Positions 1 through 64,000 of a stretch of DNA of 64,000 nt are shown here, in pieces (position 1 is the stretch's first letter; every line of letters starts with the position of its first letter). The notes under the pieces are model-generated. The model was given only the letters and a program-made list of their open reading frames with translations. It ran no database searches and was not told the DNA's origin. The position numbers were made by a program, and so were the translations under genes. Source of the stretch: an uncultured Pedobacter sp. Lineage in GTDB: Bacteria; Bacteroidota; Bacteroidia; Sphingobacteriales; Sphingobacteriaceae. The DNA is taken from contig NZ_CAJYOJ010000013.1 in NCBI RefSeq assembly GCF_913776295.1, positions 1 through 64,000 of the forward strand, in the 5' to 3' direction.

Positions 1-187
1 AAAATTTGTTAGGCCGGATTTAAGCGAAACGGAGATACGGTGCTACGGCCTAGCTACGCGGAAATGCATAGGTTCCGCAAGTCGCTCATTAATAAATAAT
101 TGCAAAATAACGTCAATGGTAGCGCAGCGAAGAATCTTAAAATGGAAAAGATCTTCCGATCGTCAGGACACCAGCTAAACTAACTAA

Positions 188-219
188 AAAGCCTCAGCTA
201 TAATAATAGCTGGAGCTTT
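188..219 (-). terminator. Probable terminator after the RemB-like gene
   Basis: An imperfect inverted repeat with arms of about 14 bp (AAAGCCTCAGCTAT and ATAGCTGGAGCTTT, two mismatches) lies 20 bp past the stop of the minus-strand barrel gene. On the minus strand it is followed by a T run. Bases 1-187 show no gene I can support, only fragments that resemble the dispersed repeats elsewhere in the window. Confidence 0.6.
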
Positions 220-239
220 AATTTTTTTAGGAGGCCTTT

Positions 240-1847
240 TTAAAAATCAGAATATAAATTCCTAAACGAACTCCGTAAACCAAAAGTGATTAAACCGGTA
301 TTGTTTTTACCCAGGCTGTTGCTTTCACGTCTTAATATACCACCTAGTTCCAAACGTAAGTTATATTTCGGATTAATGACGTAAGCCACCCTGCCTTCTG
401 CATAAAAAAGATCGGTACGGATACCCTGAGTGGTGTAATTTCCGGTAGGTTGTACCGCATCCGTATAAGGCTCGAAAATATTCTTGCCATAATTTTGTCC
501 GGCAATGTCCAGGCCGTATTTGGCGTACATCAATTCTCCACTAAAATCGAAACGTTTGTAAGAGTAGTTTAACAAGCCTACCACTTCTCTGAAGTTTGCG
601 CCCATTGGGTGGGCTAAGGGCTCGTTATAATTGGCGTAATTGCCGATACGTGTTCGTGATGAAAAGGTGTAGGGTTTTGCAGTGTTGTATTCTAACAAGT
701 AATTTAGACCATCAACTTTAAAAACATCTGCTCCTCTTACCCCTAACTGCCAGCCATATTTATTCCTGGAACTACCTGAACTCGAGAAGAAATTTTTAGC
801 TTCAAACTCATCTAAGGAGAATTGCCCATAGGCAACCAATTCTTTCATAAATTTATATTTACTGGTAAAACCGATTAAAGCATTATCAGGAGAGCCACTT
901 GATGCTTCAACTGGTCTTAAAAAGATAATTGGATTTGCATACCCCCAATCGAAACCTCTATTGTTACCAGCTTCATCGGTTTGTGCCCATATAATAGAAT
1001 CAAAAAATCCTAACGATAATCTGTTATTTACATTCCAATCTAAGTAATGAAATACACCTCCTTTTTTACGGTTACCTGCATCGTAAGATAATTTGGAAGC
1101 TCCGGGGTCTTGCATGGAAGTCCACATGGCCATATACTGTACATTTCCTAAATTTCCAGTCAGTTTTAAAAAGGGTGCTGGAGAAGAGAAATCGGACAAT
1201 AATAATGACCGGTACCCATCGCCAATAAAGGTTTTATCATAGCCAGCAGTAATGTTTAAATATTTTACCGGCGTATAAGATAGCGTTGCAGTTACATAAG
1301 ACCAATCTAAAGAGCTCTTACCTGCATTAAAACCATAGGCACGATTATAAGACTGTCCTGGAACAACCTCGCTTGAGTTTACGTAATTATTATAATATTG
1401 CGAGAATTGCCCCTGATTTTCAAAGCCGCTTGTATAAAAAGAGAACTTTTTACCAACTGTCCCACCTACCTGATACCCCCTGGTGTTTAACCACAGGTTT
1501 TGCTTACCCGAAAAATCTCTGCCAATTTGAAAATCCGGCAAAAAATCTGCATATACCGTAAAGTCTTCTTTTTTAATATCCAGCAGGTGTTCATTAAACA
1601 ACTTTCGCGAAACCCAAGAATGTCTGCTTGAATCGACCCCAACACTTAGTAATAAATTGCTTATATTCCTTAACAAACTATCATCAATAAAAAAAGGTTT
1701 TAATGAGCTGTGTATTCTGTTATTGGGGTTATAAACCTCACCGCTTAATTTTTGATAGAATTGAAAAGAATAGGGTTGATATACTGCCTGTGCCTTTAAG
1801 TCATAAAAAGAGACTGATAGAAGGAGCAGAAATAAAAGTTTCTTCAT
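240..1847 (-). CDS. Outer-membrane beta-barrel protein, RemB/Wzi-like (gliding or capsule surface protein)
   Basis: This 535-residue protein opens with a clear signal peptide (MKKLLFLLLLSVSFYDLKAQA). The rest is rich in alternating aromatic and polar strands such as GYQVGGTVGKKFSFYTSGFENQG, as in an outer-membrane barrel. Length and sequence character fit the Bacteroidota family annotated as gliding motility protein RemB, related to the capsule-assembly Wzi group; I assign this from memory. It is the last gene after the exopolysaccharide cluster, separated from the initiating transferase by a terminator-like hairpin. A role in holding or using surface polysaccharide is inferred from that position. 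Confidence 0.6.
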   Translation of the reverse strand: MKKLLFLLLLSVSFYDLKAQAVYQPYSFQFYQKLSGEVYNPNNRIHSSLKPFFIDDSLLRNISNLLLSVGVDSSRHSWVSRKLFNEHLLDIKKEDFTVYADFLPDFQIGRDFSGKQNLWLNTRGYQVGGTVGKKFSFYTSGFENQGQFSQYYNNYVNSSEVVPGQSYNRAYGFNAGKSSLDWSYVTATLSYTPVKYLNITAGYDKTFIGDGYRSLLLSDFSSPAPFLKLTGNLGNVQYMAMWTSMQDPGASKLSYDAGNRKKGGVFHYLDWNVNNRLSLGFFDSIIWAQTDEAGNNRGFDWGYANPIIFLRPVEASSGSPDNALIGFTSKYKFMKELVAYGQFSLDEFEAKNFFSSSGSSRNKYGWQLGVRGADVFKVDGLNYLLEYNTAKPYTFSSRTRIGNYANYNEPLAHPMGANFREVVGLLNYSYKRFDFSGELMYAKYGLDIAGQNYGKNIFEPYTDAVQPTGNYTTQGIRTDLFYAEGRVAYVINPKYNLRLELGGILRRESNSLGKNNTGLITFGLRSSFRNLYSDF

Positions 1848-1925
1848 TTGGTAAATTTTAATTCAAGGGGGCAAAGAAAGTAATTATTTATTAATTTAAT
1901 GATGAATGCTAAAGTTCATAAAAAA

Positions 1926-1946
1926 GAAAAGCCCTTTCGGGCCTGT
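1926..1946 (-). terminator. Short hairpin terminator after the initiating transferase
   Basis: GCCC-TTTC-GGGC hairpin. Read on the minus strand it has a GAAA loop and is followed by TTTTCTTTTTT. It lies just past the stop of the phosphotransferase gene. The stem is short, so efficiency is uncertain. Confidence 0.55.
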
Positions 1947-1955
1947 ATTTTGTTA

Positions 1956-3347
1956 TTAAAAGGCATTTTCTTCACCCTTAACCATATTAATTACCGTCAT
2001 AAAAATAATCTTAACATCTAACATTGCGCTCCAGTTTTCCAAATACCAGATATCATGTTCTACACGCTTAACCATTTTATAATCTTCCTTTGTTTCGCCA
2101 CGATATCCGTTTACTTGAGCCCAACCGGTAATACCGGGTTTTAAAAAGTGACGCACCATAAACTGATCTACAATACCTTTATATTGTTCGGTATGGCTTA
2201 ACATATGAGGACGGGGTCCTACTACACTCATGTGCCCCATAAATACGTTAAAAAATTGCGGTAGTTCATCCAAACTCGATTTCCTTAAAAACTTTCCAAT
2301 AGACGTTATGCGGTCGTCATTCTTACTGGCCTGTCTTTTATCGCTATCCGCATTCATACGCATGCTCCTGAATTTAAAACACCAGAAAGGCTCATCATCA
2401 CGGCCGCTTCTTAATTGTTTAAATAACACTGGGCCTCTACTTTGCATTTTAATCAATAAGGCGATAATTGGGTATAACCAACTTAACACGAATAGAATCA
2501 CCAAACCGCTGAAAACTACATCAATTACCCGTTTTTTGAAGCGGTTGTGAATTTTCTCTAAAGGTTCTGAACGCAAAGAAATCACAGGGAATTCATTTCC
2601 CAGATAACTTACCGTATAAGGAGACAGTAGGGCTCCACTAATATCAGGAATAAATTTTAACCGTACACATTGCCGCTCAGCTTCCTCTGTTAATAAGGCC
2701 ATATCAGCCATTCGATCAGGGGCGATCGTTACGTAAATATCTTTAATCCCCTTATCAACTGCCATCTTAAACTGCCTTCCCACTACATCGGAAATCTGAC
2801 CGTTACGGTCTAAATAATTGTCTGGTACATCGTTAATAAAACCATGAAATTCAATATAGCGCTGCTTTTCAAAATAATTAGCCAGTTGTAAACCTGTTGC
2901 ATTATTCCCCATAATGGCTACTGATTTAACTCCCCGGAGATGATTAAATAGCAAGAACTGGAATGAAGTGCCTATGAAACGGTTAACCAAGAACAAAATG
3001 GCTAACATACCATAAAATATCACAAGGAACGACCTTGAAAAATCATTTTGTTTTGAAAAGAAAAGGTAAATAGAAAATAAAACTGCATGCAACACCACGC
3101 TCTTCCAGGTTCCCCTGTAAATTCGTTCTATTCTTCTTGAACCATATTCACTGTAAAGACCAAAGCTGGTGGTGCTCACAATCCAAATCAGGTTACAAAC
3201 TACTACATAATGCCATTGCAATTCCGAGCTTACCGCCTTACCCATGTAAGCTGTAAATTCGTAGGCAAAAAAGTACACAATATTGACCATGATCAGATCA
3301 GTTATTGGCAGAATATATTTTAGTATAAATAAGTAACGTGTTTGCAT
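1956..3347 (-). CDS. Undecaprenyl-phosphate glucose (hexose-1-P) phosphotransferase, WcaJ-like
   Basis: Initiates repeat-unit assembly by moving a sugar-1-phosphate, probably glucose, from UDP-sugar to undecaprenyl phosphate in the inner membrane. The 463-residue protein has four or five N-terminal membrane spans (about residues 10-130), a Rossmann-like middle (SVAIMGNNATGLQLANYF), another hydrophobic segment near residue 280, and the C-terminal sugar-transferase domain with FKQLRSGRDDEPFWCFKFRSMRM and SLDELPQFFNVFMGHMSVVGPRPH. Length and domain order are normal for polyprenyl glycosylphosphotransferases. It sits 258 bp downstream of manC with its own candidate promoter, so it may be expressed separately from the long operon. 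The exact donor sugar cannot be read from the sequence. Confidence 0.9.
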   Translation of the reverse strand: MQTRYLFILKYILPITDLIMVNIVYFFAYEFTAYMGKAVSSELQWHYVVVCNLIWIVSTTSFGLYSEYGSRRIERIYRGTWKSVVLHAVLFSIYLFFSKQNDFSRSFLVIFYGMLAILFLVNRFIGTSFQFLLFNHLRGVKSVAIMGNNATGLQLANYFEKQRYIEFHGFINDVPDNYLDRNGQISDVVGRQFKMAVDKGIKDIYVTIAPDRMADMALLTEEAERQCVRLKFIPDISGALLSPYTVSYLGNEFPVISLRSEPLEKIHNRFKKRVIDVVFSGLVILFVLSWLYPIIALLIKMQSRGPVLFKQLRSGRDDEPFWCFKFRSMRMNADSDKRQASKNDDRITSIGKFLRKSSLDELPQFFNVFMGHMSVVGPRPHMLSHTEQYKGIVDQFMVRHFLKPGITGWAQVNGYRGETKEDYKMVKRVEHDIWYLENWSAMLDVKIIFMTVINMVKGEENAF

Positions 3348-3372
3348 AGGCCTAAAAAGGAAACTTAAACAT

Positions 3373-3559
3373 TTAATCGGTGTTTTTGTTTGAGCGAATT
3401 ACAATGAACAAAATTAATGCCTAAATTCAGACCCAAAGTTAATTAATCATTACCAAATTAAAAACCGATTAACAGTTGCGCAATGTAAGCTTAAAATAAA
3501 TTCTAAAAAATTTGAGTATCTGTATACTGATAATTAGTAGATTAATCCATTTAATCGGT
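3373..3559. promoter_or_regulatory. Three copies of TTAATCGGT in the leader of the initiating transferase
   Basis: TTAATCGGT occurs at 3373-3381 and 3551-3559, and in reverse at 3464-3472, inside the 258-bp gap between manC and the phosphotransferase. A GATTAA-TCCAT-TTAATC inverted repeat overlaps the third copy (3540-3556). Binding by a regulator is inference only. Confidence 0.3.
3434..3441 (-). promoter_or_regulatory. Candidate -7 box for the initiating transferase
   Basis: Minus-strand TAACTTTG matches the Bacteroidota -7 consensus TAnnTTTG. It would give a leader of about 80 nt before the ATG at 3347. No good TTTG -33 element is seen at the usual distance. Confidence 0.4.
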
Positions 3560-3605
3560 AGATACCAAAACTTACGACAAGCCAGATAAAAATAGTGGCC
3601 TATAA

Positions 3606-4700
3606 TTAAGCATATTTTATCCCATGCTCAACGACCATATTTTTTGCGACCTGTTTAATCTCCTGCTCATCTGATTTTGGATAAATCAAGAGTATCTCAC
3701 CATCATCCACCACGATATAATTATCAAGCCCTTTTATCACGGCAGCCTTTTCTTTTGGCAAATGAATAATACAGTTGGTTGTATCTTTTAAATTAACTTT
3801 ACCTAAATTAACCATGTTATTTGCTGTATCCTTTTCTCCAACGGCATGTAAAGATGCCCAAGTACCTAAATCAGACCAACCTATCTCGGCCGGAATAGTA
3901 TACACATTATCAGCCTTCTCAAGAATGGCATAATCAATAGATATATTAGGGCTAGAAGGGTAATGATCAGCGATAAATTTCGATTCGTTTGCGGTATTAT
4001 AAAATGGCAGGCCGCTTTCAAACAATGCAGCGATCTCAGGAGCATGACTACAAAATGCCCTTATCAACGAATTTGCCGACCAGACAAATATACCCGCGTT
4101 CCAAACGTAATCCCCACTTTTAAGGTATTCTTCTGCTTTGGCTAAAATAGGCTTCTCCATAAATGCACTTACCTTTTTAACCTCATTTAACTCGTCATGA
4201 CCTGTTACATCCGTTTTTTGATACCTGATGTACCCATAACCGGTATCAGGTCTTGTAGGACTAATGCCTAAAGTTAACAGCGCATTGTTTTCAAAACTAA
4301 ACTCCAGGGCCTGTAGCACTTTGGATATAAAAACATCTTCCTTTAAAATCAAATGATCAGAAGGGGCAACTACAATATTAGCATCCGGGTTTAATTTACT
4401 AATCTTGTAGGTTGCATAAGCTATGCAAGGTGCGGTGTTATTTCTGCTTGGCTCTAAAAGGATATTTTCCTTTAAAACTTCAGGTAACTGCTCGGCAACC
4501 AAATTTGCGTAGGCTTCATTGGTTAAAATAAAGATTTGGTCGTTCGGACAGATATTTAAAAAACGTTCGTAAGTTAACTGTAATAAAGATTTGCCTATTC
4601 CTAAGATATCTATAAACTGTTTTGGAAAAAGATTCCGGCTTTTTGGCCAAAAGCGGGAACCTACTCCACCCGCCATTATTAATACATAATTATTTTTCAT
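3606..4700 (-). CDS. manC: Mannose-1-phosphate guanylyltransferase
   Basis: Makes GDP-mannose from mannose-1-phosphate and GTP in the cytoplasm. The nucleotidyltransferase signature MAGGVGSRFWPKSRNLFPKQF is at residues 9-29, and FMEKP and VWNAGIFVW follow as in the family. At 364 residues it is the short single-domain type without the phosphomannose isomerase domain of longer enzymes. It is the last gene of the long exopolysaccharide operon, 17 bp after a GT4 gene. Its product feeds Gmd and then the ColD/Fcl-like branch, and may also supply mannose directly. Confidence 0.92.
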   Translation of the reverse strand: MKNNYVLIMAGGVGSRFWPKSRNLFPKQFIDILGIGKSLLQLTYERFLNICPNDQIFILTNEAYANLVAEQLPEVLKENILLEPSRNNTAPCIAYATYKISKLNPDANIVVAPSDHLILKEDVFISKVLQALEFSFENNALLTLGISPTRPDTGYGYIRYQKTDVTGHDELNEVKKVSAFMEKPILAKAEEYLKSGDYVWNAGIFVWSANSLIRAFCSHAPEIAALFESGLPFYNTANESKFIADHYPSSPNISIDYAILEKADNVYTIPAEIGWSDLGTWASLHAVGEKDTANNMVNLGKVNLKDTTNCIIHLPKEKAAVIKGLDNYIVVDDGEILLIYPKSDEQEIKQVAKNMVVEHGIKYA

Positions 4701-4717
4701 TTATTTCATTATCAAAT

Positions 4718-5827
4718 TTAATTTCCAGATAATTTTAGAAGGTTTTCAATCATTCTATCACTAATACTATTGCTAGAAAAGTTCAGCGAAGTTTTTATAG
4801 CGTTATCTGAAAGAACATTCTTTTCATCCTGATTTAAAGAGTAAAAATTAACAACCTGCTCCATTAGTTTCGTGTGGCTTCCAGGTTCAAATTTAAATCC
4901 ATTTATACCATTTTGTAAATAATCATTTATGCCCCCTCTATCTGATCCAATTACCGGGGTACCACAGGCCATAGCTTCCAATCCAACCAAACCGAGGCTT
5001 TCGTACATTTTTGTTGGAAAAACAAAAGCATCCATTTGATTAAATATCTCTGGTAATTCCAATTGAGATTTAAAGCCCAGGTATTTAACGTATTTGTTAA
5101 GGTTTAATGAGCTAATCATTTCAGAAAAAGCTTGTTCACTATCGCCACGCCCAACAACCAATACCTCTAAGTTGTTAAACTCTGGTAGCTTAATGAGCTC
5201 ATGTGTTGCCAATAATAGTGTATCCCATCCTTTTTCAGGCGCAAGTCTAGAAACATATCCAAGAACACGGCTGCTACTGTTGGATTTAGGCTTAGGTTTA
5301 AAACTGTCAAGATTTACTCCTCCAGATGCAGATATAAAGGTTTTATCAATGTTTAAATCGTATTTCTTCACAATTTCATCCCTGTAAAAAATGCTTGGAC
5401 AAACAATTTGATCAGCTAACTTGATCAAGGGGATCGACATTTTTAACAAAAATCCATCGAGCGAATGGGTTATGATCATGTCTTCACCATGAGGATTAAC
5501 GATGATTAAGAATTTATTGAATATCTTTTTTATTAAAAGTGCATATACCGGTAAAAGGCTATGTGAAACATTGTGAATATAAATAATGTCGTATTTCTTA
5601 AAAAAACCAAAGAAAAGCACATTCAAATAAAATTTAAGATATTTATACAGTTTGGATAAGGCGCTTTTACCCTGCCCCTTTATAAGAGATTTGTGTACTA
5701 TATTTATTTGATCTCCTTGTTCCAAACCAGTGCAAAAATTCTTAACAAACACCCCGAAATATGCATCATCTTCAGATGGGTACATATTGGAAACCACATA
5801 AACTTTTAAACCTTTATCAATACTCAT
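4718..5827 (-). CDS. Glycosyltransferase family 4 (GT-B fold)
   Basis: Cytoplasmic retaining glycosyltransferase that would add one sugar to the lipid-linked repeat unit. The C-terminal half has the GT4 hallmarks: GYVSRLAPEKGWDTLL, a KYLGFKSQLELPEIFNQMD segment, and the E-x7-E motif in ESLGLVGLEAMACGTPVIGSDRGG. The 369-residue length is usual. It lies between galE and manC in the operon. Donor and acceptor cannot be told from sequence. Confidence 0.88.
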   Translation of the reverse strand: MSIDKGLKVYVVSNMYPSEDDAYFGVFVKNFCTGLEQGDQINIVHKSLIKGQGKSALSKLYKYLKFYLNVLFFGFFKKYDIIYIHNVSHSLLPVYALLIKKIFNKFLIIVNPHGEDMIITHSLDGFLLKMSIPLIKLADQIVCPSIFYRDEIVKKYDLNIDKTFISASGGVNLDSFKPKPKSNSSSRVLGYVSRLAPEKGWDTLLLATHELIKLPEFNNLEVLVVGRGDSEQAFSEMISSLNLNKYVKYLGFKSQLELPEIFNQMDAFVFPTKMYESLGLVGLEAMACGTPVIGSDRGGINDYLQNGINGFKFEPGSHTKLMEQVVNFYSLNQDEKNVLSDNAIKTSLNFSSNSISDRMIENLLKLSGN

Positions 5828-5865
5828 TAGGCGTTGCTTTTATAATTTTATCCCAAAAGAGCTTA

Positions 5866-6885
5866 CTAAAAAATATGATGTACATTTTTTTCCCATTCCC
5901 ATGCCGAGCGCATCATCTCATTGATATCAAGATTAGCTCTCCAGCCTAGTTCATTGTTCGATTTCTGTACATCGCCATATACCTTCACCACATCACCAGC
6001 CCTTCTTGGTCCGATCTTATAGTCCAGTTTCCCACCATTTACCCTTTCAAAGGCAGCAATAATCTCCAAAACAGAAGAACCTTTACCTGTACCGATATTG
6101 AAAACATCGTAATTCCCGTTCGGGTTTCCATCTTCTAATTTTTTGATCGCGGCAACATGTGCTTTTGCAAGATCTACAACGTGAATATAATCGCGGATGG
6201 CCGATCCATCTGGGGTATCGTAATCATTGCCATAAACCGTAATCGGGCCACGTTTACCAATTGCAGATTGGGTAATAAAAGGAACCAGATTTGCAGGAAC
6301 GCCATTTGGCAATTCACCAATCAAAGCGGTTTCGTGCGCGCCAACCGGATTAAAATAACGCAAAGAGATTACATTTAAATCAGGGGTTACAGCTGCGGTT
6401 TCGGCCAAAATTTCTTCGGCTATCTGCTTGGTGTTTCCATAAGGAGATTCTGCTTTCTGCACAGGTGCAGCCTCGGTTACAGGCAAGGTTTCTGGCTGAC
6501 CGTAAACGGTACATGAAGAAGAAAACACAAAATCAATCTTCCTGTTAAAAGAGGTTAACAGGTTAATTAAGCTATAGAAATTGTTTCTGTAATATTTTAA
6601 AGGTTCCGCTACCGATTCGCCAACTGCCTTGTAAGCCGCAAAGTGGATAATCCCGTCGATATCAGTGTGCTTTTCGGCAAATTCCTGCACCGCCTTATCT
6701 TCCTGCAGGTCGATTTCGTGAAAATCGAACCACTTGCCGGTGATGGCATGTAGCTGGGTTAAAATTTTGATATTCGAGTTAGAAAGATTGTCGATAATTA
6801 CAACTTCGTATCCTGCATTGTGTAATTCTACAGCGGTATGCGAACCTATGTAACCAGTTCCACCAGTAACTAATATTTTTGCCAT
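5866..6885 (-). CDS. galE: UDP-glucose 4-epimerase
   Basis: Interconverts UDP-glucose and UDP-galactose with bound NAD. This extended short-chain dehydrogenase has GGTGYIGSHTAVEL at the N-terminus, the SSSCTVYG segment and the catalytic YGNTK motif. The 339-residue length is standard. It ends 38 bp before the GT4 gene and starts 1 bp after the UDP-xylose synthase gene, so it is tightly operonic. In this context it supplies UDP-galactose, or possibly UDP-GalNAc, for the polymer. Confidence 0.93.
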   Translation of the reverse strand: MAKILVTGGTGYIGSHTAVELHNAGYEVVIIDNLSNSNIKILTQLHAITGKWFDFHEIDLQEDKAVQEFAEKHTDIDGIIHFAAYKAVGESVAEPLKYYRNNFYSLINLLTSFNRKIDFVFSSSCTVYGQPETLPVTEAAPVQKAESPYGNTKQIAEEILAETAAVTPDLNVISLRYFNPVGAHETALIGELPNGVPANLVPFITQSAIGKRGPITVYGNDYDTPDGSAIRDYIHVVDLAKAHVAAIKKLEDGNPNGNYDVFNIGTGKGSSVLEIIAAFERVNGGKLDYKIGPRRAGDVVKVYGDVQKSNNELGWRANLDINEMMRSAWEWEKNVHHIF

Positions 6886-6886
6886 T

Positions 6887-7876
6887 TTAACGGTTAAATG
6901 TTGTAAAATCTTTATGTTCTATCTTTTCCAAAGCCTCTGCAGGCAGTGATTTAAAATATTCGTATGTAATTTTTAATCCTTCCGCACGCCCTATTTTAGG
7001 TTCCCATCCCAATAGCTCCTTTGCCTTTGTAATATCAGGCCTGCGCTGTTTCGGATCATCCTGAGGCAGTTCTTTGTACATAATTTTCTGTGTGGTACCC
7101 GTAAGTTTAATAATTTCTTCGCAGAACTGTTTAATGGTAATTTCATCAGGGTTACCAATGTTTACAGGCTGGGCATAATCGCCCATCAATAAACGGTAAA
7201 TCCCTTCAATCAGATCATCAACATAACAGAAAGAGCGGGTCTGGCTTCCATCGCCAAATATAGTTAGATCTTCTCCCCTTAGGGCCTGTCCGATAAAAGC
7301 AGGTAAAACACGACCATCATTCAGACGCATTCGTGGACCATAAGTATTAAAAATCCTTACAATCCTTGTTTCTACGCCATGAAAAGTATGGTAGGCCATG
7401 GTAATGGCTTCTTGGAAACGTTTCGCCTCGTCGTAAACACCACGCGGACCTACCGGGTTTACATTGCCCCAGTATTCTTCGGGTTGTGGGTTAACACTAG
7501 GATCACCGTAAACTTCGGAAGTTGAAGCAATCAGCATCCTGGCTTTTTTACTGCGGGCCAAACCTAAAAGATTGTGTGTACCCAACGAACCTACTTTAAG
7601 GGTCTGGATTGGGATTTTAAGGTAATCAATCGGACTTGCAGGTGAGGCAAAGTGTAGTATATAATGAAGCTCACCAGGAACATGTACAAATTTGGAAACG
7701 TCGTGGTTGTAAAACTCAAAATTATCAAGTTTACACAGGTGTTCGATATTTGCCAGATCGCCAGTAATCAAGTTATCCATTCCGATAACGTGGTAACCTT
7801 CTTTTATAAAGCGATCGCAAAGGTGTGAGCCCAAAAATCCGGCAGCACCAGTAATCAATATTCTTTTCTTACCCAT
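6887..7876 (-). CDS. UDP-glucuronate decarboxylase (UDP-xylose synthase)
   Basis: Converts UDP-glucuronate to UDP-xylose with NAD. The 329-residue extended SDR has [27 protein letters not shown], a catalytic YDEAK motif, and the [26 protein letters not shown] stretch typical of UXS enzymes. It is 1 bp from ugd, whose product is its substrate; that pairing supports the assignment. The polymer is therefore predicted to contain xylose, or glucuronate and xylose. Confidence 0.9.
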
Positions 7877-7877
7877 T

Positions 7878-9188
7878 TTAATCTATTAACTTTCTGCCAA
7901 TACTGTTATAATAATAGCCCATATCAATCATTTTATCTAGATCGTACAAGTTCCGGCCATCAAAAACTACCTTGTTTTTTAAGGTGTTGTCGATTTTTTC
8001 GAAATCAGGGTTACGGAAAACCGACCACTCTGTTGCAATAAGAAGGGCATCGGCATCTTCTAATGCTTCGTACTGGTTTTTGGCATAATTTACCTGGCTG
8101 CCAATGATATTTTTAACATTTCCCATTCCCTCCGGATCGAAAACAGTAACGTTTGCACCGTTTTTAAGCAATGCATCGATAATATATAAAGCCGGGGCTT
8201 CACGTATATCATCCGTTTCGGGTTTAAATGCCAGCCCCCACAATGCAAAATGTTTGCCGTTGATATCGCCTTTGTAGTATTTAAGTACCTTATCAACCAA
8301 AATTGTTTTCTGCCTTTCGTTAACCTCCATCACCGATTTCAGAATCTGGAAATCATAGGCCGTTTCATCGGCAGCTTTAACCAATGCCTGCACATCTTTA
8401 GGGAAACATGAACCACCGTAACCTATACCCGGAAAAAGGAAACGTTTGCCGATACGGTCATCGGAGCCAACCCCCCGGCGTACGGCATCAACATCAGCAC
8501 CTACCAGTTCGCACAGGTTGGCTATCTCGTTCATGAAGGTAATTTTTGTAGCCAGAAAAGAATTTGCTGCATATTTGGTCAGTTCAGATGAGCGCTCATC
8601 CATAAAAAGAATCGGATTTCCCTGACGTACATAAGGTGCATACAGTTCAGCCATCAATTTTTTAGCTTTTTCGCTTTTGGTACCCAAAACCACACGGTCG
8701 GGTTTCATAAAATCTTCAACTGCTACGCCTTCTCTTAAAAATTCAGGGTTCGAAACCACGTCAACTTCTATCGAAGTATTTTCGGCAAAAACAGCTTTAA
8801 CTTTATCGGCAGTTCCAACAGGAACGGTTGATTTATTTACGATAACCTTATATTCGGTAATCAGTTTTGAAATATCTTTTGCAGCACCTAAAATGTAAGA
8901 AAGATCGGCCGCACCATCACCGCCCGGAGGGGTTGGTAAAGCCATAAAAATAATCTGCGCTTCTTTTACGGCATCAGCCACGTTGGTGGTAAAGGTTAAC
9001 CTTTCCTGTTCAATGTTCCGGTGGAACAAAAGATCTAAACCAGGTTCGTAGATCGGCACCTCGCCATTCTGCATCTGCTTTACCTTTGTTTCGTTAATGT
9101 CAACACATATTACATCATTTCCTGTTTCGGCTAAACAGGTCCCGGTAACCAAACCTACGTATCCGGTACCGATAACGGCTATCTTCAT
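7878..9188 (-). CDS. ugd: UDP-glucose 6-dehydrogenase
   Basis: Oxidises UDP-glucose to UDP-glucuronate with two NAD. The NAD-binding site [24 protein letters not shown] is at residues 7-30. The catalytic cysteine lies in the [16 protein letters not shown] motif near residue 260, and [11 protein letters not shown] is in the C-terminal domain. The 436-residue length is normal. It precedes the UDP-xylose synthase gene, forming a glucose-glucuronate-xylose route inside the operon. A second, distinct nucleotide-sugar dehydrogenase is encoded at 23.7 kb. Confidence 0.94.
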
Positions 9189-9217
9189 ATAATTTTAATT
9201 ATTAAGTTCAATAGATA

Positions 9218-10066
9218 CTAAATCCGTATCCATTTTTCTGGCACTAGATCTTTTGTTTGGGAATTTTTAATTTCATCAGCATACCATCTTCTGGGCGCAA
9301 TTACTTCTTTTTCTGGATTTGGGTTTAACCATGCGCCCCAATAACTAAAACTGCTGTTTGCTATGATGTTATGATTACACTTGCCCATTAGGTGCAAATC
9401 GGCATAATTGGTATCAGCATTATTATGGTCACAAAACACAGAGTTTGCAGAAATATCCAGATTTTCTTTACACCATTGAATATCATCCGAAAACACTAAA
9501 AATTTAGGATTTTCGTGTTTTTGCGAGAAATATTCTATTGCATTCGTATAGTAAGATAAATCACAAGTTCCGTGTACCGCATTTGCACTTTTATCACTTA
9601 AAAAGTCTCCACGCCTAACATGGAGACTTATTGATACGTTACCTTGAATTTCTTGTAAAATTTCCCGATCTCTTGATTGTAATGGAGCAATTACCTTAAA
9701 ATCACTTAACAGGGATTGACGGATGTCCTTAAAATAAGGTTCACTTTGCCAATACCCGTCAATTAAAACAATTGATTGATTGTATTTTTTTAAAATCGAG
9801 CCATCATAGTAGTAATTTTTTTCCTTTAGAAGCTTACACCCATTAAATAATCTTTTAATGGGATTATTAATTTGTTTTAAAAGAGAAGATGTTGCAATTT
9901 CAGCTTTAATATCAAAATTCATTAAACCATAGCTGTGGAGTTTATACTTTTCAAAAGCACTTATATCTAAAATCAAATCCACATTATTTATTAATGCTAA
10001 TCTTTTACCAATGGCATATTGAAATAATTGATTACCTAATCCACCTAATAGTTTAACAACAATCAT
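9218..10066 (-). CDS. GT11 glycosyltransferase (alpha-1,2-fucosyl/colitosyltransferase type)
   Basis: Belongs to the GT11 fold: GGLGNQLFQYAIGKRL at the N-terminus, the donor-binding HxRRxD motif in LHVRRGDFL, and the C-terminal IIANSSFSYWGAWLNPNPEK signature. The 282-residue length is typical. GT11 members use GDP-L-fucose; the E. coli O55 enzyme WbgN is known to transfer colitose. The gene starts 3 bp after the ColD-like dehydratase, so colitose as donor is a real possibility. GDP-fucose is the alternative. Confidence 0.88.
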   Translation of the reverse strand: MIVVKLLGGLGNQLFQYAIGKRLALINNVDLILDISAFEKYKLHSYGLMNFDIKAEIATSSLLKQINNPIKRLFNGCKLLKEKNYYYDGSILKKYNQSIVLIDGYWQSEPYFKDIRQSLLSDFKVIAPLQSRDREILQEIQGNVSISLHVRRGDFLSDKSANAVHGTCDLSYYTNAIEYFSQKHENPKFLVFSDDIQWCKENLDISANSVFCDHNNADTNYADLHLMGKCNHNIIANSSFSYWGAWLNPNPEKEVIAPRRWYADEIKNSQTKDLVPEKWIRI

Positions 10067-10069
10067 TGA

Positions 10070-11245
10070 TTAAATTTTTTGTAAAGCACTTTTAAAAGTT
10101 TCAATATCATTAAAGGTTAATTCCGGGTAATTACCACAATAAAAACCATTAGTATGCAAGAAATCTGAGTTTGGCAAATCATACAATGTTTTAACATATT
10201 TGTTATAGAAAGGTTGATTTTGCATATTTCCAGCAATCATTGGTCTGATTTCAATACCAGCGCCCGAAAACTGAGACAGATAAAGTTCGCGCAGTTCTGG
10301 TGTTTTACATACAACAGGAACAGCAAATGTTGAAAGTACATCTATGTGATCATGTCTTAAGCCGATAAAATCATCATTAGCTAAAATTTCGGTCTCAATT
10401 TCCAGATAATTTTTTTGTCTTGTTTGAATGTTTGAATCTAAATATTGTAACTGGAATAAACCAAGAAAACCGGTAATTTCTGTTGGACGGAAGTTAAAGC
10501 CTAAATCATAAAAAGTGTACTTCGCTTCGAATTCGCTTTTAATATTATATTTCTTTCTCCACTTACTTTGTTGTTTGGCTGTTAAATTTCTATCCCAACC
10601 ATTCGCCCTAACGATTCTTAGCATTTCTCCAAAATCTTCATCATCTGTACAGATCATTCCGCCTTCAATTGTAGACATATGATGCGCAACAAAAAATGAA
10701 AAGCTTGAACCTAAACTAAAATTACCTGCTTTACCATACTTGGTTTCCGTTCCTAACGATTCGCAGTTATCTTCGATTAAAATAATTCCACGTTCGTTAC
10801 ATATATTTTGAACTTCCCAAATATCATCAACAAATCCCAAAACGTTTGTTAGAAATAATGCTTTGATTTCTGTTTGCTCCAGACAGCGTAATAACTGTTT
10901 AGAACTAATGTTTAAAGTATCTAACTCACAATCAATGGCTACAGGCACTAAACCCAATTGAATTATAGGCATTGTATTGGTTGACCAAGTTAAAGCAGAA
11001 AAACCTACCTGATCCCCATCCTGAAGCTTACCCATATTTTTTAAGGACTGGATCATAGCTAAGTTAGCACTGCCTCCGCTATTAAATAAAATAGCATCTT
11101 TTCGTCCTTGTTTTTTTGCAAACTCCTGTTCAAACTTAGCACATTGTACATCCATACTAAGTTTGTCAGCCGTCATTATAAACTCAGCAAGAGCTTTTTT
11201 TGTTTCATGCTCATTCAAGAAAGCATTTTTCATCAATGGTATCAT
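10070..11245 (-). CDS. ColD-like GDP-4-keto-6-deoxymannose 3-dehydratase
   Basis: A DegT/DnrJ/EryC1-type PLP protein of 391 residues. Where ordinary sugar aminotransferases have the PLP lysine (SFHxxKxLTTGEGG), this protein has SFFVAHHMSTIEGG, with histidine at residue 188. Replacement of that lysine by histidine marks the 3-dehydratases, and position and length match E. coli ColD. I see no iron-sulfur cysteine cluster as in the CDP-sugar enzyme E1. The product would be a GDP-3,6-dideoxy-4-keto sugar. Its ATG overlaps the reductase stop by 4 bp, and GT11 follows after 3 bp. A perosamine aminotransferase is unlikely without the lysine. Confidence 0.82.
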   Translation of the reverse strand: MIPLMKNAFLNEHETKKALAEFIMTADKLSMDVQCAKFEQEFAKKQGRKDAILFNSGGSANLAMIQSLKNMGKLQDGDQVGFSALTWSTNTMPIIQLGLVPVAIDCELDTLNISSKQLLRCLEQTEIKALFLTNVLGFVDDIWEVQNICNERGIILIEDNCESLGTETKYGKAGNFSLGSSFSFFVAHHMSTIEGGMICTDDEDFGEMLRIVRANGWDRNLTAKQQSKWRKKYNIKSEFEAKYTFYDLGFNFRPTEITGFLGLFQLQYLDSNIQTRQKNYLEIETEILANDDFIGLRHDHIDVLSTFAVPVVCKTPELRELYLSQFSGAGIEIRPMIAGNMQNQPFYNKYVKTLYDLPNSDFLHTNGFYCGNYPELTFNDIETFKSALQKI

Positions 11246-12192
11246 ATTCCCTTTTTTTTATTTAATTTTATTTCTTTATATTCAGATATCGTCTTTTTAA
11301 CACCTTCCAACAACGTAATTTTAGGTTCAAAATTTGCAAGCTTCATATTGGTAACATCCATGCATTTTCTCAACATGCCATTAGGTTTTGTTTCGTCCCA
11401 GATAAGTCTACCGGTATACCCGCATTCAGTTGCAACAATTGTGGCAAGTTCTTTAATGGAAACATCGGTACCCCAGCCAATATTTATAAATTCGGGGCTT
11501 TCGTAGTTTTCTGTAAAATACAATACTGCATCTGCCATATCGTCAACATGCATAAACTCTCTTCTGGCTATACCTGTTCCCCATATTTCTACCGAATCAG
11601 TACCTTCATCAACTGCATCAACAAATCTTCGAACTAATGAGGAAAGAACATGCGAATGAGCTGGATCAAAACTATCATTAGTACCATATAAATTACAAGG
11701 CATCAAACTAATGCTTTTGAAACCATATTCTTCATTTAAATACTTCAAAAATTTTAAGCCCGCTATTTTAGCCAAAGCATAACCTTCGTTTGTTGGTTCT
11801 AATTTACCCGTTAGCAGATACTCCTCTTTCATGGGTTGCTCGCATTCTTTAGGGTAGATACAAGAGCTACCCAGAAAAACAAATTTTTTAACACCGTTTT
11901 TGAATGACTGGTTAATAATATTGTTCTGGATAGTTAGGTTTTCGTATAGAAATTCGGCCGGTTTTTCCATATTAGCCTTAATTCCGCCAACCTTGGCAGC
12001 AGCAAGAATAACATAATCGGGTTTATTCGCCTCGAAAAATTCCTTTACCGAATTTTCATTTAACAAATCGAGTTCTGCCCTGCTTTTGGTGATTATGTTA
12101 GTGAATCCATTAGCTGTTAAATGCCTTAAAATTGCCGAGCCAACCATTCCTTTATGCCCGGCCAAAAAAATCTTATCTGTTTTATCAATCAT
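11242..12192 (-). CDS. GDP-L-fucose synthase-like reductase (fucose or colitose synthase)
   Basis: A 316-residue extended SDR with AGHKGMVGSAILRHL, GSSCIYPKECEQPMKEEYLLTGKLEPTNEGYALAKIAG (Ser/Tyr/Lys catalytic set) and RREFMHVDDMADAV. These are typical of GDP-4-keto-6-deoxymannose 3,5-epimerase/4-reductase. Because it overlaps the ColD-like gene, it may instead be the ColC-type enzyme that makes GDP-L-colitose. Sequence motifs alone do not separate the two roles, and no second copy is in the window, so one enzyme could serve both sugars. Confidence 0.85.
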   Translation of the reverse strand: MIDKTDKIFLAGHKGMVGSAILRHLTANGFTNIITKSRAELDLLNENSVKEFFEANKPDYVILAAAKVGGIKANMEKPAEFLYENLTIQNNIINQSFKNGVKKFVFLGSSCIYPKECEQPMKEEYLLTGKLEPTNEGYALAKIAGLKFLKYLNEEYGFKSISLMPCNLYGTNDSFDPAHSHVLSSLVRRFVDAVDEGTDSVEIWGTGIARREFMHVDDMADAVLYFTENYESPEFINIGWGTDVSIKELATIVATECGYTGRLIWDETKPNGMLRKCMDVTNMKLANFEPKITLLEGVKKTISEYKEIKLNKKKGI

Positions 12193-12718
12193 TTATCTTC
12201 AATTTTTCTATTATTTGTTTAGCTTCTTCCAAATCGTGTAACCACCATTTACTTTGTTCAATTTTATCAATTACATCACATGTAAATCTACTTTTTAATT
12301 TTTTTGCAGGAATACCGCCAACTATGCTATAGGCAGGCACATCTTTATTTACGAACGAATTGGCACCAATTATTGCGCCATTTCCTATTACCACACCTCT
12401 TCTGATCACTGCATTTACACCTATCCAAACATCGTTACCGATTGTGCAATGTTTTAAGGTTAATGTTTCGTAGGCATTATTATAAAACAAACTACTTGTA
12501 GACACTTCGTCAATTAAATGTTCTCCCATTCCGATAGAAACATTATTAGCAATAGAGCAATATCTTCCAACAGTTGCTTTAGTTAAAAAACAATTGAAAC
12601 CGATATATGTAAATTCACCTATTTCACTATCATCACTTATAACTGTATTATTCATTACAGTAATGTGTTTTGAGTTAAACTGCTTAAGCCTGATAAATCT
12701 TTTAATAAAATTAAACAT
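12185..12718 (-). CDS. Left-handed beta-helix acyltransferase
   Basis: A 177-residue hexapeptide-repeat protein: repeats such as IGEFTYIGFNCFLTKATVGRYCSIANNVSIG and IGNDVWIGVNAVIRRGVVIGNGAIIGANSFV, ending with VGGIPAKKLKSRF as in the CatB/WbbJ-type O-acetyltransferases. It probably acetylates a sugar of the repeat unit in the cytoplasm, using acetyl-CoA. Its end overlaps the start of the reductase gene by 8 bp, so it is translationally close-packed. The exact acyl acceptor is unknown. Confidence 0.85.
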   Translation of the reverse strand: MFNFIKRFIRLKQFNSKHITVMNNTVISDDSEIGEFTYIGFNCFLTKATVGRYCSIANNVSIGMGEHLIDEVSTSSLFYNNAYETLTLKHCTIGNDVWIGVNAVIRRGVVIGNGAIIGANSFVNKDVPAYSIVGGIPAKKLKSRFTCDVIDKIEQSKWWLHDLEEAKQIIEKLKIND

Positions 12719-12730
12719 CTTTTATTAATA

Positions 12731-13660
12731 TTAAATGTTTAGCCATTTGAGTATTCTTGATTCAGGAGTTACCATTATTTCCGATTTTTGTGCATGGGGA
12801 TTCATCTTCTCAAGGTATTTTACAATCAAAGGAAATAAGTTGTATTTATTTAACGACAATTCTCTTGCAGTTTTTAAATGCTGAATATTCTCCTCATAAA
12901 AATTATCAATTGACAACACATTTTCAATTATCTCCACACTATTTTTGAAATCATCAATATCGATCCTGCAGAATGATTTTTCATCGAAGTAAGTTTCGGC
13001 ATTTGGGCAGCCATAATAAAAAGGGAAAGTATATGCCAGATGACAATCATAAAACTTTTCCGTTAACCAATCATTACAATTGTCGTTCTCAATGGCAATC
13101 GAAAACTCGTAAGGTGCCAGCACATCCCATTTATCGTTAAAATCACGGATTCCACGACCATATAGATCTATTTTATCTTTAAAATGATCCTTTAATTTAT
13201 TTGCAAAATCCAATCTTTTTCTATGCCCCTCAGTTTGTACTTTATTGGATGTAATTAAAGAAATCTTCTTATCTTTTTTTACACTTTCTAATTTGATAAG
13301 TTCGTCATAACTTTTACCAACGAACCAGGGGTGCCCGGCAAGATCGAGTGCTTTATTCTGATGTTTTATCTCTGTTTGACAGGTTATGATCTGAGCAAAC
13401 TGTTTTAAAAACCGATTGCTAAACCGTTCAATGGAATACGCCTCGCAAGGCATAAAAATAACATTTGTTTTCGCACATACAGCCTTTGTTTTTTTCAGGT
13501 TATATTTAGAGAAAATAACCCAAAAATCACATTCTACAATATCATCATTTAAAAAGAAATCATAATTTTCCCACTTTCCCAGCCCACCTGGCGTTTGCCG
13601 AAAAAGAGGCCATTCATGGGGGAATGTTAATTTTACGCTTATTCTTTTATCTTTCATCAT
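12731..13660 (-). CDS. GT10 glycosyltransferase (alpha-1,3/4-fucosyltransferase type)
   Basis: The C-terminal half carries the GT10 donor motif FSIAIENDNCNDWLTEKFYDCHLAYTFPFYYGCPN. GT10 enzymes normally use GDP-fucose. The ORF track starts at 13750, but those first 30 codons lie inside the preceding gene. The ATG-ATG pair at 13660/13657 has AAGGT upstream and begins 1 bp after that gene's stop, so I place the start there (309 residues). It is the second enzyme in the cluster predicted to use a GDP-6-deoxy sugar, alongside GT11. Confidence 0.82.
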   Translation of the reverse strand: MMKDKRISVKLTFPHEWPLFRQTPGGLGKWENYDFFLNDDIVECDFWVIFSKYNLKKTKAVCAKTNVIFMPCEAYSIERFSNRFLKQFAQIITCQTEIKHQNKALDLAGHPWFVGKSYDELIKLESVKKDKKISLITSNKVQTEGHRKRLDFANKLKDHFKDKIDLYGRGIRDFNDKWDVLAPYEFSIAIENDNCNDWLTEKFYDCHLAYTFPFYYGCPNAETYFDEKSFCRIDIDDFKNSVEIIENVLSIDNFYEENIQHLKTARELSLNKYNLFPLIVKYLEKMNPHAQKSEIMVTPESRILKWLNI

Positions 13661-13661
13661 T

Positions 13662-14444
13662 TTATTTTTTACCTTGTTGAATAAGTACCTTAAAAAAACC
13701 AAAACTATCGATAAAGTATCGCTTAAACAGTCTTGTAGGCTCATTAACAAACCTATAAAACCATTCGAGTCCAGCTTTCTTAAAAAACTCGGGGGCTCGT
13801 TTTTTCAGCCCAGCTTTAAACTCTAAACTTGCTCCCAAAAACGCTACTGTAGGTAGCTTTTTAATTCCCTGTTTCTTTAACTCATCTAAAATACGGAAAC
13901 CCAGCACGTCTTGTTTGGGAAAGCTCACTCCAATGTATACTATCTTAATTTCATGATCTATTATCAATCTTGCAGTATCTGATACAATTTTATCCAAAGC
14001 CACATTATCATTCTGATCGAAGAACGGGAGCGTATAGGTTTTACAATAGGCATCATTAACTTCAAAATAGTTGCTTACCTTTATACCAGAAGTAAGATAA
14101 AGCGTTGCGATTTTATTTTGGGTAGTAAGGGTAAATAAGCTTAAAAATAAATCGCTCCCCGCCAACCTGTGCCTTAAATTTTTACCTTTTAACTTAGCCG
14201 CCCAGATAATTGGCTGTCCGTCTGGAAGTATATATTCAGACTTTACTAACTTTTCGTTTAAATAAAAATTTTCAGGCCTGTTTAATTTAACAAGATAATC
14301 TACGTTAGGCGTAAAAATAACTGGATATTTAAGATCAGAAGTTTGATCAAGCGCTCTAATAATATGTTGAGCAACTATATCTACATGCTCAGCAGAAATG
14401 AAATCGTAACCTAAGAAATCGACTTTATTTAGCATTTTGTTCAA
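13662..14444 (-). CDS. WecG/TagA/CpsF family glycosyltransferase (GT26)
   Basis: A 260-residue member of the WecG/TagA family: FTPNVDYLVKLNR, LPDGQPIIWAAKLKG, RLAGSDLFLSL, and the C-terminal RAPEFFKKAGLEWFYRFVNEPTRLFKRYF signature. Family members transfer N-acetylmannosaminuronate, N-acetylmannosamine or similar sugars to lipid-linked intermediates. Its start overlaps the Wzy end by 20 bp. The UDP-HexNAc dehydrogenase at 23.7 kb could supply a uronic-acid donor, which is inference from family knowledge. Confidence 0.88.
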   Translation of the reverse strand: MNKMLNKVDFLGYDFISAEHVDIVAQHIIRALDQTSDLKYPVIFTPNVDYLVKLNRPENFYLNEKLVKSEYILPDGQPIIWAAKLKGKNLRHRLAGSDLFLSLFTLTTQNKIATLYLTSGIKVSNYFEVNDAYCKTYTLPFFDQNDNVALDKIVSDTARLIIDHEIKIVYIGVSFPKQDVLGFRILDELKKQGIKKLPTVAFLGASLEFKAGLKKRAPEFFKKAGLEWFYRFVNEPTRLFKRYFIDSFGFFKVLIQQGKK

Positions 14445-15699
14445 TCTTTAAAATGGTTAAATTTTTAATATCCGATTCCTTACTGTAAAAGTATAATACG
14501 ACCAGGTTTAAGTATAATGAATTCATTGCGCTCGCAAAAAAGTGACCTACCAAAAACGCAAGCAGAAAAAACGAAATACAAAAAAATAATCTAAAATCTT
14601 TAAGGGTAATATCCCTGAAAAGCGTTATGAAATACAACCTAAAATAAATGACTATACCAACGAATCCAAAAATTAAAAATCCATCAAAGAAATCCATCTC
14701 AATCATAAATTTTAATTGATCGGTACCCCCGAATAAATAATTGACGGGATTCCAAATTTCTAAGTTATCAAAGAATTTGGTATAGATATATGCACTCCTT
14801 CCTGAGGTTATCGCATCTAAAAATCCGTTTTCTTCGTACTTATATATAAAGTACTCGTACAGGTAACTATTTTCTTCGCTAATTAAGAAGGTAAAAAGAC
14901 CAAACGCAAGCAAAGCAAGAAATCCAAGGGAAATAAATTTATATATTAATTTCGCTTTGAAAAAGATGTGATAAATGGCAAGTATAAATAAGAATAAATA
15001 AATCGCCTTTGCACCCAATAGCAATGATGCAGCGGTACACAATAACAATGGATATATCTTCTGTATTTTATTGATATAGTTGAAGTAAAAATAAGATACC
15101 CCAATCATATAAAATAAAGTAGCTTCATTTATGGCGGGGATAAGTCCGTCATATCCATATCTAAAATCCTGAGTGAAATAGGATTTAAACAAAGTAATAT
15201 TAAAAGTTGCGCCCAGGAATATTAATATTGAATTTGCGATATAGATATTACCTAATATTGATAATGTTTTTGTTATAAGCAATTGATAATCGACAAGGTC
15301 ACATATGGCATAATAAACAATAAATACAAATATATATTTATTAAAAAGGGTCAATTGATATCCGAATCTAAAATCAGGGTTATTGTAGTTAAAAAGAAAT
15401 ATTACTTGCCCAAAAATGAAAATAGCAAAAAGCCATCCCATTAAGGTAACCCCTTTTAATGCAGTTTTATTAAACCTGGTTGATATTCTGTACAGAAAAA
15501 TAAGTTCGAATAAGAACCTTACATATATTGATACACTGATGGTGTTACTAAAAACGTCTCCATCCTCAACTGCCAGCGCATATTTAACCTGGAAATATTT
15601 ATTTAGTGCATCCGAAATAAAAAATAAGACAAGAGCAGAAGATAAAATTAAGCGTAAAGATTTATTATCAATTCTGTTCATCATTATTCTTTTGTGCAT
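14425..15699 (-). CDS. O-antigen/exopolysaccharide polymerase, Wzy-like membrane protein
   Basis: A 424-residue protein made almost entirely of hydrophobic helices, about ten to twelve, such as LSSALVLFFISDAL, GVTLMGWLFAIFIFGQVIFLF and ISFFLLAFLVGHFFASAMNSLYLNLVVLYFY, with a large loop around YEENGFLDAITSGRSAYIYTKFFDN. Sequence conservation in Wzy is weak, so the call rests on topology and on its place between the flippase and glycosyltransferases. The start may instead be the MM pair 5 codons downstream. It would polymerise flipped repeat units at the periplasmic face. Confidence 0.75.
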   Translation of the reverse strand: MHKRIMMNRIDNKSLRLILSSALVLFFISDALNKYFQVKYALAVEDGDVFSNTISVSIYVRFLFELIFLYRISTRFNKTALKGVTLMGWLFAIFIFGQVIFLFNYNNPDFRFGYQLTLFNKYIFVFIVYYAICDLVDYQLLITKTLSILGNIYIANSILIFLGATFNITLFKSYFTQDFRYGYDGLIPAINEATLFYMIGVSYFYFNYINKIQKIYPLLLCTAASLLLGAKAIYLFLFILAIYHIFFKAKLIYKFISLGFLALLAFGLFTFLISEENSYLYEYFIYKYEENGFLDAITSGRSAYIYTKFFDNLEIWNPVNYLFGGTDQLKFMIEMDFFDGFLIFGFVGIVIYFRLYFITLFRDITLKDFRLFFCISFFLLAFLVGHFFASAMNSLYLNLVVLYFYSKESDIKNLTILKIEQNAK

Positions 15700-15715
15700 T
15701 TATATATTATGGTAA

Positions 15716-17086
15716 TTAGGCCTGTGCGGCAATTCTCTTTTTCAGTAGGAAAAAGGCCTGCCAGAATGTTACAACCGCTAAAATGAAAAAAATACTACAA
15801 GACACGATCGAAATGCCGTTTATTCCATATACCTTACTACTCCAATTTCCGAGAGAAATATAAATTAATGCAAATACACCTGTTGAAAACGTAATTAGTT
15901 TAACTTTACCTAAGGCACTTAAAAATGCAGAGCCCATAGAATAAAGTGAATAAAAAAGTGCCCAAAGCCCCATAGATAAAAAGAGGTATTGGTTACTAAC
16001 ATATCCTTTACCGGCCAGGGTTTGTAAAAAAAAGTTCCCAAAAAAAGTAAAACATAATGCGCCAGAAATAAAAACCAGTGATGTAAACTGAATAATTCTG
16101 GTTAATGCCTTTCTACACCATTCCCATTGTTTTTCGTTAATTGCTTCTGCAAACCCTGCCCAAATTGGGTTATAAAAACTTAAATAAATCGTAATCAGGA
16201 ATGTATAAAGCTTCTGAACCAGATTAATTTCGGCACCATTAGCTAAGCTTAGATTTGCCGTTGCAATTAATGTTGTTGCATTATAGATAAAAGCCCCAGC
16301 AATTTGAAAAGCAGCAAATGTTAAACTCAGTATGAGCAAACTCTTCACCTTGATCCAAATAAATTTTGCCTTAACGTCAAGTATATTCCACTTTCTTTTG
16401 ATCAAAAAGTGAATTGTACCTGTTGTATTAACCAAAATTGAAATGAGAAAAAATGTGATCGCAGTAACGGTAACACTAGAATGGAAAAACGCGAGGGCCG
16501 CAATTACCACTAAACTCAGAATACCAATGCAGATGCTTTGAAAAGCTACATATTTTGATTCGCCGTAGGCAAAAAACATTGGACAGCCTATACTCAAAGG
16601 GATTCCGTAAAGAAAAATAATCTGCACAGCGATTAAAATATTCCTTCCTTCAATTTTTAAGCTACGATCGGCTGTTTTAAACATTTCGCCATAAGGAATC
16701 TGATTTCTAAAAAAGATAAGAGATAACGAAATAACCGTTGCTACCACCAGAAAGAAGTAGAAAACAGATAAAAAATATTCTCTTGCTTCATCATCTGCAG
16801 CGTTCCCTTTAGCCCTCAATTCTGCCAATTTATTCTTTAAAGAACTTCCTAATCCAAAATCAGAAGTTGCCATAACAGCAGTTGCCGATGTTATGGCAAC
16901 CCACATCCCAAACTGATCTTTTGTATAAATTCTTGCTAAAATTCCGATCAAAACAACCCTGGTGATTGTACTAATCAATGTTCCAAGCGCCATGAGTCCA
17001 GATCCATATACAACGGCCTTGGTACGTCCCCCTAATCCGTTTTTTATAGAGGCTAGTCTTGTTTTTATACTAAGAATACTAAACAT
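15716..17086 (-). CDS. Polysaccharide flippase, Wzx-like (MATE/MVF superfamily)
   Basis: A 456-residue polytopic membrane protein with about twelve to fourteen spans. The N-terminal GSGLMALGTLISTITRVVLIGILARIYTKDQFGMWVAITS is typical of polysaccharide transporters, and paired hydrophobic helices run to the end. It would move the lipid-linked repeat unit across the inner membrane. It is 10 bp from the GT2 gene and 16 bp from Wzy, so the assembly machinery is contiguous. A second, unrelated flippase gene lies at 61.5 kb. Confidence 0.87.
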   Translation of the reverse strand: MFSILSIKTRLASIKNGLGGRTKAVVYGSGLMALGTLISTITRVVLIGILARIYTKDQFGMWVAITSATAVMATSDFGLGSSLKNKLAELRAKGNAADDEAREYFLSVFYFFLVVATVISLSLIFFRNQIPYGEMFKTADRSLKIEGRNILIAVQIIFLYGIPLSIGCPMFFAYGESKYVAFQSICIGILSLVVIAALAFFHSSVTVTAITFFLISILVNTTGTIHFLIKRKWNILDVKAKFIWIKVKSLLILSLTFAAFQIAGAFIYNATTLIATANLSLANGAEINLVQKLYTFLITIYLSFYNPIWAGFAEAINEKQWEWCRKALTRIIQFTSLVFISGALCFTFFGNFFLQTLAGKGYVSNQYLFLSMGLWALFYSLYSMGSAFLSALGKVKLITFSTGVFALIYISLGNWSSKVYGINGISIVSCSIFFILAVVTFWQAFFLLKKRIAAQA

Positions 17087-17096
17087 GTTGCATAAG

Positions 17097-18008
17097 CTAT
17101 TTGGAAGTTAAATTTCTCGCACTGGCGAGAAGCATATAAACTAATGTGGTAAGTGTTTTAATATTGAATGAAGCGAGCGACATCGACTTGCTAAAATATA
17201 AGTAGGATAGTTTAAACAAACCCATCTTATAAAATTCAGTACCAAAGTATCTGTAATAATTTTCCCAGACCTTATTATTTACATTTTTTTCCTTTGCTAA
17301 TTCAGCGTAAAGCTTAATAAATACGTTATAAGCTTTTTTATACTTGGAAATATTCCTGGATATTCCATTTGCATTAATTCTGTAAAATGCCAGGCTAGAT
17401 TTGATGTATCCAAATCGATAACCTTTTAGTCCAACCCTTATCCACAAATCAACATCCTCAAATGTTTTCAGATTAGTGTTGAACTGCCCGGCTTCAACAA
17501 ATACCTGTCTGGCCATCATAACAGTTAATACCCCAATATTGTTCTTATAAAGTAACTGGGGTATTAAATCGCCACTGTAATGATAAAGATGTTTTGAAAT
17601 AAAATCAGCTTTAAAATGCTTTTGAACATCGTCGTAAAAAAATGAAAAACCGGTGTGGCTGATTTCAAATTCCTTATGTGCTAGATGAAATTCATATTGC
17701 TTTTGCAATTTGGTTTCATTCCAAACATCATCTGAATCCAGAAAAGTTATCCACTTTCCCTTCGATGCCTCGAAACCTTTGTTCCTGGCATTTGGAAGTC
17801 CTCCATTTTTATCCAGATCGACGATAATTATCCGTTGATCTGTAGCTGCATGCTTGTTAGCAATGTCTAAACTTGCATCTGTTCCACCGTCAATAACAAT
17901 TATTAACTCCCACTCTTTGTAAGTTTGGCTAATAACCGATAATACTGCTTCTTCAATTGTTCGTGCAGCATTATATGCCGGCATTATTACAGATATCAAT
18001 TCACTCAT
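17097..18008 (-). CDS. Glycosyltransferase family 2
   Basis: Inverting GT-A enzyme of 303 residues. It begins SVIMPAYNAARTIEEAVLSVISQTYKEWELIIVIDGGTD, followed by NGGLPNARNKGFEASKGKWITFLDSDDVW with the DxD-type metal-binding residues, and FEDVDLWIRV further on. These are classical GT2 signatures. It lies between gmd and the flippase gene. The sugar transferred cannot be read from sequence. Confidence 0.9.
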   Translation of the reverse strand: MSELISVIMPAYNAARTIEEAVLSVISQTYKEWELIIVIDGGTDASLDIANKHAATDQRIIIVDLDKNGGLPNARNKGFEASKGKWITFLDSDDVWNETKLQKQYEFHLAHKEFEISHTGFSFFYDDVQKHFKADFISKHLYHYSGDLIPQLLYKNNIGVLTVMMARQVFVEAGQFNTNLKTFEDVDLWIRVGLKGYRFGYIKSSLAFYRINANGISRNISKYKKAYNVFIKLYAELAKEKNVNNKVWENYYRYFGTEFYKMGLFKLSYLYFSKSMSLASFNIKTLTTLVYMLLASARNLTSK

Positions 18009-18037
18009 TATAAAAATACGAGAAGCTCTAAATCATC

Positions 18038-19150
18038 TTATTCAAATTGATTATTGATCTTATATCCATGAGATTTTAGTAATTTCTGTTTGTGAAAATG
18101 TTCCACGTCTGCAGCCACCATCTCTTTTACTAATGCAGCTAAATCATACTTTGGTTCCCAACCCAATTTAGTTTTTGATTTTGTTGGATCGCCGATAAGC
18201 AAATCTACCTCTGTAGGTCTGAAATATGCAGCATCTACACCTACAACCTCTGATCCGATTTCTAATTGATAATCTGGGTGATTACATGCAGCTATATATC
18301 CTTTTTCATCAACACCTTCTCCTTTAAAATCGATTACAATTCCAACTTCTGCGAAAGCCATCCGTACAAACTCACGCACCCGAGTGGTAACACCTGTTGC
18401 AATTACAAAATCTTCTGCAATGTCCTGTTGTAAGATTCTCCACATCGCCTCAACATAATCTTTGGCATGCCCCCAATCACGTTCAGCGTCAAGATTTCCT
18501 AAAAATAATTTCTTTTGCAGGCCCTGAGCAATTTTTGCAACTGCGCGGGTAATTTTACGGGTAACAAAAGTTTCACCCCTCAATGGGCTTTCGTGGTTAA
18601 ATAAAATACCGTTACATGCAAACATACCATAGGCTTCGCGGTAGTTTACGGTAATCCAATAAGCATACATTTTAGCGACAGCGTATGGCGATCGTGGGTA
18701 AAAAGGTGTCGTTTCTGATTGGGGAACGGCTTGAACCAATCCATACAATTCTGATGTTGACGCCTGATAGATTCTAGTTTTTTTCTCTAAACCTAAAATC
18801 CTTAATGCCTCTAAAAGCCTAAGCGTTCCAATACCGTCAGCATTTGCTGTATATTCAGGGGTATCGAAACTTACTTTAACATGGCTCATTGCACCAAGAT
18901 TATAAATTTCGTCAGGCTGAACATCCTTGATAATCCTAATCAAGTTAGTAGAATCGGAAAGATCTCCGTAGTGTAGTTTAAACCTTACATTTTCATCGTG
19001 AGGATCTTGATATAAATGATCGATACGTTCTGTATTAAATAAAGAACTTCTTCTTTTAATTCCATGAACCATGTATCCTTTTTCAAGCAATAGTTCAGCT
19101 AAATATGTACCATCCTGACCTGTGATACCGGTAATTAATGCAATTTTCAT
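18038..19150 (-). CDS. gmd: GDP-mannose 4,6-dehydratase
   Basis: Converts GDP-mannose to GDP-4-keto-6-deoxymannose with NADP. The 370-residue extended SDR shows [38 protein letters not shown], the catalytic YAVAK motif, and [31 protein letters not shown], all diagnostic of Gmd. It supplies the common precursor for the fucose synthase-like and ColD-like enzymes 6-8 kb further on, and takes its substrate from ManC. Confidence 0.95.
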
Positions 19151-19170
19151 TTTCCCTTTTTTTTTAAAAT

Positions 19171-21522
19171 CTACCTAAATATATTTTTTATTCTTGCCAT
19201 GAAACCTTGTTGAATATTTTCCCCATAAGTTCCATAACCATAGCCATAACCATAATATTTACTAATAATATCGTTAACCACTATACCCATATTTTTCATT
19301 TTTCCACTGCTGTAAAGTTCTTCTACAATATTCAGTTGGTTCTTTTGTGTTACTTTTTGTCTAACCAGATATAAAATTGCATCAGAATATTCTGATAGAA
19401 GCTGTGCATCGGTTATAATTCCAATAGGAGGCGCATCCATAATAATATAATCAAATTGCTCCCTTAATTCTGCTATCAAAGTTTTGGTACTTTCACTCAT
19501 CAATGTCTCTGCAGGATTAGGTGGCAGAGGGCCGGAAGAGATGATAAACATATTGTTATTTATAGATAATGGTTTTACAATATCTTTAACCTTAAGATCC
19601 GGGTTAATCGTATAATTACTAAATCCCACATCATTAGAAATATCAAGTTTAGCGGATAATCCCGGCTTTCTTAAATCAAGCTCCATCAATACCACTTTCT
19701 TGCCGGCCAAGGCAAGAATATTACCAAGATTAATCGCAGTGAATGACTTACCTTCACCGCTCATACTTGAGGTTAGCAGTATTACTTTTTCATTCTTGGA
19801 TTTTAGGTAGAAAGAGAGATTTGTTCTTAAAGCCCTAAATTGTTCAGAGATTGCAGACCGGCTCTGATTAGCTACAATTAGGTTATCGGATGACGTATTG
19901 TGACTGATCTCTCCAATAACAGGTACCCTTGTCAGATTTGTAATTTCATCTTTAGTGTTAATGCTGGTACTAAGTAGTTTTTTTCCAAATATAACGATAA
20001 GTGGAAAAACCAATCCCGCAATAAGACCTGCAAGATATATTACTTTCTTTTTAGGACTAATCGGGTATACCTGAGCCTTTGGCGGATCGATGGTTTTTGC
20101 TATAGAAATATTAGAAGTTTTGGAAATTGCCGTTTCTTCAGCCTTCTGCATTAAAAATATATAGAGTTCTTGTTTAATTCCCTTGTTTCTGGCCAATTTC
20201 AAGTAATTCTTCTCTATTTTAGGTACACCCGAAATCTGACCCTCGGCATTTGTTAACTGCTTACGTAATCTATTTCTGGTTAAAATTGATGATTGCTTAC
20301 TGCTCTGAATATTTGATAAAATAGATTTTCTTAAACCTGCAATTTGTGCATCTAAACTTTGAATAAACGGGCTCTGTTCTGTTACACTCATTAACTGTCT
20401 TTCCCTATCAATTAACAAAGCATTGTATTGCCCCATTAAATCGCTAAAAACCATATCTGATGGGATTAATGCTGAAGGGAATATTCTTTTGCTCTTATTA
20501 TCATCTCTAAGATAAGATTCAAGTTCCGACAAAATACTTACCTGTGTTTCAATTTTGGCTAACTCAGTTGAGAAATTACCGGTATTTTGAACTAGCAGTT
20601 TACCTTGCTCGCTCATATCGGCTAACTTATTTTGCTCTTTAAAGTTTTCCTCCTGGTTTTCTACATCACCAAGTTCGGAAGCAATAACATTAAGTCTTTC
20701 TTTTATAAACTTATAAGTACTATCGGCTATTGCATTTTTATCACTCAAATTGGCAGCCGTATATTTCTCAATTAAAGTATTTAAAATATCCTCTCCTTTA
20801 TTTTGCAGGGGATAAGCTAATCCAAGATCAACAACTGTTGAAAGCTTATTGGATACTGAAACAGTAAGCTGAGACATTAACGAGGCTACACGATCATCTA
20901 CTGAAGTTATCATTGCCGAATATTCCTTATCATCCAGCTGCATGAACTGATTGTTGGAAATTTCGACAATACCTACACCGTTTATGGCAATCTGCTCGTT
21001 CCATCTTACCTCTTTTTCAAAGTTTTTGATACTCACTTTAATTTTATCACCCTTAATCTTCGTTATAAAAAGTTTGGTAGTTATGATCGTGTCAACGGGT
21101 TTTAGAATATTTATTTTAAAGGGTGCCTCATAAAGTTCACGACTTACAAAATCCAACTTTTTTGAATAGATAATATTAAGTTGTTTCTGTCTCACCACCT
21201 GCTCCATTAAGAACCTGGTTTTTAAGATTTCGATTTCATTATCTACAGAATTTTTAGAGCCTAACAAACCACCCAGATCCATAAGTGCACCACTTTGCTT
21301 GCCTAAAGAGCCGCCCTTTTCGTTATCATTTACTAAAATTTTAGCATTTATCTGATATACAGGCGGAGTATATCTGGTATATAGAAAAGCTACAAGAAGA
21401 CAAATAATTATACTCGTAACAAACCAAATCCATTTATCCAACAGATTGTTAAAAATATTTTTCAAATCAATTGACTCTTCGCCGTTATCTTGGATTACGT
21501 TTTTCGTAGACAGGTTATTCAT
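19171..21522 (-). CDS. Polysaccharide co-polymerase and tyrosine autokinase, Wzc-like
   Basis: Inner-membrane chain-length and export regulator. The 783-residue protein has an N-terminal Wzz domain with a first span near residues 33-50, a long periplasmic coiled region, a second span ([20 protein letters not shown]) near residue 505, and a cytoplasmic BY-kinase: Walker [17 protein letters not shown] near 586, [13 protein letters not shown], and Walker B YIIMDAPP. The tail has a tyrosine cluster ([13 protein letters not shown]) for autophosphorylation. The Walker A' motif has Glu in place of the first Asp. The export lipoprotein and phosphatase genes are next to it. Confidence 0.94.
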
Positions 21523-21534
21523 TAAATATTATCT

Positions 21535-22341
21535 TTATTTGAAAGTTGAGAACGCTAAAACAAGAACAGATAACACTGAGGTAATAATGCCTATTGTTTG
21601 TATTTGTGGTGTATTATTTGCCGAAACTTTAGCCTTGTTTGGCTCAACATAGACAACATCATTTTGTCTTAAATAGTAATATGGGCTATTAAAAATATCA
21701 GATGAATTTAAATTTAGCCTTGCGAATTCCTTTTTTCCATCATTATCTCTTATTATTAAAATATTGTCTCTTTTACCATAAATGGTTAGGTCCCCGGCAA
21801 GACTTAAAGCATCCAAAATAGTTACCTTTTCATTTGGTAAAGTATAAGCCGAAGGAGCATTCACTTCACCCAAAACGCTGATTTTAAAATTAGCAAAACG
21901 CAATTGAACATTTGGTTGTTTGTAAAATTCACTAGCTTTTTCACGGATTAGTTCTCTGGCCTGATAGGTTGTTAAATTGGCAACTTTTACTTTTCCAATA
22001 AGGGAAAGCTCTATTTCGCCATTCTTATCAACTAGAAAACCTGTATTTTGGGTTGAAAGGCTGTTGTTGGTGTTTCCGCCTAGCGTAGGAGTAGATGCAG
22101 CCTGATTAACAATGGAGCCACTTTGGGGATTTAAAGTGAATATATTGATACTAAGAACGTCATCTGTTTGAATTGTTGGCTCAGTATATTTGGTTGCTCC
22201 CTCCAATTTAGCCTGATTTACTGTTTGAATATCCTGAAAGTAAGTGATTTTTTTATTACTAACACAGGAAGAAATTAGGACCACAGCTAATAATAAAACT
22301 GTTAATGTTGTCCACCTTTTTGAATTATTTATTTTGTTCAT
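21535..22341 (-). CDS. Polysaccharide export lipoprotein, Wza-like
   Basis: Outer-membrane export channel component. From the second ATG the protein starts MNKINNSKRWTTLTVLLLAVVLISSCVSNKK, a proper lipoprotein signal with lipobox cysteine, so I use 22341 rather than the track's 22374. The export domain (YTEPTIQTDDVLSINIFTL) is followed by an SLBB-like domain (KISVLGEVNAPSAYTLPNEKVTILDALSLAG) and a hydrophobic C-terminal helix that could line the pore. Length is 268 residues. It is 12 bp from the kinase gene, its usual partner. Confidence 0.92.
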   Translation of the reverse strand: MNKINNSKRWTTLTVLLLAVVLISSCVSNKKITYFQDIQTVNQAKLEGATKYTEPTIQTDDVLSINIFTLNPQSGSIVNQAASTPTLGGNTNNSLSTQNTGFLVDKNGEIELSLIGKVKVANLTTYQARELIREKASEFYKQPNVQLRFANFKISVLGEVNAPSAYTLPNEKVTILDALSLAGDLTIYGKRDNILIIRDNDGKKEFARLNLNSSDIFNSPYYYLRQNDVVYVEPNKAKVSANNTPQIQTIGIITSVLSVLVLAFSTFK

Positions 22342-22498
22342 AGGTATATATCCGTCTAAAATGAAATTGACCATTTTAAACAGCTTGCAAACTTAATCAT
22401 TTAATTGTAATATCTAAAAACGTTATTATTTAGAAATTAGAATTAAGAGAAATCAATTTTAAATTATTTAGTATTTATATGTAAATCAAAGATTTCGA

Positions 22499-23239
22499 TT
22501 AAGCATAAATTGAGCCAAAAATTTCCTGATTTTTAAAAGGATAGTTTCCCAAAAACTCATATAATCTTCCAGATTGCACGGCGTCTGTTAATGTACTTAA
22601 ATGTTTATTGTGATGAAGGTCAGTTCCTGCCAGATCATACATTTTTTCCTTTAGCAAAACCTCTGCCAGTTGCTTAACGTCTTTCCCATAATAACCCATG
22701 ATAGAGAGCAGATTTAATTGGAGCAAACAGCCTTTTTCCTTAAATCTTTTTAATTTACTTTTATCCTTAAAGTAAAAGGTATACCGTTCGGGGTGGGCTA
22801 ATATGGGTTTATAACCTTTAATTTCTACATCAAAAATGGTTTGACTAATCCCCGGAGTTTCATTCAAATAAGACATTTCGATAAGAAGGTGTTTTGAATC
22901 TAAGGGACATAATTGTTCATTCAAATTAAAATCCTGATCAACCATATACTCTGCACCAGCGCTTAGTTTCAAAGAAACATTAGCTTTATCCATCTCTTGT
23001 TGTAGTGAATCTTTTGCACTAAAGATTATTTCTTTTGTATTTGGATACAACTCTTGGTAGATGTGAGGTGTAGCGATTAGCTGATCAAACCCCAGTTCCT
23101 GTAAAGATTTAACAAAATGCAAAGATGTAGATAAATCTGGGGAACCGTCATCTATGCCGGGTAGGATATGAGAATGAATATCAACACCTAACCAGGAAAT
23201 ATCAGTAATTTTATTTTTTTTACTAAAAAAGTTAAACAT
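22499..23239 (-). CDS. PHP-family protein-tyrosine phosphatase, CpsB/YwqE-like
   Basis: Expected to dephosphorylate the Wzc-like kinase. The 246-residue PHP domain has metal ligands in GVDIHSHILPGIDDGS, ATPHIYQELYPNT, LIEMSY, ILAHPERYTFYF and LAGTDLHH, as in manganese-dependent CpsB/YwqE enzymes. It is the first gene of the long exopolysaccharide operon. A 124-bp gap precedes the Wza gene. Confidence 0.9.
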   Translation of the reverse strand: MFNFFSKKNKITDISWLGVDIHSHILPGIDDGSPDLSTSLHFVKSLQELGFDQLIATPHIYQELYPNTKEIIFSAKDSLQQEMDKANVSLKLSAGAEYMVDQDFNLNEQLCPLDSKHLLIEMSYLNETPGISQTIFDVEIKGYKPILAHPERYTFYFKDKSKLKRFKEKGCLLQLNLLSIMGYYGKDVKQLAEVLLKEKMYDLAGTDLHHNKHLSTLTDAVQSGRLYEFLGNYPFKNQEIFGSIYA

Positions 23240-23447
23240 TATTATAAGGAAATATTAAATCAATTGCTTGACTATAAAGTTAACGAATCACCTCAATTCA
23301 TTCGAAGACATCCATTAAACGAACTACTCTACAAAAAAGTCTATCAAATGAGGTAAATCTAACCTAATTCATTGGAATTATCAATAAGCAGTAGACTAAA
23401 ACAGACAAAAAGTAGAAATAATGCCGAAAGAACAACTTGTAACTCTA

Positions 23448-23455
23448 CAAAGGTA
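23448..23455 (-). promoter_or_regulatory. Candidate -7 box of the exopolysaccharide operon
   Basis: Minus-strand TACCTTTG is a perfect match to TAnnTTTG. Transcription would begin near 23444, giving a leader of roughly 205 nt before the phosphatase ATG. No TTTG is seen at the ideal -33 distance, so an activator may be needed. Confidence 0.45.
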
Positions 23456-23613
23456 AGACTTATAATAATGATTTAATCTGTAATCGCCAAAGTTTCTCAG
23501 TTATTTTAATTCTCCAGTACAGTCCTACCAATGAACCTCACACCATCCGAACCCTTTGTTACCTTATTCACTAATTTTTATTCGCTGTTTGTTTACTGTT
23601 TCTTTACCTTTTA

Positions 23614-23712
23614 GGTAATAAAAAGGTAAAGAATGGGTAAGCCAGGGGTAACCATGGGGTTAACATGGTGCCTAGAAAGGGTAAACAATTGGTAAAGGAT
23701 AGGTAAATAAAT
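23614..23712. repeat. GGTAA array with exact 11-bp period (nine positions)
   Basis: GGTAA starts at 23614, 23625, 23636, 23647, 23680, 23691 and 23702. GGTTA stands at 23658, and 23669 is the only position without the word. Every interval is a multiple of 11 bp. The six bases between words vary. An ACCATG-7-CATGGT inverted repeat (23651-23669) lies in the middle. On the minus strand, the operon's sense, the words read TTACC. It starts about 160 bp upstream of the candidate -7 box and just past the stop of the dehydrogenase gene. Confidence 0.85.
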
Positions 23713-23730
23713 ATTGCGTTATTTCGGATA

Positions 23731-25014
23731 TTATAACCTTGCGTCTGTCAGATCTCTGTTGATAAAAGATTTAGTATCAAAAATTATAGTACCTTGTTCC
23801 CTGAATCTTTGGTAATCAATTTCTAGAAATTGCTGATGAGCCACTGCTAAAATAACCACTTCATAATGTTTGAAATTGTTATTTTCCAGCATCTGGATAT
23901 GATATTCTGCTTCTACTTCAGCTGCATTGGCCCAGGGATCGTACACATCTACCTGCATACTGAAAGATTTAAGTTCTTTATAGATATCAATTACCCTCGT
24001 ATTCCGGGTATCCGGGCAATTTTCTTTAAAAGCGAAGCCCAGAATGAGTGCTCTCGCGCCATTAATCACCTTATCTTTTGCCACCAACATCTTAATCACC
24101 TTATTGGCAACAAACATGCCCATATTATCATTCACTCTTCTGCCAGACAGAATTACTTCAGGTTTGTAGCCCAAAGCTTCTGATTTATGGGCCAAATAGT
24201 AGGGATCAACTCCAATGCAATGTCCACCAACCAGGCCAGGTTTGTAATTGAGAAAATTCCATTTGGTGGCTGCAGCGGCTAATACATCTGCCGTATCAAT
24301 TTCCATACGGTCGAAAATTAAAGCCAGTTCGTTGACGAAGGAAATATTGACATCCCGTTGTGCATTTTCTATCGCTTTGGAGGCCTCAGCCACTTTAATG
24401 CTAGGTGCCAGATGCGTACCAGCAGTAATAATGGAAGCGTAAAGTTGATCGATCTCGATCGCAATCGTAGGGTTAGAGCCTGAGGTGACCTTTTTTATTT
24501 TGGTCAGGGTATTGATTTTATCTCCCGGATTGATCCGCTCTGGCGAATAACCACAGAAGAAATCAATATTATATTTTAGACCCGAAATTTTCGCTAATAC
24601 AGGCACACAATCTTCTTCGGTGCAGCCCGGATAAACAGTCGATTCGTAAATAACGATATCATCGGCTTTTAGTACGCTACCCAACATCTTGCTAGCCGCG
24701 AGTAGAGGTGCCAGATCTGGCCGCTTAAGGTGATCGATAGGTGTGGGGACGGTAACAATATAGATCGTACACATGGCCAGATCAGCCAGGTTAGCACTCA
24801 ACGTTAATCCACTATGCTTATCCGTCGAAGAACAGACCAATTTAAGGTCTTCTAAATTCGCTTCGTGGGTGCGGTCTTCTAATTGTTTTAGCTCTTCGAC
24901 ACGATTATCGTTCGTATCGAAACCAATAACCTTATACTTTTTTGCAAATTCGATAGCCAGCGGGAGCCCAACATAACCTAAACCTATAATCGCAATTTGC
25001 TTGTTTGTATTCAT
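23731..25014 (-). CDS. UDP-N-acetylhexosamine 6-dehydrogenase (WbpA/TviB-like)
   Basis: Nucleotide-sugar dehydrogenase of 427 residues. The natural start is the ATG at 25014 (MNTNKQIAIIGLGYVGLPLAIEFAKKYKVIGFD); the track's extra 37 residues are repeat-derived. Motifs include VTVPTPID, YESTVYPGCTEE, FCGYSPERINPGDK and the catalytic cysteine in GLVGGHCIGVDPYYLAHKSEALGY, a pattern of the TviB/WbpA branch rather than Ugd. It would make a UDP-HexNAc uronic acid. It is monocistronic, between the rml operon and the main operon. Substrate (GlcNAc or GalNAc) is not resolved. Confidence 0.88.
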   Translation of the reverse strand: MNTNKQIAIIGLGYVGLPLAIEFAKKYKVIGFDTNDNRVEELKQLEDRTHEANLEDLKLVCSSTDKHSGLTLSANLADLAMCTIYIVTVPTPIDHLKRPDLAPLLAASKMLGSVLKADDIVIYESTVYPGCTEEDCVPVLAKISGLKYNIDFFCGYSPERINPGDKINTLTKIKKVTSGSNPTIAIEIDQLYASIITAGTHLAPSIKVAEASKAIENAQRDVNISFVNELALIFDRMEIDTADVLAAAATKWNFLNYKPGLVGGHCIGVDPYYLAHKSEALGYKPEVILSGRRVNDNMGMFVANKVIKMLVAKDKVINGARALILGFAFKENCPDTRNTRVIDIYKELKSFSMQVDVYDPWANAAEVEAEYHIQMLENNNFKHYEVVILAVAHQQFLEIDYQRFREQGTIIFDTKSFINRDLTDARL

Positions 25015-25224
25015 TTTTACTTCGGTGATTGGGCAAAGATAAGATAAATCAGTAAAGCTTAATTCTTTTAACCACAGCGGACGCAAAGAGAATGCGCGAA
25101 GGACACAGCGTTGGATGGAGCGCAATGCTTAAATGAACTTACATTTCTTGCATGGTAAAAATGGCATATATGCATTTTAAACATCCATCGCTGCGCTAGC
25201 ATTGACAGACTCCTATACGAAAAC

Positions 25225-25360
25225 TCGTCATCTCGAACGAAGCACCGCAAAGTGTCCGCCTGTGCGGACAGGCCTGTCCGTACAGGCGGGGAGAGATCTT
25301 TAGGTCAAATTAAATTGGAAATAGATTTCTCGACTACGTTGCACTTCGCTCGAAATGACG
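25225..25360. repeat. Dispersed inverted-repeat element (CGTCATnTCGAnCGAAG family)
   Basis: Ends are inverted copies: CGTCATCTCGAACGAAG at the left and CTTCGCTCGAAATGACG at the right (two mismatches in 17). A related element is at 63774-63882. It contains no ORF with protein character. This resembles a REP/BIME-like or MITE-like element common in Pedobacter-type genomes. Confidence 0.7.
25256..25289. repeat. Perfectly abutting 17-bp palindrome
   Basis: CCGCCTGTGCGGACAGG followed directly by CCTGTCCGTACAGGCGG: a 34-bp, GC-rich palindrome with one mismatch, embedded in the AT-rich dispersed element. It could form a cruciform or a strong RNA hairpin. Confidence 0.8.
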
Positions 25361-25472
25361 ATACTTGGAGGAGAATTAAATTATGCCTAAGTCGACAGCC
25401 AACTAAAAATAGATCGTCGATAAACACTTTTGCATTTATCGGCGATTAATAGGCGTAATATTTTTAATAAAT

Positions 25473-26333
25473 TTACTTAATCTGCTTCAGCAAGTAACTG
25501 CCATAGCCGCTTTTAACCAGTGGCGTAGCAATGGCTTTTAATTGTTCTGCATCAATGAAACCCATGCGATACGCAATCTCTTCTATACAGCCGATTTTTA
25601 AGCCCTGACGCTCTTCAATGATGCGTACGAACTCACCAGCTTGCATTAAGGAAGCAAAGGTTCCGGTATCCAGCCAGGCAGTACCGCGGCTCAGTACACC
25701 TACCTTTAGTTTTCCACGCTCTAAATACACCCGATTTACATCGGTAATCTCATATTCGCCACGAGGAGATGGCTTCACATTTTTAGCGATTTCAACAACC
25801 TCATTGTCGTAAAAGTATAAACCCGGAACAGCATAATCTGATTTAGGTTGTTCAGGTTTCTCTTCGATGGAAATCGCTTTTTTGTTTTCATCAAATTCAA
25901 CTACACCATAACGCTCCGGATCTGCCACCTGGTAGGCGAATACGACTCCCCCCTCTGGATTGGTACTTTCCTGTAATAACCTGGACATCCCATTTCCGTA
26001 GAAAATGTTGTCGCCCAAAACTAAAGCTACTTTATCTGTTCCAATAAAATCGGCACCAATGACAAAGGCCTGAGCAAGTCCGTTGGGTTCTGCCTGTACG
26101 GCATAGCTGAATTTACAGCCCAGCGACGCACCATCACCTAATAATTTCTCGAAATTTGGCAGATCGTGCGGGGTAGAGATAATCAAGATTTCTTTTATAC
26201 CAGCCAACATTAAAGTAGATAGGGGATAATAGATCATCGGTTTATCGTAAACCGGCATCATTTGCTTGCTACAAGCCAAAGTTAAAGGATGCAAACGAGT
26301 ACCGCTGCCACCAGCTAAGATTATACCTTTCAT
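25473..26333 (-). CDS. rmlA: Glucose-1-phosphate thymidylyltransferase
   Basis: First step of dTDP-L-rhamnose synthesis. The 286-residue protein has the nucleotidyltransferase start [57 protein letters not shown] and [10 protein letters not shown], all typical of RmlA. It is the last gene of the rmlBCDA operon, after a 72-bp gap that contains a 7-bp-period AG tract. Confidence 0.95.
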
Positions 26334-26340
26334 ATTCGTA

Positions 26341-26375
26341 TTAGATTTGAGATGTGAGACATTAGATTTAAGAAG
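26341..26375 (+). repeat. AG tract with exact 7-bp period (five units)
   Basis: TTAGATT TGAGATG TGAGACA TTAGATT TAAGAAG: the A of an AG dinucleotide falls at 26343, 26350, 26357, 26364 and 26371. It lies in the gap between rmlD and rmlA. Other members of this family are at 37.4, 38.0, 45.0 and 58.8 kb. Confidence 0.75.
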
Positions 26376-26405
26376 AATGGCGTTATCTCAACATCAGTAC
26401 TAGTT

Positions 26406-27263
26406 CTATTTATTAATTTGTTTTATACACTCCACCAAACTATCCCTCCAGTAAGGAATTTCGAGATTAAAAGTTTCTTTAATCTTGGTTTTATCCATTA
26501 CTGAAAATGCCGGCCTCGTAGCTTTAGTGGGATAGGCTGAGCCTGGAATAGGATTTGCTTTTACCTGTGTATTGCTGATATCGAAAATCGCAGTTGCAAA
26601 GTCGAACCAAGAAGTTACCCCTTCATTGCTATAATGGTATATACCATAATCTGTCGATGAAGACGTTATGATATCAAAAATCGCATTTGCTAAATCTATC
26701 GCGTAAGTAGGTGTACCCACCTGATCTGCGATGATATTTAATTCATCACGCTCAGCACCCAGCTTTAACATCGTTTTTACAAAGTTGTTGGCATATTCGG
26801 AATACAACCAGCTGGTACGGATAATAAAATGAGCAGGTAATACTGAAGTAACCGCTTTCTCACCGTCTAATTTAGTTACGCCATACACATTGATTGGCTT
26901 AGCTTCATCCTCTTCTTTAAGCAGTTTCACCACATTTCCTTCGAAAACGAAATCGGTAGAAACATGTACCAGTACTGCACTATTGGCTAAACAAGCGGAG
27001 GCCAGATTAGCCGCTCCGGTTTCATTAATGGCTTTGGCCAGATCAACTTCGTCTTCCGCTTTATCAACAGCTGTGTAGGCTGCACAATTGATGACATATG
27101 CTGGTTTTTCTCTGGCTAAAAGATTATTTAAACCTTCTGCATTTAAAATATTGGCATCCTGCTCTGCCGGAAAAAAAATTTCGGTGATTCCTCTTTGTTC
27201 TGCAACTGTCTTTAAACACTGGCCTAACTGTCCACCAGCACCAATTACTAATATTCTACTCAT
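26406..27263 (-). CDS. rmlD: dTDP-4-dehydrorhamnose reductase
   Basis: Last step of dTDP-L-rhamnose synthesis, NADPH-dependent. The 285-residue SDR has the Rossmann start RILVIGAGGQLGQCLKTVAEQ, INCAAYTAVDKAEDE, HVSTDFVFEG, the catalytic YGVTKLDGE motif and IIRTSWLYSEYANNFVKTM, the standard RmlD set. Its start overlaps the rmlC end by 4 bp. Confidence 0.95.
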   Translation of the reverse strand: MSRILVIGAGGQLGQCLKTVAEQRGITEIFFPAEQDANILNAEGLNNLLAREKPAYVINCAAYTAVDKAEDEVDLAKAINETGAANLASACLANSAVLVHVSTDFVFEGNVVKLLKEEDEAKPINVYGVTKLDGEKAVTSVLPAHFIIRTSWLYSEYANNFVKTMLKLGAERDELNIIADQVGTPTYAIDLANAIFDIITSSSTDYGIYHYSNEGVTSWFDFATAIFDISNTQVKANPIPGSAYPTKATRPAFSVMDKTKIKETFNLEIPYWRDSLVECIKQINK

Positions 27264-27808
27264 ATATGCCGTAATTCTGCAAATGGTTTTAAAAGCATAT
27301 CTTTTTCGGAGATGGATTCCATTCCGGCTGGAATTAGCCAGTCAATATTCAGGTCAGTATCATTATAGATCACCCCTGTTTCCGAAGCTTTGTTATAAAA
27401 ATTATCACATTTGTAGAGAAACTCTACCGTTTCGCTCAATACCGAAAAACCGTGTACAAATCCACGTGGGATATACAACTGCAATTTATTTTCGGCACTT
27501 AAACGTACCGAAACATGTTGTCCGTAAGTTGGAGAACCCGGACGTACATCTACCGCAACATCCAGCACTTCTCCCTTAGTTACCCGCACCAGTTTCGCCT
27601 GTGCAAAAGCACCGGTTTGCGCATGTAAACCACGGATGACGCCATAGGAGGAATAGGATTGGTTATCCTGTACGAAGGCCCCTGAAAGGCCGGTTTTATC
27701 TTCGAAAGTCTGCTGGTTGAAACTTTCGAAAAAATAACCACGTGCATCATCAAAAACCCTGGGTTTTAAAATCAGACAGTCTTTTATTCCTGTTTCGGTA
27801 ATTTCCAT
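27260..27808 (-). CDS. rmlC: dTDP-4-dehydrorhamnose 3,5-epimerase
   Basis: Epimerises the 4-keto sugar from RmlB. The 182-residue cupin has PRVFDDARGYFFESFNQQTF, QDNQSYSSYGVIRGLHAQ with the catalytic histidine, KGEVLDVAVDVRPGSPTYGQHVSV and YIPRGFVHGFSVLS. Length and motifs are standard. It shares one base with the end of rmlB and overlaps rmlD by 4 bp. Confidence 0.95.
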   Translation of the reverse strand: MEITETGIKDCLILKPRVFDDARGYFFESFNQQTFEDKTGLSGAFVQDNQSYSSYGVIRGLHAQTGAFAQAKLVRVTKGEVLDVAVDVRPGSPTYGQHVSVRLSAENKLQLYIPRGFVHGFSVLSETVEFLYKCDNFYNKASETGVIYNDTDLNIDWLIPAGMESISEKDMLLKPFAELRHI

Positions 27809-28860
27809 TATTTGTTGCTGTACTGTTGCTCGTAATAAGATTGATAGTTGCCTGAAGTAACATTATTCAACCAATCTTCATTTTGTAGGTACCAATCAAC
27901 CGTTTTAGCCAAACCTTCTTCAAATTGTAAACTTGGTACCCAGTCTAATTCTTTTTGCAGTTTAGTAGAATCAATAGCATAACGCAAATCGTGGCCGGCA
28001 CGGTCGGTTACATAAGTAATCAATTTAGCTGACTCTCCTGTTTCACGACCCAGTTTTTGATCCATAATGGTGCAAAGCAAATTAATCAGATCGATATTTT
28101 TCCACTCATTATGGCCACCAATATTATAGGTATCACCGGTTTTAGCATTATGGAAAATCACGTCAATTGCTCGGGCATGGTCTTCAACCCATAACCAATC
28201 GCGTACATTTTCTCCTTTACCATAAACGGGTACAGGTTTGTTGTTTTTGATATTATTAATGGCTAAAGGAATCAGTTTCTCAGGAAAATGATGTGAACCA
28301 TAATTGTTTGAGCAATTAGAGATGACACAATCCATACCATACGTATCGTGATAAGCACGCACAAAATGATCAGAACTTGCCTTTGAAGCTGAATATGGGC
28401 TATGTGGATCATAAGCTGTCGTTTCAGTAAACATGCCTTCTTCGCCTAATTCACCATAAACCTCATCGGTACTTACATGATAAAAACGTTTTTTGTCGTA
28501 ATCACCTTTCCAAAATTCGCGGGCGGCACTTAATAAGTTTACCGTACCGATTACATTCGTCATTACAAAAGCAGTTGGATCAGCAATAGAACGGTCTACG
28601 TGGCTTTCTGCTGCTAAGTGAATTACTGCGTCGAAATTTTCTGCTTTAAACAGCTCAAACATGGCCGTAGCATCGGTAATATCTTGTTTTACAAATCTGT
28701 AATTTGGCTTATTTTCAATATCAGTTAAGTTAGCTAAATTGCCTGCGTAGGTCAATTTATCTAAATTTACAATCTCATATTGAGGATAGTTATTGACAAA
28801 ACGGCGAACTACATGGGAGCCGATAAAGCCCGCGCCACCAGTGATTAAGATTTTTTTCAC
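27808..28860 (-). CDS. rmlB: dTDP-glucose 4,6-dehydratase
   Basis: Makes dTDP-4-keto-6-deoxyglucose. The 350-residue SDR shows ILITGGAGFIGSHVVRRFVNNYP, HLAAESHVDRSI, HVSTDEVYGEL, the catalytic YSASKASSDH motif and SNCSNNYGSHHFPEKLIPLAI. It is the first gene of the rmlBCDA operon. The 215-bp region upstream has a CTTGACTCATTT word repeated near 28963 and 29028, of unknown meaning. Confidence 0.96.
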   Translation of the reverse strand: MKKILITGGAGFIGSHVVRRFVNNYPQYEIVNLDKLTYAGNLANLTDIENKPNYRFVKQDITDATAMFELFKAENFDAVIHLAAESHVDRSIADPTAFVMTNVIGTVNLLSAAREFWKGDYDKKRFYHVSTDEVYGELGEEGMFTETTAYDPHSPYSASKASSDHFVRAYHDTYGMDCVISNCSNNYGSHHFPEKLIPLAINNIKNNKPVPVYGKGENVRDWLWVEDHARAIDVIFHNAKTGDTYNIGGHNEWKNIDLINLLCTIMDQKLGRETGESAKLITYVTDRAGHDLRYAIDSTKLQKELDWVPSLQFEEGLAKTVDWYLQNEDWLNNVTSGNYQSYYEQQYSNK

Positions 28861-29075
28861 AGTTATAAAATGAATTTCAGTCGGCTAAAATAAGTTAGAT
28901 TCAGGCAAAAAACAACTTGAGTCTAACACAAGCAGTAAACTAATCAAAATCGGATGGCATAACTTGACTCATTTGTTCGCCGGCAAGATCAAAATCTATA
29001 GATGATATTATAGGTGTAATAGATAAGCTTGACTCATTTATAGATCAAGAATTCCATAGCACAGCCACATACAAA

Positions 29076-29642
29076 TTACATCGCCGCTACCGAACTTTCC
29101 AATTCTTTATACCACTCCTCACCATACCTACGGATCAATGGTCCTTTCAGGAAACTATATACCGGCACTTTAAGCTCGCGGCCAAAAGTACAGGCATCAT
29201 GGCAGATATGCCAGCGGTCGTAATTCAGCACCTCAAATTCCGGATACTTAGTGATCCGAATAGGGTATAAGTGGCAGGAAATCGGCTTCTGCCAATCTAC
29301 AATGCCCTGCTCATAAGCTTTTTCAATCGCACATTTGGTAATGCCACCTTCGAACAGCACATAAGCGCATTCTTTATTTTTATCTACACAAGGCGTAGTT
29401 AAATCACCATCTTCGTCCACCACGTAGACCCCTTGTTCCTCAATTGCTTTAATGCCCTTTTCGTTTAACAGGTGTTTTATTTTCGGATAAATCTCTTCCA
29501 GAACCGCTTTTTCGTCATGATCCAATGGGGCACCTGAATCGCCTTCTACACAGCAGATTCCCTTACATTTGCTTAAATTACAAACAAAATTTTCCTTTAA
29601 TACATCTTCGTGCACCAGCACCTGTTCAACTTCTATCATCAT
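29076..29642 (-). CDS. DUF3109 family cysteine-rich protein
   Basis: A 188-residue cytoplasmic protein with many conserved cysteines: CNLSKCKGICCVEGD near the N-terminus, TPCVDKNKECAYV, CAIEKAY, CHLYPIRI and CHDACTFGREL. The pattern matches DUF3109, related to the UPF0153/YkgJ group thought to bind zinc or an iron-sulfur cluster. Biochemical function is unknown. Its start overlaps the last base of the DUF3108 gene, so they form one transcription unit. Confidence 0.82.
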   Translation of the reverse strand: MMIEVEQVLVHEDVLKENFVCNLSKCKGICCVEGDSGAPLDHDEKAVLEEIYPKIKHLLNEKGIKAIEEQGVYVVDEDGDLTTPCVDKNKECAYVLFEGGITKCAIEKAYEQGIVDWQKPISCHLYPIRITKYPEFEVLNYDRWHICHDACTFGRELKVPVYSFLKGPLIRRYGEEWYKELESSVAAM

Positions 29643-30430
29643 TATTCTTTTGCTAAAGCATATTTCAGCCCATCGGCCGATTTTAATTCCATGGTTACGG
29701 CACCTACCAATATCTCAACCTGGGCCTTCACCGGCACCCGGTTCCCATCATCGGTTACCCAAAGGTATAACCGGCTGTCTTTTTTAAAGATACGCCCAGG
29801 TTTAATAGAAGGGCTAAATTTCAAACAGCGGATATTGCCTAATTTACTCTTTACTGTTTCCTTACCGATATATTCAACCTCAAGTGCTGAAATCTCATCG
29901 CCCAGGAAATAGTTCAGCTTAAACTTATCCCCGACTTTTATTTTGCTCATATCCAGGCTCCGGGCGAAATAATACGCCGAAACCAGGTCAAAGGTCTGGT
30001 TGGTTGGTGTGGTAAAGGTACCTCTATTCGAAACAACCTTCTTTCCATCCTGATTAAAACGAGCCTTATCCTGTCGTTTATAACTGGCCTCACGGATATT
30101 CTCCTGATAGAAATAGGGTAAAAGATCAGTTTTATCAATGTAAGAATCGTAATGATCCCTGATTTTATAAAAAATATCAAATGTTCCCGAAGTCTGCGCA
30201 TCAACCGTAAGTTTATAGGTCGGTTTATTATCAAACTTTAAATCAGAATTGGTCACTTTAATCGTAGCTTCTGCCGCGGTAATAAAACCGTACCTTAGTT
30301 TATATTGTAATACTTCACCTTCCTGAAATACAGGCTCTTTTTTCAAAGGGAGTTGCTGAGCCACCGATAGTAAACTACACAGACCAGCTGTAACCGTTAT
30401 CAATAATTTTTTCATTGCTTTTGTACTCAT
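29642..30430 (-). CDS. DUF3108 family exported protein
   Basis: A 262-residue protein with a signal peptide (MKKLLITVTAGLCSLLSVAQQ, probably starting at Met6). It has the DUF3108 pattern: FQEGEVLQYKLRYGFITAAEATIKV, YKLTVDAQTSGTFDIFYKIRDHYDSYID, and a tail of beta strands. It is likely periplasmic or outer-membrane associated; function is unknown. The first base shared with DUF3109 suggests coupled translation. Confidence 0.8.
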   Translation of the reverse strand: MSTKAMKKLLITVTAGLCSLLSVAQQLPLKKEPVFQEGEVLQYKLRYGFITAAEATIKVTNSDLKFDNKPTYKLTVDAQTSGTFDIFYKIRDHYDSYIDKTDLLPYFYQENIREASYKRQDKARFNQDGKKVVSNRGTFTTPTNQTFDLVSAYYFARSLDMSKIKVGDKFKLNYFLGDEISALEVEYIGKETVKSKLGNIRCLKFSPSIKPGRIFKKDSRLYLWVTDDGNRVPVKAQVEILVGAVTMELKSADGLKYALAKE

Positions 30431-30601
30431 TTGTGTGTGTTACGAGGAAAAAACCTTTTTTTAATCATATGGTTAAATTTTCCCTCTATGAAGATATACA
30501 AAAAGCCAACCAAAATTTAATCTTTCTCATATTCATGCTTACAAAGAGATCGATTAATAATATCCCGTTTGAAACACACTTCTGATATTTAAGCTTAGAG
30601 T

Positions 30602-30683
30602 CGTCACCCTGAATTCATTTCAGGGTCTATTTTGAATAAAAGATGCTGAAATAAATCCGATAGCTATCAGATCAGCATGACGA
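30602..30683. repeat. Dispersed repeat, CGTCACCCTGAA...TGACG family
   Basis: Contains a GACCCTGAAAT-type hairpin (CCCTGAATTCATTTCAGGG) and the segment CTGAAATAAATCCGATAGCTATCAGATCAGCATGACGAT. A copy of that segment with a few differences is at about 47432-47470. It lies in the 278-bp gap between DUF2480 and DUF3108. No ORF is seen. Confidence 0.7.
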
Positions 30684-30708
30684 TCGCTTGAAGCTAGGGG
30701 CTTAAAAT

Positions 30709-31224
30709 TTAATCTTTTCTTTTATAAACAGGCACCGTAGAGCAAGGCTCACCAAACATAATACTTTTTACTACGGGAGTAAGCAGATTAGTAACTTCTA
30801 CATAGGCAGCAACCGGCACTTCAACATCGCCACATCCTTTTACCACCACACGTTCATTTGCGTAATCCTGGGGATTGATTTTAGCCAAGGCTTTGGTAAA
30901 TAGAACAGCTTCCAAAGTATTTAAATCGCCAAAAACCACTTCGTTTGCATAGGGCTTTAGTTTATTGGCCAGCAACATATAAGCCCAGGTGGGTACAATG
31001 GCATCCGCAGAGCAAGTGATGGCTACATTCTTATCCTGATACTGTGCCCAATCATGATCCTTTATAAACGCCCGGAAATCTTTTTCCCTTAGTATTAAAC
31101 CGTGAAAGAGATTATCTACAATATCATATACCACCCTTTCGCCTTTATGATAAAAATCCTCAAGGTTTAGGGTAATTAAACCACTATTGGCTACTTTATT
31201 GATGATGTTTTCCTGAATTTCCAT
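30709..31224 (-). CDS. DUF2480 family protein
   Basis: A 171-residue soluble protein matching the Bacteroidota DUF2480 family as I recall it: GLITLNLEDFYHKGERVVYDIVDNLFHGLILREKDFRAFIKDHDW, and GCGDVEVPVAAYVEVTNLLTPVVKSIMFGEPCSTVPV. No signal peptide or membrane segment. Function is unknown. A terminator separates it from the isomerase gene upstream. Confidence 0.8.
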   Translation of the reverse strand: MEIQENIINKVANSGLITLNLEDFYHKGERVVYDIVDNLFHGLILREKDFRAFIKDHDWAQYQDKNVAITCSADAIVPTWAYMLLANKLKPYANEVVFGDLNTLEAVLFTKALAKINPQDYANERVVVKGCGDVEVPVAAYVEVTNLLTPVVKSIMFGEPCSTVPVYKRKD

Positions 31225-31239
31225 GACCTTAAATAAAAA

Positions 31240-31268
31240 AACCGTCCCGATTGATCATCGGAACGGTT
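31240..31268 (-). terminator. Terminator after the PpiD/SurA-like gene
   Basis: AACCGTCCCGAT and ATCGGAACGGTT form a 12-bp stem with one mismatch around a short loop. On the minus strand a TTTTTTT run follows. It lies 22 bp past the isomerase stop and just before the DUF2480 start. Confidence 0.85.
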
Positions 31269-31289
31269 ACAAAATTACGTATTTTCTAA

Positions 31290-33374
31290 TTAATAGAATT
31301 TCACACGATTGTCTTTTATCTTGGCATTATCCTGCAAAGCCTGGAAAGCTGCTCCTAATGAACGCTGACCTATACTTAATAACATGCTTTCTTTTTGCTT
31401 AAACATGTTTGCTATTGGTGCAGGATTTGTAAATCCATCAACAGTAAATACATATACACCACGCTCACCCTGAACAGGAGCAGACAATTTACCCGGCTGC
31501 GAACCAAATACACTACCTACCAGGGCATTTTCCTGTGCAACGCCTGGAATTACCGGATTGGCAAATACCACATTCTGCACTGGATTAACCGGACGGGCAA
31601 CTTTAGCCGCAACCTGATCGATACTTCCTTTACCTGCATTGGCTAACTTTTCCTTTAATTGTTTTGCTTTAACCGCATTAAGTACCATCGGTTCGATTTC
31701 TTTTTTTACATCGGCTAATGGCAAAATGCCTTTCGGACTAATGTTGGTTAAACGTGCTACCACGTAAGCATTGCTCATGGTATAAATTTCAGGTAAAACA
31801 TCACCTTTATCTGCTGCGTAAGCGTCCTGGATCAGTTTGCGTGGATTATCTAAACCTGCAGCAAATCCCTGTGTGGCAACAACCTTATCTGCTACACCTA
31901 CTTTTAAGCCTTTTTGGGCCGCGAATTTACTGAAATCGTTGCCTTTTACATCCGTTAGGAAATTGCTCGCTGCTTTATAGGCAGCGGCCTGTGTTTTGCT
32001 ACTTGCTGCCAATGCTTTTTCTACATAAGCTAATTTAGCTACTTTAGACGAACCGATCTGTTTTTCAATTTTGATTACGTGAACGCCAAATTGAGATTTT
32101 ACTACCTTAATATCTCCGGTTTTACCATCAAAGGCAGCATTTTCAAATTCAGGAACCATTGCACCACGCGCAAAAGTACCCAACTCGCCACCTTTATCTT
32201 TCGAACCATCTACACTATAGTTTTTAGCCAGTTCGGCAAAATTGCCCCCTTTTAAAATTAATCCTTTTAATGAATCAGCTAATTTAATTGCCTTATCTTC
32301 TCCGCCAACTTTAGCCGGATCGATTAAGATATGGCTTGCTTTTACAGAATCAGGAGACATACGGGTAGCCACTACTTTTACAATTTTGTATGAGTTGCCA
32401 CTTAATTTGGGCCCATAGAAACTACCTGCAGGTAAAGCAAATACTGCCGAGTCAACAGCCGGATCCAATTTACCTTTAGAGATATAACTGAAAGGAACTT
32501 TCACGTCTGAATTGATTGCTGCGAAAAGTGAATCGTTTTTAGCCACCTGGAAATCAGCAGCTATTTTATCTACCTGAGCTTTGATGGCCAGTGAATCTGC
32601 TTTATTAGGGCTGATACTGAAAGTAACATATTCAAAAGCACGTGTTTCTTGTGGATTATTAAAGCGAGCTTTGTTCTGATCATAATATTCCGAATAATCA
32701 GCATCCGTTAATTTAACCGATTTATCAGGAACTGAAGCATAATCTAAACTCACATATTTAAAATTAGCCAGTTTGTTACGGTTATTATATTCATCTGTAG
32801 CTTCTAATGAAGTTACATAAACCGAATTACGGATTAGGTTAGAATATTTGGTTTGTAAGGCCTGGTTTTTAATCTCCTCCTGTAACATATTAGATTGTTG
32901 CAAAGCCTGAGGATCTTTTGATTTCAAAAAGTTCATCAGGGTAGCACGGTCTAACTGTCCGGTTTGCGGATTAGAAAAATATTGCTTGATCAACGGGCTC
33001 GGGTTTTGACCTTGTAACAAATCTAACATTTCGTCTTCTGATATGGTTAAACCTAAACGATCATACTCTTTGGTTAACAAAACTTTTGCTAACTCTGCAT
33101 TCCACGCCTGGTCAACAGCCATAGCCGTCATCTGTGCATTGGCACTGCCACCATATTGTTGTTTCATCTGGTTTACACCCTGATCAACCCTTGGTCCGAA
33201 CTCATCAATGTTGATGTCGTTACCATCTATAGTCCCTACAACCTTTTGATTTGCAGACCAAAAAGGCTTACCCACGTTAATTGCATCACCTACTAAAAAT
33301 GCAACAATTGCAAAACCGATTGCAAAGACCAGAATATAGCCTGCACGGTTGCGCAAAAATGTCATTAATCCCAT
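31290..33374 (-). CDS. Membrane-anchored peptidyl-prolyl isomerase, PpiD/SurA-like
   Basis: Periplasmic folding factor held by one N-terminal span (AGYILVFAIGFAIVAFLVGDAI, about residues 11-32). A SurA N-terminal chaperone domain follows, then a parvulin domain around residues 345-440: ASHILIDP, FAELAKNYSVDGSKDKGGELGTFARGAMVPEFENAAF and QFGVHVIKIEKQIG. A long C-terminal region may hold a second degenerate isomerase domain. At 694 residues it has the length usual for Bacteroidota PpiD. It lies beyond LptC in an envelope-biogenesis neighbourhood. Confidence 0.9.
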   Translation of the reverse strand: MGLMTFLRNRAGYILVFAIGFAIVAFLVGDAINVGKPFWSANQKVVGTIDGNDINIDEFGPRVDQGVNQMKQQYGGSANAQMTAMAVDQAWNAELAKVLLTKEYDRLGLTISEDEMLDLLQGQNPSPLIKQYFSNPQTGQLDRATLMNFLKSKDPQALQQSNMLQEEIKNQALQTKYSNLIRNSVYVTSLEATDEYNNRNKLANFKYVSLDYASVPDKSVKLTDADYSEYYDQNKARFNNPQETRAFEYVTFSISPNKADSLAIKAQVDKIAADFQVAKNDSLFAAINSDVKVPFSYISKGKLDPAVDSAVFALPAGSFYGPKLSGNSYKIVKVVATRMSPDSVKASHILIDPAKVGGEDKAIKLADSLKGLILKGGNFAELAKNYSVDGSKDKGGELGTFARGAMVPEFENAAFDGKTGDIKVVKSQFGVHVIKIEKQIGSSKVAKLAYVEKALAASSKTQAAAYKAASNFLTDVKGNDFSKFAAQKGLKVGVADKVVATQGFAAGLDNPRKLIQDAYAADKGDVLPEIYTMSNAYVVARLTNISPKGILPLADVKKEIEPMVLNAVKAKQLKEKLANAGKGSIDQVAAKVARPVNPVQNVVFANPVIPGVAQENALVGSVFGSQPGKLSAPVQGERGVYVFTVDGFTNPAPIANMFKQKESMLLSIGQRSLGAAFQALQDNAKIKDNRVKFY

Positions 33375-33617
33375 ATTGTATTTATAATTTATTTAGTTCT
33401 TTTTTAAGAGGGCGCAAGATACAAAATTGCCTTAAAAAAGAAAATACAAAATTTTATTTATCAAGCACCTAATTATTAAGGGGATGGAAGAGGTATGAAT
33501 GGAGGTTGGAAGATGTAAAAATGGTGGGTGGAAGGAAAGAAATTTGGCTTTGAATCTATAGATATTTGGAAGGTTTCCGATTACCTCACCCATCTTACAT
33601 CTCACATGTTGGATTAA

Positions 33618-34190
33618 TTAAGGCGCAACGCCTTCTTTCATATTCAATTCGCCATTTCCACTATCCATTTCATACGTACTAAAATCCTGTGGCGCTTTGA
33701 AGTTTATCCCTTCTCCCACGCTTCCGTCAATCCCCTTTACATACACACGCTGATTAGAATAAAAAATTTTCTTCGATTCATCCCAGATGAGTTCCTGTGA
33801 GGAAAAGGTATCACCTTTACTGCTCTTCACTACTACATTTTTCCGGAATTCCGTTTTGAGCTCATTATCTCTCCTAATGGCATAATCGCATACCAGGTTT
33901 CCATCAATAGTGCCATTGGGATTATAAAAATCGATGTTTACCCCTTTAATCATCTCCTGATAAGAACTCCCGTTAGCCGGCGTTACTTTGTCGAGTATCG
34001 GGGCAACACCTTTTGCTTTGATCCTGGCCGAATCGCTGTAAATAATATCTACACCTAAAGTCCGGTCTCGGGAGAGGATGGTTTTGTTGATCGAAACAGC
34101 ATCTGCTTTTTTTAGATCGTCGTCTCCACAGGAAGCCAGAAAAAAAGGCAACATCAAAAACAGACCATATAAAAATGCTTTTGATTTCAT
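33618..34190 (-). CDS. lptC: LPS export periplasmic protein LptC
   Basis: A 190-residue exported protein with a lipoprotein signal (FLYGLFLMLPFFLASCGDD). A beta-rich OstA/LptC-like fold follows: VDIIYSDSARIKAKGVAPILDK, FRKNVVVKSSKGDTFSSQELIWDESKKIFYSNQRVYVKG. It would bridge the LPS transport machine across the periplasm. Its start shares one base with the end of the barrel gene. The order CoaX, barrel, LptC, PpiD is one I recall from related genomes. Confidence 0.85.
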   Translation of the reverse strand: MKSKAFLYGLFLMLPFFLASCGDDDLKKADAVSINKTILSRDRTLGVDIIYSDSARIKAKGVAPILDKVTPANGSSYQEMIKGVNIDFYNPNGTIDGNLVCDYAIRRDNELKTEFRKNVVVKSSKGDTFSSQELIWDESKKIFYSNQRVYVKGIDGSVGEGINFKAPQDFSTYEMDSGNGELNMKEGVAP

Positions 34191-35482
34191 TAATCTACAC
34201 GGTACTTACGGAACCAGGTATCGTTCAAAGTAAAACCTAAATGAAAATTAATATACTGCTCTTTAACCAGGTTATTGTTTAATGTTCCCCTTTGCCCAAA
34301 TTCTGTTGTAAAATTAATTTTATAAAACGCGGTACCACCATTAGCGGTAGGCAATGGGAAGCCAAAACCTAAAGATGCGCCCATTTGTTTAATATCCTGG
34401 TTACCGATTTTGATATAGGTTTTATCGTAATTAAAACCAATTCGGTAATCGATCCGTTTCATATAACTGTTATAAGAAAATGCATCCGGTGTCCATTGGC
34501 CACCTAACGATGCTCCCCAGCTATCCTGCAACCCTTGATTTACATCGTTGATAGTGGTTTTAGACCATTTGCCCATTCTGAAATCAGCACCGATTAACCA
34601 GTTATCATTTTGCTGGATAGCGATCCCAAAATTATGTGTTAAGGGTAGAGTAAGATTAGATTTTCCATTGTTCACCGTATTCAGGGTATCTGCTGCAGTA
34701 CTTTCATTTCCATCCTGATCTCTGGTGTAGAGTGTAGCATAAGAAGTTAATGTTGAGTTCACTCTTCCTGAAGTACTTCCGGAGTAACCCAGGGTAACAA
34801 TGGTTTTCTTGCCTAATGTAAAATCGTATTGGATGCCGTAAGAATAGCTTAATCCGGCAACACTGTTTTTGGTCTGCAATTTTGCATTATAAGAACCTAC
34901 ACTACTAAATTCTGTAGCCCGGGTGGTTTGAAGATTTCCAAAAATGTATTCGAGATTACCACCAATCCTTAAATGGTCGCCAAAACGATAACCATAACCC
35001 AAATAAGCTTTTGATAAACCACCTTCACCCTCATAGAGCTGATTCAAGGTGGTAGTATCAACTTTCACCGTATTCCTGTAATTATACCCCAGATCCGAAT
35101 AGGGCAAAATGCCAAAGCTCAATGCCGATCTTCTGGTAACAGGAGATGCAAAAGCCAGATGACTGAAAGTAGAGTTAAAACTTGATTCGCTTAAGTTGTT
35201 CCGCGTAAGGTTAGTCACACTTGCACTCATACCAATATCAATAGTAGTTAACGAAATACCCGCATATGATGCCGGATTCTGCATATTGATGTTATTAAAG
35301 CCGGTAACTTTGCTTACCGCAGTGGAAATTCCGCCCATTGCCCTAAACTGGGGCAATAACGATCCTTTTATATTCCCAAGTCCATATCTTGAATATGGTG
35401 ATGAAGTGGTAACTTGTGCCTGAGCATTTAAACCACAAACCAGAAGGAGTATGGTTGCAATATAATTTATTCTTTTGTACAT
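34190..35482 (-). CDS. Outer-membrane beta-barrel protein of unknown function
   Basis: From the second ATG it begins MYKRINYIATILLLVCGLNAQAQVTTSSPYSRYGLGNIKG, a signal peptide followed by a motif (SSPYSRYG.G) frequent in Bacteroidota barrels, so I start at 35482, 2 bp after the coaX stop. The rest is amphipathic beta strands such as LRIGGNLEYIFGNLQTTR and FGIAIQQNDNWLIGADFRMGKWSKT. Length is 430 residues. Its place between CoaX and LptC suggests envelope biogenesis or lipid transport, but no specific role is shown. Confidence 0.72.
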   Translation of the reverse strand: MYKRINYIATILLLVCGLNAQAQVTTSSPYSRYGLGNIKGSLLPQFRAMGGISTAVSKVTGFNNINMQNPASYAGISLTTIDIGMSASVTNLTRNNLSESSFNSTFSHLAFASPVTRRSALSFGILPYSDLGYNYRNTVKVDTTTLNQLYEGEGGLSKAYLGYGYRFGDHLRIGGNLEYIFGNLQTTRATEFSSVGSYNAKLQTKNSVAGLSYSYGIQYDFTLGKKTIVTLGYSGSTSGRVNSTLTSYATLYTRDQDGNESTAADTLNTVNNGKSNLTLPLTHNFGIAIQQNDNWLIGADFRMGKWSKTTINDVNQGLQDSWGASLGGQWTPDAFSYNSYMKRIDYRIGFNYDKTYIKIGNQDIKQMGASLGFGFPLPTANGGTAFYKINFTTEFGQRGTLNNNLVKEQYINFHLGFTLNDTWFRKYRVD

Positions 35483-35483
35483 T

Positions 35484-36218
35484 TTAATCTGCAATAGCTT
35501 CATTTAATCCTTTTAATACTAAGTAAGGATCTTTTATAATTTGAGGCGCAAAGATGCTGTTTTGTAATTGTTTATACAAAAAATTAGCATCTCCTCCTGT
35601 TATAATTACCTTCAGAGCACTTTCTTTTTTATTATTTAGGGCAATAAAGCCTTCAATTTCATTTATTATACCTTGTAAAACACCGTTTTTAATAGCCGAT
35701 AAGGTGTCTGTCCCTTCCGGTATATCCTCACTTCCGTCCCAGTCTACCAACGGTAAGCGACCTGTAAATTCGTTTACTGACTTAAAACGCATTTTAATGC
35801 CCGGGCTTATACTTCCTCCAAAATACTCCTTCGAGCTACTCAAAATATCGTAAGTAATACAGGTTCCTGCATCAACCACTAAACTTGCATTTGTTGAATA
35901 TAAACCATTTGCGCCCAATATAGCAGCCCACCTATCTAAACCCAGGGTAGCTGGCGTTTTATATCTGTTTTGTACGCCATTTGTTAATAAGGTTGAAAAA
36001 CGGATATATTTGGTATGCTTCTTTAAAAATACCTCTAACGGCCCGATTTCCTGGTTAACACTACTGATGATAGATTTAATTGGCGAAAACTTCTCGATCA
36101 ATTGAGCCAGATCCAATATTCCAATTTTATTGAAACGCTGATGGTGAACAATTTCTTTATTTGCGAAAACACCAATCTTAACTGCAAAATTTCCGATATC
36201 AATGCTTAAACTACGCAT
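35484..36218 (-). CDS. coaX: Type III pantothenate kinase
   Basis: Phosphorylates pantothenate, the first step of coenzyme A synthesis. The 244-residue ASKHA-fold protein begins MRSLSIDIGNFAVKIGVF, has LGLDRWAAILGAN and the catalytic VVDAGTCITYDILSSSKEYFGGSISPGIKMRF, then VIITGGDANFL. These are standard CoaX signatures. It heads a unit with the barrel and lptC genes. Confidence 0.92.
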   Translation of the reverse strand: MRSLSIDIGNFAVKIGVFANKEIVHHQRFNKIGILDLAQLIEKFSPIKSIISSVNQEIGPLEVFLKKHTKYIRFSTLLTNGVQNRYKTPATLGLDRWAAILGANGLYSTNASLVVDAGTCITYDILSSSKEYFGGSISPGIKMRFKSVNEFTGRLPLVDWDGSEDIPEGTDTLSAIKNGVLQGIINEIEGFIALNNKKESALKVIITGGDANFLYKQLQNSIFAPQIIKDPYLVLKGLNEAIAD

Positions 36219-36370
36219 TTAAAATCTCCTGCTGCAAATAATATGTTCTTTGCAATTCCAATGAGCCCATTTTTTATCCATCTTAATTAAAACTAAAAAG
36301 CTTTAACGCTAATCATCCACAAAGCTATTAATCTTTGTTAAGTTTCGTTCTAGTTATTTGTTAAAAAAGG

Positions 36371-37351
36371 TTAAACAAAAAGAAAATACTGTATAGAAAG
36401 CACAAATAAAACGAACAAAGTTTCATAAAACCAACGTTTTTTGGCATTGCTGAAATAGTAGGCCAGCAGCACTGATCCCGGAGGCACACATAGCAAAAAA
36501 TGCCAGGTCCTGAAATCTGGTTTGAGATAAAAACTGGCGGCAGCAATTATAAACATGAAAAACAACAGCTGAAAACTTTTTCTTGTACTGATAAAACTCC
36601 TGAAGAAATTTTCTCGGAGCTGTAGCGATGCCAATATCATGATTACCGTTACCGGGATGAGCACCAGATAATCATTATAATTGATTTTAAACACAGAAGG
36701 GAACTTATTAGCGAGTGGCCTCCAAATCTGATAAAATGAACTTAAATTGTCATTCCAGTAATAAAATACCGCCAAAAAAAAGAAAACCGTGATAAAACCG
36801 ATTAAACCTGCCACCCACTCGCGCCAGTTAAACGATCTAAAAAGCAACAGTGCTAAAAAGATCATGATCAACATGGCCATAAAGGGAAAGTAGATTAACG
36901 TGCCAACCCCAATAATCATCCCGATATCAAAAATAGTGGTAATGGAATTCGCACTTTTGCCTAGTTTTAAAAACTTATCGATGATCCATATCAATAAAAA
37001 GTTGCATAACAACGCCGGACTAAGGATCATAAAAGGCATAAACAGGCTTGTTCCGGTAATAAACATCAGTCCTGGCAGGAAACTGGGTTTCGCCAATAAA
37101 TTATGGTTGTTTACCACCCGGTTGAAAATTAAAGCCTGTACATAAACCAAGAGTGCCGCAATAAAAATATTGGTGTATGGGGTAAAGGCATGATCTAAAT
37201 CAATATTGATCAGTAAACGCGCAAAAGGTTCTAAAAAATCAAAGTTCAGCTGATCATGCGTTTCCCGAAAAATGGCAATACGTAAAAAGAACGTGTACGC
37301 CAGCAAGAATACGAGGTTAACTGGATTTAGTTTTCTAAACTGATTAATCAT
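36371..37351 (-). CDS. Polytopic membrane protein, DUF6427-like
   Basis: A 326-residue protein with about eight hydrophobic helices, beginning MINQFRKLNPVNLVFLLAYTFFLRIAIF and including FIAALLVYVQALIF, FLPGLMFITGTSLFMPFMIL and FVLSIQYFLFV. This start is characteristic of the Bacteroidota family now called DUF6427, from memory. Function is unknown. It stands alone, 152 bp from coaX. Confidence 0.65.
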   Translation of the reverse strand: MINQFRKLNPVNLVFLLAYTFFLRIAIFRETHDQLNFDFLEPFARLLINIDLDHAFTPYTNIFIAALLVYVQALIFNRVVNNHNLLAKPSFLPGLMFITGTSLFMPFMILSPALLCNFLLIWIIDKFLKLGKSANSITTIFDIGMIIGVGTLIYFPFMAMLIMIFLALLLFRSFNWREWVAGLIGFITVFFFLAVFYYWNDNLSSFYQIWRPLANKFPSVFKINYNDYLVLIPVTVIMILASLQLRENFFRSFISTRKSFQLLFFMFIIAAASFYLKPDFRTWHFLLCVPPGSVLLAYYFSNAKKRWFYETLFVLFVLSIQYFLFV

Positions 37352-37402
37352 GCTTTTTAAAGAGTAGACAAAGTAAAGAAAATAATTTTAGAGTAGGGAA
37401 CA

Positions 37403-37469
37403 AAGATGAAAGCAGATAGGCTAAAGCGGAAAGGTAAAAGGCAAAAGCTTCAAGAGGAAAGTACTAAGG
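37403..37469 (+). repeat. AG tract with exact 7-bp period (ten units)
   Basis: The A of an AG dinucleotide falls at 37404, 37411, 37418, 37425, 37432, 37439, 37446, 37453, 37460 and 37467, all exactly 7 bp apart. Nine of the ten read AAG and one reads TAG; the other bases vary. It is the longest of five such tracts in the window. Confidence 0.85.
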
Positions 37470-37854
37470 GATAATTTATAGTCTGATAATTATAGAATTG
37501 TCAGTCTGAACGGAGTCGAAGGCCGATTGACCGGTAAAAAGCAAAAAGGATAAAAAAGAATTCTTTTGTTTTTGAAAAGCAGATTTCTGTTCTTTTTGGT
37601 TCCGGTAGTCCTGCCATTACCGGGCACATTGCAAAAACCGTTTAAGCTTATATTCTCTGATGTATCTTTCATGGTTAAAAATGTTTGATTTAGCTAAAAG
37701 GTTCTTCACTACGTTCAGAATGACAACTGATTGGTACATTAACACGGAGATCCTTCGGGTTACGCTACCCTTGACAGTTTCAATAGAACGAACCTCATGC
37801 CCGCGCCGGGGGGAACAACGATAGTGTTTAGCGAAGCTAATCTTAATCTCCATC

Positions 37855-37889
37855 GCTTTAAGATTCCCAATCAAGTTGGGAATGACGAT
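37855..37889. repeat. 35-bp dispersed repeat with TCCCAATCAAGTTGGGA hairpin
   Basis: GCTTTAAGATTCCCAATCAAGTTGGGAATGACGAT. The same sequence with one substitution in the loop side recurs at 52977-53011. The TTCCCAA/TTGGGAA arms form a small hairpin. Confidence 0.75.
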
Positions 37890-38003
37890 TTTCTTCAGGA
37901 TATCACCCTATGAAATTTATCTATCAATCCTACTGATTTTATAACCTGTTCGATTATTGCCAAATATAACTGTTCCTTAAAATGACAAACCGATAGTGCT
38001 TCA

Positions 38004-38048
38004 CTTTGGGCTGTCGACTCAGGACTACAGGCTCTAAACTACCAACTA
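38004..38048 (-). repeat. AG tract with exact 7-bp period, minus strand (seven units)
   Basis: On the plus strand CT begins at 38004, 38011, 38018, 38025, 38032, 38039 and 38046. The last one falls in the TAG stop codon of the glycosyltransferase gene. The variable bases differ between units (CTTTGGG, CTGTCGA, CTCAGGA, CTACAGG, CTCTAAA, CTACCAA). Confidence 0.8.
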
Positions 38049-39035
38049 AACCCTCGCGTATTTCTTCACCATATCATCAATAATCTTGGCGGTTTCATCC
38101 GGAAAATCGAACTCATGTTTTTGAGGGTTTTCCACCCAGTTTTTAACAATTGGCAGCCAGTTACGGGTACTTCCCCAAATTACAGGCAGGCCAAACTGTT
38201 TTAAAGCATAAGCATTACACTGCTGCTCAAACTGGAAACGCATGGGAGCAACCAACAGTTTTTTCTTTAAATAAAGTGCCTCGGCGGGACCTTCAAAACC
38301 ACCGCCGGTAAATAAACCTTCGCAGGTAGCCAGGCTTTTATTAAACTTTTCGTTATTAACGGGCTCTACCAAAACGTTTCCTTCCTGATAAGCAACCTTG
38401 CTGTGTTTGGAAAAAACCTGCCAGGTAATTTCAGGGAGTTGTGTAAAAAGCTTTACCAGGCGTTTATCGTCGATGGCCGGAAGATAGACCGTGTAATGCC
38501 CTAAATTTTCATTTTTCAGGTTCCGGATTTCTGCCCTGATTACCGGGGTATGGATAAAGCTATCATAACGGTCAAAATGGAAACCAATGTGATATTTGGT
38601 GGGCGCATAACGGCTCAGAATAAGTTTTCCCCAATCCAAAGTTCTGGGACGGGGTACTTTTTTTGATTTAAAGGCAGCCTGATGACTTAATGATACAGAT
38701 TCTATTCCCTGCAGTTTACAGGCCCATGCACTTACAGGCTCAAAATCGTTTACAATTAAATTGTAGTCTTTAAGGGGCAGTTGCTTCATGTCTTTCCTAA
38801 AGCGGAAAAGATTCATATTCAACCATGTTTTATAATGGTCTACGCCACCTTTTTTGCCAAAGATAAAACTGAAACCATGTAACTGGTATTTTACGGGCTG
38901 ACTCAATTTTACATCGGCCTGCGTACCGCTTACCAAAATATCCAGTTCGCCATATTTTTGAAGTAAAGGAATAATCTCCCTTGCTCTGCTGATATGACCG
39001 TTACCTGTTCCCTGTATTGCGTAAAGTATCTTCAT
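38046..39035 (-). CDS. Glycosyltransferase of the MJ1255/GT28-like family
   Basis: A 329-residue GT-B type protein. It begins MKILYAIQGTGNGHISRAREIIPLLQKYGELDILVSGTQADV, a glycine-rich loop typical of this group, and the C-terminal half has CEGLFTGGGFEGPAEALYLKKKLLVAPMRFQFEQQCNAYALKQFGLPV, as in GT28-like donor domains. Substrate is unknown. It follows the LpxH-like phosphoesterase gene by 20 bp, so a shared role in membrane lipid or glycolipid metabolism is possible (inference). Confidence 0.78.
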   Translation of the reverse strand: MKILYAIQGTGNGHISRAREIIPLLQKYGELDILVSGTQADVKLSQPVKYQLHGFSFIFGKKGGVDHYKTWLNMNLFRFRKDMKQLPLKDYNLIVNDFEPVSAWACKLQGIESVSLSHQAAFKSKKVPRPRTLDWGKLILSRYAPTKYHIGFHFDRYDSFIHTPVIRAEIRNLKNENLGHYTVYLPAIDDKRLVKLFTQLPEITWQVFSKHSKVAYQEGNVLVEPVNNEKFNKSLATCEGLFTGGGFEGPAEALYLKKKLLVAPMRFQFEQQCNAYALKQFGLPVIWGSTRNWLPIVKNWVENPQKHEFDFPDETAKIIDDMVKKYARV

Positions 39036-39055
39036 TTATGCCCGAATATCTAAAA

Positions 39056-39910
39056 TTATTGGGCAATTTCATATTTTATATTCTGCAAAAGAATATTGAT
39101 GTCCAGTTTGCTCTTTAAATCTTCTGCATCCGAAAGCATTCCTTCATCCAGCTGATCTTTTGTAAAATGTTGGTGTTCATACTTAAACACCGTCCAGGTT
39201 TTATCCTGGTATTCCAATGCCGTTAAACTTTCTACCCAATCACCGCTGTTCAGGTACGTTACTTTTCCGTCTGCAGTTACGATTTCGCGTTGCTCGGCCT
39301 GGTGAATATGGCCACACACTACATACTCATAACCCTTTTCAATGGCCAGTTCTGCGGCAGTTTGTTCAAAACTGTTGATAAACTTAACGGCATCTTTGAA
39401 CTTGGCTTTGATTTTTTTTGAAAAGCTCATTTTCTCCTTTCCAAAAGCGGTTAATACCCAGTTTACAAAACTATTGATCAGGATGAGCGTATCATAACCA
39501 ACCGCACCCAATTTAGCCAGCCATTTAGAATGCTGCATGGTCACATCAAAAACATCACCATGGAAAAACCATGCTTTTTTTCCATCCAGTTCCAAAATCA
39601 ACTTATTCTGTAAATGAAATGTCCCCATTTCCATACCGTCGAATTTACGGAGCATCTCGTCGTGGTTTCCGGTAAGGTAGTGAACCTGCACCCCTTCTGA
39701 AACAAATTTCATCAGTTTGCGGATCACCTTCATATGCGATTCAGGCCAGTAACTTTTGCTAAACTGCCAGATATCAATGATATCGCCATTCAAGATTAAT
39801 GTTTTGGGTTTTATGCTTTTAAGATACTTTAAAAGTTCTTTAGCATGGCAGCCATAAGTACCCAGGTGTACATCAGAGATTACGACTACATCGAGATTTC
39901 TTTTATCCAT
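39056..39910 (-). CDS. LpxH-like metallophosphoesterase
   Basis: A 284-residue calcineurin-type phosphoesterase: VVISDVHLGTYGCHAKELLKYL, LILNGDIIDIW, YLTGNHDEML, WFFHGDVFDV and VVCGHIHQAEQ supply the two-metal site. It resembles UDP-2,3-diacylglucosamine diphosphatase in the LpxH class, but it is longer and could act on another pyrophosphate or phospholipid. I keep the general name. It pairs with the glycosyltransferase gene downstream. Confidence 0.8.
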   Translation of the reverse strand: MDKRNLDVVVISDVHLGTYGCHAKELLKYLKSIKPKTLILNGDIIDIWQFSKSYWPESHMKVIRKLMKFVSEGVQVHYLTGNHDEMLRKFDGMEMGTFHLQNKLILELDGKKAWFFHGDVFDVTMQHSKWLAKLGAVGYDTLILINSFVNWVLTAFGKEKMSFSKKIKAKFKDAVKFINSFEQTAAELAIEKGYEYVVCGHIHQAEQREIVTADGKVTYLNSGDWVESLTALEYQDKTWTVFKYEHQHFTKDQLDEGMLSDAEDLKSKLDINILLQNIKYEIAQ

Positions 39911-39981
39911 AAAAAGGAAAGTTCAGGGGAAAGGATATTAATACCGCCCGGTTTAAGCAGTTTAGAGTTAAATCAAACGTG

Positions 39982-40077
39982 TTACCACTCTTCTTCCTCA
40001 TCGAGTTTTACCTCAAAAGGGCTGAAGAAATAAATCACAACAATTAATAAGCATACGGCAAAGAATGACTCTAACAT
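39982..40077 (-). CDS. Small single-span membrane protein, 31 residues (not in ORF track)
   Basis: Minus-strand ATG at 40077 to TAA at 39982 encodes MLESFFAVCLLIVVIYFFSP followed by FEVKLDEEEEW: one hydrophobic helix and an acidic tail. An AGGTAA stretch precedes the ATG by 2 nt, and AATCAGG gives a Shine-Dalgarno-like purine tract. It lies 71 bp upstream of the LpxH-like gene on the same strand. The amphipathic layout looks selected, but I recognise no family and it could be a chance ORF. Confidence 0.5.
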   Translation of the reverse strand: MLESFFAVCLLIVVIYFFSPFEVKLDEEEEW

Positions 40078-40334
40078 ATTACCTGATTTTCATTACAAAG
40101 ATAAGACGCTGGATATCAAACAAATGTTACGACACTGTTAAATTATTATTCTATTGCACAAGGATTGTTAAAGTGAGTAATGGCTGTTAATTGGTCAGCC
40201 GCTTTCGGTTTTTCCATTTAATCAGAAAATAATCGAAATAGGGTTATTATAAATAAGCAGTTTGTAGGTCAAAATAAAGGTTATCGCAGCTTAGATTTTG
40301 AAAATGAGCGGTTTGTCTTCCTTGGCAATCACAG

Positions 40335-40465
40335 TCCCGCTATCGCTTATAGTCCTCGCTGCGCTCCGGGCTATTCCGCTCTATCGGGTTTAGACACAAA
40401 GGTTTATGCTTCTGCAATCCTGAAGATGAAATGCTGTTCCAGCTCAATAGCCCTGCCTTTTGCAG
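40335..40465. repeat. Dispersed repeat, copy A (ATCGGGTTTAG...CTTCTGCA family)
   Basis: TCCCGCTATCGCTTATAG, then TATCGGGTTTAGACACAAAGG, GCTTCTGCA and GAAGATGAAATGCTG line up with two copies at 59247-59388 and 59552-59680. It has no coding character. Confidence 0.6.
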
Positions 40466-40653
40466 GTGGCATACCTGTAACGATTTCATCGGTAGCCGAA
40501 GCTAGACTGTGCTGTTTGACATCAAAAATCAGTTAGGCCGTTTATATTGATTTTTACACCATAAATTATCCCTCAGGATGATAAACCGAGAAGATATTCG
40601 CGATTCCTTATTTCCCTGGCTTGAAATCATTGGAAAAATTTGCCAAAACAAAA

Positions 40654-40682
40654 AACCCCGTAAGATCAAATCCCACGGGGTT
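40654..40682 (-). terminator. Terminator after the YfhO-family gene
   Basis: AACCCCGT and ACGGGGTT form an 8-bp perfect stem. On the minus strand it is followed by TTTTTTGTTTT. It lies 21 bp past the stop of the YfhO-family gene. Confidence 0.9.
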
Positions 40683-40702
40683 ATAAATTATCTAAAAAGA
40701 AT

Positions 40703-43204
40703 TTAAGCTTTAACTACTTTCTTTTTCTTCTTTTCTTCCGAATAAAATCCAAAACCTAATCCGGCCAATAACAAGATTGATCCTGCCAAAGAGATTTTCT
40801 CTCCGGTATAATAAGATGTTGGATGGAAAATAAATTCAAGCTTGTGGTTACCAGCCTCTAATTGTGCCGCACGTAAAACGTAATCGGCCCTGAAATATGG
40901 CTTCTCCACTCCATCAACATACATTTTCCAGCCCTTATCGTAATAAATCTCCGAAAACACTGCAATTGCATCTTTCGCCGTTGAGTATTCATAAGTTAAA
41001 TGATCAGGATTATAGTTGGTTAATTTGATAAAACCTTCCTGACCAGTCCCTAAACGTTTAGTATCAATCAGTTTTTTATAACTTTCGTCAACGATAGCCT
41101 CTTTTTTAGCATCAAAACTGCTGATTGCCTTCATTTCTTCATCGGCATTTTTAGCAAACTGTACACTTTGTACAAACCAGGCATTTCCCGCAGCTGTTGG
41201 GTTACGCTGCATTTTATATGATCCGTTTTGCTGATCCTGTGTAATGATGTACTTGGTATTTAACATATCAAGAACGTCTTGGTTAACACTTTTTGAAAAC
41301 TGATGTTGAATAAGTTCATCAAAACGTTTCAGTTTAGCAGCGTGATAACCACCAACTGTTTTATGAAAGTTAGAGGTACTCGCATCGCTAAAAGTATTTA
41401 TAGATGCATCGTACACCCTAAAATCCGGGTCTTTATCAGCCATAATAAAATTATCAACGTCTCTTGGCTTAAAGAAATCAGAAGCCGTTTTTTTGTATTC
41501 AAAGTTTTGGTTATTCAAATACCTTCGGTCTACCTGCCACATATCAACCAGAACAGCCAGCACTAACAATCCTGAAGCCAGTTGCGTGTTTAATTTTTTG
41601 GTAATAAAAGCCCAAACGATTCCGAAACCTATTAGTACAAAAAAGAATGAACGCAAAGCATCCGCACGACCTATCGCAATTCGATCTTCAACCAATCCAT
41701 TGGCGATTTTTTGAGCAATGCTGGCATTATTTTGTAAAGTCTGCGTTAAAGCCTGCACAATCTGCATATGGTTTGATGCTTTAAAACTGAAAAAAAGCGT
41801 AGGGACAATGGCTACAATTAGCGCAAAGCCACCGGTAATAGCAGCAGACCAGGTTAACTTTTTGATTAATATTTTTTGCTCAATATTTCCATCCTGAATT
41901 TCCTTGATGGCTAAGATAGCCAGCATTGGAACCATTAAACCCACTACGGCCAAAATAGACTCAACCGCTCTAAACTTATTGTAAAGTGGGAAATAATCGA
42001 AAAACAGATCGCTTACCAGCGGGAAGTGACGGCCAAAAGAAAGCAACATAAATAAAACGGTAGTGGCCAATATCCACCATTTTAAACGGCTGCGAACGAT
42101 AAACAATCCAAAAACAAATAAAAAGCATATAATTGCACCGAAATAGTAACCACCTTGTGTAAATGGTTTCTCTCCCCAATACTGTTGCATATTTAATTGT
42201 CCGCCCAGCTGTTGCATAGCTTGTGTGGTTTGGGCAGGGTCGCCCCCTGTAACTTCGGCTACAGCCTTATACATATTACCTTCAGGATTCACCAATTTAT
42301 CTACGCCTGATGCACCTCCATATAAATCAGGAATCAAAAAGGTAAAGCTTTCGCCAACACCCTGGCTCCATTGATAGGCATATTCTTTTGACATGCCCGA
42401 ACCTTTTTCAGCAGTTTCGGTAGCCGTTAAATTAGATTTACCACGGTTGGTTTCTTTTGCGTATTCTGCTGTAGACCACAATAAACTTGCGTTAATCATA
42501 ATTGCAATAGCGACCGAAAAAGCAAGAAAACCGAACGATTTTAACAGGGTTGGTATGGTTTTGTTGTTAAATGCCTGGTAAAATTCTACAATGACGAATA
42601 TAAAAATAGCCAGCATCAGATAGTATGTCATCTGAACGTGATTGGTCCTGATCTCAAGAGCTAAAAATAATGCCGTTAAACTCGCTCCATACCAATATTT
42701 ACCCCTTAAGGTGAGCAGGATACTCGCTATTATCGGCGCGAAGAAACCAATAGCCAATGCCTTACTGCTATGTCCGCTGGCAATTAAAACAAAGTTGTAC
42801 ATGGTAAATGTAAAGGCAATTGCACCTGCGGCAGCCAGCCATGGATTAACCTTTAATACAACAAATAGAAAATATGCACCCAATAGTAGCAGCAGAACTG
42901 TACCTGTTGGGTTAGGTAAGGCTTTTGTGATTAGCGCAATTCCGTAAGTAGCCCCGTTATAGGCATATGGCACCCAAATTTGATAAGCAGGCATACCACC
43001 AAACATCTGGTTGGTCCAGAGTGGTGCTTTCCCATCTTTTTCTTTAAAGTCCATAATTTCCTTTTGCATCGCCTGCGATTGGATCACATCGCTTTGCGCT
43101 GGGGCTTTACCTACCAAAACAGGACTGAAGTAGGCAAAAGTAATGACTACAAAAAATGCAATAATGGCCAAGTGAATGCCATTTTTATTAAACCAGTTAT
43201 TCAT
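40703..43204 (-). CDS. YfhO family membrane protein
   Basis: An 833-residue polytopic protein with about fourteen membrane helices and a large extracytoplasmic C-terminal portion before a last span. The N-terminal FFVVITFAYFSPVLVGKAPAQSDVIQSQAMQKEIMDF and LWTNQMFGGMPAYQIWV match the YfhO family as found in Bacteroidota. These proteins resemble GT-C glycosyltransferases and are linked in some bacteria to glycosylation of envelope polymers. The substrate here is unknown. It is monocistronic with a strong terminator. Confidence 0.88.
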   Translation of the reverse strand: MNNWFNKNGIHLAIIAFFVVITFAYFSPVLVGKAPAQSDVIQSQAMQKEIMDFKEKDGKAPLWTNQMFGGMPAYQIWVPYAYNGATYGIALITKALPNPTGTVLLLLLGAYFLFVVLKVNPWLAAAGAIAFTFTMYNFVLIASGHSSKALAIGFFAPIIASILLTLRGKYWYGASLTALFLALEIRTNHVQMTYYLMLAIFIFVIVEFYQAFNNKTIPTLLKSFGFLAFSVAIAIMINASLLWSTAEYAKETNRGKSNLTATETAEKGSGMSKEYAYQWSQGVGESFTFLIPDLYGGASGVDKLVNPEGNMYKAVAEVTGGDPAQTTQAMQQLGGQLNMQQYWGEKPFTQGGYYFGAIICFLFVFGLFIVRSRLKWWILATTVLFMLLSFGRHFPLVSDLFFDYFPLYNKFRAVESILAVVGLMVPMLAILAIKEIQDGNIEQKILIKKLTWSAAITGGFALIVAIVPTLFFSFKASNHMQIVQALTQTLQNNASIAQKIANGLVEDRIAIGRADALRSFFFVLIGFGIVWAFITKKLNTQLASGLLVLAVLVDMWQVDRRYLNNQNFEYKKTASDFFKPRDVDNFIMADKDPDFRVYDASINTFSDASTSNFHKTVGGYHAAKLKRFDELIQHQFSKSVNQDVLDMLNTKYIITQDQQNGSYKMQRNPTAAGNAWFVQSVQFAKNADEEMKAISSFDAKKEAIVDESYKKLIDTKRLGTGQEGFIKLTNYNPDHLTYEYSTAKDAIAVFSEIYYDKGWKMYVDGVEKPYFRADYVLRAAQLEAGNHKLEFIFHPTSYYTGEKISLAGSILLLAGLGFGFYSEEKKKKKVVKA

Positions 43205-43334
43205 TAAGGTTTGTTTAAGTTTAAACGAACGTCAAAAATAAAAAATTGGGCGGTATAAAAAAGCAATAAATGAAATGCATGCTGAATAAAAAATTAGTTT
43301 TGTTATAAAGAATGAAAAATTTAACCTGTTTATT

Positions 43335-44429
43335 ATGAGAAAGTTTGTTGTGACGATAGCGCTTGCTACCCTATCTTTTTCTTCGTTTGCCCAGATTATA
43401 AGTTTAAATAACGATGAAATAAATAAGCTAAAAACGCAGATCAAAAATGATGGGCAAACCAAAAAACTATACCAGAGCTTTGAAAAGGCGGCGTTAAACG
43501 ATCTAAATGAAACACCCAACCCAATTGATACCATCCGAACGGAAGGATTATTAAAAGGGAATCCTCAAAAAGAGAGGACCAGGCTGGCACTGGAAGACAT
43601 GAACAAAATGTTTATACTGGCCCTACAATACCGCCTTACTGATGACCGAAAATATTTAAACAAATGTGCAGAATTTCTTGGTGCATGGGCCAAAATCAAC
43701 AAGCCAAATGGCGATCCTATTGATGATACCAATTTGGATAAAGCGATTGAAGCTTACGACCTGATTAAAAATGACCTATCCAGCGCAGATAAAAAACAGG
43801 TTGAACAATGGTTAACTGAAACGGCATGGGCAGAAATAAACAGCAAGCGAATGAAAGCTGGAAGAGCTACTGCCATTAATAACTGGAACGCGCACCGTTT
43901 AAAAGAAGTTGGTGAAATCGGTTACACTTTAAACAATCAGGATTTTATTAAATGGACCATCGATAATTTAAAAAGCCACATTAATATCAATTTAAATCCT
44001 GATGGCACAAGTTTAGATTTTAAAGAGCGTGATGCCATGCATTACCATATTTATGACCTGGAACCGATGTTAAAGCTGGCCATTATGATTGATAGGGCAA
44101 AGGGACCTAACTTTTACACTTATCAGTCGCCAAGAGGATCTTCAATCAAAAAATCAGTAGAATGGTTGATTCCGTATATCAATTTTGAAAAGCAACATGA
44201 AGAATATGTAAACACAACCGTTAAATTCGACCGGGAACGGGCCAAAAACAATGAGCCTGGATTTGCTGCAGGAACCATGTTTAAACCGGATCTGGCTTTA
44301 CCTGTTTTAAAAAAATCTGTGTATTTCGATAGAAAACAGGCCGATCTATTGAAAAGCGTAAATAAGAATGAGACCGACTGGCAGATGGTATTAGATGAAA
44401 TTCAACATGAAAGCAAACTTACGAAATAA
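43335..44429 (+). CDS. Alginate lyase family protein (PL5-like fold)
   Basis: A 364-residue secreted protein with signal peptide MRKFVVTIALATLSFSSFAQ. The body is alpha-helical with MFILALQYRLTDDRKYLNKCAEFLGAWAKIN, NNWNAHRLKEVGEIGYTLNN and SLDFKERDAMHYHIYDLEPMLKLAIM, as in the alginate lyase domain of PL5 and related Bacteroidota lyases. It probably acts on a uronic-acid polymer in the periplasm. The substrate is unknown, and the window has no SusCD pair next to it, so it is not an obvious utilisation locus. Confidence 0.8.
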   Translation: MRKFVVTIALATLSFSSFAQIISLNNDEINKLKTQIKNDGQTKKLYQSFEKAALNDLNETPNPIDTIRTEGLLKGNPQKERTRLALEDMNKMFILALQYRLTDDRKYLNKCAEFLGAWAKINKPNGDPIDDTNLDKAIEAYDLIKNDLSSADKKQVEQWLTETAWAEINSKRMKAGRATAINNWNAHRLKEVGEIGYTLNNQDFIKWTIDNLKSHININLNPDGTSLDFKERDAMHYHIYDLEPMLKLAIMIDRAKGPNFYTYQSPRGSSIKKSVEWLIPYINFEKQHEEYVNTTVKFDRERAKNNEPGFAAGTMFKPDLALPVLKKSVYFDRKQADLLKSVNKNETDWQMVLDEIQHESKLTK

Positions 44430-44446
44430 ATAAAGTTTCAATAATT

Positions 44447-44477
44447 TTTGAAAGTTTAAAAATAATATTTATATTTG
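44447..44477 (+). promoter_or_regulatory. Consensus promoter ending 3 nt before an ATG
   Basis: TTTG at 44447-44450, then 19 nt, then TATATTTG at 44470-44477. This matches TTTG-N19-TAnnTTTG exactly. The regulator ATG follows at 44481, so the start of transcription would fall at or next to the A of ATG. Confidence 0.75.
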
Positions 44478-44480
44478 ATT

Positions 44481-44987
44481 ATGGAATTGGCAGCAGCGAA
44501 ATTAAAATTTATAGAAGCCTGGGGCAAACTAGGCTCAGAATGGGGAATTAACCGCACCATGGCCCAGGTACATGCCTTATTATTAATTTCTCCTGAAGCA
44601 TTGACCACAGAAGAAATTATGGATGCACTTAGCATTTCAAGGGGAAATGCCAATATGACCCTCCGCGATCTAATTGGATGGGGCCTGATTGAAAAGCAGC
44701 ATAAAGCGGGCGAACGTAAGGAATACTTTTTTGCCGATAAGGATGTTTGGAATATTGCACGTCAGGTAGCTAAAGAACGCAAAAAAAGAGAATTAGAGCC
44801 TGTATTAAAAGTTTTAAATGAGCTATCAAGTGTAGTGGGCGACGAAAAAGATCCGGAATATAAAACGTTTAAAAAATCAGTAAACGATATTAACAAACTT
44901 GCGGTAAACGTTGATAAAACTTTAGAAACGATGCTTAAAGCTGAAGAAAACTGGTTTTGGGGCTCAATATTGAAGGTATTTAAATAA
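44481..44987 (+). CDS. GbsR/MarR family transcriptional regulator
   Basis: A 168-residue winged-helix protein starting at the ATG at 44481; the track used an upstream TTG. It has MAQVHALLLISPEALTTEEIMDALSISRGNANMTLRDLIGWGLIEKQHKAGERKEYFFADKDVW, the helix-turn-helix and wing of the GbsR subgroup, and a C-terminal helix pair for dimerisation. It probably represses its own gene or the DCC/TIGR01777 genes downstream. Its promoter implies a leaderless mRNA. Confidence 0.85.
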   Translation: MELAAAKLKFIEAWGKLGSEWGINRTMAQVHALLLISPEALTTEEIMDALSISRGNANMTLRDLIGWGLIEKQHKAGERKEYFFADKDVWNIARQVAKERKKRELEPVLKVLNELSSVVGDEKDPEYKTFKKSVNDINKLAVNVDKTLETMLKAEENWFWGSILKVFK

Positions 44988-45013
44988 ATTGGGAAGGGGG
45001 AGGTGTAGGATTT

Positions 45014-45110
45014 GAGTAACTAGCAGTAAGATAAAAGTAGCAAGTATCAAAATAGATTTACTTTATAAGTTAAATGTTAAACCCTAAACCATACACCCTA
45101 AACCTCATCC
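45014..45110 (+). repeat. Two adjoining 7-bp-period tracts
   Basis: First tract: AG with its A at 45015, 45022, 45029, 45036 and 45043 (GAGTAAC TAGCAGT AAGATAA AAGTAGC AAGTATC). Second tract from 45070: TTAAATG TTAAACC CTAAACC ATACACC CTAAACC, also with an exact period of 7. Both lie in the 203-bp gap after the GbsR-type regulator gene. Confidence 0.75.
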
Positions 45111-45190
45111 AAAAGGCCTAACCAATTGTTTGGCTTTATTTTTTAACGAAAACTTTCATTTTTTACTGAAAATACTAAAAATTAAATAAA

Positions 45191-46006
45191 ATGAGAACGC
45201 TTAAAAACCACGTGATTTTATTTGACAATGAGTGTCCGATGTGTTATGCCTATACCAAAGCTTTTGTCAAAACAGGAATGTTGTCACAAAAAGGCAGGGA
45301 GGCTTACCAGAAAATGCCATCAAACATTTGTCCACTGGTAACTCACCAAAGGGCGGCCAATGAAATTGCCCTGGTGAATACCGAAACCGGCGAAGTTACT
45401 TATGGCATCAAGAGTTTGTTCAAAATTATTGCACACGCCATGCCCTTTTTTAAGCCTTTATTTTTGTTTAGTCCCTTTATTTATTTGATGCAAAAACTTT
45501 ATGCATTCATTTCTTACAACCGCAAAGTGATCATCCCAGTTGCAGTTAAGAAGAATAGTTTACAACCCTCTTTTAAACGCCATTACCGCATTGCCTTCCT
45601 GACTTTCACCTGGATTATCACGGCCTATATATTAACTAATTATGCGCACCTGCTTACCGGTTTTGTACCACTAGGCGGCAAATACCGTGAATATTTAATC
45701 TGTGGCGGCCAGTTGTTTTTTCAGGGTGCGATCATTAGTTTTTATAAAAAAGAAAAACTCTGGGATTATTTAGGGAACATGATGACCATTTCCTTTGCAG
45801 GTTCGCTTTTACTCTTGCCTGTTATAGTGCTGGCAAGATACATCGACTTTGAGTCATTATTTTTTTTATTATGCTTTTTAATGGTTGCGGGACTGATGTT
45901 TTTGGAACATATCCGCAGGAGTAAGGTATTAAAGCTGGGCTGGTTGATGAGCGTGACCTGGGCACTCTACCGCCTAATTGTTTTGGGTTTAATCTTTATT
46001 TTATAA
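45191..46006 (+). CDS. DCC-family thiol-disulfide oxidoreductase-like membrane protein
   Basis: The N-terminus has the DUF393/DCC signature HVILFDNECPMCYAYTKAFVKTG with a CxxC pair, then NTETGEVTYGIKSLFKII. A C-terminal part of about 150 residues holds four or more membrane spans, unlike the short soluble DCC proteins of about 130 residues; total length is 271. Redox activity on membrane partners is possible. It is followed after 5 bp by the TIGR01777 gene, so the two form an operon. Confidence 0.75.
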   Translation: MRTLKNHVILFDNECPMCYAYTKAFVKTGMLSQKGREAYQKMPSNICPLVTHQRAANEIALVNTETGEVTYGIKSLFKIIAHAMPFFKPLFLFSPFIYLMQKLYAFISYNRKVIIPVAVKKNSLQPSFKRHYRIAFLTFTWIITAYILTNYAHLLTGFVPLGGKYREYLICGGQLFFQGAIISFYKKEKLWDYLGNMMTISFAGSLLLLPVIVLARYIDFESLFFLLCFLMVAGLMFLEHIRRSKVLKLGWLMSVTWALYRLIVLGLIFIL

Positions 46007-46011
46007 CGATC

Positions 46012-46932
46012 ATGAAATACGGAAAAATTGTACTTGCCGGCGGAAACGGCTATCTGGGTGGCATACTTTCAACATATTTTAGCAGCAGGGCAGATGAAGT
46101 GATTGTTTTGGCCAGAAAGCCACATGCTAAAAAAGGCAATATTAAAACATTGGTTTGGGATGGTAAAACCATTGATAATTGGACCCTTGGTTTATCTGGA
46201 GCAGATCTCCTGGTTAACCTTTGCGGCAAAAATGTAAACTGCAGGTATACTGAAAAAAACAAAAAGGAAATTTTTGATTCCAGATTGATCCCCACTCAAT
46301 TATTAGGAAAAGTGGTTGAAAAAATGAAAAATCCACCAAAATGCTGGATCAATATCACTTCTGCCACTATTTATCGCCATGCAGAAGACCACACACAGGA
46401 TGAATTTACTGGCGAAATTGGTAAAGGGTTCTCTGTTGAGGTATGCAAAACCTGGGAAACTTGCTTTTTTGAAACCCACACACCCAATACCCGAAAAATA
46501 GCCCTTAGAATGGGCATTGTTTTAGGTCTGAAAGATGGAGCATTTCCACGATTACTTAATCTGGTGAAACTGGGTATGGGTGGTAAACAGGGCAAGGGGC
46601 AACAATACATGAGCTGGATCCACGAAAAGGACGCCGCCAGAAGTATCGAATGGTTGCTCAATCATCCGGAAATGGAAGGAACTGTAAACTGCACAGCGCC
46701 AGAGGCGATTGAAAACCATGTTTTCATGCGCAGCATCAGAAAGGCCTTTGGTCGCAGTTTTGGATTGCCTGCTCCGGCCTGGCTATTGGCCATTGGTGCA
46801 AAAATTATTGGAACGGAAACGGAACTGATTTTAAAAAGCAGGTGGGTTAAACCAACGTTACTTTTAAACAGTGGATTTGAATTTAAATACCCGAACATCC
46901 AAGGAGCTGTTGAAGATATTTTAAAAAATTAA
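46012..46932 (+). CDS. TIGR01777 family NAD(P)-binding epimerase-like protein
   Basis: A 306-residue extended SDR: GKIVLAGGNGYLGGILSTYF, ADLLVNLCGKNVNCRYTEKNKKEIFDSRLIPTQLL, WINITSATIYRHAEDHTQDE, and GGKQGKGQQYMSWIHEKDAARSIEWLL. These match TIGR01777 (YfcH-like). Substrate is unknown. It is co-transcribed with the DCC protein gene. Confidence 0.87.
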   Translation: MKYGKIVLAGGNGYLGGILSTYFSSRADEVIVLARKPHAKKGNIKTLVWDGKTIDNWTLGLSGADLLVNLCGKNVNCRYTEKNKKEIFDSRLIPTQLLGKVVEKMKNPPKCWINITSATIYRHAEDHTQDEFTGEIGKGFSVEVCKTWETCFFETHTPNTRKIALRMGIVLGLKDGAFPRLLNLVKLGMGGKQGKGQQYMSWIHEKDAARSIEWLLNHPEMEGTVNCTAPEAIENHVFMRSIRKAFGRSFGLPAPAWLLAIGAKIIGTETELILKSRWVKPTLLLNSGFEFKYPNIQGAVEDILKN

Positions 46933-47062
46933 ATTTTAGCCCGCCGAAAACCTAACATAGAGGCTATACAATAATTACAAAAACTATCCTAGGGGATAAT
47001 TTATTTTGTATAAATCAATATGGTTGCCAGTAGCATCAATAGAAATGATCCCTTCCAAAAGA

Positions 47063-47161
47063 TCGTCATTGCGAGAAGGCTTTTTCAGCCGACGAAGCAA
47101 TCTTTATAGCAAGGACCATTAACTAGAAAGATTGCTTCGTCGTTCCTCCTCGCAATGACGA
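47063..47161. repeat. Mirrored repeat element with long inverted arms
   Basis: TCGTCATTGCGAG and CGACGAAGCAATCTTT on the left face AAAGATTGCTTCGTCG and CTCGCAATGACGA on the right, around a 20-nt loop. The arms pair over most of 99 bp, interrupted by a small asymmetric bulge. It looks like a REP doublet or a non-autonomous element. Confidence 0.8.
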
Positions 47162-47508
47162 CTCATTTTTTTAAAATCTGTAAATGGTAGAAGTTAGCAT
47201 TTTTCAAATACATTGGAGGACTGATGAGCGATTTGCAATTTGAAAGAGTATCTCTTGCTTGTTATCAATCCCATAAAATATCTGTCATTGATAGCGTAGC
47301 CCAAGGACCTTTTTAAAATATTTAAATGCATTTAGATATTTCGCCAAGCTCAGTACATGCTAAGTTCAACGAGACAAATTAGAAGTAAAATTCAATTATA
47401 GTAGCCTGCATTTTACATTTTCAATAAGACCCTGAAATAAATCCGGTGGCTATCGGATCAGGGTGACGATGACGCAGGAAGAACTGACAGCAGCCCTACC
47501 TTAATAAA

Positions 47509-47533
47509 AAACCCTGAATCAGGTTCAGGGTTT
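47509..47533 (-). terminator. Terminator after the DUF4834 gene
   Basis: AAACCCTGAA and TTCAGGGTTT form a 10-bp perfect stem with a 5-nt loop, with a T-rich tail on the minus strand. It lies 5 bp past the DUF4834 stop. Confidence 0.9.
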
Positions 47534-47537
47534 AATT

Positions 47538-47786
47538 TTATTTCACTTCTTCGTAATCTACAAAGTCGCCGAGTTTATCTGTTTTACTTTGATCGGGTTT
47601 TGGCGGCATGTAATCTATTGAAATAGAACCTTCAGGTTTCGATCGCCGCTGTTGTTGCTGCCCCGTAGCCTGACTCTGCATTTTGCTGGCCAGGTTATTA
47701 AACAGCATAGGTAAAATCAGCCTGATCAACATTCTGATTAGCCAAAGTACCAATATTGTAATAAAAATGAATTTTATTAATCCCAT
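47538..47786 (-). CDS. DUF4834 family small membrane protein
   Basis: An 82-residue protein with one N-terminal hydrophobic helix (IKFIFITILVLWLIRMLIRLILPMLF), a glutamine/arginine-rich linker (SQATGQQQQRRSK) and the tail GDFVDYEEVK. The family is small, Bacteroidota-specific and of unknown function. It is backed by its own terminator. Confidence 0.8.
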   Translation of the reverse strand: MGLIKFIFITILVLWLIRMLIRLILPMLFNNLASKMQSQATGQQQQRRSKPEGSISIDYMPPKPDQSKTDKLGDFVDYEEVK

Positions 47787-47917
47787 GCTTTAAATTACTA
47801 TTGTTACAAATATAGACGTCGTAACATTTATTTTGTTACTTCTTAAGCTTTTAATTGCAATCCAATTACAAATACAGTACGCAAATAAGACTATAAAGGT
47901 TTTAATCATTACGATTC

Positions 47918-48115
47918 TTAATCTTCAATAATTTCAGCTACGCGTCCAACCTGGCCATCTTCAAGCCTCACTTTTATCCCTCTGGAATGATATGCGGATG
48001 AAGTAAGCAGGTCTTTCACCACGCCATAGGTGATGTTTCCAGATCGCTGATCTTTTTTCAATATGATTCCGACTGATAAGCCCGGATAAATATCTTTTCT
48101 ATTTTGACCGTCCAT
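47918..48115 (-). CDS. YwbE family protein
   Basis: A 65-residue soluble protein: NRKDIYPGLSVGIILKKDQRSGNITYGVVKDLLTSSAYHSRGIKVRLEDGQVGRVAEII. This matches the conserved YwbE family along its whole length, which has an SH3-like beta fold. The function is unknown. It is monocistronic. Confidence 0.88.
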   Translation of the reverse strand: MDGQNRKDIYPGLSVGIILKKDQRSGNITYGVVKDLLTSSAYHSRGIKVRLEDGQVGRVAEIIED

Positions 48116-48164
48116 GTGTACTGTAAATAATTAACCACTCAAATTTCCATAATAATTTCGAGTG

Positions 48165-49457
48165 TTATGGTAGTTTACTGAAATCTATTTCCGGTTTTCT
48201 CCCGGCGGAAGCTCTGTTAAGGATTTTTCCGGGTTTGGTATAATCATTAAAGAAACCACCGTTTTTTAGATAAAACATTCCTTTTTCAGTCCCTCCCTGA
48301 TAATCCATCCGGTATCCTCTTGCTCCTGTATCATCAGTGGTAAAACGTGCAGATTTTAGTTCGGTCCATGTACCCTTATCGTCACAAATCCATTGGTTAT
48401 CGAACAACACTTTTCGCGACAGATTTCCTTGATCTGGTGAAAAGTTCTCTAAAAAGGAATGGAAGCGTTTTAAATAGGTTTTAGTTTGCGGCCTTGTAAA
48501 ACTGGCGATCAATTGCCATTTGTTGGTTTCTGGACCAAAGAAATAAGCGGTATAAGTAGTGGAGCTATCTTTTCCGGGTAGTCCATGCAATAAGAACTTA
48601 TACGCATTTCCTGCTTTCCACATATAGTTCAGGTAACTCTGCCCTCCTGATCCTTCATTACCAAATTCTCCTGTGTGCACACCTTCGCCTTTCCTGAGCA
48701 TTTTTATCTTTTGCGATTCCGGAATACTTTTAGGGTCGTCAGTATTGAAAGGACTCCATACTGAAAATAAGATATGTCGCTCTGTCGGGCTATTTACCTG
48801 CATACCGAAGTAACCTTCGCCAAAGCCAGTCGCCATAAAATAAGATCCCGTGTTATCTTCACCCTTTGGCACCGTTACTTCGTTGTAATACCACGCAGCA
48901 TTTACATTTTCAGGCTGTTGATAATTTAGGTGAACCGAGGGTCCGCGTCTGCCCCAATAAAAAAAATTGCCTTCATTGTTTTTAACGTAAGCGGTCTGGC
49001 CTTCAATAGCAGTACCACCGATGTTAAGGTTTTGAATGGAAGGGAATTTGCCCGCGCTTTTGCTTATTCCTTTGATGGTTATCGCCACGTAACCTGTATC
49101 CTGAATGTTCCATTCGCCAATGTTACGCTCAAAGGGCTTGAGTTCCTCTAAACTAATCTTTTTGGGTTGATTATTAATGGAGAATTCTAAGGTTGACAGC
49201 CCTTCTACAACAGGTTTATTGCCAAACGAAATAACCAGCGTACCAGGCTTTGAAACCCGGAGGTAAGCCGTAAAATGTTCCTTTGGGTCAGACCAGTTGG
49301 TAATTCCCCCGTTGGATAATGTTCTTTCAGCATCTTGATGTAAAGAACTGTAGGCATTGCCTCCAAGTGGAAGGGAAATTGCCGGAGCATTTTGGGCATG
49401 GCTTTTTAGTCGCAAGGCGACAAGTACCATCAGCGCAAGTAGTTTTAGAACTTTCAT
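48165..49457 (-). CDS. DUF5077/DUF3472 secreted protein
   Basis: A 430-residue protein with signal peptide (KLLALMVLVALRLKSHAQN). The N-terminal beta-sandwich (ISLPLGGNAYSSLH..., TAYLRVSKPGTLVISFG) resembles the DUF5077 carbohydrate-binding-like module. The C-terminal half (PSVHLNYQQPENVNAAWYYNEVTVPKGEDNTGSYFMATGFGEGYFGMQVNSPTERHILFSVWSPF) is DUF3472. These proteins are secreted or periplasmic and suspected to bind or process glycans. The assignment is from remembered family layout. Confidence 0.8.
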   Translation of the reverse strand: MKVLKLLALMVLVALRLKSHAQNAPAISLPLGGNAYSSLHQDAERTLSNGGITNWSDPKEHFTAYLRVSKPGTLVISFGNKPVVEGLSTLEFSINNQPKKISLEELKPFERNIGEWNIQDTGYVAITIKGISKSAGKFPSIQNLNIGGTAIEGQTAYVKNNEGNFFYWGRRGPSVHLNYQQPENVNAAWYYNEVTVPKGEDNTGSYFMATGFGEGYFGMQVNSPTERHILFSVWSPFNTDDPKSIPESQKIKMLRKGEGVHTGEFGNEGSGGQSYLNYMWKAGNAYKFLLHGLPGKDSSTTYTAYFFGPETNKWQLIASFTRPQTKTYLKRFHSFLENFSPDQGNLSRKVLFDNQWICDDKGTWTELKSARFTTDDTGARGYRMDYQGGTEKGMFYLKNGGFFNDYTKPGKILNRASAGRKPEIDFSKLP

Positions 49458-49523
49458 TTGATAATTTTAAGGCCCTTTTATCGAAAATAGCTCCAGCTAA
49501 AATCATGCTATCAAACCAAATCT

Positions 49524-51566
49524 TTATTTGGCGAATTTTTCGTTAAACATTTTCTCCAGCGCAAACATTTCATCACGGAGCTTTGCAGCCTGTAAAAAGT
49601 CCATATCCTTTGCGGCTTTCTGCATATCCTTACGGGTGTTATCAATTGCCCTCTGCAGTTCTGCCTTACCCATATACTGTACAATTGGATCGGCGGCAAT
49701 ACTGATTTCAGCATTTTCCACATAGGCTTTTGCTTTATTATCACTTGCTTTTTGCGAGAAATCGAGTACTGAGGTCTGTTCTAAAATTGCTTCTCTCGAT
49801 TTGCCGACAGTTTTGGGTACAATTCCATTTTCAAGGTTATAGGCAATCTGTATATCCCTGCGCCTGTTGGTTTCGGAGATGGTTTTTTCCATACTTTCTG
49901 TAATGCCATCCGCATACATAATTACCCGGCCACGATCATTACGTGCAGCACGGCCGATGGTTTGGATGAGCGATTTTTCAGACCGCAAGAAACCTTCTTT
50001 ATCTGCATCTAAAATCGCTACCAGTGTAACTTCCGGCAAATCCAAACCTTCCCGTAAAAGGTTAATTCCTACCAAAACATCAAATTCGCCCAGGCGTAAA
50101 CCGCGCAGAATTTCTACCCTTTCTAAAGTTTTAATTTCGGAATGGATATACCTGGTTTTGATGTTTAAGCGATCGAGATATTTGGTCAACTCTTCAGCCA
50201 TACGTTTAGTTAACGTAGTGACCAATACCCGTCCGCCGTCTTTTATCGTAATATCTATTTCATCCAAAAGATCGTCAACCTGGTTAATGGCAGGCCTGAT
50301 CTCTATAACAGGATCCAACAACCCGGTTGGCCTGATTACCTGTTCTACGACCACCCCTTCTGATTTCTCCAGTTCATATTCTGCCGGAGTAGCACTTACA
50401 TAAATGGTTTGTGGCGCAAGGGCTTCGAACTCGTTAAAGTTTAAGGGCCTATTATCCAGTGCGGCCGGTAAACGGAATCCATATTCAACCAAAGATAATT
50501 TTCTTGACCGGTCTCCTCCGTACATGGCCCTGATCTGCGGAACGGTTACGTGGCTTTCGTCAATGACCATTAAATAATCATCAGGAAAATAATCCAGCAA
50601 ACAGAAAGGCCGCATCCCGGGCTGTCTCCCATCAAAGAAACGGGAATAATTTTCAATACCCGAACAATAACCCAATTCTTTCATCATTTCAATATCGAAA
50701 TTGGTCCGCTCTTCCAGTCTTTTGGCTTCCAGTAGATGCCGATCGGCAATTAACTGGTTTTTACGGATTTCCAGTTCTTCCTGTATCCCCCAAATGGATT
50801 GATTGAACCTGTCTTTTGGCGTTACAAAAAGGTTAGCTGGATAAATGGCCATATCTTCCAGTTTTTCGAGGGTTTTGCCCGAAACAGGATCAATGGCTGT
50901 AAGTTCCTCAATATCATCCCCAAAAAAAGAGATGCGGTAGGCATGATCCAGATAGGCAGGAAAAACATCAACAGTATCGCCTTTTACCCTAAATGTTCCC
51001 CGTTTAAAATCTGTTGTGGTTCTGGAATATAAAATTTCTACCAAACTATGCAAAAATGCATTTCTCGAAATCCGCAGCCCTACACCAAAGCGAAAAACCA
51101 TCCGGGAAAAATCTTCAGGATTACCCATACCATAAATGCAGGATATGGATGATACAACAATAACATCCCGTCTGCCACTCATTAAAGCTGAAGTGGTACG
51201 CAACCGAAGTTTTTCTATTTCCTCGTTTATACTCAGGTCTTTTTCGATATAGGTATTGCTCGAAGCAATAAAGGCTTCCGGCTGATAATAATCATAGTAG
51301 GAAACAAAGTAATTTACCGAATTTTCTGGAAAGAAGTTTTTAAACTCACCATAAAGCTGAGCAGCCAGGGTTTTATTGTGACTTAAAATTAAAGTGGGCT
51401 TTTGGGTCTGTTCAATTACATTGGCTATCGTAAATGTTTTTCCTGACCCGGTTACGCCCAGTAAGGTTTGATAATGTTCATTAGCGTTTACACCATCTAC
51501 CAGCTGTTGTATTGCATTGGGCTGGTCTCCGGTAGGTTTATATTCTGAAGTGATTTTAAATTTCAT
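49524..51566 (-). CDS. uvrB: Excinuclease ABC subunit B
   Basis: DNA-damage recognition helicase of nucleotide excision repair. The 680-residue protein has the Walker A motif GVTGSGKTFTIANV near residue 40, the beta-hairpin region YFVSYYDYYQPEAFIASSNTYIEKD, Walker B VIDESHVTVPQ, helicase motifs ATPAEYELEKS and IGRAARN, and a C-terminal UVR domain (LQRAIDNTRKDMQKAAKDMDFLQAAKLRDEMFALEK). Complete and of normal length. Its -7 box lies only 8 nt upstream of the ATG. Confidence 0.97.
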   Translation of the reverse strand: MKFKITSEYKPTGDQPNAIQQLVDGVNANEHYQTLLGVTGSGKTFTIANVIEQTQKPTLILSHNKTLAAQLYGEFKNFFPENSVNYFVSYYDYYQPEAFIASSNTYIEKDLSINEEIEKLRLRTTSALMSGRRDVIVVSSISCIYGMGNPEDFSRMVFRFGVGLRISRNAFLHSLVEILYSRTTTDFKRGTFRVKGDTVDVFPAYLDHAYRISFFGDDIEELTAIDPVSGKTLEKLEDMAIYPANLFVTPKDRFNQSIWGIQEELEIRKNQLIADRHLLEAKRLEERTNFDIEMMKELGYCSGIENYSRFFDGRQPGMRPFCLLDYFPDDYLMVIDESHVTVPQIRAMYGGDRSRKLSLVEYGFRLPAALDNRPLNFNEFEALAPQTIYVSATPAEYELEKSEGVVVEQVIRPTGLLDPVIEIRPAINQVDDLLDEIDITIKDGGRVLVTTLTKRMAEELTKYLDRLNIKTRYIHSEIKTLERVEILRGLRLGEFDVLVGINLLREGLDLPEVTLVAILDADKEGFLRSEKSLIQTIGRAARNDRGRVIMYADGITESMEKTISETNRRRDIQIAYNLENGIVPKTVGKSREAILEQTSVLDFSQKASDNKAKAYVENAEISIAADPIVQYMGKAELQRAIDNTRKDMQKAAKDMDFLQAAKLRDEMFALEKMFNEKFAK

Positions 51567-51574
51567 GAGTATAT

Positions 51575-51582
51575 CAAATATA
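51575..51582 (-). promoter_or_regulatory. Candidate -7 box of uvrB
   Basis: Minus-strand TATATTTG, a perfect TAnnTTTG. The G of the box is 8 nt before the uvrB ATG, predicting a leader of only a few nucleotides. Confidence 0.55.
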
Positions 51583-51701
51583 CGATTTAGGGTTAAACAG
51601 TAAAACAGGCGAAAGTCAAGAAAGTTGGAGATTGATCAATTTACAACCCTTAACTAATTCGACAAAAACTATAATATCGATTTAAAGCGCCTAAACAAGT
51701 T

Positions 51702-51758
51702 CAAACCTAGTAAACCGAAAGTTTAATTTTCGATTTACTAGGTTTGTACCTATATTTG
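51702..51758 (+). promoter_or_regulatory. Long palindrome plus -7 box before the AAA/DUF4143 gene
   Basis: CAAACCTAGTAAA (51702-51714) and TTTACTAGGTTTG (51734-51746) form a perfect 13-bp inverted repeat, with a further CGAAA/TTTCG pair inside. TATATTTG follows at 51751-51758, and the ATG is 3 nt later at 51762. The palindrome covers the expected -33 and spacer region, so a repressor bound here would block the promoter. Confidence 0.65.
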
Positions 51759-51761
51759 TGA

Positions 51762-52922
51762 ATGTTAATTATCAGAAATCTTGCAACCCAGTTAAGAAAC
51801 AGACTTAAAAAATCTCCTGCTATTGCTATTCTTGGGCCACGACAAGTTGGAAAAACGACATTGGCAAAAGATTTAAGCCATGATTACGTCTACCTTGATA
51901 TGGAAAATCCAAGGGACGTTGCTAAACTACAGGATGCTTACACTTTTCTCGAAAGCCTCCAAGATCATACAGTAATTATTGATGAGGTACAGTTATTACC
52001 TTCATTATTTTCTTTATTACGCCCATTGATTGATGCTAAAAGAACCCCGGGGAGATTTATTTTGTTAGGCTCTGCTTCACCGGAATTGGTCAAAGGAGTT
52101 TCTGAAACACTTGCTGGTAGAATTTCTTATCATGAATTATGTCCCATCGGACTAACTGAACTACCGGATAACATAGATTTCGAACAACACTGGTTTCGGG
52201 GCGGATTTCCAGAATCCCTACTATCAGAAAACGACTCGATTAGTAAAGAGTGGATTGATGATTTTATTGTAAGTTATGTAGAAAGAGATTTAGCCAAGAT
52301 GTTTGGTGTAGATTTAGCCCCTATGCTACTTAGGAACTTCTGGAGTATGCTTGCCCATTTAAATGGAAATTTATTTAATGGCGAATCTTTTGCGAGATCA
52401 CTAGGCGTTAGCGCGCCCACCGTAAACCGTTATTTAGATTTTTTAGAGGGAGGTTTTTTGATCAGACGATTACAGCCATGGTTTGTTAACGCAAAAAAAC
52501 GGTTAATTAAGTCGCCTAAAACATATATAAGGGATACGGGAATTCTTCATCGCCTATTAAATATTCCAGGTTATAGCGATCTTTTTGGCCACCCTGCCGT
52601 GGGCGCATCCTGGGAAGGATATGTCATTGAACAGATTTATCAAACGAAAGCCAAACAGATTGATCTTTTCTTTTACCGGACACAAACCGGAGCAGAATGT
52701 GATCTAATCCTCGTTCAGGGCATTACACCAATAGTCTGTATTGAAATTAAACTGTCGAATGCGCCTTCAGTATCAAAAGGCTTTATCAGCTGTATAAAGG
52801 ATCTGGAGCCGAAGTATAAATACATCATTACGCCAAAAAGCGAAACTTACCCGTCATCAAATGATATAATAGTAACCAACCTGAAAAATTTTCTGTTGAA
52901 TATCTTGCCTCAGATTCAATAA
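51762..52922 (+). CDS. AAA ATPase with DUF4143 domain
   Basis: A 386-residue protein: Walker A GPRQVGKTTLAKDLSHDYVYLDMENP, Walker B HTVIIDEVQLLPSLFSLLRPLID, sensor-like FILLGSASPEL, a winged-helix segment (SFARSLGVSAPTVNRYLDFLEGGFLIRRL), and the DUF4143 C-terminus with AECDLILVQG...CIEIKLS, a D-ExK pattern like PD-(D/E)xK nucleases. Such ATPases are widespread, often patchily distributed, and of unclear function. It is a single gene with a strong terminator and a large palindrome in its promoter. Confidence 0.9.
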   Translation: MLIIRNLATQLRNRLKKSPAIAILGPRQVGKTTLAKDLSHDYVYLDMENPRDVAKLQDAYTFLESLQDHTVIIDEVQLLPSLFSLLRPLIDAKRTPGRFILLGSASPELVKGVSETLAGRISYHELCPIGLTELPDNIDFEQHWFRGGFPESLLSENDSISKEWIDDFIVSYVERDLAKMFGVDLAPMLLRNFWSMLAHLNGNLFNGESFARSLGVSAPTVNRYLDFLEGGFLIRRLQPWFVNAKKRLIKSPKTYIRDTGILHRLLNIPGYSDLFGHPAVGASWEGYVIEQIYQTKAKQIDLFFYRTQTGAECDLILVQGITPIVCIEIKLSNAPSVSKGFISCIKDLEPKYKYIITPKSETYPSSNDIIVTNLKNFLLNILPQIQ

Positions 52923-52923
52923 G

Positions 52924-52955
52924 AAACTCCCCGCCGAATGTTCAACGGGGAGTTT
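52924..52955. terminator. Strong terminator after the AAA/DUF4143 gene
   Basis: AAACTCCCCG and CGGGGAGTTT: a perfect 10-bp stem with a 12-nt loop, starting just 1 bp past the stop. Its AAA/TTT flanks could let it also act on the minus strand. Confidence 0.9.
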
Positions 52956-52976
52956 GATAAGTTTCTTTATCCTAAA

Positions 52977-53011
52977 GCTTTAAGATTCCCGATCAAGTTG
53001 GGAATGACGAT
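52977..53011. repeat. 35-bp dispersed repeat, second copy
   Basis: GCTTTAAGATTCCCGATCAAGTTGGGAATGACGAT, matching 37855-37889 with one base different. It lies between the terminator and the M1 peptidase stop. Confidence 0.75.
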
Positions 53012-53029
53012 CGGTTAAATCATGATACA

Positions 53030-55402
53030 TTATTTCCCAGTAGCAGCCTGCATTGGGTTTTTACCAACTGATTGGCCTCTTACGGCGCCACCAGCTTTTG
53101 CCTTATATACTTTGAACTTACTTTCTTTTGCCTTACCGCCCCAGGTATTGTTAGCAGTGTCAATATCTGCGGTTTCGCGTAACGGATCAATTAAAATTGA
53201 TGCCACTTCTTTGTTTTTAACATAGAATTTAGAAGTTTTAAGTTCATTGTGTCTCCAGATTTGTGCAGGGATACGGTCTATTTCTTTTGTTCCATCTTTA
53301 TAAGTAAATTCTACAATGATTGGCATCACCAAACCACCTTTATTGCTAAAGCTCAATTCGTATAAAAACTGGTTGGCATATTTACTTTGATCGGCCTCTG
53401 CAACGGGTTCCACAGGTGGTGTCATATCCATTTTCGTTGCTACAGTGGTATCAACAGTTACCAGACCTCTATCGTATTTATAATAAAAATCCTGAGCCGC
53501 TGTATTTTTATCTACATAGAAGCTGATTTTTTTGTCTTCGCGGTTTCTGATTTTAGAAATATCCTCAAAAGCATTTACGGCAGGCCTATCAATTTTCACC
53601 ATTCTTGCCCTGGCAGCAGGAACTTCTTTAGGAAAATCAGCTTTTGCAAATTTCACGCTATCTAAAGATATATCGCACGGATCAGTTCCGTAAAACCATC
53701 CTCTCCAAAACCAATCCAAATCTTCGCCACTGGCATCTTCCATGGTACGGAAAAGATCAGCAGGTTGAGGGTGTTTAAAGGCCCATCTTCTCGAATATTC
53801 CTTAAATGCATAATCGAAAAGTTCTCTGCCCATAATCGTTTCGCGGAGAATGTTTAATCCCGTAGCCGGTTTGGAATAGGCGTTTGGACCAAAACGTGCG
53901 ATATTTTCAGAATTGGTCATAATGGGCTCCAGCTCATCTTTGGGCAGTTTCATGTAATCAACAATGGTGTAGGCAGGTCCTTTTTTACTTGGAAACTTAT
54001 TATCCCACAGTTCTTCGGTTAAGTACTCTACAAAAGAATTTAGTCCTTCATCCATCCAGGTCCACTGGCGCTCGTCGCTATTTACAATCATTGGAAAAAA
54101 GTTATGCCCAACTTCATGAATAATTACCCCTAACATGCCGTTTTTTGTGCTTTCGCTATAGGTACCATCTGCATCAGTACGGCCATAATTAAAACAGATC
54201 ATCGGATATTCCATTCCATTTGCGGCTTCGATACTTTGTGCAACGGGATAAGGATACGGGATGGTGAAATCTGAATAGGTTTTAATGGTATGTGCCACTG
54301 CACGTGTAGAAAATTTACTGTATAGGTTGTAAGCTTCTTTTCCATAAAAACTCATACACATTACAGTGTTGTTATTGGCCTGAATTTTTTGAGGCATGGC
54401 ATCCCAGATAAATTTACGGGAAGAGGTCCAGGCAAAATCGCGGACATTGTTTGCATTAAAAACCCAGGTTTTTTTAGCTGTAGACTTTTTGGTTTCTGCC
54501 AGTTTAGCTTCAGCCAAAGTTTGAATTTCTATAGGTGCCGCAGCCGTTTTTGCAGCATTATACCGGCTTAACTGTGTTGGGCTTAACACAGCACTATAAT
54601 TAATACACTCTCCGGTTGAACCCACCAGGTGGTCTGCCGGAACAGTCATTTGCACCTTAAAATCGCCAAAAGTTAAGGCAAATTCACCTCTACCTGTAAA
54701 CTGATGGTTCTGCCACCCCTGAAAATCGCTGTATACACATAAACGTGGGTACCACTGGGTCATGGTAAACAGGTAGTTTCCATCCCCTGGAAAAAACTCA
54801 TAACCACCGCGACCTCCAACACTCATCCTGTCGGATATTTTATAGTTCCAATTGATGTTGAAGATGAATTTCTGCCCGGTTTTTAACGCTACCGGCAAAT
54901 CAATTCTCATCATGGTTTTGTTAACCGTATAAGGCAGGCTTTTGCCGGCCGCATCCGTTAATTTGGTAATATTGATGCCATAGCCATTGTTGCCTGTTGC
55001 ACTTAACTGATCTAAAGTTTTGGTGGTGCCTACTGCGGGCATTTTTGTCGCATCCTGGTAGTTTGCGTTTTTGTCTGTGCTATGCTCATTCTCATCAAGC
55101 TGCAGCCAGATATAAGTTAAAGGGTCAGGAGAGTTGTTGGTATAGGTGATGGTTTCAGCGCCTGTTAACAACAGATTTTTTTCATCCAGCTCACATTTGA
55201 TATTATAATCGGCACGCTGCTGCCAATATTTTACACCAGGCGCCCCACTGGCGGTACGCTGTTCGTTTGGGGTAGGTAAAATAGTACCCAGCTGCTCAAA
55301 CTTATTCCCATGGTTACTGCCAGGGTTATTCTGAATATTCTGAGCGATAGCCAAACTTCCGGAGAAGAAGAGCAGGCCGGTTAAAATAAATAGTTTATTC
55401 AT
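53030..55402 (-). CDS. M1 family metallopeptidase (aminopeptidase-like)
   Basis: A 790-residue secreted zinc peptidase with signal peptide MNKLFILTGLLFFSGSLAIAQ. An N-terminal beta domain (YNIKCELDEKNLLLTGAETITYTNNSP) leads to the catalytic domain, with NGMEYPMICF (GxMEN-like) and the zinc motif HEVGHNFFPMIVNSDERQWTWMDEGLNSFVEYL near residue 428. The family-wide zinc-binding Glu is in DEGLN. It is probably periplasmic or on the cell surface. HupE/UreJ-like and DUF6702 genes lie upstream, a neighbourhood I have seen for this family. Confidence 0.93.
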   Translation of the reverse strand: MNKLFILTGLLFFSGSLAIAQNIQNNPGSNHGNKFEQLGTILPTPNEQRTASGAPGVKYWQQRADYNIKCELDEKNLLLTGAETITYTNNSPDPLTYIWLQLDENEHSTDKNANYQDATKMPAVGTTKTLDQLSATGNNGYGINITKLTDAAGKSLPYTVNKTMMRIDLPVALKTGQKFIFNINWNYKISDRMSVGGRGGYEFFPGDGNYLFTMTQWYPRLCVYSDFQGWQNHQFTGRGEFALTFGDFKVQMTVPADHLVGSTGECINYSAVLSPTQLSRYNAAKTAAAPIEIQTLAEAKLAETKKSTAKKTWVFNANNVRDFAWTSSRKFIWDAMPQKIQANNNTVMCMSFYGKEAYNLYSKFSTRAVAHTIKTYSDFTIPYPYPVAQSIEAANGMEYPMICFNYGRTDADGTYSESTKNGMLGVIIHEVGHNFFPMIVNSDERQWTWMDEGLNSFVEYLTEELWDNKFPSKKGPAYTIVDYMKLPKDELEPIMTNSENIARFGPNAYSKPATGLNILRETIMGRELFDYAFKEYSRRWAFKHPQPADLFRTMEDASGEDLDWFWRGWFYGTDPCDISLDSVKFAKADFPKEVPAARARMVKIDRPAVNAFEDISKIRNREDKKISFYVDKNTAAQDFYYKYDRGLVTVDTTVATKMDMTPPVEPVAEADQSKYANQFLYELSFSNKGGLVMPIIVEFTYKDGTKEIDRIPAQIWRHNELKTSKFYVKNKEVASILIDPLRETADIDTANNTWGGKAKESKFKVYKAKAGGAVRGQSVGKNPMQAATGK

Positions 55403-55413
55403 TGTATATTTAA

Positions 55414-55998
55414 TTAAAAAGGAATTCGTTCTAAAGCCATTTTTAAAGCCAGACTAAATACGGCTGCTGATATAAATAAAACCCAACTTATACGTTTTAT
55501 GCGGGTATAATTGAAAATTAAATAGGTAATTAAAAGAATAATAATCACCATAAAAACCTGCCCGGCCTCCAAGCCTATGTTAAAACCGAACAACCCCCAG
55601 CCAATCTGCTGATCTTTGGCCAACATGATCCTGATGGAATTTGCAAAGCCCATTCCATGGATAAGCCCGAAACCTAATGCCAAAAAGTAATTGATCTTGA
55701 TTGATTTTAAAGAAAAATTTTTCCTGAACAAATTGCTGATTGCCGTAATGACGATGGTACAGGGAATCAGGAATTCTACCCATTTACTATCAAACCTGAT
55801 AATATCCAACACGCTTAAAAGTAAGGTAAATGAGTGGCCGATGGTAAAGGCCGTAACCAATATAAGCACCTGCTTTAAATTCACATAGCTATAAATAGCC
55901 ACCAGGGCTAAAACAAATAGCTGGTGATCTAAAGCATCCGCACTGATAATGTGCGCCCACCCCAATTTAAAATAAAAGATAACATCTTGTAAGGGCAT
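55414..55998 (-). CDS. HupE/UreJ family membrane protein
   Basis: A 194-residue protein with about six membrane helices. The conserved histidine-bearing segments HIISADALDHQLFVLALVAIYSY, VTAFTIGHSFTLLLSVL and GLIHGMGFANSIR are those of HupE/UreJ, a family linked to metal (nickel or cobalt) handling. It ends 11 bp before the M1 peptidase gene, so the two share a transcript. A link between metal supply and the zinc peptidase is only inference. Confidence 0.85.
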   Translation of the reverse strand: MPLQDVIFYFKLGWAHIISADALDHQLFVLALVAIYSYVNLKQVLILVTAFTIGHSFTLLLSVLDIIRFDSKWVEFLIPCTIVITAISNLFRKNFSLKSIKINYFLALGFGLIHGMGFANSIRIMLAKDQQIGWGLFGFNIGLEAGQVFMVIIILLITYLIFNYTRIKRISWVLFISAAVFSLALKMALERIPF

Positions 55999-56154
55999 TG
56001 AATAACAAGCTAACTATTGGAAATAAAATAGTTTACAACAGTTAAAATTATATTTTTAATTATAAAACGCCAAATATCCTTCAAATAAAAGCATAAATAC
56101 TAAATTTGTTACTGTTTTGGCTATTTACACCCATAATTTGATTGGCTTTAAGTA

Positions 56155-56162
56155 TAACTTTG
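56155..56162 (+). promoter_or_regulatory. Candidate -7 box of the DUF6702 gene
   Basis: TAACTTTG matches TAnnTTTG, 21 nt upstream of the ATG at 56184. No clear TTTG at the -33 position. Confidence 0.4.
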
Positions 56163-56183
56163 CCTTTTCCTAACAAAAACCCG

Positions 56184-56690
56184 ATGCGTAAATTAAAATA
56201 TATCCTGCTGTTTTTGGGCTGTGCTTTTTTTTCTGTTAAGGCGGGAACAAAACATCCCTTACATGTAAGCACAACTGAAGTTAGCTTTAATGCAAAGGAT
56301 AAAACATTAGAAGTAAGCTGTAAAATCTTTTCAGACGATTTTGAGGCTATTTTGGCCAGATTATACAAACAAAAAATCGATCTGAGCAATCCAAATTTAA
56401 AGAACGCTATGGATGAACTGGTAAAAAAGTACCTGCTTGCTCATTTACAGCTAAAAGCCAATGGCAAAACCGTTGCCATGAACTACATTGGGTTCGAGAT
56501 CGATCATGAAGCCACCAATATTTACCTGGAAGTTGAAAAAGTGGCTACCTTAAAATCGGTTGAAGTTAATGACAGCATTTTATACGATATGTTCGATGAT
56601 CAAATGAGTATAGTTCATGTGGTGAAGGGCAACAACCGTAAAAGCACTAAAATCCTTTATCCCCAAAAGAAATTCACGGCAAACTTTTAA
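56184..56690 (+). CDS. DUF6702-like exported protein
   Basis: Starting at the ATG at 56184 the protein (168 residues) has signal peptide MRKLKYILLFLGCAFFSVKAG; the track start adds 14 residues that would spoil it. HPLHVSTTEVSFNAKDKTLEVSCKIFSDDFEAIL and HLQLKANGKTVAMNYIGFEIDHEATNIYLEVE match the Bacteroidota DUF6702 family as I recall it. It is divergent from the HupE/M1 pair, with a 185-bp shared promoter region. Function is unknown. Confidence 0.72.
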   Translation: MRKLKYILLFLGCAFFSVKAGTKHPLHVSTTEVSFNAKDKTLEVSCKIFSDDFEAILARLYKQKIDLSNPNLKNAMDELVKKYLLAHLQLKANGKTVAMNYIGFEIDHEATNIYLEVEKVATLKSVEVNDSILYDMFDDQMSIVHVVKGNNRKSTKILYPQKKFTANF

Positions 56691-56824
56691 CTGTCATTTT
56701 TGTATTAGGTAATGGTTTGGTGTTAAATTACCGTTAATTTTAATGGTCAATATTTTTAGGTTAATATTTGGCTAAGATATATTCTTGTACTCTTTTTTTA
56801 AATACCGCGTTGTTAAAATAAGTT

Positions 56825-58093
56825 ATGCAGCTAATCATCTTCTCCAACATATTAACGCCCCGGATTAAATATATCTTCAATTTTATTTTTAAAGATATTC
56901 TTAAAGCAGAAATAGAATTTACAGGCAATAGCCAGCATTTTTTGCAGAGCGAACACATCAAAATCAGTTATGGCGATGAGCCTTTGGGCGAAGAAATTTT
57001 CTTTAAAAGCACACCATTGCTTTTCTCCAATAAATTAGAAGATATTAAACTCAAAACCATACCATTTGGGGAATATCAGGTACCTTTTCCGGTTGATCGG
57101 TCTGCTTTACCTTTCGATGTTTTTGCGGCCTCCTTTTTTATGATCAGCCGGTACGAAGAATACCTTCATCAGCAAAACACGGAAGAAGCCTTTAAGGCAT
57201 CCAAAAGTTATCAGCATAAATGGCGGATGCTGGATAAGCCGATTATAGATGAGTGGGCATTGATGATTAAAAGTCTCATCAAAAAGAAACACCCCAACTT
57301 CAAATTTCAGGAGAAGAAATTTCATCACCAGCCTACCATCCATTTTAGTATGTTAACCCATTTGCCAGAGGGTTTCTTAAATAAGACCAAATTTATTTTC
57401 AGCACTTTATTTAAAAAAGAGAATAATTACCTGAGTTCGAAATTTGACAGGTTAATGGGAATTGGCATCAATAACGAACAAGTACTTGAAGAAGTAAAAG
57501 AAATCTTGGTTTCAAAAAAAAGTAATCCGCTTTATTTTGTCGATTTTCCTGATGTTCCGGTTAATTTTTTCAAGATAGATCATATATCTAAAGCCTTGAG
57601 CAATCAATCGGTAGGTTTGTTAAGTCCATGCACCAGTAGCCAGCAAAAGATGGCTGAAATTAAAGAAGGCTTGGTAAAGCTCAAAAAAATACATCCAGAT
57701 CTCATTAAGTTGACCGCCCAACAGCTGGATGCATTAAAATTCCCGGTATGTTATTTAAATATGCTTAATTCAGGAATTAGCGCCGATTATTCGATGGGTT
57801 ATAGCCATGTAACAGGATTTAGGGCAGGTACGTGTACTCCGTTCAACTGGTATGATCTGCAGCTGGAGAAAGTTACACCGTTGATGATTAACCCTTATTG
57901 TTTAACCGACCACAGCCTTCAGTTTTTAACCCGAGAAGAGGCCGTAAAAGAAGTATATCACTACATTGATGCGGTTAAGGTAGTAAACGGGTCCCTTTAC
58001 AGCAGTTGGAGCCTGAAAAGTCTGTCAGGCCATCCCAAATACAAGAAATTAAAATTACTCTTCGAAGAAAGCCTGCGTTATGCAGCGAATTGA
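56825..58093 (+). CDS. Degenerate polysaccharide deacetylase-like protein (DUF7033-type)
   Basis: A 422-residue protein whose N-terminal LTPRIKYIFNFIFKDILKAEIEFT and later PFPVDRSALPFDVFAASFFMISRYEEYL match the domain that precedes NodB-type deacetylases in Bacteroidota, and whose SADYSMGYSHVTGFRAGTCTPFNWYDLQLEKVTPLMI matches their C-terminal motif. Where active relatives have the Asp-rich first motif and an HPS-type metal motif, this one has HQPTIHFSMLTHLPEGF and VGLLSPCTSS, so catalytic and metal residues appear lost. It may be a non-catalytic paralogue. It precedes upp by 85 bp. Confidence 0.6.
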   Translation: MQLIIFSNILTPRIKYIFNFIFKDILKAEIEFTGNSQHFLQSEHIKISYGDEPLGEEIFFKSTPLLFSNKLEDIKLKTIPFGEYQVPFPVDRSALPFDVFAASFFMISRYEEYLHQQNTEEAFKASKSYQHKWRMLDKPIIDEWALMIKSLIKKKHPNFKFQEKKFHHQPTIHFSMLTHLPEGFLNKTKFIFSTLFKKENNYLSSKFDRLMGIGINNEQVLEEVKEILVSKKSNPLYFVDFPDVPVNFFKIDHISKALSNQSVGLLSPCTSSQQKMAEIKEGLVKLKKIHPDLIKLTAQQLDALKFPVCYLNMLNSGISADYSMGYSHVTGFRAGTCTPFNWYDLQLEKVTPLMINPYCLTDHSLQFLTREEAVKEVYHYIDAVKVVNGSLYSSWSLKSLSGHPKYKKLKLLFEESLRYAAN

Positions 58094-58178
58094 TTTTAAC
58101 TGACCTTATTCCGCTTAGAATTGCTAAATTTAATGATTGAACCCATTGTTGCAACCATAATATTCCAAAAACAAAATC

Positions 58179-58823
58179 ATGATTTTTGATATCAGCAAGA
58201 CAAAATCTATTGCTAATACCTTCATAGCCGAACTCCGGGATGAACATATCCAAAAAGATGCTATGCGTTTCCGCAAAAATATGGAGCGGCTGGGCGAATT
58301 TTTTGCCTACGAGATCAGCAAATCATTAAAATATGTGGCCCGGGAAACCGTAACGCCATTAGGGGTATCTTCTTGCGAAGTGTTGAGCGAACAACCCGTT
58401 CTGGCTACCATACTCAGGGCAGGGCTTCCACTCCAGCAAGGCCTGCTCAATATCTTCGATAAAGCTGAATGCTGCTTTATTTCTGCTTACCGCAAGGCAA
58501 ATAAAGGAGGTGATTTTATTATTCAGATGGATTACATTTCTACTCCGGATTTAGAAGGAAAAGTTTTGATTATGGCCGACCCGATGCTGGCCACCGGACA
58601 AAGCATGGTGATGTGCTGTAAAGAGCTGATTAACCGCTACAAAATTGCCGAGCTTCATATCGTTGCGGCAATAGCGAGTGCAGAAGGTGTTGCGCATGTA
58701 CGTGCCAACCTGCCTAAAGCCAAACTTTGGCTCGGGGCAATAGATCAGGAAATGACCAGTAAATCTTACATTGTACCGGGCCTTGGCGATGCGGGCGATT
58801 TAGCTTATGGAGAAAAGGTTTAG
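58179..58823 (+). CDS. upp: Uracil phosphoribosyltransferase
   Basis: Pyrimidine salvage enzyme making UMP from uracil and PRPP. The 214-residue protein has the PRPP-binding loop VLIMADPMLATGQSMVMCCKEL, LATILRAGLPLQQGLLNIF and the C-terminal GLGDAGDLAYGE uracil-binding motif. Length is normal. A 7-bp-period AG tract begins 4 bp after its stop. Confidence 0.95.
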   Translation: MIFDISKTKSIANTFIAELRDEHIQKDAMRFRKNMERLGEFFAYEISKSLKYVARETVTPLGVSSCEVLSEQPVLATILRAGLPLQQGLLNIFDKAECCFISAYRKANKGGDFIIQMDYISTPDLEGKVLIMADPMLATGQSMVMCCKELINRYKIAELHIVAAIASAEGVAHVRANLPKAKLWLGAIDQEMTSKSYIVPGLGDAGDLAYGEKV

Positions 58824-58826
58824 GTT

Positions 58827-58861
58827 AGTCCTCAGTCTGGAGTCTTTAGTCCGGAGTCTGT
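58827..58861 (+). repeat. AGTC tract with exact 7-bp period (five units)
   Basis: AGTCCTC AGTCTGG AGTCTTT AGTCCGG AGTCTGT, with AGTC at 58827, 58834, 58841, 58848 and 58855. It fills most of the 52-bp gap between upp and the next gene. Confidence 0.85.
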
Positions 58862-58875
58862 AACGTTTAATATAA

Positions 58876-59205
58876 ATGAATATCCTCTTTGTATGCAGCA
58901 GAAATAAGTGGCGTAGCGCAACTGCCGAAACCATGTATAAAAATCACCCCGGGCAACAGGTGCGATCAGCCGGAACCGAACCATCAGCAAGGATTAAAAT
59001 CAATGCAAAAATGATTGAATGGGCTGATGTGATTTTTGTGATGGAAAAAAAACACAAACAAAGAATAACGGATCGTTTCCCTCAGGAAGTTTATGAAAAA
59101 GAAATAATCATCTTGGATATCCCTGACGATTATCAATACATGGATAAGGAGCTTATCGAAGAAATTGATTCAAAAGTTGCGCCCTACCTATCCGAACGTG
59201 GATAA
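58876..59205 (+). CDS. Low-molecular-weight tyrosine phosphatase-like protein
   Basis: A 109-residue protein with the phosphate loop ILFVCSRNKWRSATAE (C-x5-R) at the N-terminus and IILDIPDDYQYMDKELIEEI near the C-terminus in place of the usual DP motif. It belongs to the short predicted protein-tyrosine phosphatase family rather than classical Wzb-type LMW-PTPs of about 150 residues. Substrate is unknown. It lies 52 bp after upp. Confidence 0.82.
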   Translation: MNILFVCSRNKWRSATAETMYKNHPGQQVRSAGTEPSARIKINAKMIEWADVIFVMEKKHKQRITDRFPQEVYEKEIIILDIPDDYQYMDKELIEEIDSKVAPYLSERG

Positions 59206-59246
59206 ATGTCCTACCAGGGTTATCGCACCTAATTTCATTATCCTGT

Positions 59247-59388
59247 AGGTTGGTGCCGCACCGACCGAAATAGATTTTAGGAAATGAGCATGCAGTATTG
59301 CTTGGCGGCGTGCAGCCCCGCTTTTCGCTTTACTCCGTTTCACTTTGTGTTCGCTTTAATCCGGGTTTAGCAACAAAGGCTTCTGCAC
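59247..59388. repeat. Dispersed repeat, copy B
   Basis: Shares with copy C at 59552-59680 the words CACCGACCGAAATAG / TCACCGAAATAG, ATGAGCATGCA, AGCCCCGCTTTTCGCTTTACT and GGGTTTAGCAACAAAGGCTTCTGCA / GGGTTTGGCAAAAAAGCTTCTGCA. It also matches copy A at 40335. Confidence 0.75.
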
Positions 59389-59551
59389 CCAACACCCCGA
59401 AAATGAAATGCAGGTGTAGCCATCTAGCCCCGGTTGCAGCGGTACCCTGCAGCAACGAGGAACGAGGCAGCGAAGCGTAAAAGCGGAAGACGGGAGGAAA
59501 CCCAGTGTTTTGTACTAAACCTGCGCTCCTTTCAATAAGAATATAATACTA

Positions 59552-59680
59552 TGGGCTGGTGTCGCGATCACCGAAATAGGATTTGGGGATGAGCATGCAA
59601 TAATCCGGGGTGGTGGATAGCCCCGCTTTTCGCTTTACTTCGTATTCGCTTCAATCGGGTTTGGCAAAAAAGCTTCTGCA
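59552..59680. repeat. Dispersed repeat, copy C
   Basis: A slightly shorter version of copy B, lacking about nine bases after CTTTACT, 300 bp downstream in the same orientation. Confidence 0.75.
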
Positions 59681-59754
59681 TCACAGTACTAAAAAAAGAA
59701 AAACGGCAATAAATAATCGAACTCCGATTATCTGTAAATCAGAGATCATTCAGT

Positions 59755-59762
59755 TACCTTTG
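59755..59762 (+). promoter_or_regulatory. Candidate -7 box of the YjjG-family gene
   Basis: TACCTTTG, a perfect TAnnTTTG, 14 nt before the ATG at 59777. Confidence 0.5.
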
Positions 59763-59776
59763 TTAAAATATTATAA

Positions 59777-60466
59777 ATGAAAAAACACATCTTCTTCGAC
59801 CTCGACCATACCATCTGGGATTTTGACCGCAATGCTGAAGAAACATTAAATGAACTTTATCACACTTATCAGTTAAATACACTCGGCCTTAAATCCTGTG
59901 CCGATTTTATTACTACCTATACCGAAAATAACCATCAGTTATGGGCCGATTATCATTTAGGTAAAATCACCAAAGACTTTTTAAGATCGGAGCGGTTTAG
60001 CAAAACCTTTATTCAATTGGGTATTCATCCTGACGCTGTGCCTCATCAGTTTGAAGATGATTATGTTAATATTTCACCTACCAAAACCAATTTATTTGAA
60101 GGTGCTGAACATGTTTTAGCTTATCTACAGCAAAAATATACACTGCATATCATTTCCAATGGTTTCAAGGAAACTACCTTAACCAAAATGAACCTATCCA
60201 ATCTTAACCCCTATTTTAAAAATGTAATTATCTCAGAAGATGTGGGCGCAAACAAACCCAGCCCAATCATTTTTGAATATGCATTGGATCAGGCAAAGGC
60301 TCTGAAAGAAGAAAGTATCATGATTGGTGATAGCCTCGAAGCTGATATTTATGGTGCGTTAAATTTCGGTATAGATGCCATCTTTTTTAATCCATTGCGG
60401 AAAGAAAAACCTGAAGATGTAAAAAAGGAAATCTTTCATTTAGAAGAGCTGTTGAAACTTTTTTAG
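59777..60466 (+). CDS. YjjG family noncanonical pyrimidine nucleotidase
   Basis: A 229-residue HAD hydrolase: FFDLDHTIWDFDRNAEETL (DxD nucleophile motif), LHIISNGFKETTLTKM, VIISEDVGANKPSPIIFEYAL and IMIGDSLEADIYGALNFGIDAIFFNP. These match YjjG, which removes phosphate from noncanonical pyrimidine nucleotides. Normal length. It is monocistronic and close to upp, consistent with pyrimidine metabolism. Confidence 0.9.
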   Translation: MKKHIFFDLDHTIWDFDRNAEETLNELYHTYQLNTLGLKSCADFITTYTENNHQLWADYHLGKITKDFLRSERFSKTFIQLGIHPDAVPHQFEDDYVNISPTKTNLFEGAEHVLAYLQQKYTLHIISNGFKETTLTKMNLSNLNPYFKNVIISEDVGANKPSPIIFEYALDQAKALKEESIMIGDSLEADIYGALNFGIDAIFFNPLRKEKPEDVKKEIFHLEELLKLF

Positions 60467-60651
60467 TGTAACCACCTGAAGTTCGGTATAAATCGTTAAA
60501 AATCAATATAAAACTTTATAATCGACAACGTCTATCAAACAGTTATAAATCAACAAATTATTTTATAATTGCTGAAACATTTGAATTTCCCTATCATAAA
60601 CCCAAATTTTAAAATATTTGGAGAAGCGGCAATTCAACTTATCTTTATGAT

Positions 60652-61170
60652 ATGACGGCTACAAAAGTGAAGGCATCGATACATCAGGTTGTGGATGCCT
60701 ACAAATCGAAATTATCGCGTTATCCTGATGATATTTTCCAGATTACTCCGCCAATTTCTGGCTGGAGTTATAGCGAGGTATACTCGCATATTTTTGACTC
60801 GAGCCTCCTTTCATTAATTGCCTTTGCCCATGCAGCAAATGGTAAAGGCGAAGAAAAGCCTACTCATTTTATGGTGAAGCTGATTTTATTACTGGGCGCA
60901 TTACCTCCGGCACAAAAGTATAAAGTGCCGAAACGGCTGGAAGAGCGCATAAAAAAGATCAGTAAAACAGAAGCCCTCAACTTGATCTTGGAATTTGAAA
61001 AAGCTTTGAACGATAATTATGCATTACTTGAACATGCAAAAGCCAACAGCAAAACGAAACATCCAAGATTAGGTTATTTAAATGCTAAACAATGGCTCAG
61101 GTTTATAGAGATACATCTAAAGCACCACCTCAAACAGTTAGAAAGAATAGAAAAGAGTTTTCAGTTTTAA
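60652..61170 (+). CDS. DinB family protein
   Basis: A 172-residue four-helix-bundle protein with SGWSYSEVYSHIFDSSLLSLIAFAHAANG and LGYLNAKQWLRFIEIHLKHHLKQLERIEKSF. Its histidines (SH in the second helix, HLKHH in the last) fit the metal-binding DinB/YfiT fold. Members act in thiol- or damage-related reactions; the substrate here is unknown. Confidence 0.78.
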   Translation: MTATKVKASIHQVVDAYKSKLSRYPDDIFQITPPISGWSYSEVYSHIFDSSLLSLIAFAHAANGKGEEKPTHFMVKLILLLGALPPAQKYKVPKRLEERIKKISKTEALNLILEFEKALNDNYALLEHAKANSKTKHPRLGYLNAKQWLRFIEIHLKHHLKQLERIEKSFQF

Positions 61171-61197
61171 ATTAATATCTGATTAATCCTGAAATCT

Positions 61198-61401
61198 ATG
61201 GCCATTAAATATGTTTTTTTCTTCTCAAATCCACATCACGGCCGGGCTGATCACATGAATGGTTTTGCAGTTGGTGCACCATCGAACAGCAAAGCAGCCA
61301 CTACTGCAAACCCAGCACCAATTCCAACACCTAAGGCCAAAACCACAGAGACAAAAGTTTTGAAAACCAAACGTGAAGGCTGGTTTCCAAACCGGGAATA
61401 A
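61198..61401 (+). CDS. Possible small protein, Ala/Pro/Thr/Lys-rich
   Basis: A 67-residue ORF between the DinB and flippase genes. The middle is low-complexity (GAPSNSKAATTANPAPIPTPKAKTTETK) and the end is REGWFPNRE. There is no signal, span or known domain, and no good ribosome-binding site. A start at the internal Met (61255) is equally possible. It may be real because it fills the gap in frame with a conserved-looking tail, but an opposite-strand ORF of similar length overlaps it. Confidence 0.3.
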   Translation: MAIKYVFFFSNPHHGRADHMNGFAVGAPSNSKAATTANPAPIPTPKAKTTETKVLKTKREGWFPNRE

Positions 61402-61456
61402 ATATTTGAATTCGGGCTGCCTCACTTAACGCACATTTTTTTACATCTTTGCGCTA

Positions 61457-62776
61457 ATGAAATTACCCACCATAAAAGGTTTTGATGAAGCCGCATTTAA
61501 CAAGTATTTGAAGAATACGGGTTGGTTAATGTTCGGGCGGATTTTAAGTATGGTAGTTGGCTTTATGGTTGCCAGATTTTTAGGGCCTGTATCTTTTGGC
61601 GACCTGAGCTTTGCAGATGCATTTACAGCAATAGCTGCCGCTATCGGTGCATTGGGTTTAGATACTTTTATTATTCGTGAAATCATAAACGATCCATCTA
61701 AAAAGGATGAAATTCTAGGGACTTCATTATTTTTAAGATTAAGTGTAAATCTATTGCTCATTCCTATATCTATTGGTTTATATCTTATATTCCATCGCCT
61801 ATCGAATAATCCGGGCGCTCCACTTACTTATGTTGTAATACTTTTATCCTTTGCCGCTTTCTTTAAATCATTTAACGTAATTGATTCCTATTTTCAATCA
61901 CAAGTACAGTCTAAATATGTAGTTCAGGTTCAGAATATCTGTGTAATACTTTCTGCATTGGTAAAAATAGTGCTGGTAATACTGCATCTTCCGGTTATCT
62001 GGTTTGCATGGGCATTGGTTTTTGATGGATTTATTTTGGCTTCTGGCCTGATGTTAGTGTATCGATTAAAGGGATTCGAAATATCTAAATGGCACTTTAA
62101 GAAAAGCAGGGCAAAGTCTTTGCTCAAACAATCGGCACCACTTATTTTGTCGGCAGTAATGGTTTCTATTTATATGAAGATAGATCAAGTAATGCTAAAA
62201 ACTGAGGGAAGTAAAGCTGTGGGGATTTATTCTGCTGCGGCAAAAATAAGTGAGGCATGGTATTTTATACCCGTGGCTATTGTAACCTCGGTTTTCCCAG
62301 CACTTATCCTTGCTAGAAAAACGGATCATGAACGTTATCTAAAAAGGTTGCAAAACCTCTACGATTTATTAGTCGCCATAAGCTTGCCAGTGGCGGTAAT
62401 CATTACTTTCACATCATCATTTATAATCGATATTATTTACGAGAACCGTTTTGAAGGAGCGGAAACCATGTTACCGATCCATATATGGTCTGGGGTTTTT
62501 GTATTTCTTGGAAGTGCAAGTTCTCAGTTTCTGCTTGCAGAAGGTTTCACTAAAATTTCTTTCTATCGAACTGCATGTGGAGCTGTATTAAATATTTTGC
62601 TCAATCTTTGGTTAATCCCATTGTACGCAGGAGTTGGAGCCTCGATTGCTACATTAGTTGCCTGTGCAAGCTCCACATTTTATCTTTTATTGATTCCAAA
62701 AACACGTAAACAAGGTATTATGATGCTAAAATCATTATTTTTGGTCACCGCATTCCAAAAAATATTTAACCGGTAA
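61457..62776 (+). CDS. Oligosaccharide flippase, second Wzx-like protein
   Basis: A 439-residue polytopic transporter: MFGRILSMVVGFMVARFLGPVSFGDLSFADAFTAIAAAIGALGLDTFIIREI at the N-terminus is typical of the polysaccharide transporter family, followed by about twelve spans. It differs from the Wzx at 16 kb. It begins what appears to be a separate surface-polysaccharide cluster that continues past the right edge with a methyltransferase and a glycosyltransferase. Confidence 0.88.
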   Translation: MKLPTIKGFDEAAFNKYLKNTGWLMFGRILSMVVGFMVARFLGPVSFGDLSFADAFTAIAAAIGALGLDTFIIREIINDPSKKDEILGTSLFLRLSVNLLLIPISIGLYLIFHRLSNNPGAPLTYVVILLSFAAFFKSFNVIDSYFQSQVQSKYVVQVQNICVILSALVKIVLVILHLPVIWFAWALVFDGFILASGLMLVYRLKGFEISKWHFKKSRAKSLLKQSAPLILSAVMVSIYMKIDQVMLKTEGSKAVGIYSAAAKISEAWYFIPVAIVTSVFPALILARKTDHERYLKRLQNLYDLLVAISLPVAVIITFTSSFIIDIIYENRFEGAETMLPIHIWSGVFVFLGSASSQFLLAEGFTKISFYRTACGAVLNILLNLWLIPLYAGVGASIATLVACASSTFYLLLIPKTRKQGIMMLKSLFLVTAFQKIFNR

Positions 62777-62986
62777 ACGCAGGTACGTTAAGTTTTTGCA
62801 AAAAAGGTATAACCTTATCCTTTCAGAATTTGTATATCGGCGAATGATTGAGGTCGCCAATATTAACATTTGGTGTAGATTCAATGTCGGATCCCCCTTC
62901 CACCCACATAGAAACGTTAAGACAGGAAAAAAACTTGGTATTTACTAAATTTAACTATTTTTATCGCAATTAATAATACCAGCTCC

Positions 62987-63748
62987 ATGTTAACTGAAGA
63001 AGTAAAAACAGCCTACGATAATTTTTATACCAACAGCGATGTGGCATGGAGGATGCTCGGGGCAAAATATAAGGCCCAGAACATTGTTGAGGTATGCAAA
63101 GGACTAAAACCCAAAAAAGTGCTTGAGGTTGGCGCCGGAGATGGCAGTATTTTACATTTTTTAAATGAATGGCATTTCGCACCAGAACTTTATGCTTTAG
63201 AAATTGCACAAAGTGGTGTCGACCTAATAAAAGATCGTAACCTCCCCAGCTTAAAAGAAGCCCAGACTTTTGATGGCTATAAAATCCCTTACCAAGATAA
63301 TACATTTGATCTGATTATCCTTGCGCACGTTTTAGAGCATGTAGAGCATGAACGGATACTCATCAGAGAATTAAAACGCGTAGCTAAATATATTGTAGTG
63401 GAAGTACCGAAAGATTACCGTTTTGATGTAGACAAACGCATGAAACACTTCCTTGATTATGGGCACATTAACATGTACACTCCAACTTTGCTCCGGTTTT
63501 TACTACAAAGCGAAGGGCTGGAAATCTTAGCTGATAAGATATCGATGACAGCTACCGAAACCGTAAAATTTAATGAGTTTGTGAATAGAAAAGCAGCTAG
63601 AACATTTACTAAAAGTCTGAAAATAGAACTGGAATATCGCATAAAGAAAACCTTGGGTAATTTACTGGGAAGGAAAAAGCAGGAACAGTTTGCCAATGCC
63701 TATACCGTGTTAACCCAAAAATCAGATCAGGATCTGCAGATATTTTAG
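62987..63748 (+). CDS. Class I SAM-dependent methyltransferase
   Basis: A 253-residue protein with the SAM-binding Rossmann motif KVLEVGAGDGSILHFL near residue 40, then LIILAHVLEHVEHERILIRELKRVAKYIVVEVPKD, as in methyltransferase domain 11. It probably methylates a sugar or lipid-linked intermediate, as judged by the flippase and glycosyltransferase on either side. Substrate is unknown. The 210-bp gap before it is AT-rich with no clear gene. Confidence 0.85.
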   Translation: MLTEEVKTAYDNFYTNSDVAWRMLGAKYKAQNIVEVCKGLKPKKVLEVGAGDGSILHFLNEWHFAPELYALEIAQSGVDLIKDRNLPSLKEAQTFDGYKIPYQDNTFDLIILAHVLEHVEHERILIRELKRVAKYIVVEVPKDYRFDVDKRMKHFLDYGHINMYTPTLLRFLLQSEGLEILADKISMTATETVKFNEFVNRKAARTFTKSLKIELEYRIKKTLGNLLGRKKQEQFANAYTVLTQKSDQDLQIF

Positions 63749-63773
63749 GTGGTAAAGAGGATGCTCTGGTTAT

Positions 63774-63882
63774 CGTCATTTCGAGCGAAGTGAAACGGAG
63801 CCGAGAACCACGAAGTGCTCAGCGAAGCTAAATCTATCCAGACAGATCTCTCCATTCCACTGCGTTTCAGTCGAGATGAAGA
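63774..63882. repeat. Dispersed inverted-repeat element, second copy
   Basis: CGTCATTTCGAGCGAAGTGAAACGGAG at the left and CTGCGTTTCAGTCGAGATGAAG at the right are inverted copies. It is the same family as 25225-25360. It separates the methyltransferase from the partial glycosyltransferase. Confidence 0.75.
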
Positions 63883-63920
63883 ACACTTTAATTAAAAATC
63901 GGTAATTGAAATAAAACAAC

Positions 63921-64000
63921 ATGCAAAACCTTGCTCCTATAGCTCTCTTCGTATACAACCGTCCGCAGCATACTGAGCGCACGTTAGAATTCCTGCAACA
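63921..64000 (+). CDS. Glycosyltransferase family 2, N-terminal fragment (runs off window)
   Basis: The ATG at 63921 opens MQNLAPIALFVYNRPQHTERTLEFLQ, the usual start of a GT2/sugar transferase domain, and the frame stays open to the end of the window. Only 26 residues are visible, so the family call is provisional. It would continue the second polysaccharide cluster. Confidence 0.6.
   Translation, partial: MQNLAPIALFVYNRPQHTERTLEFLQ

Follow-up and report, generated by a model that had tools for sequence, protein, structure and literature searches.

The 64-kb stretch of Pedobacter DNA analysed here (the window) contains an array in which the five-letter word GGTAA recurs at 11-bp steps. Comparison of homologous copies dispersed in this and related genomes shows that the word and its phase are conserved, while the spacers are free to vary. 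In the explanation that we favour, and to which we give about an even chance, the copies belong to a dispersed intergenic Pedobacter element. It would consist of an inverted GGTAA pair and 8–10 direct words in 11-bp steps, and would be a putative docking platform for a protein, not the dedicated switch of one operon.

Structure of the array in the window

Between positions 23614 and 23712, eight of nine successive 11-bp slots are filled, seven with GGTAA and one with GGTTA, exactly as a preliminary description of this DNA had reported. The parts of the array are as follows.

23593–23613, minus strand: left arm and centre, with inverted TTACT at 23593, inverted TTACC at 23604–23608 and the near-invariant centre TTTTA
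23614–23668, plus strand: first block of five in-phase words, GGTAA at 23614, 23625, 23636 and 23647, and GGTTA at 23658
23651–23669, no strand assigned: ACCATG...CATGGT dyad, arms at 23651–23656 and 23664–23669; perfect 6-bp dyad in 12 of 50 copies
23667–23679, plus strand: break slot, with GGT displaced by −2 (23667–23669), then TGCCTAGAAAG; the phase is back at 23680
23680–23712, plus strand: second block of three in-phase words, GGTAA at 23680, 23691 and 23702

The only slot of the nine without a word begins at 23669 and reads TGCCT; this break recurs in other copies. The phasing runs on leftward on the opposite strand (TTACC at 23604, TTACT at 23593), and the segments 23593–23612 and 23621–23640 form a 20-bp inverted repeat that is 85% complementary. 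The dyad pointed out in the preliminary description does exist in the window array, but its count above shows that it is no feature of the family.

The regularity far exceeds a random expectation. Simulated 64-kb sequences (60 in all, first-order Markov model) never had more than three words in phase. Within the window, more than three in-phase words were found solely at periods of 11 (eight words) and 22 (five words). The whole genome has 11 instances of three GGTAA-N6 words in succession, every one within one of three arrays (on the window contig C13, on C34 and on C45), and the reversed control pattern of three words gave no match there. In agreement with the preliminary description, the array is not a simple tandem duplication: successive units are not near-identical, since their spacers differ from unit to unit. 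The TTACC strand is open solely because TTACC avoids stop codons. A coding reading of that strand was rejected, as whole 11-bp slots are gained and lost among copies, changes that would throw the reading frame off.

Dispersed copies in Pedobacter and beyond

A pattern of four GGTWA words matched 27 of 200 genomes, nearly all from the window's own genus; among the 27, two or three (e.g. G022 and G106) hold ordinary tandem repeats, and G026 and G033 hold a palindromic variant. The reversed control gave next to no matches in the same 200 genomes. Arrays are present in about two dozen of the 121 Pedobacter genomes sampled, with up to 13 dispersed copies per genome. Named records (P. ginsenosidimutans, P. 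terrae, P. suwonensis, P. psychrodurus and P. zeae) identify the genus as Pedobacter. When the centre plus the first word was used as the query, 20 of 401 genomes of the order matched, again all Pedobacter, with zero control matches. A literature search of open papers found no report of the GGTAA array repeat or of DUF6266, a gene family that recurs beside the arrays (see below).

Comparison of over 50 distinct copies reveals a common architecture. An inverted-word centre (TTACCTTTTAGGTAA) is followed by five or six direct words, then by a slot in which GGT is displaced, and finally by some three further words. The gap-free alignment of copies from unrelated loci also covers about 90 bp on the upstream side of the centre. 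The copies examined are intergenic, lie in both orientations and have unrelated neighbours, including rpiA, a START-domain-like gene near a tRNA, glycosidases, SusD and UGDH (names outside the domain-scanned genes are readings of ORFs). One copy occupies a convergent 3'–3' gap. At rpiA, the array is found approximately 230 bp upstream in five species and is absent in sixteen others. Several of the array-less rpiA gaps hold another dispersed repeat, and the presence or absence of the array falls in a repeat-filled slot that lacks precise junctions.

Degenerate arrays were also seen in Parapedobacter, Longitalea and Niastella. Their word steps are mostly multiples of 11, an inverted TTACC often adjoins the first GGTAA, and the centre is often similar. 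In a collection of 85,000 genomes, pattern matches outside Sphingobacteriales and Chitinophagales are mostly near-perfect tandem repeats, unlike the window array.

A dispersed repeat of this kind could be a mobile hairpin similar to REPINs or MITEs, in which a transposase or recombinase acting in trans reads the words, and intact copies are recopied or converted. REPINs are hairpin repeats that are long maintained together with RAYT (PMC8049555), and REP elements and REPINs share with the array that they are dispersed, extragenic, hairpin-capable and vertically persistent (PMC8049555, PMC3116915). The hairpin-forming centre, the lineage-specific expansion in G059, the near-perfect palindromic variants in G026 and G033, and the greater similarity of copies within a genome than between genomes all agree with such mobility. 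However, a REP or REPIN is a short palindrome with a RAYT, whereas the Pedobacter array is directional and phased, and neither a transposase nor a RAYT was recognised in the flanks of the copies examined. Its copy number of 3–13 is low for REPINs. Copies also persist at orthologous sites across species despite heavily diverged flanks, and neither a precise empty site nor a target duplication came to light, the presence/absence at rpiA being without precise junctions. We regard the mobile hairpin as an unlikely alternative to the docking platform.

Other repeats occur in some of the intergenic regions compared. Upstream of rpiA (L295–L315), many species have two copies of a leader of about 120 bp (GAAATGGGGATTCC...GAATCCCCATC), and the dispersed repeats that separate the two differ. 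A tRNA gene (L042:10216–10289) lies near the C34 array; the gap between tRNA and START gene is short in distant relatives and repeat-expanded in the array-bearing clade. At the START-domain locus of G074 and G027 (L142 and L151), the intergenic gap is full of degenerate ACCAATGA and AGTCC words, another short-period repeat family. In G059 (L075–L083), approximately 100–300 bp to the left of the arrays, the same intergenic mosaics contain a highly conserved hairpin-like repeat of about 80 bp (TTTAACCACAGAT...ATCTGTGGTTAAA) and a short-word array of TGAGCTAAAA in steps of about 10 bp. The variant arrays of G026 (L052:1400–1560) and G033 (L061:1400–1600) are long near-perfect TTACC/GGTAA palindromes with very stable predicted hairpins.

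Words are conserved and spacers drift

The preliminary description had suggested that relatives be aligned to see whether the period and GGTAA are kept while the spacers vary, and this was found. Across five groups of orthologous loci, whose pairs are not independent of one another, words differ by 1.9% and spacers by 22.4%, with word identity biased upward because most arrays were found by their words. The G004 and G095 orthologs at UGDH and one ortholog at the START locus were found by gene position, which limits this bias but does not remove it. In the same five groups, the left flank near the array differs by 23.5% and the farther flanks by 31–36%. The array centre differs by 9% among orthologs, against the 23.5% of the left flank. 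At the window's own locus, compared in four species, the values are 2.6% for words and 29% for spacers. Between the window array and its G004 ortholog, changes are seen at none of the 40 word sites and at 7 of the 42 spacer sites (Fisher p = 0.012). Within slots, spacer changes fall almost independently of one another, with whole-slot changes mildly over-represented, and words remain nearly intact where a slot has one or two spacer changes. We interpret the contrast between words and spacers as constraint on the phased words.

Copies that share a genome resemble one another more closely than expected (15% vs 23%; p = 0.017 for old loci only), and ectopic gene conversion between copies therefore also shapes the arrays. 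This similarity, the limited set of 11-mers and the gain and loss of whole slots would fit a functionless degenerate minisatellite made uniform by slippage and conversion. Such an origin is very improbable, as the words are almost invariant while the spacers diverge, mostly through mutually independent changes.

We also considered a structured RNA (a leader, a 3' end or a small RNA) with a functional hairpin. Both strands fold about 5 standard deviations better than shuffled sequences (z about −5), so the hairpin may have some role. The pairing of a left arm is slightly better with the right arm of the same copy than with those of other copies, a weak effect (p = 0.008). Against this, both-sided changes were seen at 0 of the 13 pairs of the consensus fold, words distant from the stem are conserved too, and the orientation of the array to genes goes either way. 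An Rfam search of the loci and the window gave nothing except a tRNA. We give the RNA reading very little credence.

Gene neighbourhood and the exopolysaccharide operon

The window array sits inside a same-strand gene run, between the following two genes.

23731–25125, minus strand: UDP-glucose/GDP-mannose dehydrogenase (UGDH; Pfam PF03721, PF00984 and PF03720); the array is just 3' of it in four species
22499–23239, minus strand: CpsB/CapC (Pfam PF19567), on the far side of the array; gmd takes its place in two array-bearing species

The array lies 24 bp past the 3' end of UGDH (stop at 23731) and 375 bp from the start of cpsB/capC (23239). It is kept 3' of UGDH in the window's own genome (G000), G004, G052 and G095. 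The gene that follows is a cpsB homolog in G004, as in the window, and gmd in G052 and G095. The UGDH loci were located with an approximate query, and positions were then verified using the window's own C-terminal sequence. In the 16 other loci compared, no orthologous array was found after UGDH; in G044, a short phased TTACC run is present after UGDH without the full orthologous array.

The preliminary description had suggested that the array controls the exopolysaccharide operon downstream, as a dedicated site for an OmpR/PhoB- or SARP-type regulator. The one-turn direct repeats, their position 375 bp upstream of cpsB and the conservation of word and phase are in keeping with that proposal. 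However, the genome has two further arrays and the genus many, and copies are dispersed beside unrelated genes in either orientation, one of them in the convergent gap. It stays with UGDH where gmd replaces cpsB, and the sole Bacteroidota-type −7 candidate, at 23455, lies about 160 bp beyond it. Control of the exopolysaccharide operon by the array is thus not supported by the comparison, and we consider such a dedicated site highly improbable. The other part of the earlier reading, that of a protein-binding array, is plausible and has comparative support.

A putative docking platform and its known counterparts

The array looks like a multi-site docking strip for a DNA-binding protein because the spaced words are kept while the intervening letters drift. 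The subunits of such a protein would bind in a head-to-tail arrangement, with each 5-bp word as the half-site of a single subunit. At one subunit per helical turn, many could assemble along the same DNA face into a cooperative block or filament. The array may then act as a general platform, either for local DNA architecture or as a boundary or modulator for whichever gene adjoins. Candidate partners are an OmpR/PhoB-type regulator, or a winged HTH protein of the BldC/Xis type such as the HTH_17 protein encoded next to some arrays.

Nothing in the analysis speaks for SARP binding. SARP sites consist of heptameric direct repeats next to a −10 element and are accompanied by a SARP gene; the Pedobacter array has a 5-bp word and a free 6-bp spacer. 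Plasmid iterons and parC-type repeats are tandem 11-bp direct repeats that are cooperatively bound; they share this repeat with the Pedobacter arrays but occur at a single locus by replication or partition genes, whereas the arrays are dispersed on the chromosome.

The nearest documented arrangement, by analogy, is that of ArcA sites, for which three to five direct repeats in a row, with their centres 11 bp apart, have been documented (PMC3798270). ArcA and OmpR/PhoB sites resemble the Pedobacter array in having several 11-bp direct repeats in a row, some 22-bp steps and degenerate spacers (PMC3798270). Most of the known sites comprise two to five repeats and lie at regulated promoters, whereas the array has 8–10 words and recurs as an element next to unrelated genes. 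The OmpR/PhoB-type reading of the preliminary description is therefore a fair analogy as far as the same-face, one-turn (11-bp) half-sites go, conserved among orthologs with variable spacers, but it does not extend to a location at target promoters: the arrays lie in either orientation, 3' of UGDH and in a convergent gap. BldC forms head-to-tail oligomers on direct repeats (PMC5859096). BldC, Xis and RdfS sites are similar to the array in their direct repeats of variable number, with a subunit per repeat and a filament on the DNA (PMC5859096, PMC11963761), and an HTH_17 gene does lie by some arrays. They differ in that BldC repeats are about 9 bp long (AATTXXXX(C)), in contrast to GGTAA at an exact 11-bp phase, and no cognate small winged HTH was found in G000.

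The phased array is best read as an addition to the interspersed repeats of bacteria, as a putative protein-binding element. A dispersed repeat built of phased half-sites, its words kept and its spacers free, would give a handle on a new head-to-tail DNA-binding protein in Bacteroidota, and would show that interspersed repeats can persist as platforms for proteins instead of as hairpins. The case also carries a caution: a phased array next to an operon should not be taken for that operon's switch until the rest of the genome has been checked.

The HTH_17 and DUF6266 cassette

Some array copies directly follow a 92-residue HTH_17 gene and precede a DUF6266 gene. Decayed remnants of this cassette are present in G059, G020 and G011. 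DUF6266 is a recurrent neighbour: in Niastella an array is found 281 bp ahead of a DUF6266-like gene, and in G052 and G071 the distance to such a gene is about 300 bp, again with the array upstream. DUF6266 as a universal partner was rejected, with an array upstream at just 3 of the 29 DUF6266 loci tested.

A special case of the docking platform is that the array is the binding site of the HTH_17 protein (BldC/Xis-like) encoded in the HTH_17–array–DUF6266 cassette, with stand-alone arrays as secondary targets or as scars that lost cassettes left behind. In many cassettes the array comes directly after the HTH stop codon, and in G097 a GGTTAA-type array is found both next to the HTH gene and at other loci. 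HTH_17 is predicted to fold as a winged HTH. Among its best structural matches are BldC–DNA, Xis and RdfS, which oligomerise head to tail; these matches are weak (best E 0.04). A cassette-type HTH_17 homolog is absent from G000, as the gene is from G052 and G117, despite intact arrays in all three. HTH_17 is thus unlikely as the present partner in the window's own genome. Moreover, relatives in which no array accompanies the HTH gene have an identical recognition helix. Taken together, we think this special case improbable.

Within the docking platform, recent spread with the cassette and exchange between copies may account for the copy number. A more specific version, which we offer tentatively, is that the arrays are vertically kept Pedobacter docking strips, with 8–10 phased half-sites and an inverted starter, on which a protein would polymerise along one face. 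They would then form a genus-level system of DNA architecture or boundaries that has also spread in the HTH_17/DUF6266 cassette.

In G203 (L281:4084–6770 and L282:6204–8889), the cassette is multi-copy, with HTH_17, the array and DUF6266 followed by a 137-residue membrane-like protein, a 187-residue protein and a 161-residue lipoprotein-like protein. These last three proteins have no Pfam match. The gene order resembles that of a lysis module.

Follow-up and report, generated by a model that had tools for sequence, protein, structure and literature searches.

The window considered here, a stretch of 64,000 nucleotides from an uncultured Pedobacter sp., carries five intergenic tracts in which an AG dinucleotide, or CT on the other strand, recurs at intervals of exactly 7 bp. 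The longest of them, the focal tract, shares a 694-bp spacer between a DUF6427 gene and a glycosyltransferase gene with the tract at 38.0 kb. The initial annotation had placed its four companions at 26.3, 38.0, 45.0, and 58.8 kb, and we found all four there, each between open reading frames. The arrays and the genes beside them are as follows.

25473-26333, minus strand: gene beside the 26.3 kb array
26343..26372, plus strand: array of the AGATNTG class, five AG units, 9 bp from the gene start and directed outward
36371-37351, minus strand: DUF6427 gene
37369..37375, minus strand: TACTTTG, conserved across species of Pedobacter; putative -7 promoter box for the DUF6427 gene
37403..37469, plus strand: focal array, AAAG-NNN class, ten heptads
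38004..38054, minus strand: 38.0 kb array, eight CT units, AGTC type with a decayed anchor, eight heptads
38046-39035, minus strand: glycosyltransferase gene
44475-44987, plus strand: gene beside the 45.0 kb array
45015..45044, plus strand: AG array, five heptads, 27 bp past the gene stop and directed outward
45063..45104, minus strand: TTTAGGG-like array (TAAACCC on the plus strand), facing the array at 45015..45044 within the same spacer
58179-58823, plus strand: UPRTase gene
58827..58858, plus strand: AGTC-NNN array, five heptads, 3 bp past the UPRTase stop, directed outward and solitary

The focal tract consists of ten AG dinucleotides in exact 7-bp steps (37404-37468), mostly as AAG, and its heptads share only three to four of their seven positions, where a perfect microsatellite would repeat all seven. 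It lies 52 bp upstream of the DUF6427 gene start, with its AG strand directed away from that start, and reads CTTT-NNN in the sense of the gene. The array begins just upstream of a conserved leader bearing the motif TACTTTG, a putative promoter box by the general Bacteroidota -7 consensus. At the other end of the spacer, the 38.0 kb array overlaps and follows the glycosyltransferase stop codon in the sense orientation of that gene. Because one is directed off the DUF6427 start and the other off the glycosyltransferase stop, the two tracts are the start-side and stop-side facing arrays of a single spacer. No hairpin was predicted for the focal tract (folding z +0.87), and Rfam returned no family match at or above the gathering score anywhere in the whole window.

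About 540 bp of other, partly repetitive DNA separate these two arrays. They include REP-like palindromic repeats of the type GTCATCCTGAGCG(T)AGTCGAAGGATC at 37501-37525 and 37700-37730, and the same motif occurs in many orthologous spacers (e.g. L125 and L161). The REP and BIME palindromes of enterobacteria are short, intergenic elements found between tandem or convergent genes; they are without a 7-bp unit, and the REP-like palindrome of the focal spacer is a different sequence. Elsewhere in the window, a 22-bp imperfect tandem repeat (TGGAAGAGGTAAAAATGGAGGG, 2.3 copies) lies between genes at 33485-33534.

The tracts are degenerate heptanucleotide tandem arrays of several classes rather than one AG element. 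The classes comprise AAAG-NNN, AAGGTNN, AGTC-NNN, AACTGNA (CAGTTNN on the other strand), AGTATCA, AGATNTG, and TTTAGGG, and in each of them three to five heptad positions are fixed while the remainder vary. The earlier description had only an AG anchor fixed; the anchor has to be redrawn as a class-specific set of three to five bases that includes AG. The genome also contains perfect and near-perfect 7-bp arrays such as GGTTTAG x8 and AAGGTGG/AAGGCGG x9. Perfect arrays of the plant-telomere-like unit TTTAGGG were seen in this genome at L043 8449-8507, L046 2708-2755, and L116 1501-1579. In another Pedobacter genome, an AG heptad array of 38 units (L102 1501-1761) also repeats at a higher order of 21 bp (CAGTTGTCAGTTTACAGTATG).

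We compared the abundance of such tracts with chance in the host genome (5.09 Mb), which was sampled in stretches covering 1.9 Mb in total and whose nearest named relatives, judged by a flanking gene, include P. suwonensis and P. terrae. Stretches fetched regardless of tracts provided samples of 1.54 Mb for AG runs and 893 kb for a lag-7 scan. In 1.54 Mb we counted 44 runs of five or more AGs spaced by 7 bp, against 1 to 3 after shuffling, 0 to 4 at spacings 4-13, and 9 at spacing 14. The column-blind lag-7 scan of spacers of at least 60 bp gave 33 tracts versus 6.8 in shuffled spacers, and 11 versus 1.0 at a stricter threshold; other periods were much nearer the shuffled level, the exceptions being multiples of 7 and, to a modest degree, period 15. 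Phased tracts therefore exceed the shuffled controls that had been proposed as their test, and the exact period, the intergenic location, and the membership in a family all stand. Within the window, anchored runs at periods 4-15 other than 7 never exceeded six. Past the stop codons of 758 gene ends of this genome, AAGG pairs show a minor peak at spacing 8, with 14 pairs compared with 45 at spacing 7.

The distribution beyond this genome is wide and uneven. Matching AG runs occurred in 31 of 41 genomes sampled across the genus and class, with counts from 0 to several hundred inside one genus, and the AG x6 pattern was absent or nearly so from several Pedobacter genomes. Across the phylum, matching runs were found in 98 of 148 genomes and 60 of 82 genera, where a reversed-pattern control was also raised in many genomes, so that these counts reflect heptad arrays generally rather than an AG-specific signal.

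The arrays obey a strand rule that, together with their facing arrangement, is new relative to the initial annotation. Almost always, the AG strand, read 5' to 3', leads away from the gene closest to it, on the stop side and the start side alike. In the 1.9 Mb of this genome, arrays within 30 bp of a stop codon were outward in 40 cases and inward in 2, and those within 30 bp of a start in 23 and 2, with gene edges taken from a simple mechanical ORF caller whose start positions are uncertain. Within 30 bp of any gene edge, 63 of 67 arrays pointed outward; part of the sequence had been chosen for holding AAG arrays, a choice blind to strand. More than 100 bp from a gene edge no strand preference was seen, and in divergent spacers it was weaker (12 outward versus 5 by hand count). 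All five tracts of the window follow the rule. Independent samples gave 21 of 26 near-edge arrays outward in genus and class genomes and 21 of 23 loci outward phylum-wide, orthologues in these polarity counts not being independent of one another. The polarity is the same on both sides of a gene and takes no account of the gene's direction, so transcription is not a sufficient explanation by itself; selection acting against inward-pointing arrays is a possible source.

Orthologous sites show how the arrays change. At the focal site, for which we compared eighty named loci, nearly all from Pedobacter, related species carry CTTT-NNN arrays directly upstream of the conserved leader with its probable -7 box; in these species AGTC-type units immediately follow the same upstream (glycosyltransferase) stop codon. 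In many more distant Pedobacter, the spacer is just 26-27 bp long and array-free. P. borealis and Pedobacter sp. ISL-64 differ here by 14 bp, or two units, and the AGTC arrays of UPRTase spacers differ between orthologues by one or two units plus base changes (relative to L245, L242 has two additional units, and L246, L248, and L249 have one each). These insertions and deletions of whole units are turnover of the slippage type, one of the two processes that the initial annotation had offered. The other, selection on the anchor, has less to go on. Pooled minimal changes numbered 10 in 68 anchor columns and 22 in 51 variable columns (P = 0.0008), in units that were aligned by hand and whose shuffling can mimic a slow anchor. 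The anchor was slower in two of the three orthologous sets and the order was reversed in the third, so selection on it is not established, and constraint on the anchor is no more than suggested.

Among 933 spacers in the 1.9 Mb, 17 have both arms of a facing pair and 79 have one arm. Facing arrays can form imperfect palindromes, whose predicted stem is interrupted about every 7 bp. At rpoB-rpoC, 27 of the first 30 Pedobacter spacers, read by eye, contain two facing heptad arrays of one class, and that class is exchanged between species (at least six: AAGGTNN, AAGCTGA, AGTATCA, GAATGAN, AGATG-type, and AGTTA-type). A hairpin is also present at this position in another 20 genomes, several of which are free of arrays, and its sequence there is mostly non-heptad. 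Against shuffled sequence, the folding z fell below -2 in 48 of the 49 Pedobacter rpoB-rpoC spacers that could be tested (mean -5.6). From these predictions, a hairpin seems to be required at rpoB-rpoC, with heptad arrays being one way of building it, and selection on the structure is likely because the hairpin is so widely kept. In the convergent smpB-pcm spacer, the arms are AGTC, AGTT, or CAGTT depending on the species; z lies below -3 in 17 of 29 spacers, and more distant species are without strong hairpins. In two species (L328 and L331), the outer parts of this spacer enclose a second palindromic element (GGTGTCAGATATTC...ATCTGACACT).

By the same folding predictions, a hairpin is not a general property of the arrays, because array spacers as a group folded no better than other short spacers (P = 0.25), the UPRTase spacers with solitary AGTC arrays did not fold (mean z +0.3), and the focal tract did not either. 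We also compared G.T with A.C mismatches in stems aligned by Watson-Crick pairing only, where pairing in the sense-strand RNA predicts more G.T than A.C. Heptad stems at rpoB-rpoC had no such excess (G.T 48, A.C 47), nor did tandem spacers with arrays in the host genome (21 and 23), compared with 42 and 9 in non-heptad stems at rpoB-rpoC and 86 and 54 in other strong tandem spacers; P values from these counts are optimistic, as the sequences are related. The symmetry in heptad stems, set against the G.T excess in non-heptad stems, points to a DNA-level origin of the heptad palindromes, and it gives no indication of maintenance at the RNA level. Array-free Pedobacter (L301-L320) have a non-heptad hairpin at rpoB-rpoC with many more G.T than A.C, which suggests an RNA-level function in that spacer.

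The explanation that we consider best, with a probability of roughly 0.55, combines turnover by slippage of 7-nt units with the outward laying of polar intergenic arrays by a DNA-level process, the product being mostly tolerated filler. The period, the classes, the outward polarity of the AG-bearing strand at adjacent gene ends, the gain and loss of whole 7-nt units, and the exchange of class at orthologous spacers are observed. The process behind them is inferred: it may be replication or repair synthesis, slipping in 7-nt steps, that extends sequence outward from gene edges, and repair synthesis at breaks between genes is one possible instance. The arrays themselves would be mostly tolerated and not sequence-specific signals. 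Two facing arrays can form an imperfect palindrome, arrays without a complementary partner stay unpaired, and in some spacers, such as rpoB-rpoC, the arrays seem also to satisfy a separate hairpin requirement. A bolder form, which we think improbable, posits a DNA synthesis or repair activity, present in many bacteria, that would extend 3' ends exposed in intergenic DNA by degenerate 7-nt units. Each gene block would thus carry outward-running arrays, and facing arrays would mark spacers where two such ends had rejoined, like telomere-like tails.

Three other readings compete with slippage and DNA-level laying. The arrays could be arms of intergenic RNA hairpins, acting as intercistronic stabilizers or bidirectional terminators under structural selection, with solitary arrays as remnants or half-built hairpins. 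The near-universal folding at rpoB-rpoC, non-heptad spacers included, the use of one class for both arms in its heptad-type spacers, the switching of class in the facing arrays of smpB-pcm, and the 17 two-arm spacers speak for it. One-arm spacers are far more numerous, however (79), and several facing pairs of different, non-complementary classes still obey the polarity. The group-level folding result and the symmetric mismatches of heptad stems led us to reject a general RNA-hairpin role; with the unfolded UPRTase spacers and focal tract, they leave the hairpin account doubtful, though still to be reckoned with. Plain microsatellites that slip by 7 nt and decay neutrally, with polarity arising secondarily as arrays are purged from genes and from the vicinity of promoters, would account for the whole-unit differences between orthologues and for the presence of both perfect and decayed arrays in the genome. 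Heptanucleotides are also reported as the most abundant class of long simple sequence repeats in most genomes (Mrazek et al. 2007, as cited in the consulted sections of PMC4679880). Purging in genes alone, however, predicts no strand preference, whereas nearly all near-edge arrays point outward and the rule holds phylum-wide, which makes this reading unlikely.

The anchors could instead be binding sites, spaced by 7 nt, that an RNA- or DNA-reading protein recognizes, such as Rho or an RNA-binding protein acting on untranslated RNA immediately past stop codons. AGTC, AAGG, and CAGTT arrays do begin a few nucleotides past stop codons in the sense orientation, and the slower anchor in two orthologous sets fits a recognized motif. 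Yet the polarity is the same upstream of starts, where this strand is antisense; anchors vary from locus to locus and, at one locus, from species to species; and several Pedobacter genomes are nearly or wholly free of AG x6 matches. We regard such sites as a long shot, and Rho loading in particular was rejected, as the rut descriptor consists of YC motifs 9-13 nt apart rather than 7-nt repeats (PMC9160355) and AAGG arrays are almost free of YC.

Several further candidates were set aside. Quadruplex formation was rejected by inspection, most classes being without G-tracts. Purine loading of mRNA fits the stop side and fails upstream of starts, where CT is on the sense strand. A diversity-generating reverse transcriptase, with its adenine-targeted mutagenesis, would suit AAGGTNN but not AGTC, AGTATCA, or CAGTT, and was dropped by reasoning only. 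The telomerase-like reverse transcriptase DRT10 makes 9-nt repeats by protein priming, and genomic arrays are not mentioned in the consulted sections of its source; the motif enriched for the RNA-binding protein RbpB is, in the consulted sections of its own source, a 41-nt sRNA sequence and not a heptad.

Heptamer systems have been described before, and the view that no named element of this kind exists in Bacteroidota was too strong, since a few Bacteroidetes are reported to carry direct repeats of heptamers, long arrays among them (PMC4679880). The closest counterpart is in Xanthomonas and Nostoc (PMC4692102; PLoS One 2015). In the consulted sections of that paper, the heptamers GGGAATC and GGGGA(C/T)T, with conserved and variable positions as (GGGANTN)n, are mostly intergenic and lie close to the ORF found 5' of them on the repeat strand, whatever the gene orientation. 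They form many facing inverted pairs, are few between divergent genes, vary in sequence and length between species, and in Xanthomonas are without a leading- or lagging-strand preference; their function is left unexplained, with quadruplexes discussed. The Pedobacter arrays share the 7-bp unit, the intergenic excess (44 versus 1-3 shuffled in 1.54 Mb), the use of the coding strand downstream of an ORF and the non-coding strand upstream (40:2 and 23:2), and the facing inverted pairs (17 spacers in 1.9 Mb; rpoB-rpoC and smpB-pcm). They differ in composition: the same sections describe one G-rich, quadruplex-forming heptamer per lineage, whereas this one Pedobacter genome has many AG-bearing classes, mostly without G-tracts. 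By inspection, runs of three Gs are absent from AGTC, AGTATCA, AGATNTG, CAGTT, and AAAG and present only in TTTAGGG/AGGG arrays. Class exchange at orthologous spacers, as seen in Pedobacter, is not described in those sections for the Xanthomonas and Nostoc heptamers.

The suggested analogy with cyanobacterial heptamers was well chosen. Degenerate heptads with fixed and variable positions occur in Nostoc and Calothrix (PMC4476775). There, degenerate heptanucleotide repeats (TDNGATT and NNTGAGT) build the P6b stem of the tRNA-Leu(UAA) intron and resemble the Pedobacter arrays in their fixed part and degenerate positions, heptad-built stem, replacement of class with the stem kept, and whole-heptad indels. 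They are limited to one group I intron stem-loop, whereas the Pedobacter arrays occupy many intergenic sites and are often unpaired; paired heptad arms with class replacement were seen at rpoB-rpoC and part of smpB-pcm but not at the focal tract or UPRTase spacers. The TAACTGA direct repeats of Beggiatoaceae, Cyanobacteria, and five Bacteroidetes (MacGregor; PMC4679880) are likewise intergenic heptamer arrays, and the Pedobacter AACTGNA class includes TAACTGA-like units. TAACTGA is a single invariant heptamer; in the BOGUAY genome it is mostly placed immediately before start codons, and related heptamers are rare there (PMC4679880). Pedobacter units, by contrast, vary within an array, and many AACTGNA arrays lie on the antisense strand just past stops. 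As cited in the consulted sections of PMC4679880 and PMC4692102, the treatment of long simple sequence repeats by Mrazek et al. 2007 does not cover degenerate arrays, anchors, or polarity.

The Bacteroidota arrays are thus sequence-diverse relatives of the published polar heptamers, sharing their location rule without their G-tracts, and strand polarity at gene edges regardless of gene direction is now seen in three phyla. Because quadruplex formation does not cover the G-poor Bacteroidota arrays, the cause of the polarity must extend beyond quadruplexes. The rpoB-rpoC and smpB-pcm spacers, where the class is exchanged and the facing arrays persist, offer a comparative system for how bacterial intergenic DNA is made and replaced.
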